Below, one piece after another: positions 1-54,738 of a DNA stretch of 54,738 nt (position 1 is its first letter; every line of letters starts with the position of its first letter). Both the position numbers and the translations under genes were made by a program. Location of the stretch: the NCBI GenBank assembly GCA_963205385.1, contig CAUJKE010000380.1, forward strand, positions 1-54,738. Direction: 5' to 3'. Source of the DNA: Planctomycetota bacterium (lineage in GTDB: Bacteria > Planctomycetota > Planctomycetia > Pirellulales > Pirellulaceae). The notes under the pieces are model-generated. The model searched no databases, was not told the DNA's origin, and saw nothing but the letters and a program-made list of their open reading frames with translations.

Positions 1-6
1 AAAGCA

Positions 7-1203
7 ATGGCGAAGGAGACTTTTCAGCGGACAAAGCCGCACTGTAACGTAGGCACGATCGGTCATATCGATCACGGCAAAACCACCACCACGGCTGCCT
101 TGGTAATGGTTCAGGCGGCTAAGGGCCTGGCCACGATCAAGTCGTATGCGGAAATCGCCAAAGGCGGTACGGTCCGTGACGAAACCAAGACGGTGACGAT
201 CGCCGTGGCTCACGTCGAATACGAAACCGAGAATCGCCATTACGCTCACATTGACTGTCCTGGCCACGCCGACTTTATCAAGAACATGATCACCGGCGCC
301 GCCCAGATGGATGGTGCGATCCTGGTGGTCTCCGCGGCTGACGGCCCGATGCCGCAGACCAAGGAGCACGTCCTGCTGGCGCGTCAAGTTGATGTGCCTG
401 CGATTGTGGTCTTCCTGAACAAAGTGGACCTGGTTGACGATCCAGAGCTGCTGGATCTCGTGGAGATCGAAGTTCGCGAACTGCTCACGAAGTACGGCTA
501 CCCCGGCGACGACATTCCCATCGTGCGTGGTTCGGCCCTCCCTGCGATGCAGACGCCGAAGGATCCCGAGGCCCGCAAGTGCATCGAGGACCTGCTGGAC
601 GCGGTCGATTCCTACATTCCGCAACCAGCGCGCGAAGAAGACAAGCCGTTCCTCATGGCGATCGAGGACGTGTTCTCGATTGAAGGTCGTGGCACGGTGG
701 CGACCGGTCGTATTGAGCGGGGCGTGATCAAGGTTGGCGAAGAAGTGCAGGTCATTGGCCTGTCGAAGGAGCCCATCAAGACTACCGTCACCGGCGTGGA
801 AATGTTCCGCAAGTTGCTCGATCAGGGCATGGCCGGCGACAACGTCGGTTGCTTGCTCCGCGGCATCAAGCGGGAAGATATTCAGCGCGGCCAGGTGCTC
901 GCCAAGCCAGGTTCGATTACGCCGCACACCAAGTTCGAGGCGGAAATCTACTGCTTGTCGAAGGATGAAGGGGGCCGTCACACGCCGTTCTTCAGCGGCT
1001 ATCGCCCGCAGTTCTACTTCCGCACGACCGACGTGACGGGCACCGCCAACCTGGTAGGCGCAGAAATGTGCATGCCGGGCGACAATGTCAAGATCAGCGT
1101 CGAACTGCATCAGCCGATTGCCATGGACGACGGCGTTCGCTTCGCGATTCGCGAAGGGGGCCGCACGGTCGGTTCAGGCGTCGTGACGAAGATTTTGGAA
1201 TAG
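7..1203 (+). CDS. tuf: Elongation factor Tu
   Basis: GTPase that delivers aminoacyl-tRNA to the ribosome. At 398 aa it is full length. The P-loop reads GHIDHGKTT, followed by DCPGHADF and NKVDL (G3 and G4), the two beta-barrel domains, and a normal C-terminus ending VTKILE. Odd point: switch I, usually RGITI, reads KTVTI inside a rewritten segment (about residues 45-70). The Mg-binding Thr is kept but the Arg-Gly is not. I recall the same variant in other planctomycetes. The gene heads the cluster instead of following fusA. Only six bases upstream of the ATG are in the window, so the ribosome binding site and promoter cannot be judged. Confidence 0.98.
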
Positions 1204-1225
1204 TCCGTAGTAAAAGTTTTCGTAA

Positions 1226-1254
1226 CGACCGGCTTTGCCAGCCAAGGCCGGTCG
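1226..1254 (+). other. Hairpin in tuf-tRNA-Trp spacer
   Basis: An 8-bp perfect stem (1226-1233 with 1247-1254, CGACCGGC/GCCGGTCG) lies 23 bases after the tuf stop. No T-tract follows, so it may be an RNA processing or stability element instead of a true intrinsic terminator. The rest of the 198-base spacer shows nothing I can name. Confidence 0.35.
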
Positions 1255-1401
1255 CGCGAAGTTGTAAAATTAGCTTCCGCGGCCGCGGGTTTCGCGACTG
1301 CGGGAGTTTGGTTTGTGGGTCTCGCGATCGGTACAGCGAATGTGCGGGATTTCAAATCCGTGAAGGTCCAGCGATCGCGCAGGGGCCCAGGGCCAGTACA
1401 C

Positions 1402-1474
1402 AGGGGCGTAGCTCAATTGGCAGAGCACCGGTTTCCAAAACCGGGGGTTGCGAGTTCGATTCCCGCCGCCCCTG
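1402..1474 (+). tRNA. trnW: tRNA-Trp (CCA anticodon)
   Basis: A full cloverleaf can be folded. The acceptor stem is AGGGGCG/CGCCCCT, the D arm is GCTC...GAGC, the anticodon stem is CCGGT/ACCGG with loop TTCCAAA (anticodon CCA at 1435-1437), and the T arm has loop TTCGATT. The discriminator is G1474. The 3' CCA is not encoded, so it must be added after transcription. One A-C mismatch sits in the T stem (1453/1463). Its position between tuf and secE is the classic bacterial arrangement, but the usual rpmG is absent. Confidence 0.96.
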
Positions 1475-1526
1475 CTAGTCGTGTGAGTTTGTAAGGCGAC
1501 GGAACGCCCAATCGGGAACGATTTCC

Positions 1527-1988
1527 ATGTCCAAAGAAAAAACGATGAACGTCAGCTCGAGCGGCGCCACCGAAAATGGCTCTTGGTTGAGCGAGATGTT
1601 TCACTTCGGCGCCTACAAGCCGCTGCAAGGCAAGGCCGTGCGCCAAGTGACATTCGCCGCCATGGTGTTCGCGCTGGCGCTTTCGTGTTATCGCTTGAGT
1701 CTCATGCTGCAGACCACGCAGTGGTCGGCAGTGCAGTATCCATTGCCGCTGGCGCTGTTGCTGATCGGCGGGTGGATCTGCTACCGCGCGGTCAACATCC
1801 CCAAGTTCGCTGACTTCCTCATCGCCGTACAGGCGGAGATGAACAAGGTCTCGTGGCCGTCGAAGCAAGAGTTGATCCGCAGTTCGATGGTGGTGATCTT
1901 TGTGATTTTTCTGCTGGCGACGGTATTGTTTGGTTTTGATCTGTTTTGGATGTGGGCCTTCCGCGCGATTGGCGTATTGAAGGGTTAG
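1527..1988 (+). CDS. secE: Preprotein translocase subunit SecE
   Basis: Small clamp subunit of the SecYEG channel in the inner membrane. The 153-aa protein is the long form, with three predicted membrane helices (about residues 42-61, 68-87 and 118-142), as in E. coli. The diagnostic cytoplasmic amphipathic segment EMNKVSWPSKQEL lies just before the last helix. It sits between tRNA-Trp and nusG, the usual partner, with only 52 bases after the tRNA and no rpmG between. The ATG at 1527 has a weak upstream GGGAACGA. Confidence 0.95.
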   Translation: MSKEKTMNVSSSGATENGSWLSEMFHFGAYKPLQGKAVRQVTFAAMVFALALSCYRLSLMLQTTQWSAVQYPLPLALLLIGGWICYRAVNIPKFADFLIAVQAEMNKVSWPSKQELIRSSMVVIFVIFLLATVLFGFDLFWMWAFRAIGVLKG

Positions 1989-2019
1989 TTTCGCATTGAA
2001 TTTGGACGGGAAGACGCTT

Positions 2020-2880
2020 GTGAACAGTGAGCCTGACAGCACGAACTCGCCTGACGAGTCGCCCAAGAAATTGGACGCTGCTGTACCGCATGTGCCGCCC
2101 ACGGCAGATGTCGCCGCTCCGGTTGCGAATGTGCCCGCCGACAAGGTCGAGGACCAGGACAAGGTCGAGGACGCCGCCGAGGTGACAGGTTCGGAAGTGT
2201 CCCCGGACGAAACGTCGCCCGCTGAACCAGTTGCCGCTGAGCAGGATGAATCTGAAGCAGAGGCCGAAGAGCCGGCTGAGACGATGGCCCTGGGTCCGGC
2301 TGAGCCGCTGATGGATATTAGTGGCGAAGAAGAAGAAATTGAATTTCAGTGGTACATCCTCAAGGTGCAGGTGAATCGGGAAGACACGATTCGCGACGCC
2401 TTGCACCGCCGCGTCAAGGTGGCGGGGCTGGAGAAGTATTTCGGCGAGATTGTCGTGCCGACGGAGGATGTGGCGGAGTACAACAAGAGCGGCAAGCGTC
2501 GCATCGTCAAGCGCAAGCTTTATCCCGGCTACATCGTCGTAAACATGGCGGTCAACGACGACACCTGGTTCTTGGTTCGCGACACATCGGGGATCGGCGA
2601 CTTTACCGGTTCGATCGGCAAGCCAGCGCCGCTGCCGATGCACGAAGTGGAAAAGCTGCTGAAAATCAGCAAGCCGGAAGAAGGCGATAGGAGCCAGGTG
2701 CGCACGGCGATTCCGTTCAAACATGGCGATCATGTGCGCGTCAAGGATGGCCACTTCCAGAATTTTGAAGGGGATGTCGAATCGATCGACGAAGCCAATG
2801 GCCGGGTCACGGTGATGATCAGCATTTTTGGCCGTTCGACGCCGGTCGAACTCGAGCACTGGCAAGTCGAAAGCATGTAG
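2020..2880 (+). CDS. nusG: Transcription antitermination factor NusG with acidic N-terminal extension
   Basis: NusG binds RNA polymerase through its NGN domain and Rho or ribosomal S10 through its KOW domain. The NGN domain starts at about residue 110 (WYILKVQVNRE), and the C-terminal KOW contains HGDHVRVKDGHFQNFEG. Before the NGN lies an extension of about 110 residues rich in Glu, Asp, Pro and Ala, which E. coli NusG (181 aa) lacks. The extension includes an 18-base tandem duplication giving DKVEDQ-DKVEDA near 2148-2183. I chose the GTG at 2020, preceded by GGGAAG; an in-frame TTG at 1996 with AAGGG is the alternative. Confidence 0.95.
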   Translation: MNSEPDSTNSPDESPKKLDAAVPHVPPTADVAAPVANVPADKVEDQDKVEDAAEVTGSEVSPDETSPAEPVAAEQDESEAEAEEPAETMALGPAEPLMDISGEEEEIEFQWYILKVQVNREDTIRDALHRRVKVAGLEKYFGEIVVPTEDVAEYNKSGKRRIVKRKLYPGYIVVNMAVNDDTWFLVRDTSGIGDFTGSIGKPAPLPMHEVEKLLKISKPEEGDRSQVRTAIPFKHGDHVRVKDGHFQNFEGDVESIDEANGRVTVMISIFGRSTPVELEHWQVESM

Positions 2881-2939
2881 CGTGCGCGCGGCATTTTAAG
2901 AACTCACAGCCTCACTTTAGTAGTCAAGCGTAAAGAAAC

Positions 2940-3365
2940 ATGGCCAAGCAAGTTGTCGGTCAAGCCAAATTTCAAGTTCCCGGCGGTCAAGCCACCCCGG
3001 CGCCGCCTGTGGGCACGTCGCTGGGTCGTTACGGCATTAACCTGGGGCAATTCGTACAACAGTTCAACGATCGCACGCGCGAGTTTGCCGGCACGCCGAT
3101 CCCGGTGGTCGTCACGGTGTACAACGATCGTTCGTTCGATTTCATCACCAAGAGCCCGCCTGCCGCCGCCATGCTGAAGCTGGCCGCCGGCATCGCGAAA
3201 GGCTCCGGCGTGCCTAATCGCGACAAAGTCGGCAAGGTGACTCGCGCGCAGGTCGATGAAATCTGCCAGAAAAAAATGGAAGACCTCAACGCCCGCGACC
3301 TCGCGCATGCCCGCGGCATGATCGAGGGGACCGCTCGCAGCATGGGCATTGTCGTCGAAGGCTGA
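2940..3365 (+). CDS. rplK: 50S ribosomal protein L11
   Basis: Binds the GTPase-associated centre of 23S rRNA and is the docking region for elongation factors. It is 141 aa, the usual length. The Pro-rich N-terminal domain (VGTSLGRYGINLGQF) and the C-terminal rRNA-binding domain (residues about 75-141, with RDLAHARGMIEGTARSMG) are both intact. It lies 59 bases after nusG, which is the standard order, and is likely co-transcribed with rplA. Confidence 0.98.
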   Translation: MAKQVVGQAKFQVPGGQATPAPPVGTSLGRYGINLGQFVQQFNDRTREFAGTPIPVVVTVYNDRSFDFITKSPPAAAMLKLAAGIAKGSGVPNRDKVGKVTRAQVDEICQKKMEDLNARDLAHARGMIEGTARSMGIVVEG

Positions 3366-3579
3366 TTCGCAGAAGGCTGAGTCATCCGCAACGTTGCAAC
3401 TGAAATATAGCTGAAGTCGTTGAGACTTCGGCTTAGGCTGAGCCGGCTTCGCGCCGGGCTTAGCCGATCCGACCGCTGGACGAAGCATCAACGGCAAGCC
3501 TGCCACTGATGGGCGGGAGTCCACGGCGGACATCCGATCCCAGGAATTCGTGTCCACCGCCACACCACCGAGTATTCGT

Positions 3580-4257
3580 ATGAGCAAGCAATCGAAGCGC
3601 TATCGCGCCCTCGCCGCCAAGGCCCCGCAAGAGGCGATCCCTCTCGCGCAAGCGGTTGATACCATCAAGACCTTTGGCACCACCAAGTTCGATCAATCGG
3701 TCGAGATCCATATTCGCCTGGGCATCGACGCCAAGCAGGCGGACCAGTTGGTTCGCGGCTCCATCGTGCTTCCGCACGGCATCGGCAAGACGCTCCGCGT
3801 CGCGGTGTTCGCCAAAGGCGACCTGGCCAAGGCGGCCGCGGAAGCCGGCGCCGATCATGTCGGCGAAAAGGATCTGGCGGACAAGATCAAGGACGGCTTC
3901 CTGGATTTCGACGTCTGCATCGCTTCGCCGGACATGATGGGTCTCGTGGGTCCGCTCGGCCGCGTGCTTGGTCCGCGCGGGCTCATGCCGTCGCCGCGGG
4001 CGGGCACCGTCACCACGGATGTCGCCAAGGCCGTTAAGGAATACAAGGCCGGTAAGGTCGAGTTCCGCAACGACGACACAGGCATCGTGCATGCCGTGGT
4101 GGGCAAGGTCAGTTTTCCGGCGGAGAAGCTGACAGAGAACGTGCAGGCCTTTATTAACTACATCAACAGCCTTAAGCCGCACGCGGTCAAAGGAACTTAC
4201 GTGAAGAGCATTGCGCTCGCCGCCACCATGAGTCCTGGCGTGTTGATTGCCGCGTAG
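3580..4257 (+). CDS. rplA: 50S ribosomal protein L1
   Basis: Forms the L1 stalk that helps E-site tRNA leave, and in many bacteria represses its own operon. The family signature is present ([20 protein letters not shown], about residues 120-140). I chose ATG 3580 ([10 protein letters not shown]) because it matches the family N-terminus and gives 225 aa. An in-frame GTG at 3550, with AGGA just upstream, would add ten residues. The 214-base gap after rplK shows no gene and no repressor site I can prove. Confidence 0.96.
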
Positions 4258-4318
4258 GTTCGTGTCGCTGTTGCCGGGCAACGCCTGGCAATTTCCGCCA
4301 AGAGTCAACCCAACCGCG

Positions 4319-4338
4319 CTCTCGGCGGCCGCCGAGAG
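4319..4338 (+). promoter_or_regulatory. Hairpin in rplJ leader, possible L10 autoregulatory element
   Basis: A perfect 8-bp stem CTCTCGGC/GCCGAGAG closed by GGCC lies 39 bases upstream of the rplJ start. L10-L12 complexes are known to bind leader RNA here in several bacteria, but the kink-turn that defines that element was not identified. The call is therefore positional. Confidence 0.35.
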
Positions 4339-4376
4339 TGATTTACCAAAATTGTCAAAACGTCAGGTAGCCTGTC

Positions 4377-4931
4377 ATGAGTAAATACGTCAAAGACCTG
4401 ATTTCGCAGGAAGTCGCGCGGCGCCTTGAAGGCGTCAACGACGCGCTTCTCGTGAACATGATCGGCTTGGATTCGTCCAAGACCTATCTCCTTCGCAAAC
4501 GCCTGCGTGAGAAGAACATTCAGGTGTTGGTCGTCAAGACCAGCCTCGCGCGGCGCGCGGTCGAAGGGACTTCGCTCGCGGCGGCGTTTGCGGACGCGAG
4601 CGGCACGGTCGCTGTTTGCTGGGGGAGCGAGGACTTCGTCTCGCTCGCCAAGGAAATTGCCGAACTGCACAAGGGCAAGGAGTTCGATAAGTTCGAAGCC
4701 CGCGGCGGCGTGATGGATGGCGAACAACTCACGCCGGAGCGCGTCGTTGAAATCAGCAAGTGGCCGAATCGCGCCCAGCAGCTTAGCATGCTGGTCGGGC
4801 AGATTCTGTCCGCAGGGTCGAACCTTGTTAGCCAAATCAAGGCCCCCGGCGGCAAATTGGCCAGCCAGATCGAGAAGAAGTCCAAAGGATCGGAAGGATC
4901 AGAACAACCAGAAGAAGGCACTCCTGCCTAA
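4377..4931 (+). CDS. rplJ: 50S ribosomal protein L10
   Basis: Base of the ribosomal stalk: the N-terminal part binds 23S rRNA and the C-terminal helix carries L7/L12 dimers. At 184 aa it is slightly longer than E. coli L10 (165 aa). The extra length is a hydrophilic Ser/Glu/Lys tail after the L12-binding helix. ATG 4377 is preceded by CAGGTAG. It lies between rplA and rplL as expected. Confidence 0.97.
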   Translation: MSKYVKDLISQEVARRLEGVNDALLVNMIGLDSSKTYLLRKRLREKNIQVLVVKTSLARRAVEGTSLAAAFADASGTVAVCWGSEDFVSLAKEIAELHKGKEFDKFEARGGVMDGEQLTPERVVEISKWPNRAQQLSMLVGQILSAGSNLVSQIKAPGGKLASQIEKKSKGSEGSEQPEEGTPA

Positions 4932-5051
4932 CTCATACAAGCTCGCCTGGAACGTATCCACGGCGAACCCCATTTTCCCAACCCCACGTGTTTGTGCTTC
5001 GAGCCGGTCGATCTCGCACCCCGCCGAAGTTGAGAAAGGAAAGTCAGAACC

Positions 5052-5447
5052 ATGTCTGAAGTTGCTGCTGAATTGAAAGAAATCGGCGACAAGATCGCCA
5101 ACCTCACGCTGAAGCAAGCCAAGGAGCTCAGCGATTACCTCAAGGATGAATATGGCATCGAGCCCTCCGCAGGCGGGGGTGTCATGATGGTCGCCGGCGG
5201 CGATGCTGGCGGCGGAGCGGCGGCGGCTGTCGAGCAAACCGAGTTCGACGTCGTCATGACCAGCTTCGGTGATAAGAAGCTCGATGTCGTCAAGGAAGTC
5301 AAGAACATCACCGGCGCTTCGCTGATGGAAGCCAAGAAGCTGGTCGAGGGGCTCCCCGCCAAGATCAAGGAAAAGGCGTCCAAGGAAGATGCTGAGAAGA
5401 TCAAGGTTGCGCTCGAAAAGGCCGGTGCTGCTGTCGAGCTGAAATAG
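5052..5447 (+). CDS. rplL: 50S ribosomal protein L7/L12
   Basis: Flexible stalk protein that recruits the GTPase factors. The 131 aa divide into an N-terminal dimerisation helix pair (about 1-35), a Gly/Ala-rich hinge (about 40-60) and the C-terminal factor-binding domain with the typical [20 protein letters not shown] stretch. A good ribosome binding site (GAAAGGAAAG) precedes the ATG. The gene is followed by an unusually long gap before rpoB. Confidence 0.98.
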
Positions 5448-5943
5448 GCTCGTTAGAGGGGGTGGTGGAATCCGACGGAACTTCCCACGGCGTTGCCGGC
5501 TTGCCCGGCATCGCCAAACCTGCAATAACATAAGTTGCGGACAGCACTTGCGGCGTTGTCGTAGGTGGCTCGTGGGGTTCCCGCCTGGATTTTGCCCTCC
5601 TGGGTTTGGCCCACTTGGGTTGTTGATCGTGGCGGTTGGTGGCTCAACAGATGGCGCGGGGTTGGCTGGACGGCTCCTCCGCGCAGGTGAATGTCGCTTG
5701 ATGCGGAACCAATTCGCGGTGCGGGCGCACGTGTGTGCAGGTGCGATTTGCGGCGAAGCTGCGCGCTTGCAGAGGAATGTTTTTACGCGTGGGCATTCCT
5801 TCGTTTCTTTCGACCGGCCGCGTGGTCCGGTCGTATTTCGCGGTGTTATGTCTGTGCTTGGGTTTCGCGCTCGAGTCAGGCGCCGGGGCCGCGTTGTCGC
5901 GTCTCTCCCTTAGGACTTCCTTCCCTACGGAGCTTTTTCGCTT
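5448..5943 (+). other. Long rplL-rpoB spacer without a gene
   Basis: This stretch of 496 bases has open frames in several phases (for example 5548-5913), but none has a recognisable product or ribosome binding site, so I read them as chance ORFs. A small hairpin, TGCCGG/CCGGCA at 5494-5510, lies 46 bases after the rplL stop and could act in the attenuation that sets stalk protein over polymerase expression in other bacteria. No convincing promoter was seen. Confidence 0.5.
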
Positions 5944-9669
<3,726 letters not shown>

Positions 9670-9683
9670 GAAATTGTTAATCC

Positions 9684-9737
9684 GCGTTCTCTCGCCAATG
9701 GGGAGAGAACGCCTGACGGGGCCGCCCAGTCCCCGTC
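9684..9737 (+). other. Two consecutive hairpins in the rpoB-rpoC spacer
   Basis: The first is a perfect 10-bp stem (9684-9693 with 9703-9712, GCGTTCTCTC/GAGAGAACGC). The second, starting two bases later, is a 7-bp stem (9715-9721 with 9731-9737, GACGGGG/CCCCGTC). Neither is followed by a T-run, so an RNase processing site or partial attenuator is more likely than full termination. Confidence 0.5.
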
Positions 9738-9847
9738 CAGCGGTAATGTAACGGGCGGTGATGTCACGATGGATGAAGCCTGAGGTTTCATTCGTCCCCC
9801 CAACTCCAGTTCCCGCACAACAGCACAACTCATTAAGGGAGCACGCC

Positions 9848-14212
<4,365 letters not shown>

Positions 14213-14246
14213 ACCGACTTAGACGAGAAATCACGAAGCGGCAGTT

Positions 14247-14266
14247 CCGGCGGGTTAGTCCGCCGG
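14247..14266 (+). other. Hairpin after rpoC
   Basis: A perfect 7-bp stem CCGGCGG/CCGCCGG with a six-base loop lies 35 bases after the rpoC stop. No T-tract follows, so it is probably not a complete intrinsic terminator. Confidence 0.35.
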
Positions 14267-14326
14267 GGCAGCCCGCCTCGCAAGCCAGTACCATGAGCGA
14301 GGATCGGAAAGCGGTGGGACAGTCAC

Positions 14327-14354
14327 TTGACACTCCCCTCGATTTCGATACCTT
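14327..14354 (+). promoter_or_regulatory. Possible promoter for rpsL-rpsG
   Basis: A perfect TTGACA at 14327-14332 stands 16 bases before a poor -10 (TACCTT, 14349-14354), about 50 bases ahead of rpsL. The weak -10 keeps confidence low. Confidence 0.3.
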
Positions 14355-14403
14355 GATAGATTCCCTTTATTGACCAAGTCACCACCGTAGTGCGTGGAAA
14401 GTT

Positions 14404-14772
14404 ATGCCGACAATCAACCAACTGGTCCGCAAGCCCCGTAAGTCCCAGCGCCGCGTGACGAAGAGTCCCGTGCTGGACTCCTGCCCTGCCAAGCAGGGGG
14501 TCTGCTTGCAGGTCCGGACGATGACCCCCAAGAAGCCGAACTCGGCTCTTCGCAAGATCACCCGCGTGCGTCTTTCCAATGGGAAGGAAGTCACCGTGTA
14601 CATCCCCGGCGAAGGGCATAACCTGCAAGAGCACTCCATCGTGCTCGTGCGTGGCGGCCGGGTGCGCGATCTTCCTGGCGTGCGTTATCAGGTGGTTCGC
14701 GGCGCGCTCGATACGCTCGGCGTCGATGGCCGCAAGCAATCGCGCAGTCGTTACGGCGCTAAGAAGCCTTAA
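14404..14772 (+). CDS. rpsL: 30S ribosomal protein S12 (Arg at position 88)
   Basis: Decoding-centre protein, 122 aa. Lys43 in [11 protein letters not shown], a frequent streptomycin-resistance site, is wild type. Residue 88, in GGRVRDLPG, is encoded by CGC (14665-14667) and is Arg, where E. coli and most bacteria have Lys. K88R is a well-known streptomycin-resistance substitution, so this S12 is predicted to give intrinsic tolerance. GGAAAG precedes the ATG. rpsG follows after 71 bases. Confidence 0.98.
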
Positions 14773-14843
14773 AACGGCCGCGTTGCACTGTTCGTTTTCA
14801 TTGCCTGCGTAGACGGATTCGCAATTCATTTCGGAAGCCAAAT

Positions 14844-15317
14844 ATGGGTCGTATTACCGCCAGCCGCACCTCCCTCAAGCCTGATCCTCGGTACGGCAAC
14901 ATCCTGATTAGCAAGTTCATCAACTGCCTGATGTGGGACGGCAAGAAGTCCACCGCGCAGAACGTGGTGTATGACGCCATCGACATCATCCGCGAGCGCG
15001 TCAAGGACCACGACCCGGTTGAGGTTTTCGTTCAGGGGATTGAGAACGTCAAACCGCACGTGGAAGTCCGTAGCCGTCGCGTCGGCGGTGCTGCCTATCA
15101 GGTTCCCATGCAGGTGAACCGCAATCGTCAGCAGTCGCTGGCCATTCGCTGGATTTTGCAAGCGGTGCGCGACAAAAAGGGGCGCGGCACGGCCGAGAAG
15201 TTGGCCGACGAGATGATCGCCGCCGCCAACCGCGAAGGCGCCGCCGTCACGAAGCGCGAAAACGTCCACCGTATGGCCGATGCCAACAAGGCGTTCTCGC
15301 ACTTCGCCTGGCAGTGA
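14844..15317 (+). CDS. rpsG: 30S ribosomal protein S7
   Basis: Primary binding protein that nucleates the 30S head and touches the E-site. It is 157 aa, the normal length. The family blocks [20 protein letters not shown] (about 58-80) and [18 protein letters not shown] (C-terminus) are present. A strong intrinsic terminator starts 33 bases downstream, so rpsG ends this transcription unit and fusA is likely transcribed separately. Confidence 0.98.
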
Positions 15318-15350
15318 TTTGCCTGGTTCACCCCCCAACGACCACAACTC

Positions 15351-15388
15351 AAACGCCGCGATTCATTCCCCTTGATCGCGGCGTTTTT
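15351..15388 (+). terminator. Intrinsic terminator after rpsG
   Basis: A perfect 12-bp stem (15351-15362 with 15375-15386; core ACGCCGCGAT/ATCGCGGCGT) with a 12-base loop runs straight into TTTTT. GC-rich stem plus U-tract is the textbook form, and this is the clearest terminator in the window. Confidence 0.9.
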
Positions 15389-15400
15389 GCGCGCTTTGCC

Positions 15401-15460
15401 TAAAATTTGAGCCTCCAGGGGCGTCTCCGCAAACAATTCCCCTGCGAGAATGTCTAAAAT
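15401..15460 (+). promoter_or_regulatory. Possible fusA promoter region (two TAAAAT boxes)
   Basis: TAAAAT occurs at 15401-15406 and 15455-15460, between the rpsG terminator and fusA. Each matches the -10 consensus at five of six positions. Neither has a good -35 at the right distance. A promoter is expected here because of the terminator just upstream. Confidence 0.3.
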
Positions 15461-15518
15461 TCAACGCGCTCGCTTCGCCTTCCAACTCACCGCATCCGTC
15501 TTCAGCCACTAAGCAGTC

Positions 15519-17615
15519 ATGTCCACACGCAAGCTAGAAAACCTTCGCAATATCGGCATCATCGCCCACATCGACGCCGGTAAAACGACCGTCACCGAGC
15601 GGATGCTGTATTACAGCGGCGCCAAGCACCGCGTGGGGCAGGTCGATAAAGGCACCACTGAGACGGACGACGATCCCGAGGAGCAGCAGCGCGGCATTAC
15701 CATTTATGCGGCGTGCGTCACGTTTCCCTGGAAGGACGTGACCGTCAACCTGCTGGATACGCCGGGGCACGTCGATTTCACGGCGGAAGTCGAACGCTGC
15801 TTGCGCGTGCTCGATGGCGCCGTGGTGGTGTTCAGCGCGCGCGAAGGGGTGGAAGCTCAGAGCGAAACGGTGTGGCGTCAGGCGGATAAGTACAACGTGC
15901 CGCGGCTGGTGTTCATCAACAAGCTCGACCGCGAAGGGGCCGATTTTGAAGGGACGCTCGCGCAAATCGAGAAGCGACTGGTCGCGACGCCGATCCCGAT
16001 TCAGATCCCCGTGGGGCTAGGACCGCCGCATGTCGAAAACCCGTTCCGCGGCATCATCGACCTTATAGAAATGCAGATGCGGACGTTCGATACCGGCGAT
16101 GAAGGCCGCACCATTCACGTGACGGACATCCCGCCGGAACTGCTCGACGACGCGCTCACGTGGCGCGAAATGATGCTCGAGAAGCTCTACAACTTCAGCA
16201 ACCCGTTGATGGAATTGGCCTTGGCGGAAGAAGAGATTCCCGCGGAGCTAATCCGCAAGGCTCTCCGCGAAGCGACGCTCGAACGGCAAGTGCAACCGCT
16301 GTTGTGCGGTTCGGCCTTGCACGGCATTGGCGTGCAGCCGGTGCTCGATGCGGTGCAGTATTATCTTCCCAGTCCGGCCGATCGCCCGCCGGTGCGTGGC
16401 GAGTCCCCTGGCAAGAAGAAAGGCGAAGTGGTTCCGGCGGAACGCAAGCCCAGCGACGACGAACCGTTCTGTGGCCTGGTCTTCAAGGTATTGCCGGCGA
16501 AAACCGGCGATATGCACTGGGTGCGGGTGTATTCCGGTTCGCTCAAGTCGAACTCGCGGGTGCTTAATCCCGCGAAGAACGAAAAGGAAAACGTCGCGCA
16601 ACTCTGGCATATTCACGCCACCAAGAAAGAACGTGAAGGCCAGGTCGAGGCCGTCGGTTGCGGCGATATCGTCGGCGTGATTGGCCTGCGACATTCGATC
16701 ACAGGCGACACGATTTGCGACACCCGCGAACCGATCCAACTCGAATCGATTGTGTTCCCGGAAACGGTCATCTCGATGGCGATCGAGCCTGAGAGCACCG
16801 CCGAGCGCAAGAAGCTCTCCGATACGCTCGACATGCTCCAGCGCCAGGATCCCACGCTCGACGTGATTAGTAACGATACAGGCCAAACGCTCATCCGCGG
16901 CATGGGCGAATTGCATTTGGAAGTCGTCAAGAATCGCCTGCTGCGCGATTTCAAGCTCAGCGTGAAATTCCACAAGCCGCAAGTGAGTTACCGCGAAACG
17001 ATCGAGAAGAGCGTGGAAGTCGTCGGCGAGTGTCATCGCATGATCGCGGGGCAACAACTTTTCGCCAAGGTGAAGATTCGGATGGAGCCGCAACCCCAAG
17101 GGACCAGCGTGCAGGTGCTCAACTTCGTGCCGGTCGGTTCGCTCCCCCAAGAACTGGTCGATGCGGCCGTCGATCAGCTCCAAGGCTGTGGCGAAGGCGG
17201 CGGCCGACTGGCGGGCTTTCCGCTCATGAAGCTGCGCGTCAGCCTTTTAAGTGGCGAAGCGGCGGAAGTCGGCTCCGATGAACAAGCGTTTCGGATCGCG
17301 GCGAACGAAGCCTTTGAGGAAGCGCTCGAAAAGGGAGGCAAGGTGCTGCTCGAGCCGATTATGAAGCTCGACATCATCACGCCGGAAGATTATTTGGGGA
17401 ATTTTGTCGGCGACTTGCAGCAGCGTCGGGCGACCATCGCCAAGACCGAGAACCGCGGCAGCATGGTCGCTATCGAGGCCCACGCGCCGCTGCGAGAACT
17501 CTTTGGCTACTCCAACGCGATGCGCAGTCTTTCGCAAGGCCGCGCCGGTTGCTCGATGGAACCGCTGGAATACGCGCCCGCCCCGCCGGAAGTGGTGAAA
17601 GAGTACGCGGTTTAG
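15519..17615 (+). CDS. fusA: Elongation factor G, divergent planctomycete type
   Basis: Translocation GTPase of 698 aa. The G domain is intact (AHIDAGKTT, RGITI, DTPGHVDF, NKLD). Domains II, III and V look normal (domain V: LLEPIMKLDI, LRELFGYSNAMRSLSQGRA). Domain IV is not standard. The usual QSGGxGQ(Y/F) loop after the initial His is HRMIAGQQLF (about 506-515), and the tip loop that carries His583 in E. coli reads GEAAEVGSDE (579-588). A segment TETDDDPEEQQ precedes RGITI. It may belong to a spdEFG-like group instead of classical EF-G. It stands alone, with a terminator before it and a promoter candidate after it. Confidence 0.93.
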   Translation: MSTRKLENLRNIGIIAHIDAGKTTVTERMLYYSGAKHRVGQVDKGTTETDDDPEEQQRGITIYAACVTFPWKDVTVNLLDTPGHVDFTAEVERCLRVLDGAVVVFSAREGVEAQSETVWRQADKYNVPRLVFINKLDREGADFEGTLAQIEKRLVATPIPIQIPVGLGPPHVENPFRGIIDLIEMQMRTFDTGDEGRTIHVTDIPPELLDDALTWREMMLEKLYNFSNPLMELALAEEEIPAELIRKALREATLERQVQPLLCGSALHGIGVQPVLDAVQYYLPSPADRPPVRGESPGKKKGEVVPAERKPSDDEPFCGLVFKVLPAKTGDMHWVRVYSGSLKSNSRVLNPAKNEKENVAQLWHIHATKKEREGQVEAVGCGDIVGVIGLRHSITGDTICDTREPIQLESIVFPETVISMAIEPESTAERKKLSDTLDMLQRQDPTLDVISNDTGQTLIRGMGELHLEVVKNRLLRDFKLSVKFHKPQVSYRETIEKSVEVVGECHRMIAGQQLFAKVKIRMEPQPQGTSVQVLNFVPVGSLPQELVDAAVDQLQGCGEGGGRLAGFPLMKLRVSLLSGEAAEVGSDEQAFRIAANEAFEEALEKGGKVLLEPIMKLDIITPEDYLGNFVGDLQQRRATIAKTENRGSMVAIEAHAPLRELFGYSNAMRSLSQGRAGCSMEPLEYAPAPPEVVKEYAV

Positions 17616-17646
17616 GCAAGCTGTGGCCGCCGTAAGGGCCGTGCGG

Positions 17647-17668
17647 AGAGTTCGAGGACAACTCTTTT
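17647..17668 (+). terminator. Weak terminator candidate after fusA
   Basis: A 6-bp stem AGAGTT/AACTCT with a seven-base loop is followed by TTT, 31 bases after the fusA stop. The short AT-rich stem makes it weak. The rest of the 336-base fusA-rpsJ spacer has no gene. Confidence 0.35.
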
Positions 17669-17817
17669 GCGAAAAATTGGCCCGGCCCGTTGCCAGTCGG
17701 CCATCGCTCGACTACGTTACGTGACCCAGCAATTTCCGCCGAGGCGACAGAACACGTTTGTCGCCGTCGCGAGACTGCCAGGGCTCAAAATTCGTTCCGA
17801 TTCCTGCGTCGCAGGCG

Positions 17818-17846
17818 TTGACGACTTCGGGGAAGAACTTTAAGAT
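17818..17846 (+). promoter_or_regulatory. Promoter candidate for the S10 block
   Basis: TTGACG (17818-17823, five of six to consensus), exactly 17 bases, then TAAGAT (17841-17846, four of six). It lies about 100 bases before rpsJ, in the right place to start the long S10-spc transcript after the fusA unit. Confidence 0.5.
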
Positions 17847-17951
17847 CGTTGGTTTCCACTTGTCGGTAAATTGCCGCCAGGGGAATGCCGAAAGTAATGG
17901 GACTGTCAATTCCGGCCGGTTTGGCCGAATTGACCCTGGGAGTGAAAATTC

Positions 17952-18272
17952 GTGGCTCAGAAAGAAGTCATCCGCATTCGCATGGAAGCCTACGATCACG
18001 CCATTCTGGATCAGAGTGCCGCGGAGATTGTGGAAACTGCCAAGCGGACTCACTCCGAGGTCCACGGGCCGATTCCGCTGCCGACGCGCATCGAGCGGTA
18101 CACGGTTCTCTCGGGCCCGAATATTGACAAGAAAGCTCGTCAGCAGTTCGAGATTCGAACTCACAAGCGCTTGGTTGACATTGTGCAGGCGACTGCCAAG
18201 ACGATCGAGGCGCTGAACAAGTTGAATCTGCCTGCTGGCGTGGACATTAAAATTAAGGCTTCGTCGCGATAA
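17952..18272 (+). CDS. rpsJ: 30S ribosomal protein S10
   Basis: 30S head protein that also binds NusG and NusB in antitermination. It is 106 aa, with the signature [20 protein letters not shown] and the conserved [11 protein letters not shown] loop. It starts at GTG 17952 with GGGAG upstream. First gene of the S10 block. The 162-base spacer to rplC holds an 8-bp stem (18321-18328 with 18353-18360, one G-T pair) that could be regulatory RNA. Confidence 0.98.
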
Positions 18273-18434
18273 TTCTTCGCGGCGAGTTGTGACACCATCC
18301 GTATTAGGTCTATGCACCGGATGCCTCGCAGGTAATTCGGGACTAGTTGCACCGAGGCGTGCAGCAGGGCCAAGGCCCACCTGTTCCTGTAATCCTGTCG
18401 GGCGAGTGACCCAGTAGACACAAGGCGAACTGCA

Positions 18435-19130
18435 ATGGCTAAGGGACTGCTCGGCCGCAAGGTCGGGATGACTCAGGTATTTGACGAATCGGGGCGCGCA
18501 TACCCCGTAACGGTCATCGAGGCTGGGCCCTGCCACGTGCTCCAGGTGAGAACCCAGGATCGCGACGGCTATGAGGCGGTGCAGCTCGGCTTTGCGGACA
18601 AGCCTCGCCGGCTGGCGAGGCGCAGTGAACGGGGTCACGTCGCCACTCTCGAAAGCAAACGCTCCAAGAAGCTCAAGGCTGCCGGCGTTGAATCTCCCGC
18701 CAAGGCCAACTGCGAGCCCAAGCGGTTCATTCGCGAAATTCGCGGCATGGTCGATGGGCTGGAAGTCGGGCAGGAGATCACGGTGGGCTTGCTCGCGGAA
18801 GTGAAGTCGGTCGATGTGACCGCCACGTCCAAAGGCAGCGGCTTTACCGGCGTCATGAAGCGGTGGAATTTCGGCGGCCTGTGCGCGGCACACGGCGCCA
18901 AGAAGGTGCACCGCTCGCTCGGCGGCACCGGCGGCAAGGCGACCGACCGTGGTGGCGGCCGCCCCAAGAAGGGCAAGAAAATGCCTGGGCAGTACGGCAA
19001 TGAGCGCGTCACCACTCGCAATATCAAGGTGGTGCGGGTCGATGAGGAAAACGGGCTGCTGCTTGTGCACGGCGCGGTTCCCGGCCCGACCGGCGGCATG
19101 GTCATTGTGCGCGAAACTAACAAATACTAA
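18435..19130 (+). CDS. rplC: 50S ribosomal protein L3
   Basis: Early 50S assembly protein whose loop reaches the peptidyl transferase centre. At 231 aa it has the N-terminal LLGRKVGMTQVF and the central FTGVMKRWNFGG...AHGAKKVHRSLG and MPGQYGNERVT blocks. A middle segment (about 60-100) with KSKRSKKLKAAG-type basic residues is typical of a variable region. It is followed by rplD after 61 bases. Confidence 0.98.
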   Translation: MAKGLLGRKVGMTQVFDESGRAYPVTVIEAGPCHVLQVRTQDRDGYEAVQLGFADKPRRLARRSERGHVATLESKRSKKLKAAGVESPAKANCEPKRFIREIRGMVDGLEVGQEITVGLLAEVKSVDVTATSKGSGFTGVMKRWNFGGLCAAHGAKKVHRSLGGTGGKATDRGGGRPKKGKKMPGQYGNERVTTRNIKVVRVDEENGLLLVHGAVPGPTGGMVIVRETNKY

Positions 19131-19191
19131 GTCATCGGCAAGCTGCGGCTTGCCTGGCATATTCGGTCATTTACAGCAGTTTGGGTGAAAC

Positions 19192-19860
19192 ATGGCTAGC
19201 TTGCCCGTTTACGATCGCACCGGCAAAGAGGTTGGTCGCTACGATCTCGCGATCACTGACCTCGCGCCGAAGATCAACAAGCAGCTCCTGCATGACGCCG
19301 TGGTGATGTATCAGGCGAACCTGCGCCAGGGAACGTTTCGCACCAAGACGCGCAGCGAAGTCGCCGGTACGACCAAGAAGATGTATCGTCAAAAGGGGAC
19401 AGGCAACGCTCGGGCTGGTTCGCGCCGCACGAATATTCGCGTCGGTGGCGGGCACGGCTTCGCCAAGCGTCCGCGAGATTTCTCGTACCGCTTGCCCCGC
19501 AAGGCTTTACAGTTGGCGACTCGTATGGCGGTGGCCGCCAAGCTGGAAAACGAGCAATTGGTGGTGATTGACGACCTCGCGTTTTCGTCCCCCAAGACAC
19601 GGGACATGGTGGCGATCCTCAAGGCGTTGAATCTGGACGGCCAGAGCACGCTGGTGACCACCAATGGTCACGACACGAACGTTTACAAGAGCGCCCGCAA
19701 CATCGAGCGCGTGACGATTTCGCCGGTGGATCAACTAAACGCCTTGGCGATTTTGAAGCCGCGCCGCATGTTGGTCACCAAAGCCGCTCTGGATGCCTTG
19801 AAGTCAAGGGTTCCCGCGAAGCGGGCGGACGCAGAACAAGCAGAACAGGTCGAAGCCTAA
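19192..19860 (+). CDS. rplD: 50S ribosomal protein L4
   Basis: Lines the upper exit tunnel and in some bacteria represses the S10 operon. It is 222 aa. The tunnel loop has the conserved KMYRQKGTGNARAGSRRTN (about residues 63-81) followed by GGGHGFAKRPRDFSYRLP. The C-terminal about 20 residues are an Ala/Glu tail. ATG 19192 sits 61 bases after rplC. Confidence 0.98.
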   Translation: MASLPVYDRTGKEVGRYDLAITDLAPKINKQLLHDAVVMYQANLRQGTFRTKTRSEVAGTTKKMYRQKGTGNARAGSRRTNIRVGGGHGFAKRPRDFSYRLPRKALQLATRMAVAAKLENEQLVVIDDLAFSSPKTRDMVAILKALNLDGQSTLVTTNGHDTNVYKSARNIERVTISPVDQLNALAILKPRRMLVTKAALDALKSRVPAKRADAEQAEQVEA

Positions 19861-19902
19861 AAGTAACGCCGTCCGGCACAGCCTGGCGGGGGAGACAGCA
19901 TC

Positions 19903-20223
19903 ATGACGACCGAATTGAAAACAAAACCACAGACCAAACTGCGATTGATGCCGCACGAAGTGCTGCTCAAGCCGCTGGTTACCGAAAAGAGTATTCATCG
20001 CTCGACGCGCAACAATCAGTACGCGTTTGAAGTGAATGTCAACGCCACGAAGGAAGACGTCCGGAGCGCGGCCGAAGAGTTGTTCGACGTGAAGGTGTTG
20101 CAGGTGCGGACCCAAAACCGCAAAGGCAAACCGCGTCGGCACCGTTTTCGGATGGGCAAGACCAAGAATTGGAAGAAGGCGATTATCACGCTGCACAGCG
20201 AACATCGCATTGAGTTCTACTAA
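19903..20223 (+). CDS. rplW: 50S ribosomal protein L23
   Basis: Sits at the tunnel exit and docks trigger factor and SRP. It is 106 aa. The sequence LLKPLVTEKSIHRSTRNNQY and the late QNRKGKPRRHRFRMGK are typical. A good ribosome binding site (GGGGGAGA) precedes the ATG. It lies between rplD and rplB as in most S10 operons. Confidence 0.98.
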   Translation: MTTELKTKPQTKLRLMPHEVLLKPLVTEKSIHRSTRNNQYAFEVNVNATKEDVRSAAEELFDVKVLQVRTQNRKGKPRRHRFRMGKTKNWKKAIITLHSEHRIEFY

Positions 20224-20281
20224 GCCGAGCAATCGCGCGGGTAGCGGACGCTAACCGATCGCCAACGAACGAGACAATCCC

Positions 20282-21139
20282 ATGGGAATTCGACAATATC
20301 GACCGACATCGGCTGGGCGGCGCAATGCAAGCGTCAGCGATTTCGCCGAATTGACCCCCGGCGCCAAGCCGGAAAAGTCGCTGTTGCGCCCCAAGCAGAA
20401 GCATGGCGGCCGTAATAACCAAGGGTTTATTACGGTGCGTCATCGCGGCGGCGGCCACAAGCAAATGTACCGCGTCATCGACTTCCGTCGCACGAAGGAC
20501 GGTGTCCCGGCCCGCGTCGCCTCGATTCAATACGATCCCAACCGCTCTGCCCGTATCGCCCTGCTGCACTATGTGGACGGCGCCAAGGCGTACATTCTCG
20601 CCCCCGACAAGCTGATCGTGGGGACGATGGTGGAAAGCGGCCCTACCGCGCCGCCGGTGGTTGGTAATTGCTTGCCGCTGAAGAACATTCCCGCAGGCAC
20701 CGCGATTCATTGCATTGAGCTACAGCCTGGCCAAGGCGGCGTGCTTTGTCGCTCGGCGGGTAACTCGGCGAACTTGATGGCCCGCGAATCGGCTTGGGCT
20801 CAGATTCAGCTTCCCAGTGGCGAAATTCGCCGCGTCCCCGGCAACTGTCGGGCGACGATCGGCGCCGTCGGCAATGGCGACCACATGAACGTCGTGATCG
20901 GCAAGGCCGGTCGCAATCGCTGGAAGGGGCGTCGCCCGCATGTGCGCGGCACCGCGATGAACCCGGTCGACCATCCGCACGGCGGTGGCGAAGGGCGCAC
21001 CAAAGGCGGCCGGCACCCCGTAACCCCGCAAGGCAAGCCAACCAAAGGCGGCATGACGCGGAAGCGTCGCAAACCGTCGAACTCCGCGATTGTGCGCCGC
21101 CGTCGCTCGCGTCGATACGGCGTGCAGAAACTGCGCTAG
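20282..21139 (+). CDS. rplB: 50S ribosomal protein L2
   Basis: rRNA-binding protein near the peptidyl transferase centre and inter-subunit bridge B7b, 285 aa. The functional His motif is intact ([15 protein letters not shown], about residues 221-235), as is the N-terminal RNA-binding region with KHGGRNNQG and HRGGGHKQ. The C-terminus is very basic (RRRRSRRYG), as usual. rpsS follows after 59 bases. Confidence 0.99.
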
Positions 21140-21198
21140 GCGCTAGAGCGCACACGTACACGAACAAATTCATTACCTACAGCTAGTGAAACAAGATT

Positions 21199-21456
21199 AT
21201 GGGCCGTTCCCTTAAAAAGGGTCCTTACGTTGACCCGAAGGTCTTCCTCAAAGTGCAACGCGCAGGCGGCGCTCCCATCAAGACTTGGGCGCGGGCATGC
21301 ACGATTGTGCCGGAGTTCGTCGGCAATACGTTCATGGTGCATAACGGCAAGCAGCACATTAAGGTTTTTGTGACGGAAGATATGGTCGGTCATAAGCTGG
21401 GAGAGTTTGCTCCCACCCGCACCTTCCGCGGCCACGGCGGCAAAGCAAAGAAGTAA
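21199..21456 (+). CDS. rpsS: 30S ribosomal protein S19
   Basis: 30S head protein facing the A-site finger. It is 85 aa with [12 protein letters not shown] at the start, the motif [20 protein letters not shown] in the middle, and the usual [15 protein letters not shown] end. Start ATG 21199. rplV begins 30 bases after the stop. Confidence 0.98.
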
Positions 21457-21486
21457 CTTAGGATCGCGTCCACCGCGAGGTGCAAC

Positions 21487-21843
21487 ATGGCTTATCACGC
21501 CTCCCATCGCAACGCCCGCATCAGTGCCCGCAAGGTGCGCCACCTGGCGACCTTAGTGCGGGGCAAGTTCGCGGATGAAGCACTCGACATTTTGCGTTAC
21601 ATGCCGCATCGCGGCGCTCGCCTGCTGGAGACAGTGGTGCGCAGCGCGCTGGGCAACGCTCAGGACCCCGATCAAAACGCCGGCAAGACGGCGAGTGTGG
21701 AGCGGTTGGTCGTCGCGGATGTGCGCGTGGATGAAGGGGCGACGTTCAAGCGAATTCAGCCTCGCGCCCGCGGCATGGCGATGCAAATCCTGAAACGCAC
21801 CAGTCACATTTCGGTCACGCTGAAGGATCTCGAGGAAATTTAA
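21487..21843 (+). CDS. rplV: 50S ribosomal protein L22
   Basis: Contributes the beta-hairpin that narrows the exit tunnel together with L4. It is 118 aa. The N-terminal ARISARKVRHLATLVRGK, the middle VVADVRVDEGATFKR and the hairpin end RARGMAMQILKRTSHI match the family. A GCGAGGTG-type ribosome binding site lies just upstream. Confidence 0.98.
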   Translation: MAYHASHRNARISARKVRHLATLVRGKFADEALDILRYMPHRGARLLETVVRSALGNAQDPDQNAGKTASVERLVVADVRVDEGATFKRIQPRARGMAMQILKRTSHISVTLKDLEEI

Positions 21844-21878
21844 GATCTCAGGTCACGCGCACAATTAAGAGCATACGT

Positions 21879-22592
21879 ATGGGTCAGAAAGTCAATCCAA
21901 TCAGTTTCCGCACCGGCATCGTGATCGGCTGGAAGAGTCGGTGGTACGCTTCGAAGCAGGAGTTCGCCAATTTGCTTGTCGAGGACAAGAAGATTCGCGA
22001 CTTCATCAAGAACCATCCCACCAAGTCACAGTATCGCCAGGCAGGCATTGATCGGATTGAAATCGAGCGGACGCGGGACGAAGTGCGGGTGGTTTTGCAC
22101 GTCGCGCGGCCGGGGCTCATTATTGGTAAGAAGGGACAGGAGATCGAGATTCTGCAAGAGGAATTGCAGAACCTGACCGGTCGCCGCGTCAATTTGAAGG
22201 TCGAAGAGATCGGTCGCCCGGAGATTTATGCCCAGTTAGTCGCGGAAGACATTGGGCAGCAGCTCTCCAAGCGTTCGAGTTTCCGCCGCACGATGAAGCG
22301 GGCCATGGAAACGACGATGGACGCAGGCGCGAAGGGGATCAAGATTCAATTGGCAGGCCGGCTCGGCGGTTCAGAAATGGCCCGCTGCGAGAAGTCGATT
22401 TCCGGGTCGATTCCGTTGAGCACTTTGCAGGCAAAAATTGATTATGGCTTTTTTGAAGCTATGACGCCGCAAGGGCACATCGGCATTCAGGTGTGGGTCA
22501 ACCAAGGCATGCATACGGGAGATGATAGCAATGGCGCTGATGCCGAAGCGGGTCAAGCACAGAAAAAGCCAAAGAGGTCGTATAAAAGGTAA
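21879..22592 (+). CDS. rpsC: 30S ribosomal protein S3
   Basis: mRNA-entry protein of the 30S head with helicase-like activity. It is 237 aa. The KH domain loop IIGKKG is present (about 85-90), as is the C-terminal S3 domain with KGIKIQLAGRLGGSEMAR. The last 21 codons are an extra basic tail ending KKPKRSYKR. That tail is read from the same 62 bases that encode the start of rplP in another frame, so the tail composition is constrained by L16. Confidence 0.98.
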   Translation: MGQKVNPISFRTGIVIGWKSRWYASKQEFANLLVEDKKIRDFIKNHPTKSQYRQAGIDRIEIERTRDEVRVVLHVARPGLIIGKKGQEIEILQEELQNLTGRRVNLKVEEIGRPEIYAQLVAEDIGQQLSKRSSFRRTMKRAMETTMDAGAKGIKIQLAGRLGGSEMARCEKSISGSIPLSTLQAKIDYGFFEAMTPQGHIGIQVWVNQGMHTGDDSNGADAEAGQAQKKPKRSYKR

Positions 22593-22947
22593 TGCGACGC
22601 GCGGCAATCGCGTGGTCTTTGGCGATTTCGGCCTGCAAGCGATGCAGGGCGCTTGGATCAAAGCCTCCACGATTGAAGCAGGTCGGATCGCCGGCCAGCA
22701 GTACGTTCGCGGCGAAGGTCGGCTGTACGTGCGGATGTTTCCGCACAAGTCGGTGACCAGTAAGCCGTTGGAAGTCCGTATGGGCACCGGTAAAGGCGAG
22801 CCGGACTACTGGGTCGCGGTCGTCAAACCGGGAACCGTGTTGTACGAACTCGCTGGCGTGACCGAAGATCAAGCAAAAATTTGTTTCGCACGATTGGCTC
22901 ACAAGATGCCGATTCGTGTGCGAATGGTCCGTCGCCGTCCGGCCTAG
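22531..22947 (+). CDS. rplP: 50S ribosomal protein L16 (overlaps rpsC)
   Basis: Organises the A-site tRNA binding region of the 50S. ATG 22531 gives 138 aa beginning MALMPKRVKHRKSQRGRIKG; GGGAG lies nine bases before it. In-frame ATGs at 22522 and 22540 are alternatives. The gene begins 62 bases inside rpsC in a different frame, and that part encodes the conserved L16 N-terminus. The rest is standard (GKGEPDYWVAVVKPGTVLYE). Confidence 0.96.
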   Translation: MALMPKRVKHRKSQRGRIKGNATRGNRVVFGDFGLQAMQGAWIKASTIEAGRIAGQQYVRGEGRLYVRMFPHKSVTSKPLEVRMGTGKGEPDYWVAVVKPGTVLYELAGVTEDQAKICFARLAHKMPIRVRMVRRRPA

Positions 22948-23027
22948 TTCAGACCGCGCGTGGATGGTTGATGGAGAGTTCCCAGGCACAAGTTGGCAGC
23001 CACTAAGTTAGTAAGCGAATTGGGATC

Positions 23028-23231
23028 ATGAAAGTTAACGAATTGCGAGACATGAGCGACGAGCAACTGGGGCTGACGCTCAAGGAAACGGCCGAGAGCT
23101 TGTTCCGCCTGCGCTTGCAATCGCAAACGGAAAAGCTCAACGCTCCCAGCGAACTGAAGCGTCACCGCCGGTTGATCGCGCAAGTAAAAACCATTCATCG
23201 CGAGCGTGAGCTCAAGGCCGCTGCTAAGTAA
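23028..23231 (+). CDS. rpmC: 50S ribosomal protein L29
   Basis: Small two-helix protein at the tunnel exit near L23, 67 aa. It has the family pattern MKVNELRDMSDEQL...ESLFRLRLQSQTEKL and a late IAQVKTIHRERE helix. ATG 23028 follows an 80-base gap after rplP. Confidence 0.97.
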   Translation: MKVNELRDMSDEQLGLTLKETAESLFRLRLQSQTEKLNAPSELKRHRRLIAQVKTIHRERELKAAAK

Positions 23232-23259
23232 ACGCACAACAGATATAAGAGTCGAAGTC

Positions 23260-23571
23260 ATGCCCAAGCGAATCGTAGTTGGCTCGGTAACCAGCGATAA
23301 GACCTCCAAGACCCGGCGCGTCGAAGTTCCGCGGCTCGTCAAGCATCCGCGGTACGGCAAGATTATTCGCCGCAAGACCGTCTGCTACGCGCACGATGAA
23401 AACAACGAGTCGCACGTCGGCGACCGGGTGGAGATCGTCGAGTCACGCCCCCGTTCCAAGCTGAAACGCTGGGAATTGGTCCGGGTGGTGGAACAGAGTC
23501 GCTCGGCCGCGGAAGTCGCGGTGCAAGACGGCACGGAAGCGACCGGGAACGTTTCAACTGCGAGCGAGTAA
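23260..23571 (+). CDS. rpsQ: 30S ribosomal protein S17
   Basis: OB-fold protein that binds 16S rRNA helices 7 and 11. ATG 23260 gives 103 aa starting MPKRIVVGSVTSDKTSKT. The frame is open further upstream into rpmC but those residues are not S17. The core VPRLVKHPRYGKIIRRKT and the motif HVGDRVEIVESRPRSKLKRW are present. A C-terminal tail of about 22 acidic and polar residues extends past the E. coli end. Confidence 0.97.
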   Translation: MPKRIVVGSVTSDKTSKTRRVEVPRLVKHPRYGKIIRRKTVCYAHDENNESHVGDRVEIVESRPRSKLKRWELVRVVEQSRSAAEVAVQDGTEATGNVSTASE

Positions 23572-23665
23572 TCAACCAGGCCGCATGGGTTGGGTGTTGG
23601 TAAGTCGAGGCGGCGATAATTATAGCTAGGTTCACAGCCAGGTTTATAGCCAGGATAGTTCAGCA

Positions 23666-24034
23666 ATGATCCAACAAGAATCACGACTGGCCGTCGCGGA
23701 CAACACCGGCGCCAAAGAGGTGATGTGCATTAAGGTGATTGGCGGCTCACGGCGGCGCTATGCGTCGATCGGGGACGTCATCATTTGCAGCGTCAAGAGC
23801 GTAATCGCCGGCAGCGATGTCAAGAAGAAGGCGGTGGTGCGAGCGGTTATCGTGCGCTGCAAGCAAGCGGTGCGGCGCGCCGATGGCAGCTACATCCGCT
23901 TCGACTCGAACGCCGCCGTGCTGATCGACAATGACAACAACCCGCGTGGCACGCGCATCTTCGGCGCCGTCGCCCGCGAACTGCGTGACCGTAACTTCAT
24001 GAAAATTGTTAGCCTCGCCAGCGAGGTGGTGTAA
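23666..24034 (+). CDS. rplN: 50S ribosomal protein L14
   Basis: Core 50S protein forming bridges with the 30S and the binding site of RsfS. It is 122 aa. The sequence [20 protein letters not shown] and the C-terminal [14 protein letters not shown] are typical. Its stop overlaps the start of rplX by one base (TAATG), which implies translational coupling. Confidence 0.99.
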
Positions 24035-24384
24035 TGCGTATCAAAGTAAACGATATCGTGCAGGTAATTAACGGCGATGACCGCGATGTTCGCGGCAAGG
24101 TGCTGTCCATCGACTACGAAGCCGGCAAGGTGCTGGTCGAAGGCGTCAATAAGGTCTGGAAGCACGTTCGCAAGAGCCAAAAGAATCCGCAGGGGGGGCG
24201 ACTCTCCAAGGAGATGCCGGTCCAGCTTTCGAACGTCGCCCTGTATTGCCAGGCTTGCAGCAAGCCGACCCGCCTGGGTGCGCGTTACGTCGCGGACGGA
24301 TCGAAAGAGCGCTACTGCAAAAAGTGCAAGGCGTCGCTCGGCAATATCGCGCCGCCCAAGGCGGCCTACGCGACGAAGAAGTAG
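24034..24384 (+). CDS. rplX: 50S ribosomal protein L24
   Basis: Early assembly protein near the tunnel exit, 116 aa. A KOW motif lies at the start (VNDIVQVINGDDRDVRGKV). A zinc ribbon of the C+ type is visible with Cys72, Cys75, Cys95 and Cys98. The start overlaps the rplN stop by one base. The Lys/Ala tail is slightly longer than in E. coli. Confidence 0.98.
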   Translation: MRIKVNDIVQVINGDDRDVRGKVLSIDYEAGKVLVEGVNKVWKHVRKSQKNPQGGRLSKEMPVQLSNVALYCQACSKPTRLGARYVADGSKERYCKKCKASLGNIAPPKAAYATKK

Positions 24385-24467
24385 CTGGCACGAAGAAGTA
24401 ACAACATATTCCAACCCACCCAGGCCGGCGTATACCAACCGCCGGCGACATCAGGTGAGCGAGACAC

Positions 24468-25034
24468 ATGGTTCCCCGTCTGCAAGAGAGATACGAGCAA
24501 GAGATTCGCGCTGAGCTTGGCCAGGTGCTGGGCAAGTCGAACGTGCATGCGATCCCGCGGTTGACGAAGATCGTCATCAACATGGGCGTCGGCATCGCGA
24601 TCCAAGACAAGAAGCACTTGGATCCCTGCGTCGAAGCGTTGACGCAGATTAGCGGCCAAAAGCCGATCGTCACGAAGTCCCGCAAGGCGATCGCCGGGTT
24701 CAAGCTCCGTGAGGAGATGGCGATTGGCTGCAAGGTAACGCTTCGTCGCCAGCGGATGTACGAGTTTTTTGACCGCCTGATCTCGCTCGCGCTGCCGCGC
24801 GTGCGCGACTTTCGCGGCATCAGCCGGACCGCCTTCGATGGCCATGGCAACTACACCTTGGGCTTGCAGGAGCAGTTGGTATTTCCCGAGTTGAACGCCG
24901 ACAGGTTCACGCGGGTTCAAGGGATGAATATTTCGTTCGTGACGACCGCGGCGACGGATGACGAAGCCCGCGAGTTGCTCACCCGGTTCGGGATGCCGTT
25001 CCAGCCGGAAGGAACGACGGCGGACGCCGCTTAA
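24468..25034 (+). CDS. rplE: 50S ribosomal protein L5
   Basis: Binds 5S rRNA and touches P-site tRNA. It is 188 aa. The family blocks [32 protein letters not shown] and RVRDFRGI are present. The ATG at 24468 follows GGTGAGCGAGACAC. It lies between rplX and the zinc-type rpsN, the spc order. Confidence 0.98.
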
Positions 25035-25082
25035 ATTGTCCTCGTCACTGACAAAACTTTTTTCTAGGTAGGTAGATTCCTC

Positions 25083-25268
25083 GTGGCAACCAAAGCACAA
25101 ATGGCGAAGACGGGCCGCACGCCCAAGTTCTCGACGCGGCTGGTGCGTCGCTGCAGGATGTGCGGACGTCCGCGGGCCGTATATCGTAAATTCGGCATCT
25201 GCCGGATTTGTTTTCGTAAGCTCGCCGATCAAGGCGTGATTCCTGGCGTGCGTAAGTCGAGCTGGTAA
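25083..25268 (+). CDS. rpsN: 30S ribosomal protein S14, zinc-binding type Z
   Basis: Short form of S14 (61 aa) with four zinc ligands, Cys24, Cys27, Cys40 and Cys43 ([16 protein letters not shown]). It starts at GTG 25083 behind TAGGTAGGTAG. The zinc-dependent copy is in the operon; no Cys-less paralogue is seen in this window. Confidence 0.98.
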
Positions 25269-25306
25269 ACCCGCGAGCTAAATGTGAAACAGGAACCCAA
25301 ATCACC

Positions 25307-25702
25307 ATGATGACCGACCCCCTCGCCGACATGATGACCCGCATTCGCAATGCGGTGCGCGTCGAGCGGCAATTTGTCGAGATGCCCCTCTCTAAAGTCA
25401 AGCGCGGCGTGGCCGAAGTCTTGAAGCGCGAGGGCTACATCTGGGATTGGAACGAAGTTGAAGGCGAGCCGGCGCCGCAGTTGCGGATCGAGCTGAAATA
25501 TGGCCCCAACGGCGAGCGCGTGATTCAACGCATTCGGCGTGTCAGCAAGCCTGGCCGTCGCATTTACAGCAAGGCCAAGGACATGCGCCCAGTGCTCAAC
25601 GGCATGGGGATCACCATCGTCAGCACGAGCTCCGGCGTCGTGAGCGATCGCGAGGCGCGGCAAAAGAACCTTGGCGGCGAAGTGCTGTGCGAGGTCTATT
25701 AG
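25307..25702 (+). CDS. rpsH: 30S ribosomal protein S8
   Basis: 16S rRNA central-domain binder and, in E. coli, the repressor of the spc operon. It is 131 aa. MMTDPLADMMTRIRNA at the start and GMGITIVSTSSGVVSDREA at the end match the family. Start is ATG 25307 or the adjacent ATG 25310. It lies 38 bases after rpsN. Confidence 0.98.
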   Translation: MMTDPLADMMTRIRNAVRVERQFVEMPLSKVKRGVAEVLKREGYIWDWNEVEGEPAPQLRIELKYGPNGERVIQRIRRVSKPGRRIYSKAKDMRPVLNGMGITIVSTSSGVVSDREARQKNLGGEVLCEVY

Positions 25703-25767
25703 CGCCTCGTCCATTAACGATTCAAGAACAAAGCGCCCGTGTGGCGCCTGGATAGCGAGAATTCGTC

Positions 25768-26313
25768 ATGTCCCGTGTTGGCAGAAAACCTGTTACGATT
25801 GTCCCCGGCGCGAAGGTTAGCCTCCAGGGGAATACGATTAACGTCGAGGGTTCGCTGGGCAAGCTGTCGTGGGAGCATCGCCCCGAGGTGAAGGTCACCG
25901 TCGATGCTGAAAAGAACGAAGTGCTCGTCGAGCGTTTTGATGACGAGCGCGAGTCGCGGGCGTTGCACGGCCTGACCCGGTCCTTGATCGAGAACATGAT
26001 TCAAGGCGTGACCAAGGGGTTTGAGAAGCGCTTGGAAGTCGTCGGCGTCGGCTACCTGGCCGCGATCAAAGGCGATGTACTGCAACTGCGCGTCGGCTAC
26101 GCGAATGAAATCCACAAGAAGATTCCCGCGGCGCTTAAAGTGACCTGCCCCGATCAAACGCACGTGGTCGTGCAAGGTTGCGATAAGCAACTCGTCGGGC
26201 AGTTCGCCGCCGAGGTCCGCGCCGCCCGCAAGCCGGAGCCGTACAAAGGCAAAGGCGTTCGCTACCAAGGCGAGCAAGTCAAGATCAAGCCTGGTAAGTC
26301 GGCCACGAAGTAG
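25768..26313 (+). CDS. rplF: 50S ribosomal protein L6
   Basis: Located at the factor-binding site close to the sarcin-ricin loop. It is 181 aa with two repeated domains. The C-terminal signature PEPYKGKGVRYQGEQVKIK is intact and the N-terminus MSRVGRKPVTI is typical. ATG 25768 lies 65 bases after rpsH. Confidence 0.98.
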   Translation: MSRVGRKPVTIVPGAKVSLQGNTINVEGSLGKLSWEHRPEVKVTVDAEKNEVLVERFDDERESRALHGLTRSLIENMIQGVTKGFEKRLEVVGVGYLAAIKGDVLQLRVGYANEIHKKIPAALKVTCPDQTHVVVQGCDKQLVGQFAAEVRAARKPEPYKGKGVRYQGEQVKIKPGKSATK

Positions 26314-26406
26314 TTTGGCCGCTCGTTTATAACATCATCATATAACAGCTAGTATCCGCCTGTCGGCCGTACCTTTCGCCGGCCGAATGCATTAAGGGCT
26401 CCGACC

Positions 26407-26775
26407 GTGAAGAAGCAAAAGATTCTGCAAACGCAGCGTAAGCGCCGAACCTATCGGGTGCGGAACCATCTCCGTACGACTTCGGTACGTCCTCGCCTGA
26501 GCGTGTTCCGTAGCTTGAAGCACATCAGTTGCCAGATCATCAACGATGCGGACGGCAAGACGCTCTGCGCGGCGAGCACGCAGGATAAGGAACTGCGGGA
26601 GAAGATTAAGTACGGCGGCAACAAGGCTGCCGCGGAGGCTGTTGGCGCGGCGATTGCCGAACGGGCCAAGGCCGCCGGCGTTTCCCAAGTCATGTTCGAT
26701 CGCGGGCAGTTCCGTTACCACGGCCGCGTCGCCGCACTGGCCGATGCGGCTCGCCAAGGCGGCCTGCAATTTTAG
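26407..26775 (+). CDS. rplR: 50S ribosomal protein L18
   Basis: 5S rRNA-binding protein of the central protuberance, 122 aa. It starts at GTG 26407 with TAAGGG upstream. The motif [20 protein letters not shown] and the C-terminal [20 protein letters not shown] match the family. rpsE follows after 110 bases. Confidence 0.97.
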
Positions 26776-26885
26776 TCGCCTGCAAAGTAATCCTTGCGAA
26801 CCAGTGATAGCGCGCTCAACGTTGTTCGCGCTTGTGCGTTTAACGCCTGAAGCGTCAGGCAGTCTTTTTGAACTTGGGAGAGAGC

Positions 26886-27368
26886 ATGTCGAACGATTCG
26901 TCCCGCGAAGGTCTGCTTGACCGGACCGTCCAAATCAAGCGTTGCGCCGCGGTCGTCAAAGGGGGTCGGCGGTTCAGTTTCGCCGCGATGGTGGTTGTTG
27001 GCGATGGCAAGGGCCGCGTTGGCTGGGGCTATGGCAAGGCGAACGAAGTTCCTCCCAGCGTCGAAAAGGCGCAAAAGCAAGCGATGCGGAGCATGATCGA
27101 GGTGCCGATCCAGAACGGCACGATCTCGCATCGCGTGCGCGGTCAGTATGGGGCCGCCCGCGTTATCTTGCTGCCAGCGAGTTCCGGTACAGGCGTCATC
27201 GCCGGCGCCGCCGTGCGTGCGGTGTGTGAATGCGCCGGCATCACGGACATCCTCACCAAGAGCTTCGGCACCAGTAATCAAGTGACGGTCGTGAAGGCGA
27301 CCATGAGCGCGCTACAACAGTTGCGTACCAAAGAAGACATCGAGCGTTTGCGCGGAGTGACCCTGTAA
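26886..27368 (+). CDS. rpsE: 30S ribosomal protein S5
   Basis: Decoding-fidelity protein near the mRNA entry channel. ATG 26886, behind GGGAGAGAG, gives 160 aa; the TTG upstream at 26868 is less likely. The dsRNA-binding-like N-terminal domain ([20 protein letters not shown]) and the motif [17 protein letters not shown] are intact. Its stop overlaps the rplO start by one base, leaving no space for rpmD (L30), which normally sits here. Confidence 0.97.
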
Positions 27369-27880
27369 TGAATTTGCATGACATCAACAAAGGCATCGAA
27401 AAGCACCGCCGCCCCAGGCGAATCGGTCGCGGTCCTGGCTCCGGCCAGGGCAAAACCGCCGGCAAGGGGCACAAGGGTCAGCGTTCGCACGCAGGCTGGT
27501 CGAGCCCCTCGATTTTCACCGGCGGCGGCACTCCGCTTGTGCGGCGCGTTCCCAAGCGGGGCTTCAATAACTACGAGTTCGCCGTCAAGGTCGCGGCGGT
27601 CAACGTGGCCGAGTTGGAGAAATTGTTCGAGGCGGGGGCGACGGTCACTCCGGAGGATCTCCGCAAGGCGAACCTGGCGCGGGGAAATTTCGAAGAGCTC
27701 AAGATCCTGGGCAATGGCGAACTGACCAAGAAGCTCGTCGTCAACGCCCATCGCTTCAGCTCGAGCGCGAAGGAAAAGATCGAGAAGGCCGGCGGCCAGT
27801 GCGTGCTGCTTCCCACCAAGACAACGGTGGCCGAGAAGAAGGCCGCAAAAAAGGCTGCTGCCGCGGCGGCTAAGAAATAG
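27368..27880 (+). CDS. rplO: 50S ribosomal protein L15
   Basis: Late 50S assembly protein with an extended Gly-rich N-terminal arm (RRIGRGPGSGQGKTAGKGHK). It is 170 aa, about 25 longer than E. coli, and the extra part is a C-terminal Lys/Ala tail. It is translationally coupled to rpsE. secY follows after 288 bases, a long gap that contains a strong hairpin. Confidence 0.97.
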   Translation: MNLHDINKGIEKHRRPRRIGRGPGSGQGKTAGKGHKGQRSHAGWSSPSIFTGGGTPLVRRVPKRGFNNYEFAVKVAAVNVAELEKLFEAGATVTPEDLRKANLARGNFEELKILGNGELTKKLVVNAHRFSSSAKEKIEKAGGQCVLLPTKTTVAEKKAAKKAAAAAAKK

Positions 27881-27924
27881 TCTCCAAGAAATTCAGCGGT
27901 CCCGCGAATTTCCCGTGGCGTTTC

Positions 27925-27957
27925 CGCGGGGCGACAGATATTCTGTCACGCCCCGCG
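27925..27957 (+). other. Strong hairpin in the rplO-secY spacer
   Basis: An 8-bp stem CGCGGGGC/GCCCCGCG continues, across a 2-base bulge, into a 6-bp stem GACAGA/TCTGTC with a TAT loop. No T-run follows, so it could be an attenuator, processing site or protein-binding element. The rest of the 288-base spacer has an AT-rich patch (about 28000-28012) that might serve as a -10, but no clear -35. Confidence 0.5.
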
Positions 27958-28168
27958 ATTTCCCGGCTCCGCTCGGTCTTCCGGTCAGGGCGGGAGTTTT
28001 GTTAATATACACCGGTTACATGCAGGGGTTCCGTCGCAGCTTTTGCCCCAGCCGGCAAATCGCGATGCGAGCCCCCTGTCGTTTTTCGCGTACTGGGCGT
28101 CCCCGGAAACGGGCGTCCTGAGAAGACCGGCAGGCCCAAATCCAGCTCACCACGAATCGATCGTCGCC

Positions 28169-29539
28169 ATGTGGGAAAAGCTTCGCGTTGTTTTTACGAT
28201 TCCGGAACTGCGTCAAAAGATTTTGTTGACGCTGCTGTTCTTGGCGATCTATCGGGTCGGCTTTCATGTGCCGCTCCCGATCTTCAACCAGGCTCGCGCC
28301 TCGGTCGATGATACGTCAGACAGCCCGTTCGCGGGACTCATCAACCAGGTCTCCGTCTTCGCGGCGAGCGACTTGAGCCAGGCGACGATCTTCGGTCTGG
28401 GGATCATGCCGTACATTTCGGCGTCGATTATTTTCCAGTTGCTCGGCACGGTCTGGAAGCCGCTGGAAGATCTGCGCAAGGAAGGGGAGACGGGGCGGAA
28501 GAAAATTAACGAATACACGCGGTACGCCACCGTGGTATTGTGCTTTATTCAAAGCTTTTTCTACGTCAAACTGTATTTAATGGCCGCGATCCCAGATGGC
28601 GGCACGCCTTTGATAGATCCGAGTTTTCTCACTGGAAATAATCCCGCGACCCTCTCGATCGGCTGGCAGTTGGTCGCGGTCGTCACCATGACGTGCGGCA
28701 CCGTGTTCCTCATGTGGCTCGGCGAGCAAATCGATGAGTTCGGCATCGGTAACGGCATCAGCCTCCTGATTATGGCCGGCATTCTCGCCCGCATGCCGGG
28801 CGCGCTGATTCAACTGTTCAGCGATACGACTTGGGAATTAGGCGGAGGGAGCAGCGGCTACAGTATCGAGACGGTGATCGTCCTGGCCTTCCTGTTCGTG
28901 GCGGTCATTGTCGGCGTGGTGTTTATCACGCTGGGGCAACGCCGCATTCCCACGCAAAGTGCGAAGCACGTTCGCGGGCGTCGTGTCTATGGCGGTGGCA
29001 AGCAATATCTTCCGCTGCGGCTGAATCAGTCCGGTGTCATGCCGATCATTTTCGCCAGCAGTTTGTTGATGCTCCCCACGATGTTGATTACCGGTTTGGG
29101 AAGATTGTTCAGTTCGCCGCAAACGACGAGCTTCATTCACTCGTGGTTTTCGCACACGTCGCTCGCTTATAACTTCTTGTACATCGTGTTGATTTACTTC
29201 TTCTGCTATTTCTGGACGGCGATCACGTTCAACCCCAAGGAAATGGCGGATAACTTGAAGGACTACGGCACGTTCATCCCTGGTTATCGTCCTGGCAAAC
29301 GGACGGCCGACTACCTGGAAAAGGTGATGGTGCGGATTACTTATGTGGGCGCGGCCTTTTTGGCGGTTATTGCCATCGTTCCGACCGTGATCGCCGCATC
29401 CATGAATATCGACTACGCAATCGCAGGCTTTTACGGCGGCACGGGCCTTTTGATTGCGGTCAGCGTGGCGTTTGACCTGGTGCAGAAAATCGACAACCAC
29501 CTCCTGATGCGAAACTACCGCGGGCTCATTGAGTCCTGA
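28169..29539 (+). CDS. secY: Preprotein translocase subunit SecY
   Basis: Pore subunit of the Sec translocon with ten predicted membrane helices, 456 aa. The start MWEKLRVVFTIPELRQKIL at ATG 28169 matches the family; the frame is open upstream to 28043 but those residues are unlike SecY. The plug and lateral gate region (FGLGIMPYISASIIFQLL) and the cytoplasmic loop with EFGIGNGISLLI and ADNLKDYGTFIPGYRPG are present. Confidence 0.97.
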   Translation: MWEKLRVVFTIPELRQKILLTLLFLAIYRVGFHVPLPIFNQARASVDDTSDSPFAGLINQVSVFAASDLSQATIFGLGIMPYISASIIFQLLGTVWKPLEDLRKEGETGRKKINEYTRYATVVLCFIQSFFYVKLYLMAAIPDGGTPLIDPSFLTGNNPATLSIGWQLVAVVTMTCGTVFLMWLGEQIDEFGIGNGISLLIMAGILARMPGALIQLFSDTTWELGGGSSGYSIETVIVLAFLFVAVIVGVVFITLGQRRIPTQSAKHVRGRRVYGGGKQYLPLRLNQSGVMPIIFASSLLMLPTMLITGLGRLFSSPQTTSFIHSWFSHTSLAYNFLYIVLIYFFCYFWTAITFNPKEMADNLKDYGTFIPGYRPGKRTADYLEKVMVRITYVGAAFLAVIAIVPTVIAASMNIDYAIAGFYGGTGLLIAVSVAFDLVQKIDNHLLMRNYRGLIES

Positions 29540-29611
29540 TGTCACCTTGCGTCGTGCTCTCAACTCAGGCCCACGGCGCCAGTGTGTCGTCTCACACCAA
29601 GGTGCGAGCCC

Positions 29612-30199
29612 ATGTTACTTGTGTTCATCGGTCCGCCCGGCGCCGGCAAGGGAACCCAGTGCAAGCGCTTGGTGGAGTATCTCGGCATTCCGCATATCTC
29701 CACCGGCGAATTGCTGCGGGACGCCCACGATGAAAAGTCGCCGCTGGGGATCATGGCCGACGGATACATGAAAGCCGGCAAGCTCGTGCCGGACCCGCTG
29801 GTGATGAGCATCGTCGGCGAGCGGCTCGATCAGCCTGACTGCCGGAGCGGCTGTCTGTTCGATGGCTTTCCACGCACCATTGGCCAGGCGGAATCACTCG
29901 ACATTTACCTGCGCGATCGGGGCACCCCGCTGAACCTGGTGCTCGAACTTCAGGTGGACGAGAAAGTGCTCGTCGAGCGGATGATCGAGCGCGCTAAGAT
30001 CGAGCATCGCCCCGACGACACGCCCGAGACAATCGCCAATCGGATGCAAGTTTATCGCTCGCAAACCATGCCGCTGCTCGCGTACTATTCGCAGCGCTGC
30101 CTGCTGCGCTCGATCGACGGGCTAGGCACCCCCGACGAGGTTTTTGCCCGCATTAAGGCGGTTGTCGATGCCTATCAGGCGTCCAGCGGATCGCCATGA
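29612..30199 (+). CDS. adk: Adenylate kinase (short-LID form)
   Basis: Converts ATP plus AMP into two ADP. The P-loop [10 protein letters not shown] lies at residues 7-16, with the AMP-binding STGELLR and DGFPRT motifs following. The LID between about residues 122 and 140 is very short, with no zinc Cys set, so this is the short AK type. I chose ATG 29612 behind AAGGTG, 195 aa; the frame extends to 29582. The stop overlaps the map start by four bases. Confidence 0.97.
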
Positions 30200-31053
30200 G
30201 TGCTGACCGGACCATGAACACACGCGACACACTCTCGCTTCGCGCCGATCAAGGCCGTATGGAACCGTTGGTGCTGCGGTCAGCGCGGGAGATTCGCCTG
30301 ATCCGCAAGGCGGGGCTGGTGGTCTGGGAAGCGCACCAGGCGGCGGCCAAAGTCATTCGCCCCGGCGCAACCACCGCCGAGGTCGATGCGGCGGTCGAGG
30401 AAGTCTTTCGCCGCCGGGGCGCGATTCCGCTGTTTAAGGGCGTTCCCGGTGTCGTTCCCTTCCCCGCGGTCACGTGCGTCTCCGTGAACGAAGAGGTGGT
30501 GCATGGCATCCCCGGCGAGCGGCGATTGGTCGCAGGGGACATCGTGAGCGTCGATACCGGCTGCAAGCTCAACGGTTGGTGTGGCGACGCCGCGGTCACG
30601 CATGCCGTCGGCGAAATCGACGCCACGAAACGTAAGCTCTTGGAAATCACCCAAGGCGCACTCGATTTGGCGATTGAACTGATGCCGCAGATGCAGCGCT
30701 GGAGCCAGGTCGGCGCCGCGATGGCGAAGTATGTCCGCGAGGCCGGTTTTAGCGTCGTGGAAGATTTCGTCGGGCATGGAATCGGCCGCAGCCTCCACGA
30801 AGACCCGAAGGTTCCCAACTACGCTAGTGCGGAGACGCGCGAGAGCGACTTTGAGCTCCGCGCAGGCCTGGTGCTGGCGATCGAGCCGATGGTTAACGTC
30901 GGCGTGAAGGAGGTCACTTGCCTGGCCGATCATTGGACCCAAGTCACTGTGGACCGCCTTCCCAGTGCTCATTTTGAGCACACAATCGCTCTGACCAAGG
31001 AAGGGGCGATTCCGTTGACAGGCCCACCAAGAGAAGGGGAGACGCTGGATTGA
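30196..31053 (+). CDS. map: Methionine aminopeptidase, type I
   Basis: Removes the initiator Met from nascent proteins. The five metal ligands are visible: Asp120, Asp131, His194, Glu230 and Glu261 (numbering from ATG 30196). The ATG overlaps the adk stop (ATGA). A shorter start at 30259 ([12 protein letters not shown]), with AAGG upstream, would be closer to the usual family N-terminus. It is followed directly by rpmJ, without infA. Confidence 0.96.
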
Positions 31054-31151
31054 CGCGAGGGCTACAAGCTGCGCAGTGTTCCCATGTTAACTATTTGTCA
31101 ATTTTGCGGCGATTTCATATTGCCGCGAGCAAGAATTCCTGTCTTCGGCCC

Positions 31152-31181
31152 TTGTCCAGGGCGTGGTAATGGATTTATACT
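31152..31181 (+). promoter_or_regulatory. Promoter candidate before rpmJ
   Basis: TTGTCC (31152-31157), 18 bases, then TATACT (31176-31181, five of six to the -10 consensus), 34 bases ahead of the rpmJ ATG. It would drive rpmJ-rpsM-rpsK-rpoA-rplQ independently of the spc block. Confidence 0.45.
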
Positions 31182-31214
31182 CAGTCGCTTTCTCCCAACG
31201 CATTGGACAGAGCT

Positions 31215-31328
31215 ATGAAAGTCCGCAGTAGCGTGAAGAAGATCTGCGAGAATTGCAAGATCGTTCGCCGTAAAGGCCGCGTCTATGTGACCTGCAGCAA
31301 CCCGCGTCATAAGCAACGTCAGGGTTAG
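31215..31328 (+). CDS. rpmJ: 50S ribosomal protein L36
   Basis: Smallest 50S protein, 37 aa, with the zinc site Cys11, Cys14, Cys27 and His32 ([16 protein letters not shown]). The ATG at 31215 is preceded by GGACAGAGCT. Zinc-type form only. It lies between map and rpsM, where infA-rpmJ would normally be. Confidence 0.97.
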
Positions 31329-31435
31329 TTGTCGCATGGCGCTGGGTGCCCCCGGCGTCTCGCAGTTTTATTGAAGATTAGGGCGGTCAGAAAAGCAATA
31401 CAGTCTGCCGGTCGGCGGGCCTCAGGAGCATTGGT

Positions 31436-31819
31436 ATGCCGCGTTTGTTAGGTATTGATATTCCCAACGATAAGCAGACGGTTTACTCGCTGCAGACGTT
31501 GTATGGCGTCGGGCCGATGGTCGCGGCCGAGTTGTGTCTCAAGGCTGGCATTAAGCCGACGACGCACGCCCGCGACCTGACGGAAGACGAAGTCGGTCGT
31601 TTGGCGTCGTTGCTGGAACGCGACTACGTGGTCGAAGGTCCGCTGCGTCGTAAAGTGCAACAAGACATTAGCCGCCTCCGCGACGTAAAGAGCTATCGCG
31701 GCATCCGCCACCGTTTGGGTTTGCCGGTTCGTGGTCAACGCACCCGCACCAACGCCCGGACGCGCAAGGGGCCCAAGAAGACCGTCGCCGGTAAGAAGGG
31801 CGTGAAGGATATGAAGTAA
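31436..31819 (+). CDS. rpsM: 30S ribosomal protein S13
   Basis: Head protein contacting P-site tRNA and L5. It is 127 aa. MPRLLGIDIPNDKQT, the H2TH-type YGVGPMVAAELC segment and the tail RGQRTRTNARTRKGPKKTV are typical. Its last two codons and stop form the first unit of a degenerate 16-base repeat array that runs into the rpsK leader. Confidence 0.98.
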   Translation: MPRLLGIDIPNDKQTVYSLQTLYGVGPMVAAELCLKAGIKPTTHARDLTEDEVGRLASLLERDYVVEGPLRRKVQQDISRLRDVKSYRGIRHRLGLPVRGQRTRTNARTRKGPKKTVAGKKGVKDMK

Positions 31820-31890
31820 CAGCGACATGAAGTAACAACGATACGCAGTAGCAGCCATAGGTAGCAACGGGGACACGCAGTAATCTGCTG
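31811..31890 (+). repeat. Degenerate 16-bp tandem repeats, five units
   Basis: Five 16-base units run in phase from 31811 to 31890. Units 1 and 2 (ATGAAGTAACAGCGAC and ATGAAGTAACAACGAT) differ at two positions; units 3-5 keep the AGTA/TAGCA core less well. The array starts in the rpsM stop region and fills most of the 120-base rpsM-rpsK spacer. Confidence 0.6.
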
Positions 31891-31939
31891 GGCAAGAGTC
31901 TTGCCGCGGCAGTCCTGAACATTTTCGGAGATTTCGACT

Positions 31940-32326
31940 GTGTCGAAAGCAGCAGCTAAGAAACGCAAGGTTCGTCGTAATGTCACGGTGGGTGTGGCCC
32001 ACATTCGGGCAACCTTCAACAACACGACGGTGACGATCACGGACACCAAGGGCGATACGCTCTGTTGGGCCAGCGCCGGCACGAGCGGCTTCAAGGGGAG
32101 CCGCAAGAGCACGCCGTTCGCTGGGCAGTGCGCCGCGCAACAGGCCGCCGAAAAGGCCGCCAAGTTCGGCGTCAAGGAACTCGAGGTGCGCGTGAAGGGC
32201 CCCGGGTCCGGTCGCGAGAGCGCCATCACCTCGCTGCAGTCAGCGGGGATGACCGTCAAGTTGATCGAAGATTGCACTCCCATTCCGCATAACGGTTGCC
32301 GCCCACGGAAGAAGCGCCGCGTGTAG
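31940..32326 (+). CDS. rpsK: 30S ribosomal protein S11
   Basis: Platform protein binding the Shine-Dalgarno helix region. It is 128 aa, starting at GTG 31940 with CGGAG upstream. Blocks [18 protein letters not shown] and the C-terminal [16 protein letters not shown] are standard. rpsD, normally next, is absent; rpoA starts after 118 bases. Confidence 0.98.
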
Positions 32327-32444
32327 TTTCGTCGGGGCGGCGCGTGTGGTATCGTCAAGGCGAAACTGACCCCGCCTCGCAGCCCAGCAAATAGTCGCCG
32401 CGCGATCCAGCGTGGCTTTCGGTTTTAACTTTCGGAGGCATCCA

Positions 32445-33431
32445 ATGCATATTCGCTGGCGTGGTCTGGAACTCCCAAGCGTGGTCGAGTGCGACACCGA
32501 GACGCTGTCCGCGACCTATGGCAAGTTCATCGCCGAGCCGTTTGAACACGGTTTTGGGAACACCATCGGCAACAGCCTGCGGCGCGTGCTGCTATCCAGC
32601 TTGGAAGGAAGCGCCGTCACGCAGATCAAGATTCGCGGCGCGCAGCACGAATTCACCACCATCCCCGGCGTGGTCGAGGATATTACGGATGTCGTGCTCA
32701 ACGTGAAGTCGTTGGTGGTCAAGAACCACAGCGATTCCACCCGCGTGATCACGGTCGAGCGGAGCAGCGCCGGCCCGCTGACCGGCGCCGATATCTCGAC
32801 CGACGCGGACGTGGAAATCATCAACAAAGATCACGTTCTGGCGACGCTCTCGACCGACGTTCCGTTCATGATGGAAATGGTGGTCGAAAACGGTCGCGGC
32901 TACGTCCCTTCCACCGAACATAGCCAGGGGGACCACGAAATCGGCATCATCCCGATCGACGCGGTTTTCAGCCCGGTCGTGCGGGTGCGGTACGAAGTCG
33001 AGGAAACTCGCGTCGGTCAGAAGACCAACTACGACAAGCTCACGCTTGAGATTTGGACCAACGGCTCGTTGAATCCAGAACTCGCGCTGATCGAAGCCGC
33101 CAAAATCAACCGCAAGCACCTCAACCCGTTCGTGCAATACTCCGAACTGGGCCCGCGCGTGCATTCGCAAGCCCGCGGCCTGGCCGGCGCGGTCGATGCG
33201 GCGCTCGACGCCAAGTTGAATATGAGCCTGGCCGAACTCAAGCTTTCCGTTCGCGCTAGCAATTGTTTGGAATCCGAAAACATCCTCTCGGTTCGCGAGT
33301 TGGTGTCGAAGTCCGAAGATCAACTCTTGGAAGTTCGCAACTTCGGCGAAACAACCCTCAATGAAGTTCGCGAAAGACTGACAGAACTCGGCCTACGTTT
33401 GGGCATGCGGGTTCCCTCGGCCGCCCGTTAA
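32445..33431 (+). CDS. rpoA: RNA polymerase subunit alpha
   Basis: Assembly subunit with an N-terminal dimerisation domain ([18 protein letters not shown]) and a C-terminal domain that binds UP elements and activators ([20 protein letters not shown]). ATG 32445 has a strong CGGAGG six bases upstream, giving 328 aa; the upstream GTG at 32412 is less likely. Both domains are complete. Confidence 0.98.
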
Positions 33432-33453
33432 TTAGCAGCAAAAGAGACTAACT

Positions 33454-34029
33454 ATGCGTCATCGTAGACAAGGCCGCGTCCTCGGGCGTTCGCCTTCCCA
33501 TCGCAAGTCGTTGTTCCGCAACCTGGCCAGCGCGCTCATATTGACGGAGCGCGACGCCGAGTTCGACGACAACGCCCCCAAGGTGCCGGGCCGGATTATC
33601 ACCACGCTCCCCAAGGCGAAGGAAGTTCGGCCGTTCGTCGAGCGCTGCATCACCTTGGCTAAGAAAGCGCTGCCTCACAAGCAAGCGGCCGATAAGCTGC
33701 TTCCCTCCGCGGAACGCAACAGCGCGGAGTGGAAGGAGTGGCGGCAGAGCGACGCCTGGCAGCAGTGGGCCAAGACTCAAGCCCCCTACGTGGCTTTGCG
33801 TCGCCGTGCGTTTGCCGCGCTGCGCGATAAGCAGGCCGTGCAAGTGCTGTTCGAAGTGGTCGCGCCCCGATATGTAGATCGCCCCGGCGGCTACACCCGC
33901 ATCCTCAAGCTGGCGAAGCCCCGCCTGGGAGACGCCGGCGCGCGAGCGATTTTGGAGTTTGTCGGCGTGCGCGATCGCGTCACCGAACGCTCTGAAAAGC
34001 CAGCCTTTTCCAGCAGCAAGCCAGAATAG
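33454..34029 (+). CDS. rplQ: 50S ribosomal protein L17, enlarged
   Basis: Tunnel-exit protein; 191 aa against 127 in E. coli. The family blocks are MRHRRQGRVLGRSPSHRKSL, TTLPKAKEVRPFVE, FEVVAPRY and GGYTRILKL. The extra length comes from about 14 residues after residue 32 (RDAEFDDNAPKVPG) and about 40 residues in the middle with several Trp (WKEWRQSDAWQQWAK). I recall similar inserts in other planctomycete L17. It is the last gene of the translation run and is followed by a strong hairpin. Confidence 0.96.
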   Translation: MRHRRQGRVLGRSPSHRKSLFRNLASALILTERDAEFDDNAPKVPGRIITTLPKAKEVRPFVERCITLAKKALPHKQAADKLLPSAERNSAEWKEWRQSDAWQQWAKTQAPYVALRRRAFAALRDKQAVQVLFEVVAPRYVDRPGGYTRILKLAKPRLGDAGARAILEFVGVRDRVTERSEKPAFSSSKPE

Positions 34030-34105
34030 TCCCGCCCGTCGCTGGCCGCCGGACGCGCTCCGTCAGGAAGCGCAGCGGTCAGACACATTGATAACAGCCA
34101 ATGCC

Positions 34106-34141
34106 ACCGCCCGTGGTCGGTTTGAACCGACAACGGGCGGT
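34106..34141 (+). terminator. Terminator closing the ribosomal run
   Basis: A 9-bp stem ACCGCCCGT/ACGGGCGGT, a single G-A mismatch, then 6 bp GTCGGT/ACCGAC with a TTGA loop. The tail TATGGTTTCTT is only moderately U-rich. It lies between convergent genes and could work for both strands. Confidence 0.7.
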
Positions 34142-34187
34142 TATGGTTTCTTGCAGAGGTCGTCGCGCATTCGCCGCTGCTGGCCAC

Positions 34188-34814
34188 CTAATCAGGCATG
34201 GTGACGTGCGTCACGCGGTCGCCATGGACCGTGAATAGTCGTAGCGATTGAATCCGCTTTTGACCTTGATTCGTGTACCAAAACTCAACCCGCACGACCT
34301 GCTCGTCAGCGGTTGCTTGCGGGGCGAACGACTCGATTTCAAACGCGTCGTATTCCTGGGAAAGCCAGCTTTCGACCGCGGCGCGCTCAGGCGATTTAAT
34401 CAACGCGCGTAGCGATCCTTGGTAGGTACCGTAGAGGATCACGAGCGGCAAAATAACCAAAGCGATTTGCAGCGTCACGACTACGGCGTTGAAGAACGAT
34501 GAGCGCTTGCGGTGCGTCCGTTGCAGCAACACGGCCAGAAAGCAGTCCTGCAAGACCGCGCGATAGGTCTCTGGTTCGGCGACTTCCAGCGACCGTTTGC
34601 GCGGGTCACTCTGGCCGGCGGCGATGGTGTAGCGCGCCATGTATTCGGCGATGCCTGCGGTTGTCGTCGTGCAACCGCCGCGCTGGCTGCGGCGCAGCAC
34701 GCCGCGCTCGATCTTTTGCTTGATTTTTTCGACCTGATCCGGCGTAGGGGACGAGGTGCGATAGAGCATGCGCGCGGCTTGATCCGCATTCAGCACGCGC
34801 TCGGCGGTCGCCAT
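34188..34814 (-). CDS. Unknown single-pass membrane protein
   Basis: No family recognised; 208 aa from the ATG at 34814, which has GGGAGA seven bases upstream. The soluble N-terminal part (about 1-100) is rich in charged helices and has an AARMLYRT/TTAGIAEYMA pattern reminiscent of helix-turn-helix or excisionase folds, but this is only a resemblance. One membrane helix lies at about 107-129. The C-terminal domain (about 140-208) ends in short beta-like strands (VVRVEFWYTNQGQK). It follows a DUF1559 gene on the same strand with a hairpin in between. Confidence 0.75.
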   Translation of the reverse strand: MATAERVLNADQAARMLYRTSSPTPDQVEKIKQKIERGVLRRSQRGGCTTTTAGIAEYMARYTIAAGQSDPRKRSLEVAEPETYRAVLQDCFLAVLLQRTHRKRSSFFNAVVVTLQIALVILPLVILYGTYQGSLRALIKSPERAAVESWLSQEYDAFEIESFAPQATADEQVVRVEFWYTNQGQKRIQSLRLFTVHGDRVTHVTMPD

Positions 34815-34836
34815 GATGTCATCTCCCATGCCAACG

Positions 34837-34871
34837 GCTTCGTCCCAGCGGAAACGGTGCTGGGACGAAGC
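34837..34871 (-). terminator. Hairpin downstream of the DUF1559 gene
   Basis: A perfect 13-bp stem GCTTCGTCCCAGC/GCTGGGACGAAGC with a nine-base loop lies just past the DUF1559 stop and before the ribosome binding site of the next minus-strand gene. No U-tract follows on the minus strand, so it may reduce or process read-through instead of stopping it fully. Confidence 0.55.
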
Positions 34872-34903
34872 TCAAGAAGGTCGCAACGTACGCTGACCAG
34901 GAT

Positions 34904-35974
34904 TTACTTGTCGAAGTCCGACGGGAGAATCTCTTGAACGTTGCGGGTAGAAATCGCCCGCCAGACGCCGAGGTCGACATTGTTCGCCACCGGCTTGATG
35001 GAGCCATCCATCATGGAGCAGTTCACAGATCCGGTAAAATAGCTCCGCGCGGTGACAGCGGCATAGGTAGGCGTCAACGTCGGCGAGGAGGCGCTCAGCC
35101 CCTTGCCTTCTTGCCAGTTGGTCCAGTCCGTGTCATAGGTCGCGCCGTTGGATGTGCAGGGCACGATTTGATTGGGAGCAAACGTCGTCGTGAAGCCAAT
35201 TTGATGGGCGCGGCCATCGACCCATTCCGTATGCCCGCTGCTCTCCTTGAAATCGCCTCCTAGCGTGCAGATGTCGGCCGTGGTGGGGATCGTGGCCAGG
35301 TCGGCGGCTGACTTGCCAGCGTTGCGATAGTAGGCGTTCCAGCCTTTGACCTCGGCAAAGCCCAGCGTGTGGCTCATGCCGTCGGCGAATTGGCTTCCCT
35401 TGAGCTTGCTATCGGGATAAGCCGCCCCAGGACCGCCGATCCGTGTCGCGGGATCCCACACAAACCAGGTGCCGAGATTGACGCCGTAGTTAATCGGATA
35501 GTGCCTGGCTTCGCCGTTCTCAAAGCGAACTTCGTCCCGCGGCTCGCCCGGCGAGATATAGGTGGGCACGCGGAGCGCGGAGAGCCGCACCGTCTGGCCA
35601 TCGGCCGTGACGACGTTGCCAGCCATCCCATAGCTTTGCGTATAGTCGATTTGTTGATTGATTTGCTTTTGCTCCAGGTACGGCAGCAGCAAGGCAAAGA
35701 TCGACCAACCGCTGACATTGTCCGAACCCGCCACCGGCTTGACGGATTGCCAACTGGGCGGCAACGTTGTCTGATTGGCCTCGTGATTGAGCATCGCCAG
35801 TTGAATCTGCCGGAGATTATTTTTGCTGGTCGTGCTTCGCGCCGACTGGCGCGCCGCCTGAACGGCGGGTAGCAAGATGCCGATCAGAATGGCGATGATG
35901 ATCATAACGACGAGCAGTTCGACAAGCGTAAACGCTTTACGAGGTAAAGGCTTAGGTGCTATGGGCCAATACAT
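34904..35974 (-). CDS. DUF1559 protein with pseudopilin N-terminus
   Basis: Family typical of planctomycetes, usually present in many copies per genome; function unknown but presumed to form or join type IV pilus-like or secretion structures. It is 356 aa. The N-terminal class III signal is RKA-FTLVELLVV with Glu5 of the mature protein present; the residue before the cleavage site is Ala, not the usual Gly. The hydrophobic helix (about 20-40) ends in PAVQAARQSAR, as expected. A DG motif (MMDGSIKP) and GVWRAISTRN close the protein. ATG 35974 has GGAG seven bases upstream. Confidence 0.93.
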   Translation of the reverse strand: MYWPIAPKPLPRKAFTLVELLVVMIIIAILIGILLPAVQAARQSARSTTSKNNLRQIQLAMLNHEANQTTLPPSWQSVKPVAGSDNVSGWSIFALLLPYLEQKQINQQIDYTQSYGMAGNVVTADGQTVRLSALRVPTYISPGEPRDEVRFENGEARHYPINYGVNLGTWFVWDPATRIGGPGAAYPDSKLKGSQFADGMSHTLGFAEVKGWNAYYRNAGKSAADLATIPTTADICTLGGDFKESSGHTEWVDGRAHQIGFTTTFAPNQIVPCTSNGATYDTDWTNWQEGKGLSASSPTLTPTYAAVTARSYFTGSVNCSMMDGSIKPVANNVDLGVWRAISTRNVQEILPSDFDK

Positions 35975-36014
35975 GGCGGACTCCAAAACAAGGCTGGAAG
36001 GAAGGCGAGAATGT

Positions 36015-36037
36015 TCGATATTGATACTCAGTATCGA
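36015..36037. promoter_or_regulatory. Dyad between divergent DUF1559 and mgsA
   Basis: Overlapping inverted repeats, TCGATA-11-TATCGA (36015-36037) and inside it GATAC-TCA-GTATC (36023-36035), lie in the 156-base divergent spacer. It has the shape of an operator for a dimeric regulator. No regulator is assigned. Confidence 0.35.
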
Positions 36038-36130
36038 AAGTATGAGCGTATCAAGCTGAGATTGGATGTCAATAGCCCAGCGGATTCTTTTTGCTAGATG
36101 TTCTTGGTTCTTCACGATAGAGGTGCTCGG

Positions 36131-36502
36131 ATGATTGCGCTGATTGCCCACGATCGCAAAAAACAGGAACTCGTGGACTTTGTCCGCGGGCACTTGGACT
36201 TCTTCCGCGAACACGACCTGGTAGCGACCGGCAGCACCGGCGCGCTGGTCAACCAGGAGCTTGGATTGCATGTCGAACGGGTTGCGCATGGCCCCTACGG
36301 CGGCGACTTGTTGATTGGCGGGCGCGTGGCCGAAGGGGTGGTGAAAGCCGTCTTCTTCTTTCGCGATCCGCTCACGGCGCAACCGCACGAGCCAGACGTG
36401 TCCGCGCTGTTGCGTGTGTGCGATGTGCATCACGTCCCGCTGGCCACCAACGTTGGCAGCGCGACGATGTTGGTCGCCGGGCTCCGCGCGCAAGCCGGTT
36501 AG
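36131..36502 (+). CDS. mgsA: Methylglyoxal synthase
   Basis: Converts dihydroxyacetone phosphate to methylglyoxal plus phosphate, a bypass of lower glycolysis. All catalytic residues are at the expected spacing: His7, Asp59 (GPYGGD), Asp79, His86 and Asp89, matching E. coli 19, 71, 91, 98 and 101. The phosphate loop is TGSTG. ATG 36131 behind AGAGGTG gives 123 aa, shorter than E. coli (152) because the last helix is missing. It ends one base before the stop of the convergent gene. Confidence 0.93.
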   Translation: MIALIAHDRKKQELVDFVRGHLDFFREHDLVATGSTGALVNQELGLHVERVAHGPYGGDLLIGGRVAEGVVKAVFFFRDPLTAQPHEPDVSALLRVCDVHHVPLATNVGSATMLVAGLRAQAG

Positions 36503-36503
36503 C

Positions 36504-37196
36504 TCAAAAGCCTGCGCCTGGCAGCGTGACCGTCGTCGCGGGAAAGAACTGTTGATAGAGCGCGAAGCCTACGCGATAGCCTCCCAGCGTCATGGCCAAA
36601 CAGCAGAGCAAGATGCCAAGGATGGCCAGGTTGCGGCGCTCGCTCTTTAGCCCCCAAATGCCAGCGATCGCACCGGCCACAGCAATCAGTGCGGCGAGCG
36701 CGGAATAAAACAACAAGCCCAGGCTCAAGATCCCCAGGATCAACGACGCGACGACGCCACCGATGGCCGCCGTATGTTGCGGATAATTCGCCGCTAAGGG
36801 CGCCTGGTATTGCGAGGCAATTGCCTGTGAGAGCTGCGCCGATTGCGCGTCGTACGGTCCCGCCCCATAGACCGTTTCGCGCGCGACGTGCGGGGATAGC
36901 GGCGCTATGGCGGCGAACGGAGAGCCTCGTCGCGGCGGCTCTGTGGCCAGCGCAAGGACGATCTCCTGCCGCGTTAACAGGGTTAAGACGGGGGTCGCCT
37001 GGTCCTGGGCGAGAGAGTCGGTTGCCGCTTCCGCCACAGAGGCGACAATGACGTCGCTCGCGGAGCTTGTCGTGGTGGACGGTTGCGAGGCGCGCGTGGT
37101 GGATGCCGGCGGTTGCACACGGCCGCCGCACTTCCAGCAACGGTTGGCGGCGCCAAGCAAGGATTCGCCGCAATGAGGGCAAGGCCATTCATCCAT
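36504..37196 (-). CDS. Zinc-ribbon membrane protein, DUF4190-like
   Basis: A 230-aa protein with an N-terminal zinc ribbon (CPHC, then CWKC; Cys6, 9, 20 and 23), a Ser/Thr/Ala linker, and a C-terminal membrane part with three hydrophobic segments (about 144-166, 168-183, 190-213). The arrangement resembles DUF4190-type small membrane proteins with a zinc-ribbon head; the function is unknown. It shares only two bases of space with mgsA and could be co-transcribed with the upstream ketoacyl-synthase homologue (72-base gap). The ATG has GAGG too close to be ideal. Confidence 0.8.
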   Translation of the reverse strand: MDEWPCPHCGESLLGAANRCWKCGGRVQPPASTTRASQPSTTTSSASDVIVASVAEAATDSLAQDQATPVLTLLTRQEIVLALATEPPRRGSPFAAIAPLSPHVARETVYGAGPYDAQSAQLSQAIASQYQAPLAANYPQHTAAIGGVVASLILGILSLGLLFYSALAALIAVAGAIAGIWGLKSERRNLAILGILLCCLAMTLGGYRVGFALYQQFFPATTVTLPGAGF

Positions 37197-37220
37197 GCCT
37201 CGATTATGGACGCGCGCCAA

Positions 37221-37250
37221 GATGGCGGCAAGTCAGATGGCGGCAAGTCA
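37221..37250 (-). repeat. 15-bp perfect tandem duplication
   Basis: GATGGCGGCAAGTCA occurs twice in direct succession, in the spacer between the ketoacyl-synthase homologue and the zinc-ribbon gene. It lies 25 bases ahead of that gene's start. Confidence 0.7.
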
Positions 37251-37268
37251 GCTTCGCAGCGCGCCTCG

Positions 37269-38534
37269 TTACATCCCGCCTAAGAGCACCGCCGCCACTT
37301 GCCCGGTGCCTGATTGGTTGATGCAAAGCGCGGTCGTCGGGCGATTTCGCAGGGCTGCTCCGCGAACGACATTCACCGGACACTGCGGGTCTGACGTCTC
37401 GTAATTCAAAGTCACGGGAACCTCCTGCCGGGCGAGCGCCAGCACACTGCCGATCAGTTCCACCGCCCCGCCGCCGGTGCCGAGCGTTCCAAAGTAACTC
37501 TTCAGCGCGGTGACCGGGACGTCGCCTAAGATGTCGTGAATCGCTTGAGCCTCGATAGCGTCGTCCGCGCGCGTCCCCAGGCCATGCGCGTTCACATGGC
37601 CAATGTTTGCAGGCGCGAGGCCAGCTTCCTTGACGATGCCGCGCAGCACTTGCCGCCAGGCGCGGCCGGTGTTCTGCGCGCCGTCGGGGCGCGGTTCAAA
37701 TCCACTGCGGCACGCCAGGACGCGGGCCAGAATCGTCGCGCCGCGTGCTTCGGCATGGGCCCGCGACTCCAGGATAATCGCCGCCGCCCCTTCCCCGTTG
37801 ACGAGCCCGTCGCGCCTGGCGTCAAACGGACGCGAGGCCGCCGCGGGATCTTCTTGGTGATGGGAGAGGTTGCCGACGCCGCGATAAGTCAGCGGGGTGA
37901 TGTTGAGGCGCGAGCCGGTTCCGCCGGCCAGCATTACATCGGCATGGCCGCGCGCAATCACCGCGGCGGCCTCGCTGATCGCCAACAGTGGCGAGGCGTC
38001 GCCCAGCGTGATGGTGTTGTTGGGGCCGCGCGCGTCGAGCGCGATGCCGATGTGGCACGCCGCCATGTTCGGCAGGTACTTCAGCATCCACAACGGGAAG
38101 ACCTTGCTGGGAAAATTCGGTCCCCAGCGATCGAAGTCAAATCCATGTTCGTCGATCGCGCTGCGATAGATCTCCTCGACGCTCTCCAGCTCGAAGTAAT
38201 ACATATCGGAGCCGAGCACACAACCAAACCGGTCTGGATCGATTGTGCCGGGCGCCAGGCCGGCATCGCGGGTGGCGAGGATCGCGGCCGCATAGGCGAG
38301 TTGAATTTCGCGGCACATGACCTTCAGGCTCTTGCGCGGCGTGACGAACTCCTTCCCGTCGAAGTCCTTCACTTCGCCGCCGATCGTCACCGGAAAACCG
38401 ATCTGCACCAGCGAATCGGCAATCGCGACGCCGCTTCGCTGCGCGGCCAGCGCGGCCCAAAACGGATCGCGTCCGATGCCGATGGGGCTGGCAGGCCCCA
38501 GGCCGGTTATCACGACGTCACGCTCAGGCACCAT
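37269..38534 (-). CDS. Ketoacyl-synthase homologue without catalytic Cys
   Basis: FabF/KAS thiolase-fold protein, 421 aa. The motif before the active site aligns (LPNMAACHIGIALDARGPNN), but the TACAxG nucleophile motif reads ITLGDAS (about 175-181), so Cys is lost. The first His is kept (VNAHG, His317). The second, in the KSxxGH motif, is Thr350 (KSYFGT). The end lacks the usual GFGGTN glycines (INQSGTG). It therefore resembles a chain-length factor or dead partner of a KAS rather than a condensing enzyme. No acyl carrier protein or second KAS is beside it. ATG 38534 has AGGA seven bases upstream. Confidence 0.88.
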   Translation of the reverse strand: MVPERDVVITGLGPASPIGIGRDPFWAALAAQRSGVAIADSLVQIGFPVTIGGEVKDFDGKEFVTPRKSLKVMCREIQLAYAAAILATRDAGLAPGTIDPDRFGCVLGSDMYYFELESVEEIYRSAIDEHGFDFDRWGPNFPSKVFPLWMLKYLPNMAACHIGIALDARGPNNTITLGDASPLLAISEAAAVIARGHADVMLAGGTGSRLNITPLTYRGVGNLSHHQEDPAAASRPFDARRDGLVNGEGAAAIILESRAHAEARGATILARVLACRSGFEPRPDGAQNTGRAWRQVLRGIVKEAGLAPANIGHVNAHGLGTRADDAIEAQAIHDILGDVPVTALKSYFGTLGTGGGAVELIGSVLALARQEVPVTLNYETSDPQCPVNVVRGAALRNRPTTALCINQSGTGQVAAVLLGGM

Positions 38535-38872
38535 ACGAAAATCCTGTCAGAGCCCCGCCGAAAAGCGCTATGCTGGGGCGTGAATCCTGCATCGTAACTT
38601 GGGCTCGAAAGACCGACAAGCGCGACAGGTGACCGGGAGAGGGGGTTTCGCAGTTTGCTGGCCGAACCCGGTCGTCACGATCGGCGCGTTTAATACCTTC
38701 GGAACACGACAAGCCTGCTCGCGATGAGCGCGGCAGCAACTCCGCGCGGCTCCTCGATTCTTGTCTGGTCGTGGACCCTTGCGAAAATGCGCTCCGGCAG
38801 CGAAAATACCCCCATTATTCAGCCGCTTCAGTCGCCGCACACGGCCGTTCGTCAGGGAGCCTTAGGATCGTC
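38535..38872. other. Divergent spacer, no gene
   Basis: The 338-base gap between the ketoacyl-synthase homologue (minus) and the SH3-like gene (plus) has no recognisable ORF. A plus-strand promoter candidate TTGCGA-17-GAAAAT lies at 38779-38807, about 65 bases before ATG 38873. Nothing clear was seen for the minus strand. Confidence 0.3.
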
Positions 38873-39646
38873 ATGGTCTTTGAGAACATCGAGAAATTGC
38901 AGCGCCAGTGGACGGACAAGTACGTGGTGGTCGATGGCTCGCGCCCCGAGTTGCGCCGCTTCGATGGCCAAACCGGAATCGTCAAGACCGTCAATTTCAC
39001 CGGCAAAGCGTTGGTGGAATTCGACGGCTACCATGAAAACATCGGCTGGTACGACATCGATACGCAGTGGCTGAAGATCGTCGACGCACCGCTACCGAAA
39101 CCGGCCAAGCCAGAGAAAAAAGCCGCCCAGCCGGCGGCTAAAAAAGAAGCTGCTCCCGCTGCCGCCAAGCCTGCGGCGAAGCCTGCCGCCGGCGCGAGCG
39201 TGGCCGATATTCTGGCTGCCGCCCGCGCGAACAAGGCGGGAGGGGCCGCTCCCGCCGCAAAGCCTACCGCGCCAGCGCCAGCGAAGACGACTTCGACGGC
39301 GGACATCCTGGCCGCCGCGCGAAGCAAGCCTGGCCAGCCAGCGCCTGCCGCTCCGGCTACGCCAGTCCCCGTTGACGTGAAGAAGCTGAGCACGGCCGAT
39401 ATCATCGCCGCCGCGAAGGCGAACAAAGCAGCCGCGGCCGCGAAAGTCGCTCCCCCTGCGCCCGAACCGGTGCCGGAACCCGTGGAAGAACCGGTCGCTG
39501 CGGCGCCGGTGGAAGAGGCACCGGTGGAAGAATCGCCAGTCGAGGAAGCCGCTCCCGCCGCGGAAGCCGGCGCGCCAGCCAAGCTTGATCCCAAGACCAT
39601 GAGCGTCGCCGAGATGATCGCCTACTGTAAGAAGGTCGATGCGTAA
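38873..39646 (+). CDS. SH3/KOW-like protein with four repeated helical motifs
   Basis: Not a family I can name. It is 257 aa from ATG 38873 (AGGA upstream). Residues 1-72 look like a small beta-barrel (GQTGIVKTVNFTGKALVEFD, NIGWYDIDTQWLKIV), similar to SH3 or KOW folds. The rest is an Ala/Pro/Lys linker carrying four copies of a short motif: SVADILAAARANK (109-121), STADILAAARSKP (141-153), STADIIAAAKANK (173-185) and SVAEMIAYCKKVD (244-256). An acidic stretch with PVEEAPVEE precedes the last copy. The repeats look like docking helices for a partner; the partner is unknown. Confidence 0.85.
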   Translation: MVFENIEKLQRQWTDKYVVVDGSRPELRRFDGQTGIVKTVNFTGKALVEFDGYHENIGWYDIDTQWLKIVDAPLPKPAKPEKKAAQPAAKKEAAPAAAKPAAKPAAGASVADILAAARANKAGGAAPAAKPTAPAPAKTTSTADILAAARSKPGQPAPAAPATPVPVDVKKLSTADIIAAAKANKAAAAAKVAPPAPEPVPEPVEEPVAAAPVEEAPVEESPVEEAAPAAEAGAPAKLDPKTMSVAEMIAYCKKVDA

Positions 39647-39662
39647 CCCGGCGGGTTTCGCA

Positions 39663-40343
39663 TTACGTCCGGCGCGGCAGGTGGCAAATCATTCGCCGAT
39701 ACTCGCCAATCCGTATCGCGCTTGCCAGCTGATTGTCCAGATCGAGCAAGTCGATTTGCCACCGTTTACTCGCGATGGCGTAGAACTCTTCCGTCGCGCT
39801 TCGTCCGCCGTCGGCGATCCAAATCGTGGCGTCATCGCTCGCCAAACGTTCAATCGTCTGCATTAAGGGGACGTGGAGCTGGCGATCGTAGATCAGGTCG
39901 GAGCCCAGGATCATATCGAACGGTTGTTCCGGCGGGTTGCGCCAATCGACCACCAGCCCGTTGGCCTGTGCGCCAAGTCCGTTGCGGCGTGCGTTCTCAA
40001 GCGCCAGTTCGACGGCGAGCGGATTATAGTCGGTGAACGTGACGTGCATTCCGGCGGCGAGCGCGGCCAGCCCGACAAGCCCGATCCCGCAACCCAGTTC
40101 CACAACCTGCTGGCCAGGCGGCCAGCCAGCTTTTGCGACACTCTCGCTCAGCCGCTCTGAGGTCGGCCAGAGCTGGGCCCAATAGGGATCGAGGCCGAGC
40201 GTCTCCGAGGCTTCAGGATGTTGTTCCAGAAAGCACAGCACATCATCAGGAGCCGCGGGGACGAGTAGCGAAAATGCTCGCCCTGCGACCACGACGGTCT
40301 GCTCCGTCCACCCGCCTGGTATCCAGCGCTGCGCAAGTTTCAT
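39663..40343 (-). CDS. Class I SAM-dependent methyltransferase, METTL21/Methyltransf_16-like
   Basis: A 226-aa Rossmann methyltransferase. The SAM motif is VELGCGIGLVGLAALAAG (about 82-99), followed by the acidic TDYNPLAVELA and the later GSDLIYD motif seen in the protein-lysine methyltransferase group 16. The substrate is not predictable. It runs convergent to the preceding gene with a 16-base gap. The ATG at 40343 has AGG just upstream. Confidence 0.88.
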   Translation of the reverse strand: MKLAQRWIPGGWTEQTVVVAGRAFSLLVPAAPDDVLCFLEQHPEASETLGLDPYWAQLWPTSERLSESVAKAGWPPGQQVVELGCGIGLVGLAALAAGMHVTFTDYNPLAVELALENARRNGLGAQANGLVVDWRNPPEQPFDMILGSDLIYDRQLHVPLMQTIERLASDDATIWIADGGRSATEEFYAIASKRWQIDLLDLDNQLASAIRIGEYRRMICHLPRRT

Positions 40344-40679
40344 GGTCGCCTACGGTAACACCCGCCGCCCCCTTCGCCAACGCCCAGCCAGGCCGCATGC
40401 GCCAGCGAGGGCGTAGGCTGCTCGGCGACGGGCCTGATGGCCACTCCCCACTATTGGGCAGTCATGGCGTGATTGCGACTCGTCGCCGCGGAAGCTAAAC
40501 TAAAACGTTTGAAGGCCCCGTCAAGGCGGGCTGCATCGCGGTGCGCGAGGAGTAGGCACCTTTCGTCCAATGAGGGGCGATTTTTCCGTGATGCGCGGGG
40601 ATTCCACAATATCGAAAGGCCACCCACGGCGGTGGGGCACTGAAAGGTCCGAAGAGGACTCCGTGGAGTTGCACGCGTT
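40344..40679. other. Divergent spacer, no gene
   Basis: In these 336 bases no ORF is convincing. A promoter candidate TTGCGA (40473-40478), 17 bases, TAAACT (40496-40501) points to the FHA gene about 180 bases downstream. Its -35 is the same hexamer as the candidate at 38779. No clear minus-strand signal was found for the methyltransferase. Confidence 0.3.
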
Positions 40680-42851
40680 ATGGATGTCAAGTTGGTTGTT
40701 GTCGGTGGTGAGGTCAAAACGACCGAAATCAAGCTCAAGCTCCCAACCATTGTAGGTCGGGGGAAAGGGGCCGGCGTTGTCTTGCAGCACCCCTTGGTGA
40801 GCCGGCAGCACTGCGAAATCTACGAGCACGAAGGCCAACTCGCGGTCCGCGATCTAGGCTCGCTCAACGGCACGTACATCAACAACACGCGTCTCACCGA
40901 ACCGACCACGCTCCCTAGCGGTGAACTGCTGACCATTGGCACGGTGACGTTTCGCGCCGAATACCACGTCGATCCTAACCTGCGTCCTCCGGCGCCGACG
41001 CAGGATCTCACGCTCAACACGGCGGGTTCACCAACCGTGAAGACAGAGGCCGAGCCGGTGCCTGACTTCATGGAAGCGGTTGACGAAGCGCTCGAGGAGG
41101 AAGTGGAAGTCGAAGAGGTCGAAGTCGTCGAAGAAACGCCGGAATTCGTCGAATCCGTGGAAGAAATCGAAATTGTCGGTGAGGTCGAGGAAGTTTCCGC
41201 CAGCGAGCAACCGGTAGAGGCTCAGGAGGATGATTTTCTCGGCGACATGCTCGCGGTGCTCGACGTCGAGGAGGTGGAAGAATTGCCGCCGGAGAAGCCG
41301 ACCGCGCGACAGCAAGCCGTTTCTCAACCAGCACCAGCACCAGCGCCAGCACCAGTGAAGGCCAGTTCGCCTCCTGCGGCGCAGCCTGCCCCTTCGGCCA
41401 AGAAACCACAGGCAATACCGGAGAAATCAGCGCAAAAAACATCGCAGGCGGCATCAACATCTTCATCTTCACCGTCTCCCGCCCCTGCTTCTCAACCGAG
41501 CAGTCGCTGGGTCGTTCCCACAGCGGACGACCAGGCAACGCTCCGCGCTCGGGCAGACGAGAAGGCGAAGGCGTCGGCAGCCAAAGTGCCGAAGTCCTCA
41601 CCCAAGCCGGCGGTCCCGCCTGCGGCAGACAACGAGCAAACCATCATGCCGTCGCCATCGCAACCAACGGCCCATCCGCCGGCCGCGCCGGACGACGCGC
41701 CTGCCGGCAGCGATGACGATGACATCGGCAAGTTTCTTGCTGGACTCGCGTCGCCTGAAAAGCCAGAAAAACCATCGGCGTCGCCCATCGCTGAAGAAGC
41801 GGAGAAGTCTTCCCGCGAAACGAGCGATTTTCTCGCGGCGATGGGGGCGGCGGCAGCTTCGAAAGTCGAGAACCAACCGCTTCACGAGGAAGAATCACCC
41901 CGCAGCGATTTCGAGTTGGCGGATGCACCCGCGGAACCGCTGGCCGACGAACACAGCCGCGCGGAGCCAACTGACGAACCAGCCTCGTCCATGTTCACTC
42001 CGGCGACCGAAGCAGAACCGGCAGCGGAAGACCTCGCCGAGTTTCCAGAACCGGAAATCTTGGAAGAAGTGCCGGACGAAGCGGACTCGCCTGTGAATGA
42101 CCACGAAGCCCACGAGGAACTGGTGGCATTTGAAGCGGAAGAAGAACCCGCAGCGCCATCCCCGTGGCCGTCGGGAATTCCACCAGTAGCCGAAGCGGCG
42201 GGGTCGGTGGAACTGGAAGAAGTGTCTTTTGACGAGGGGCCGGACGAGAGACTGGACGAGACCGCGCCGGTCAAGGATATCGACGAAGGCGCGTTCTCGG
42301 ACGACGATTTCGCGGCCTTCATCGAACCGGTTTCGACGTCCGCGACGGAGGAAAATGTAGCCGCAACGACCGCCGACGTGCCTTCGACTCAGCCTGCATC
42401 CCTGGACGAGACCGCAGCGGCTTCCCCGCAGCCCGCCAGCCCTGCGGAACCAACGCCGGTGAAGCCGAAGAAGCGGCCTCATGCCGCGCCTCGTTTCCCC
42501 TTCACGCCCAAAGGGAGCGTTACCAGCAACTCACCACCAGCGACTCCGGCGGCAACCGTGGAGCCTACTCCCACCCCGTCGCAGGAAAAGTCGACGGACA
42601 GCCAGCCTGCTGACACGGCTGGAAGCAATGGTGCACAAGCGGCGCCGTGGATGAAAGCCGAAGCAACGGCGGAAGAAGCCGAAGCGAAAGCGGAACTTCC
42701 CGCGTCCAGCGGCGACGAGTCCGAAAACGTGCCGATTCCGTTGGAAGCGATGTCCGCAGCCGAAGCTGAAGCCCAGACGCCTGAGTCACAACCACCAGCG
42801 GCCGATTCCGACGACGACCTATCGACGTTTCTGAAGAACTTGGGCTCTTAA
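40680..42851 (+). CDS. FHA-domain protein with long acidic tail and five short motifs
   Basis: The N-terminal FHA domain (about 22-92) binds phosphothreonine: GRGKGAG, SRQHCEI and SLNGTYINN give Arg27, Ser41, His44 and Asn63. The remaining about 630 residues are low-complexity Glu/Ala/Pro with no other domain. Five short motifs of acidic residues followed by a hydrophobic helix recur: DDFLGDMLAVLD (about 183), DDDIGKFLAGLAS (about 344), SDFLAAMGAA (about 383), SDDDFAAFIEP (about 540) and SDDDLSTFLKNLGS at the very C-terminus. Start ATG 40680 with GGAG eleven bases upstream. A small membrane protein follows. Confidence 0.88.
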   Translation: MDVKLVVVGGEVKTTEIKLKLPTIVGRGKGAGVVLQHPLVSRQHCEIYEHEGQLAVRDLGSLNGTYINNTRLTEPTTLPSGELLTIGTVTFRAEYHVDPNLRPPAPTQDLTLNTAGSPTVKTEAEPVPDFMEAVDEALEEEVEVEEVEVVEETPEFVESVEEIEIVGEVEEVSASEQPVEAQEDDFLGDMLAVLDVEEVEELPPEKPTARQQAVSQPAPAPAPAPVKASSPPAAQPAPSAKKPQAIPEKSAQKTSQAASTSSSSPSPAPASQPSSRWVVPTADDQATLRARADEKAKASAAKVPKSSPKPAVPPAADNEQTIMPSPSQPTAHPPAAPDDAPAGSDDDDIGKFLAGLASPEKPEKPSASPIAEEAEKSSRETSDFLAAMGAAAASKVENQPLHEEESPRSDFELADAPAEPLADEHSRAEPTDEPASSMFTPATEAEPAAEDLAEFPEPEILEEVPDEADSPVNDHEAHEELVAFEAEEEPAAPSPWPSGIPPVAEAAGSVELEEVSFDEGPDERLDETAPVKDIDEGAFSDDDFAAFIEPVSTSATEENVAATTADVPSTQPASLDETAAASPQPASPAEPTPVKPKKRPHAAPRFPFTPKGSVTSNSPPATPAATVEPTPTPSQEKSTDSQPADTAGSNGAQAAPWMKAEATAEEAEAKAELPASSGDESENVPIPLEAMSAAEAEAQTPESQPPAADSDDDLSTFLKNLGS

Positions 42852-42922
42852 CTCACCGCTTGCATCCGGCGGCGGGCCCGCACACACTACAAGGGAACTC
42901 GCTTGCTCCCCAGGTATCCCGC

Positions 42923-43156
42923 ATGATGAAGTTGCTTCGCCGCGTTTGTTGGCTCATGAGTCTCCTCGTGATTTGGTGCGCGCTCCAGGCGCCGCTGTGG
43001 GCGCAAGGGGGGGCGGCCGCTGACGACGGGGCGAGCGAGGGACTGCAAGGCCGCTACGCCTTGGGGTATGGGCTGGTCATTCTAGGCGTCATTCTGGGCC
43101 TGCTCAATGTCTGCCGCCCCGGCAAGCGCAAAGGCGACCCCAAAAAGCCGACGTAG
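42923..43156 (+). CDS. Small secreted or membrane protein, unknown
   Basis: A 77-aa protein from ATG 42923 (adjacent ATG 42926). A signal peptide of about 27 residues (RRVCWLMSLLVIWCALQAPLWAQ) precedes an acidic linker and a second hydrophobic helix (ALGYGLVILGVILGLLNVC) with a basic C-terminus. It follows the FHA gene by 71 bases on the same strand and is probably co-transcribed, suggesting a membrane partner for it. No family recognised. The frame opens to a TTG at 42860. Confidence 0.7.
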   Translation: MMKLLRRVCWLMSLLVIWCALQAPLWAQGGAAADDGASEGLQGRYALGYGLVILGVILGLLNVCRPGKRKGDPKKPT

Positions 43157-43194
43157 CCGAATTAGCCACGCTACGCTTCGCGACCGACTGCATG

Positions 43195-44190
43195 TTAGGG
43201 CGTCAGCACAATTTTGCCCGCCAGCGTTCCGGCCTTATGCAGCGTGTTGTCTTCTTGCAGGCGATGTGCGTCGGCAGCTTGAGAAAGCGGGAGCACCTTG
43301 CCGATGCGGGCCTTGAGCTTCTTGGTCGCGAGCCAGAGGTTGATGTCGTCGGCGCAATGCCGCTGCTCAATGGGAGAGGCCTTGAACATGACAAAGCCGA
43401 ACAGCGAGCAACCCTTGACATAGAACGGCCCGACGGGGAACGGCGGCCGAGCATCGCGTCCCGCCATCATGACGATTCGTCCCCGCTCGGCGAGCATCGC
43501 AACGATGTCGTCGAAGTTCGGTTCGCGGAGCGTTTCCCAGAACACGTTCACGCCTTGGGGGGCGAATTGCTTGACTTCTTCGGCGACCTTCTGCGTTTTG
43601 TAATTCACGCACGCATCCGCTCCCAAGGCGAGCGCCTCGGCGCATTTTTCGTCGCTGCCGCCGGTTGTGATGACGCGCGCGCCGGCGATCTTCGCCATCT
43701 GCACGACCATTGAGCCTACGCCGCCGGTGCCGCCATGTACGAAGATGGTCTCGCCCGGCTCGAGGCGCGCGTGCGCGAACAATCCTAAATGGGCGGTAAT
43801 CCCCACAAGCGCCGTGGCCGCGACTGTTTCATCAATCACATCGTCCGGTGTGGGATAGAGCCAGGTTTCGTCCACCGCCGCGAATTCGGCGAACGTGCCC
43901 TGCCGCCCTAAGAGTCCTTGATTCGAGCCCCAGACCCGATCGCCGACCTTGAAGCGCTTCGCGCCGGGACCAACCTCCGCCACCGTTCCTGCCAGGTCGC
44001 AGCCAATGACAAACGGCAGGGGCAGTTCCCAGTAGTTCGCGCCGCCGCGGAGGTAGGTATCAATCGGATTGACCGCCACCGCGCCCACCTTCACCAGGAC
44101 TTCACTCCCCTGCGCCTGGGGCCGCGGTAAGTCACCATAGATGATTTTGTCAGGCGAACCGGTCTCTTGGATGTAAGCGGCTTTCATCAT
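43195..44190 (-). CDS. NADPH:quinone oxidoreductase, zinc-less MDR family
   Basis: Medium-chain dehydrogenase/reductase fold, 331 aa from ATG 44190 (GGAG upstream; 44187 is also possible). N-terminal GroES-like part with VAVNPIDTYLR and FVIGCDLAGTVAEVGPG; NADPH-binding Rossmann motif HGGTGGVGSMVVQMAKIAGA (about 149-168). The structural and catalytic zinc Cys sets of alcohol dehydrogenases are absent, as in quinone oxidoreductases. Substrate not predictable. Confidence 0.93.
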   Translation of the reverse strand: MMKAAYIQETGSPDKIIYGDLPRPQAQGSEVLVKVGAVAVNPIDTYLRGGANYWELPLPFVIGCDLAGTVAEVGPGAKRFKVGDRVWGSNQGLLGRQGTFAEFAAVDETWLYPTPDDVIDETVAATALVGITAHLGLFAHARLEPGETIFVHGGTGGVGSMVVQMAKIAGARVITTGGSDEKCAEALALGADACVNYKTQKVAEEVKQFAPQGVNVFWETLREPNFDDIVAMLAERGRIVMMAGRDARPPFPVGPFYVKGCSLFGFVMFKASPIEQRHCADDINLWLATKKLKARIGKVLPLSQAADAHRLQEDNTLHKAGTLAGKIVLTP

Positions 44191-44484
44191 GATCGTTGCT
44201 CCAGGCGAGTCGGGCGTCGTGGTCTTCGCCATTGTAGCAGGCGAACTCGGTGGTCTACACGGGCGAGCCATCGCACGAACCACCGCACGTCAAATCGCCA
44301 ACCGAGCCGCGCAAGCCGTCATTCAACCCATTTTCACCAGCCAGTATTACCAGCAGAGGGGTGTCGATGTGCGCCGCAGTATTATTGGTGGCCCCGTATG
44401 GATTGCCTGGAAAAACATCCTCAGACGTGCTACCTTTCCCAATACCGCGTGCGGTTGGCCCCACAGACACAGAAAAGAAACGGT
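44191..44484. other. Divergent spacer, no gene
   Basis: These 294 bases lie between the quinone oxidoreductase and the YebC-family gene. The YebC frame stays open upstream, but those residues are not conserved in the family. No convincing promoter or repeat was found. Confidence 0.4.
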
Positions 44485-45207
44485 ATGGGAAGAAACTTCG
44501 AGAATCGCAAGCATGCGATCTTCAAAACGGCTGGTCAGAAATCAAAGCTGTACTCCAAGTATGGCACGCTGTTGTACGTCGCGGCCAAGAGCGGCGTCCC
44601 CGACCCCGAGGCCAATCCGGCGCTCCGCAGCTTGATCGAGAAAGCCAAACGGGAGCAGGTTCCCAGCCACGTCATCGACAAGGCGGTTGAAAAGGCCCGA
44701 GGCGCCGGGGGGGAGGATTTTGCGACCGCCCGCTACGAAGGGTTTGGCCCCGGCGGGTCCATGGTGATCGTCGATTGTTTGACGGACAACAACCAACGCA
44801 CGATTTCCGAAGTTCGTAGCTGCTTCACGAAGACCGGTTCCAAACTCGGCGCGCCCGGCTCTGTCGCCTTATTTTTCGACCAGTTGGCGATTCTCTCCTT
44901 CAAAGGGACCGACGAAGAGCGGGTTTTGGAGGCGATGCTCGAAGCCGACGTCAACGTCGAAGAAGTCGAAGCCAAAGACGCCAACCTGACGATCTTCGCC
45001 CCGCCTGACGAGTTCTTCAAAGCCAAAACGGCCCTCCTCGCCGCGTTTCCCGATACCGAACTCGAAGTCCAGGAAATCGCCTTTCTCCCGCAGGCCACCA
45101 AGGAGCTCGGCGAGGAAGACCTCGCGATGTTCCAAAAGTTCATGGCCCTCTTAAACGACTGCGACGACGTGCAGGATGTGTATCACAATGTGCAGCTGCC
45201 GGGGTAG
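44485..45207 (+). CDS. YebC/PmpR family transcription or translation factor
   Basis: A 240-aa protein of the YebC family, known as DNA-binding regulators or ribosome-pausing factors. ATG 44485 gives MGRNFENRKHAIFKTAGQKS; the family signatures NPALRSLIEKAKREQVPSHV, KARGAGG, YEGFGPGG and TDNNQRTISEVR are present. Canonical YebC starts MAGHSKWANI, so this N-terminus is a variant. Ribosome binding site weak (AAAGAAA). It stands alone, convergent with the following gene. Confidence 0.92.
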   Translation: MGRNFENRKHAIFKTAGQKSKLYSKYGTLLYVAAKSGVPDPEANPALRSLIEKAKREQVPSHVIDKAVEKARGAGGEDFATARYEGFGPGGSMVIVDCLTDNNQRTISEVRSCFTKTGSKLGAPGSVALFFDQLAILSFKGTDEERVLEAMLEADVNVEEVEAKDANLTIFAPPDEFFKAKTALLAAFPDTELEVQEIAFLPQATKELGEEDLAMFQKFMALLNDCDDVQDVYHNVQLPG

Positions 45208-45231
45208 GTGTTTGAGGTCTTGCTGCCTGTT

Positions 45232-46818
45232 TCAACCTGTCACCAAATGATGCGCGGATTGCTCTGGTCCCTGCATTTTCCGGAGATCAACGCCGCACAG
45301 GCGCATTCTGGCGGATTCGAGATACACGCCGAATAGGCCTGTCGTGAACGTCGTGTCGGCGAGCGTGAGGATGACGCGACCATCGACGCTGAACTCCAGG
45401 TAATGCCCGTAAGCGACGAGGCTAATCTCGGCTTTGCCCGGCGTGTCGGTGTGCCAGTTGCCTCCCTGTAGCGTGCGGAACTGCATCATGTGTTCGCCGC
45501 TTCCCGGTTGGCCGGTGCTCCAGGCACGAAGTTGGGCGACGCCTTTTAGCAGATCGAGCGATAAGTAATAGCCGTCGTGCGTTTCCGGATCGACACGGAA
45601 CACGATCCCGCACTTGCCGAGGCCATAGAGGTCGATTTTCGCGTTCAACCTCGCGGACTCGAGCGCGCCATCGAACACATACGCTTGAAAGCCTGCCTCG
45701 CAGGTGAGGTCGAGATTGTCGCCGTCAACCATGCAGGATTGTCTGCCAATGCCGCGCTGAAGTGGATGCACGCAGTGGGTGTCGACGCGCTCATCCAAAA
45801 ATGTGTCCAGGCCCTCGAACGTCGTCGCGCGGAGCAAGCCTTCCTTCGTCCGCCGCAGTCGTTTGGGAGGGGGCATGAGATTGCGCGCGGTGAGGCCTGA
45901 ATCCTCGATGGAGTAGAAGTTCCACAGCAGCCAGCCTTGCTCATCCTGGCAGACGCGCGCCGCATAGTTGCCTTGCGCCAGCAACACATTGTCGTAGTAG
46001 CTCCGCCACGGTTTGCCAATTTGGCTAGTGTGCCAGTAGCGAATCTTCTTGTCTTCGCGAATGCTGCCGATCAGATAGTATTCGTTGTCGATCCGCAGAA
46101 GATTGGGAACCTCGATATCGTCGTAGAGTCCTGGGTGGTGCAAGCAAGGACGAGGGGCGAACTTGCCCGGCGCGGTTTCCTCCAGCACGCCGACGCAGCC
46201 GCGGCGCACGATGGGGCCTTCCTTGACGCGGGCGGCCATGATCAGCCAACCGCGGTCAGCTTCGCGGTAATAACATGGATCGCGAAAGCTAACCCATTTG
46301 CGCCCCTCGTCCAACGACGACTCATAGAACTGCGGCGGCGCTTCCAACGGAAAATGGCTCTTGGCATCGTACTTGGCGTTGCGATCGCCTGAAGGCTGCT
46401 GCCGCGCGACCTCGCGGGCGCGGAGCACCGCCGGGGGGTCGCCTGGGCCGCGCTCGTCGCTCCAATTCACAGGCGACTTCTGCCAATGGAACAGATCATC
46501 GCTGACCGCCAATCCGATGCGCTGAATATTCCCCTGCTCCCGCCGCGACAGGCCTGTGTAGAACATCCGCCAGCGGCCTGCTTGGTATGGATCCGGCGAA
46601 ACGGCCATCGTCCACAGCATCAGGTCGTCCCAGGAACCAGGGTCGCCGATGAACAACGCATTGTTCACACGCCGCCAGTGGATTGCGTCGGTGCTGACCG
46701 CGTGCGCGATAAAGTCGTGATTCGGCAGCACCAGGTGAAACAGATGATACAGCCCCTCATGGTAAAGGACATCAACATCCCCAATCGCCTTCCGGCTGCC
46801 TTCGGTTTCGGTATACAC
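45232..46818 (-). CDS. GH32-like beta-propeller glycosidase homologue
   Basis: A 528-aa protein with the pattern of GH32 clan enzymes: five-bladed propeller (about 10-390) and a beta-sandwich (about 395-510, [20 protein letters not shown]). Expected active-site motifs: the nucleophile motif NDPNG is replaced by GDVDV (Asp14/Asp16); the RDP motif is present (FRDP, 178-181); the acid/base EC motif reads IEVPN (Glu236). No signal peptide is visible, so it may be cytoplasmic. A GTG start at 46818 is used; there is no good ribosome binding site. It may act on fructosides or other glycosides, or be inactive. Confidence 0.75.
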
Positions 46819-47460
46819 GTTGCGCTAGTGTTCTCTATGCCCGCTGTCCCGAGCCAAGTTCGCCGCTGGGCCAGCAACGAGCCGGGGATGAATGCTGGAA
46901 AATGATTCTCAAGCGTGCATCATAAACGACCAGCGGGATAGTCCCAAGCTTGATTCGGGGTGGGGGCGTAAACCGTAAACCGTAGCCGCACCCTCCTTTC
47001 CATCGGAAACCCTCCCTCACGCAGCGTTTCCCGGGCTTTCACAGCAACTACGCTGACTGGAAGGGTGTTGATGCCGAGGACATTATGCTTGCCAGCAACA
47101 GCGCGAATTTGCTCGGAAAGCGTCCCTTATCGCTGCGTAACGTTTTGCTGCTCGGCGTCTTAGAAACCAGCTATCCATGCCTGTCAAGCGTGTAATCGAG
47201 ACGGTTCGGGTGCCATCGGCCAGCCTCTTCCGCCATGCGACCTTTGAGTCGTGCTCGTCGAACATGCACGCGAGTGCTTGGTGCATGCCGTTGGAAGTTC
47301 CATTTGGATCTTGCGTGACCTTTCTCCTTGTTCCTTGCAAGTGGACGAAAGTTGGTGCTTGGAGTTCGACGTTCTTGTTTCTCAATCGAAATCATTGTTA
47401 CACTTGATCGTGAAATTTCCGCGCTCAAGCGACCTTTTTAACATCTGAAAGTTGAATACG
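46819..47460. other. 642-base spacer before the deaminase gene; possible regulatory RNA
   Basis: No convincing protein gene was found; the open frames here (for example minus 47083-47385) lack family matches and good start signals. Seen: a 7-base near-tandem repeat CGTAAAC at 46967-46980; a perfect 7-bp hairpin CATGCAC/GTGCATG with 11-base loop (47263-47287); a weak promoter-like TTGTTT-18-TACACT (47375-47404). In Vibrio the AvcI inhibitory RNA is encoded just upstream of avcD, so a non-coding RNA here is plausible but unproven. Confidence 0.4.
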
Positions 47461-49089
47461 ATGAATTCGACGGAAAGCGATTATCTTTCGAGCCATGAAC
47501 TTGATTCTGAGTTGATCATTGGATTGGTGTGCGCGGTAGGTACAGAGAGCATTTTGATTGTCGATTTGATCAAGGAGAGGCTGGGGCGAGCGGGATATAT
47601 TGCAAAAGCTGTAAAAGTTTCGAGCGATGTTATCCCGCAACTCGTTACCGTTTCAGACTGCGGAAACGATAAGTACAAGCGATACTCTGAGTTAATGGAT
47701 GCAGGAAATCGTTGTCGCGCGAGAAAGGACAGGAACGGTAATGCAGACGACGCTATCCTGGCCCTCGGCGCAGCGACTATAATTTCAACGACTCGGAGAC
47801 AATTGAATCAACGTTCTGAACCGCAATCACAATTAGCATCAGATGAGAGCACAAGGCAGGCGCCTAATCCACTACCAAAGACCGCCTTTATTATCGACTC
47901 CCTGAAACGCCCAGAGGAAGTCGAAAAATTGAGAATAATTTATCCGTCAGGTTTTATACTGATCGGAATTCACGAAGAAGAGGCTCGACGGCGGAAACAT
48001 CTAATTGAAGACCACGGCATGACGGAAAAGCAAGCAAAATTGCTGCTGGAGCGTGACAGTGAAGAGAGCACTATCGAGCACGGGCAGCGTGTCAACGCCA
48101 CGTTTCATCTGGCAGACTTTTTTGTGCATTTGACAAATAATCGCGATAGACTGCGATTCGAGGTTCAGCGAATCGTCGAGCTCTGGTTTGGGAACCCCTT
48201 CATTACGCCAACACCTGACGAACATGCTATGTTCTTCGCATTCGCCGCAGCACTTCGGTCAGCGGATCTTTCCCGCCAAGTAGGAGCCGTAATAACCAAA
48301 AATGCCCAAGTCCTATCTGTGGGAGCCAACGAGTGCCCGAGAGCAGGGGGTGGCTTGTATTGGCCAAGCGAAGAACTATCGTGTCTCAGCGATTCAGCTT
48401 CCGGCATTGGATGCGCGCTTGATTCTGAAAATGGTCGAGACTACAAGCGAGAGGAAGGTGATTCGAATCGAGCAGAGCAATTGCGAATAATCGATCGCAT
48501 CATTGACGAAGCCAAAGCGGATAATCCAAATTTTGATGCGGAACTTCTTAGAAAAGTACTTAAGAAAAGCGGCATTCGCGATTTGACAGAGTTTGGACGA
48601 GTTGTTCATGCAGAGATGGAGGCATTACTTTGTTGTGCGCGGAATGGAATTCCGACTGTGAATGCAACACTATACTGCACTACGTTTCCGTGTCATAACT
48701 GCGCCAAGCATATCGTTGCAGCAGGAATTAGTCGCGTAGTGTACGTCGAACCCTACCCTAAGAGTAAAGCGCTGACGCATCACAATGACTCAATAATTAC
48801 TTCTGGCGACCTGAAACCGGAGTGCCCCGAATCGGTCACTTTTGAGCCTTTCGTTGGTGTTGGCCCTCGGCGTTTTTTCGAACTGTTCTCGATGAATTTG
48901 GGCTCTAGCTATCCGCTTGTACGAAAGGACAAGGAGACCGGCAAGAGACGAGATTGGCACATTGAGTCCGCACAACTTCGACTCCAAATGAAACCAGTTT
49001 CGTACCTCGATCTTGAGCTTTATGCGTGCAAAGATTTTGGTGACAAACTAAATCTAGTCAAAGGCGATCACTCTGATCGTACGTCGTGA
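47461..49089 (+). CDS. avcD: Anti-phage dCTP deaminase, AvcD/DcdV type
   Basis: A two-domain defence nuclease-free protein of 542 aa. The N-terminal P-loop-like domain begins ELIIGLVCAVGTES (17-30) but lacks a visible GK[ST] lysine. A variable part (about 105-140) follows, then the joint region with FGNPFITPTPDEHAMFFAFA and ALRSADLSRQVGAVI, typical of the family. The cytidine deaminase site is complete: His383-Ala-Glu385 and Pro410-Cys411-x-x-Cys414. Such enzymes deplete dCTP/dCMP during phage infection. GC is visibly lower than neighbours (sampled lines 48 and 40 percent against about 65 percent in carB), pointing to transfer. ATG 47461 preferred over TTG 47452; ribosome binding site weak. 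Confidence 0.9.
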   Translation: MNSTESDYLSSHELDSELIIGLVCAVGTESILIVDLIKERLGRAGYIAKAVKVSSDVIPQLVTVSDCGNDKYKRYSELMDAGNRCRARKDRNGNADDAILALGAATIISTTRRQLNQRSEPQSQLASDESTRQAPNPLPKTAFIIDSLKRPEEVEKLRIIYPSGFILIGIHEEEARRRKHLIEDHGMTEKQAKLLLERDSEESTIEHGQRVNATFHLADFFVHLTNNRDRLRFEVQRIVELWFGNPFITPTPDEHAMFFAFAAALRSADLSRQVGAVITKNAQVLSVGANECPRAGGGLYWPSEELSCLSDSASGIGCALDSENGRDYKREEGDSNRAEQLRIIDRIIDEAKADNPNFDAELLRKVLKKSGIRDLTEFGRVVHAEMEALLCCARNGIPTVNATLYCTTFPCHNCAKHIVAAGISRVVYVEPYPKSKALTHHNDSIITSGDLKPECPESVTFEPFVGVGPRRFFELFSMNLGSSYPLVRKDKETGKRRDWHIESAQLRLQMKPVSYLDLELYACKDFGDKLNLVKGDHSDRTS

Positions 49090-49093
49090 CGCA

Positions 49094-49288
49094 TTATCTG
49101 GCGGTATGGAGATCACTGGAAGGTTCGTGGCGTTGTTGCATGTCCGTCGACTTCGGATCAACCGGGGTACGCGCGGTTGAGTTAGTTGGTTGGCAACTGT
49201 GGTTCAAAATGTTTTGTTTCCATCGAGGCCACTGGCCCACGATAGATGAGGCATTCTGAATCTGCTGCTCAATATCATTTTTTGTCAT
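49094..49288 (-). CDS. Small conserved-looking planctomycete protein
   Basis: A 64-aa protein from ATG 49288 with GGAG seven bases upstream (TAGGAGCGATTGT). Sequence pattern IVGQWPRWKQNILNHS, then Pro/Thr-rich NSTARTPVD. I recall very similar short proteins (IVxxWPxWKxNxL...) scattered in planctomycete genomes; no function is known to me. It is antisense to nothing and lies on the opposite strand, four bases beyond the deaminase stop. A perfect palindrome lies 44 bases upstream of its start. Confidence 0.65.
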   Translation of the reverse strand: MTKNDIEQQIQNASSIVGQWPRWKQNILNHSCQPTNSTARTPVDPKSTDMQQRHEPSSDLHTAR

Positions 49289-49331
49289 ACAATCGCTCCT
49301 AGCTAGGATGCGCGAAAGAACCGACGTAGTT

Positions 49332-49387
49332 TAGGAAGGCGATAGGCTTAAATACGTGCCCACGTATTTAAGCCTATCGCCTTCCTA
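49332..49387. repeat. Perfect 27-bp inverted repeat
   Basis: Arms 49332-49358 and 49361-49387 are perfectly complementary, with only CC between them. The arm reads TAGGAAGGCGATAGGCTTAA and continues AATACGTG. There is no A- or T-tract at either side, so it is not a normal terminator. It lies between carB (stop 49504) and the small minus-strand gene, near the end of the low-GC segment. Confidence 0.95.
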
Positions 49388-49503
49388 CGCAAATGTCAAT
49401 AGACCTAAACCTAAGTGGGTCAATAACTTGCGACAACATGCATTCGATTTGAGATTTGAGTGCCTTTCTCAATTTTCGGCGAAATCGCAGACATTTCGCC
49501 AAT

Positions 49504-52500
49504 TCAGTTCACCGGAAACCGGTCCTGTAGCGCTTCTACGTCCATGTCTTCTTCGCGCAGGGCTTCCATCGCTTTGACTGCGGCTTCGCAGGCTTGCAGG
49601 GTGGTGATGCAGGGGACGCCGTGTTGGACGGCGGCGGCGCGGATGCGGCCTTCGTCGGTGCGGGCCCCTTTGCCGCTGGGCGTGTTGATCACCAGCTTCA
49701 CGTGGCCGTCGATCATGTAGTCCAAAAGGTTCGGATGCCCCTCGGCGAGCTTCTTCACCCGCTCCACCGTGACGCCATGTTCTTCAAACGCGCGGGCGGT
49801 TCCCTCGGTGCATAACAGTTCGAAGCCCATCGCGACCAGTCGCTGCGCGAGCGGCACGGCGGCGTCTTTGTGCCGCGCGCTGAGGCTAATGAAAATCTTG
49901 CCGCTGGTCGGCAGCACCACGCCGGCGGCCAATTGCCCCTTGGCGAAGGCGATGGAAAACCGCTCGCTGATCCCCATGACTTCGCCGGTCGAGCGCATCT
50001 CCGGGCCGAGGACGATATCGACGCCGACGAACTTGCGGAACGGGAAGACGCTTTCTTTCACGGAGACGCAGCGCGGGATCGGCTCGCGGTCGATGCCAAG
50101 CCCCGCCAGCGTCGCGCCGGCCATGACTTTCGCCGCGATCTTCGCAACCGGCATTCCCGTGGCTTTGGCCACGAAGGGAACGGTGCGGCTCGCGCGAGGA
50201 TTGACCTCGAGCACATACACAATCGCCTGGCCGTCCTCGCGCTTCACGGCGAACTGCACATTCATGAGGCCAATGACGTTGAGATATTTTGCCATCGCCG
50301 CCGTCGCTTCACGAATCTCCTGCACGACCGGCCCCGGCAAACTGTACGGCGGAATGGCGCAGGCACTGTCGCCGCTATGCACGCCGGCCTCTTCGATATG
50401 CTCCATGATCCCGGCGATAACCACCTGCTCGCCGTCGCTGATGCAATCGACATCGACCTCGGTCGCGTCTTCCAGGAAGCGGTCGATCAGCACTGGCTGC
50501 CCCTGCGCGACCACGAACGCTTCGGCCACGTAGCGTTCGAACTGGGCCAGGTCGTAGCAAATCTCCATCGCCCGCCCGCCAAGCACAAAGCTGGGACGCA
50601 CGAGCACCGGATAGCCAATCCGCTCGATCTCCGCCCGAGCTTGAGCCAATGTCCGCGCGATGCCACTAGCGGGCTGATTGAGGTTCAGGTGTTCGACGAG
50701 TTGCGCGAACTTCTCGCGATCCTCCGCTTGTTCAATCGTATCGACGCTGGTCCCAATGATCGGCACGCCGGCATTCCAAAGCGCGCGGGCGAGGTTCAGC
50801 GGTGTTTGCCCGCCGAATTGCACGATCACGCCGTCGGGATTCACGCGGTCGACGATATTCAGCACGTCTTCCACCGTGAGCGGTTCGAAGAACAGCAGGT
50901 CACTGGTGTCGTAATCGGTGCTGACCGTCTCGGGATTGCTGTTGACCATAATCGACTCGATCCCCAGCTCGCGCAGGGCGAAGCTGGCGTGGCAGCAGCA
51001 GTAGTCGAACTCGATTCCCTGACCGATGCGGTTGGGCCCGCCGCCGAGAATCATGATCCGCTTCTTGTCTCCCTTGGCGGGAACTTCGTCCTCGTCTTCG
51101 TAGGTCGAATAATAGTACGGCGTGTACGCTTCAAACTCCGCCGCGCACGTATCCACCGACTTGAACGTGGCGATCACGCCTAGCCGCTTGCGGGCGTCGC
51201 GAACTTCCAGATCGGTCACGTTCCAGAGCGTCGCGAGTTGCTTATCGCTGAAGCCGTACTGCTTCGCCTGTTTCATCGTGGCCGCGTCGACGTTCGCGAG
51301 CGAGCCGAGATGCGCGAGCAAGGCCTCGAGTTCGACGATCTGCAATAGTTGATCGAGAAACCAAGGGTCGATGTGGGTTAAATCGAAGATTTCCTGTTGC
51401 GAAAGGCCTGCTTTCAAGGCGTAACGCAAGTACCAGACGCGGTCAGCGTTGGGCGTGGCGAGTTTGGCCCGGATTTCGTCGTACGTCGGCTGCGCTTCCG
51501 TTCCCCACAGATCCTTGCTATCGCAGCCAAAGCCAAAGCTGCCGACTTCCAACCCGCGGAGGGCTTTCTGAAACGACTCCTTGAACGTACGGCCAATCGC
51601 CATCGTCTCACCGACGCTCTTCATTTGCGTCGTGAGCGTGGCGTCCGCTTCGGGGAATTTCTCGAATGCGAACCGCGGGATTTTCGTCACCACGTAATCA
51701 ATCGTCGGCTCGAAGCAGGCCATCGTCTCGCGGGTGATATCGTTGGGCAGTTCGTGCAGGCGATAGCCGACCGCGAGCTTGGCGGCGATTTTGGCGATGG
51801 GGAAGCCGGTCGCCTTGGATGCGAGCGCCGAGCTGCGGCTGACGCGGGGGTTCATTTCGATGACGATCATGCGGCCGTTCGTGGGATCGACGGCGAACTG
51901 GATGTTCGAGCCGCCGGTCTCGACGCCGATCTCGCGAATTATCGCCAGACTCGCGTCGCGCATCCGCTGGTATTCTTTATCGCTCAGTGTTTGGGCCGGG
52001 GCGACGGTGATGCTATCGCCAGTGTGGACCCCCATCGGATCGAAGTTCTCAATCGCGCAGATGATGACGACGTTGTCGTCCATATCGCGCATCACTTCCA
52101 TCTCGTACTCTTTCCAGCCGATGATGGATTCTTCAATCAACACTTCATGAATCGGCGACTGCTCGAGGCCGTTGCGCACGAGTTGGTCGAAATCCTCGCG
52201 GTTATAAGCGATGGCCGAACCGCTCCCGCCGAGCGTGAAGCTGGGACGCACGACCGCGGGGAGGCCGACTTCGGCGAGCACTTTCTTCGCTTCCTCCACC
52301 GTATGCACGATGCGGCCATTGCAGACGGAGAGGCCGATTTTCTCCATCGCCGCCTTGAACTTCTCGCGGTCCTCCCCTTTGTCGATAACGTCGGGCCGCG
52401 CGCCGATCATCTCGACGCCATACTTCGCCAGCACACCTTGGCGATGCAGGTCCATCGCCAGGTTCAGCCCGGTCTGGCCACCGAGGGTGGGGAGGATTGC

Positions 52501-52752
52501 GTCGGGGCGCTCGCGCTCGATGATTTTCTCGATAATTTCCCAGGTCAGTGGCTCGATGTACGTGCGGTCGGCCGTGCTGGGGTCGGTCATGATCGTGGCC
52601 GGGTTGCTGTTGACCAGCACCACTTCATAACCCTCCTCGCGGAGCGCCTTGCATGCCTGCGTGCCGGAATAATCAAATTCGCACGCTTGCCCAATGACAA
52701 TGGGCCCGGAGCCAATGAGGAGGATTTTCTTGATGTCGGTACGCTTGGGCAT
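49504..52752 (-). CDS. carB: Carbamoyl-phosphate synthase large subunit
   Basis: Makes carbamoyl phosphate from ammonia (glutamine via CarA), bicarbonate and two ATP, for arginine and pyrimidine synthesis. It is 1082 aa. Two ATP-grasp halves begin [20 protein letters not shown] and, at about 565, [20 protein letters not shown]. The C-terminal MGS-like allosteric domain (about 940-1070) is intact. carA is not adjacent. ATG 52752; no ribosome binding site of note. Confidence 0.98.
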
Positions 52753-53262
52753 AGCGCGAGCGGGTCTCTTGTTCGGGGTGGGGCGCGGTGAGTCAACCTC
52801 TCCGCTGCCGTGTGGCGAGTAAAATCCCTCGAAATTAACACCTTCGGGAGGTAGAGTTCAAGGGGTCAGAACCGCCTTGAAGAACTCAGTGGGGGAATGC
52901 GGCAGGCATTCGCACCGGTGCGGGGCTTCGGAATTGGGCGGGGGAATCCGAATATTCGATGTTTGGCCAAGGTTTTGCAGAATGAAGACCATGTTCCCGC
53001 GCGTGCGCCTGCGGGTGGGTACGATGAACGCCGAGCCTGCCGTTTGCTACTCGAGCACACCCTCTGGTTCACCATCCAGACAAGCGGGAAGGCGTCCAGA
53101 AAGATATTGGGGGTCAGCCACAGATCAGCACCCATGCGTGGATGCCGTGCGTGGACAAGGCCCATGCCGTTTCATGCCGAGGGCAAGAACGCCGACAGCC
53201 CCCAGTGGTTTCACCGGGAGCTGTGTTGATTCTGATACTCGGCGAGCGACGCGCGGTGATTT
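52753..53262. other. 510-base spacer with a hairpin and a possible degenerate repeat
   Basis: No supported gene. A long imperfect hairpin lies at 52854-52887: GAGTTC/GAACTC, AAGG/CCTT and GGT/ACC with two small bulges. It could end transcription from the minus-strand gene at 53263. The minus strand at about 52866-53165 translates to a Leu/Thr/Pro- and Arg-rich frame like frames I have seen in planctomycete intergenic repeats, so this may be a decayed element; not proven. Confidence 0.35.
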
Positions 53263-53901
53263 CTAGCGGCGGAGCGTCGAGGCGGGGGTGGCGCCGGGGT
53301 CCGTCAGGTCGCGCTGGAAGGCTCCGGCGGGAACGGCCCCGCGGAGCGTGCTTTGGCCTTGGCGGTTCGCTGCGTAGGGCGCGTTGGGGGCAGGCGTGAA
53401 CGTCCGTCGGGCTTCGTCGTAGCTGGGAGTGGACGGCGCGCTGTTGACTTCTTCCAGCCCGGTGCTGCTCGCTTCGTTGACGACGTTGTACGAGAACAGT
53501 GACGTCGGCTCGTGCATTTCGGCATGCCACGGATAGTCGAAGTAGTTACGGTAACTGTACGCTCGTCGATAGAACGTGCCGTGAAACGCTGGATAACGGT
53601 GTACATAGCGGGCGTTGCCGGAGTAGCACCCGTAACGCGGATCGTAGCAGGTTTGGGGCATGTGGCCGCCCCAAGAGCCGAGGATGCCGTCGTGATAGTG
53701 GCCGTGGCGCCCGCCACAAGCGCCGCCGCCACAGTTGCCGGTAGCGCAATCGCCACTGACGTAGCTCATGGTCGCGCCTTGAATTTCTCCAGTCGAGTCG
53801 CCGACGTGATAAATCTCCGCGCTCGACTGCGTGATGCGACCGCTGGGATACGCATCAACGCCGCCGCCGAGGGTCAGCAGGGTTAGCAATACGGCATGCA
53901 T
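53263..53901 (-). CDS. Secreted Gly/Tyr/His-rich protein, unknown
   Basis: A 212-aa protein from ATG 53901, which has the best Shine-Dalgarno of this part (GGAGGTGA, six bases upstream). A short signal-like N-terminus (HAVLLTLLTLGGGVDA) precedes a Gly/Cys/His-rich part (GDCATGNCGGGACGG) and a segment with many Tyr and His (RRAYSYRNYFDYPWHAEMHE) of a type seen in planctomycete extracellular proteins. The C-terminus is Pro/Thr/Ala-rich. Function unknown. Confidence 0.75.
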   Translation of the reverse strand: MHAVLLTLLTLGGGVDAYPSGRITQSSAEIYHVGDSTGEIQGATMSYVSGDCATGNCGGGACGGRHGHYHDGILGSWGGHMPQTCYDPRYGCYSGNARYVHRYPAFHGTFYRRAYSYRNYFDYPWHAEMHEPTSLFSYNVVNEASSTGLEEVNSAPSTPSYDEARRTFTPAPNAPYAANRQGQSTLRGAVPAGAFQRDLTDPGATPASTLRR

Positions 53902-54473
53902 GGAAGTTCACCTCCAGGTGAAGGTCCGCCGCTTCGCGATCGAGGGCGGCAGCGATGTTGCAGGGTGGGATGTGCTAGCAACCGCGGCGATGAAATACTC
54001 GCGCAGTGATTAAGCGTCGTACTCTTGCATCGGACAGAGCAACCGGAGGATCAAGCGGAATCGCCGTGGGCCGCGCGAGCCGTGCAACGCGCGGCGCTTC
54101 GCCAAACGTTAAAGTTTCTATGCGCGGGGCGGAAAACGAGGTTCAACATCGCGCACCGTCGCTTATCATTCGCGTTTCAACTCCTTCGCGCGGCGTCACA
54201 ATCGGAACAGTCGCTACCTTTGCCGCGCTTTGCCTGTTTTTCGTAGCGCTAAGCAGGGTGAGCGCTTGTTGACCGGGGTTGTCTAACTAGTTTGAGACTT
54301 GTGGGAAGTGTCAAGCGTTTGGAACGGTTGCCACAGCCCCTGAACAACGAACGTTCAAGGCTTATCCTCTGGCAACTTAGCTTGTCCCACATGTTCAACA
54401 TCGTTCCGGCACTGGCTGTTCAGCGAGTCGCCGCGGCACTAGCAGCTTTGATTACTTGCAGCATGGTGAGTGC
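53902..54473. other. 572-base spacer, no gene
   Basis: Between the secreted-protein gene (minus) and the edge gene (plus). Short frames are present but none has a family pattern or start signal. No clear promoter, repeat or RNA was found. Confidence 0.4.
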
Positions 54474-54738
54474 ATGAATTCCGGTGTGGTTCTTCTTAGC
54501 CGTAATCCCAACCTCGTGGCCGAAGTTTCGCGCCAGCTCGAAGGCACCCATCCGTTGGTGTCGGTTGATTCGCTGGAAGCGTTTCGCCGCCAGCTCGAAA
54601 ACGGTACCGTCGTGGCGGCGCTGGTCCATCTTGACAGCCACACGCTCGACCATAGTTCGCCGGGCCGGTTCATTGCCGAGCTCGACGACGCCATCACCTC
54701 CGCGCCCCTGTATGGCTTGCTCGATCACGATTGTCCCC
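54474..54738 (+). CDS. Partial gene, N-terminal receiver-like domain
   Basis: Only the first 88 codons are in the window; no stop is reached. The protein begins MNSGVVLLSRNPNLVAEVSR and continues with alternating beta and helix segments (VVAALVHLDS). This shape is compatible with a response-regulator receiver or the variant receiver of sigma-54-type activators, but the phospho-Asp pocket is not clear. GGTGAG lies three bases before the ATG. Family uncertain. Confidence 0.55.
   Translation, partial: MNSGVVLLSRNPNLVAEVSRQLEGTHPLVSVDSLEAFRRQLENGTVVAALVHLDSHTLDHSSPGRFIAELDDAITSAPLYGLLDHDCP

Follow-up and report, generated by a model that had tools for sequence, protein, structure and literature searches.

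A planctomycete dCTP deaminase of the anti-phage family and a conserved small neighbouring gene that may regulate it

Two kinds of described systems are among those closest to the locus considered here. The anti-phage dCTP deaminases (NF041025; PADLOC dCTPase) were reportedly described by Tal et al. in 2022; AvcID, which combines the AvcD deaminase with the AvcI RNA in a type III toxin-antitoxin system, was reportedly described by Hsueh et al. in 2022 and 2023. Characterized relatives convert dCTP and dCMP to dUTP and dUMP and thereby deplete deoxycytidine nucleotides after phage infection; the AvcI RNA, encoded beside the enzyme, holds it off until host transcription fails (PMC10511110, PMC12409362). 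Such off/on control of dCTP-depleting enzymes is known for few AvcID systems, in which it operates via RNA.

The window, which is the whole stretch of 54,738 nucleotides of planctomycete DNA analysed here, carries a deaminase of this kind together with a small gene, named W in this work. We regard it as rather probable that the two form a horizontally acquired anti-phage module in which W is a dedicated regulator, most likely an inhibitor of the protein antitoxin type.

The deaminase gene and its genomic setting

The deaminase is encoded by a real open reading frame at 47461..49089 on the plus strand, located as predicted. Its 542 residues comprise an adenylate-kinase-like P-loop domain (residues ~15-245) and a zinc deaminase domain (~250-470). 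The original prediction had placed it among the anti-phage dCTP deaminases, and HMM searches agree: the protein scores 441.2 bits against NCBIfam NF041025, an equivalog model for anti-phage dCTP deaminase with a curated cutoff of 400, in a match spanning nearly the entire model, and 528 bits against PADLOC dCTPase. PF00383 also matches within the reading frame. Housekeeping models all score far under their own cutoffs, as does the ComEB model (60.5 against a cutoff of 219). By these profile assignments, the product is a genuine member of the anti-phage dCTP deaminase family. The additional label AvcD-type is sound for the enzyme family, a placement made via the NF041025 and PADLOC models and not by direct comparison with V. 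cholerae AvcD; in its strict sense, which implies an AvcI RNA antitoxin, the label is unsupported.

The predicted two-domain architecture is borne out by an AlphaFold model (pLDDT 90.3, pTM 0.90), one part of which has PDB fold matches to the dCMP deaminases of S. mutans (2hvw), T4 (1vq2), and human (2w4l), and the other to the adenylate-kinase-related structures 3h0k and 3lw7. The zinc site is likewise complete: the motifs H383-A-E385 and P410-C411-x-x-C414 are intact, and none of the zinc and catalytic ligands (H383, the catalytic E385, C411, and C414) varies among 49 aligned homologues. The P-loop region, GLVCAVGTES, does lack GK[ST], as had been observed, but this is the family norm rather than an oddity. 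Aligned homologues mostly read G[LI]V.A[VI]GT[DE] at this position, in more distant members from plasmids the sequence is G[LF]CGA[IV]GSG.K and not GK[ST], and the canonical motif is absent in every homologue examined. Judged from these alignments, the missing lysine is a family trait and nothing special to this gene. Residue 252 (48214-48216), just before the deaminase domain, is Pro in this protein and Phe in ~98% of homologues (PTFDE to PTPDE).

The gene is also GC-poor, as had been claimed, with 48.1% GC compared with 60.1% for the rest of the window. In most loci compared for GC, the deaminase is GC-poorer than its own flanks; low GC is thus common in the family, which supports mobility, yet it is not peculiar to the planctomycete genome. 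A near full-length or contig-cut homologue was found in 5 of 60 relatives searched, none of which belongs to the same genus, and in none of the homologue loci examined does carB adjoin the deaminase.

Intact carB (1082 aa; 49504..52752, minus strand) is a neighbour of the module and its probable insertion site, lying outside it. On the other side of the deaminase, the 640 bases formerly described as non-coding prove to contain a degenerate second copy of the 3' end of carB (46971..47371, minus strand; residues ~970-1081), which is frameshifted and has a stop. A tblastn search with the CarB of the window itself recovered this remnant as two colinear minus-strand pieces, 47371-47117 (residues 970-1037) and 47108-46971 (1037-1081), with a joint E-value of 7e-10 in the whole window; scores of the core pieces are 39 and 31 bits, and 500 shuffles gave at most 23 bits. 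At the DNA level, the remnant is 63% identical to carB over 289 columns, and it is nearer to the carB of this genome than to that of any relative compared.

A cassette of ~2.5 kb is therefore flanked by two carB sequences in the same orientation, the intact gene and the decayed copy of its tail. This arrangement suggests insertion at the carB end, and insertion at the 3' end of the gene with duplication would be the simplest reading. Foreign replacement of the carB 3' end was considered and rejected, because the intact C-terminus shows no anomaly and lies at the expected distance from relatives; for the duplicate, no description beyond that of a decayed carB tail is therefore offered. That the deaminase retains its invariant residues although the duplicate has decayed points to selection for maintenance of the enzyme. 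Patchy presence, foreign GC, the lack of a homologue near carB elsewhere, and the flanking duplicate together make horizontal acquisition of the module plausible. The idea of an acquired small cassette is accordingly retained as to acquisition but not as to a single gene, since a second gene is present. In the same genome bin, a contig of 9.3 kb (L100; G000:C391) holds broken, divergent carB pieces and encodes a protein that, by eye, ends in a type IX secretion sorting-signal-like sequence; it is perhaps a Bacteroidota contaminant or a chimera.

The upstream sequence also bears on whether the locus is a classical AvcID type III system, in which an AvcI-like RNA would control the deaminase and W would be incidental or have a side role. 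This is improbable. Although the enzyme family is the same and AvcI, being an unannotated RNA, would be invisible as a reading frame, the upstream sequence here is similar to that of no homologue, and an Rfam search returned nothing relevant, although an unrelated RNA might escape both comparisons. Upstream conservation in other members proved to be protein-coding. Moreover, only ~90 bp separate the carB remnant from the start codon, whereas a functional AvcI requires a minimum of ~171 nt (PMC10511110).

The perfect palindrome reported after the deaminase is present at 49332-49387, between W and carB, with 27-nt arms (49332-49358/49361-49387), a 2-nt gap, no T tract, and a hairpin z of -12.6. 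It is not a repeated mobile element, as it occurs in a single copy in the genome, and the Rfam microRNA names attached to it are chance hairpin matches under gathering scores. The palindrome may be a bidirectional terminator, an operator, or a scar.

The small partner gene W

W (49288..49094, minus strand) lies between the deaminase and the palindrome and encodes 64 aa with the motif VxxWPxWKQxxL; its translation is MTKNDIEQQIQNASSIVGQWPRWKQNILNHSCQPTNSTARTPVDPKSTDMQQRHEPSSDLHTAR. The two genes are convergent, tail to tail, with 4 bp between their stop codons, and a ribosome-binding-site-like AGGAG is found upstream of the W ATG. Contrary to the earlier claim, the deaminase thus does not stand alone but has W on one side and the carB remnant on the other.

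When the flanks of 80 homologous loci were compared, a conserved signal emerged immediately after the deaminase across many phyla; the copy in the window lies on the opposite strand. A conserved downstream RNA was discarded as the source of this signal: the first DNA-level signal was RNA-like but was shown to be protein-coding. Over 44 residues, W shares 66% identity with the reading frame behind the Neorhodopirellula deaminase (L005). Differences between the two genes are distributed 12/9/31 over the codon positions (pN 0.25 vs pS 0.90), which is similar to the deaminase in the same comparison (pN 0.24 vs pS 0.86), and the substitution pattern indicates that W is under codon-level purifying selection. 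A blind profile, built without the window's W and its four nearest kin, matched 1 of 1177 window reading frames, namely W (E=1e-12; next best E=1). W is a real gene that is linked to the deaminase and inverted here. The inverted order rests on one assembly of 417 contigs, in which the tail-to-tail junction falls inside a continuous contig, ~240 bp from the palindrome. No inverted repeat explaining the inversion was found.

W matches no Pfam, NCBIfam, or PADLOC family, and phrog_38465 of PHROGs (function unknown) matches some of its homologues. The structural model of W consists of two helices joined at the WPxWK turn and a low-confidence tail; a search for related structures yielded no fold match. 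The likeness of PxWKQxxL to the villin headpiece was not significant in the PDB (E 0.13-0.43, with supervillin at 0.13 in a profile search) or against Pfam VHP (E=0.17, one homologue), and likeness to the headpiece core is perhaps convergent. In the literature searched, a scope that excludes the key AvcID and Tal et al. papers, there is no mention of a small partner gene of a dCTP deaminase.

W homologues lie directly behind the deaminase in ~65 loci of Planctomycetota, Proteobacteria, and Firmicutes. In a profile survey, W was found in 60 loci and was downstream on the deaminase strand in 59, the window being the sole inverted case; the profile was built partly from those same loci, and many are close kin (Photorhabdus, Pseudomonas), so that the counts are not independent. 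Free of such circularity are the blind profile, co-occurrence in the 60 relatives, the E. coli locus, and genomes whose W was outside the alignment. Strong W matches (E<1e-12) occur in exactly 4 of the 60 relatives, which are those with a full-length, uncut deaminase gene, and genome searches placed W beside the deaminase in 6 further genomes of the planctomycete phylum. In E. coli (NZ_CP106924; L154, 2341-4036), the deaminase and W lie 1 bp apart on a P4-like satellite adjacent to tRNA-Sec, W being the 57-aa RefSeq hypothetical protein WP_000021256.1. An ATGA overlap at the end of the deaminase gene, typical of translational coupling, occurs in 20 of 60 loci. Because W is inverted in the window, co-translation with the deaminase does not apply here.

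Cross-phylum linkage, codon selection, blind detection, and co-occurrence make it very improbable that the enzyme is an ordinary lone dCTP deaminase at a single-gene locus, with W an unrelated small reading frame, even though one clade has no W gene and defence databases model the system by one enzyme (PADLOC; PMC9090908).

Copies without this deaminase argue against a strict two-gene module. An orphan W (L150, 1411-1602; G222:C83) has no deaminase in the surrounding 12 kb (L153), and the same genome has another W beside a deaminase (L146). The neighbours of the orphan are, by eye only, DUF262-like and HEPN-like. Elsewhere (L139, 1048-1581; G031:C76), a protein of 177 aa from a phage-like region begins with a W-like WPxWK domain, and phage-side use of the domain is possible; a search for this protein in viruses found nothing. 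The same cluster holds genes resembling those for a DNA methylase and MazG, together with a dCMP deaminase.

Deaminase phylogeny and the possible role of W

In a tree of 82 deaminases, the window's enzyme forms a group with those of L003 and L005 (support 99); the surrounding clade is mostly planctomycete and has W wherever downstream sequence is covered. One clade (20 rows, support 100) is without W, and W is therefore not essential to every such enzyme; outside this clade, W is nearly universal. Eighteen of the 20 W-less members carry an extra N-terminal domain, FTGTxEELK...GGxxNWYxSTGTIxFQGK, in the deaminase reading frame. This domain, carried by part of the family (L155, 1621-3390; L009, L024, L039, L073, and others), has no Pfam or NCBIfam match. 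It also accounts for upstream conservation in other members that was at first taken for an RNA or a separate small gene. The match of the window's deaminase to the PADLOC profile (630 positions) begins at position 148, and a comparison with the domain gave no match, which indicates that the enzyme lacks it. In a distant plasmid clade (E. coli, Photobacterium, Klebsiella), short annotated reading frames lie upstream of the deaminase at the expected avcI position (L130, 2188-2373; L131, 2148-2318; L132, 1195-1377), each ending in basic residues and a C-terminal Trp (KKITW*, KIRW*, KSLKW*).

This distribution could also be read as that of a positive partner. W would then be a phage sensor, activator, or oligomerization subunit without which the deaminase is inactive, and the extra domain of the W-less clade could be a substitute sensor. 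The linkage data fit this as well. Nevertheless, simple substitution is not universal, as 15 loci carry both W and the N-terminal domain, and characterized relatives are under an inhibitor, the AvcI RNA (PMC10511110, PMC12409362). We consider a positive role less likely than an inhibitory one, but it is the main alternative.

A W-deaminase module is supported by codon selection, blind detection, cross-phylum adjacency, co-occurrence, ATGA stops, and the clade pattern. In the favoured reading of W as an inhibitor, the deaminase would remove dCTP and dCMP during infection, as characterized family members do, and phage DNA synthesis would be starved. W would hold the enzyme off until infection as a protein antitoxin, possibly substituting for the AvcI RNA, and the inverted W of the window, running toward the deaminase, would need expression signals of its own. 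We infer both the regulatory or antitoxin role and the insertion route. More tentatively, and with somewhat less than even confidence, it can be proposed that a large, multi-phylum deaminase clade is controlled by an unrecognized WPxWK protein antitoxin that replaces the AvcI RNA, with the inverted W of the planctomycete locus showing that the pair can persist without translational coupling. If true, this would amount to a second control principle, based on a conserved small protein that occurs in most of a sister clade and that Pfam, NCBIfam, and PADLOC do not cover. Current defence annotation counts a single gene for the system, and a deaminase cloned alone may give toxic or inactive constructs. 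The co-directional W copy on the E. coli P4-like satellite makes the partner idea directly testable in E. coli.

Comparison with described systems

Like the anti-phage dCTP deaminases, the enzyme described here combines kinase-like and deaminase domains with a zinc site. However, models of that family consist of one gene, whereas a conserved small partner gene is present in the window, and this enzyme lacks the N-terminal domain, as judged from its match to the PADLOC dCTPase profile. The AvcID enzyme is homologous, and by analogy the chemistry, depletion of deoxycytidine nucleotides, is probably the same. In contrast to AvcID with its AvcI RNA, the planctomycete locus yielded no AvcI-like RNA and has a linked protein gene downstream, in inverted orientation. 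The dCMP deaminases (T4 1vq2, S. mutans 2hvw) and ComEB share the zinc deaminase fold, to which the enzyme of the window adds a kinase-like domain. A parallel in gene content is the E. coli pair, which also consists of a deaminase, 44% identical to the planctomycete enzyme, and W; there, W is co-directional rather than inverted. Placement of W downstream on the deaminase strand is the norm of the WPxWK family, seen in the 59 other loci, and it is from this norm that the W of the planctomycete locus departs.
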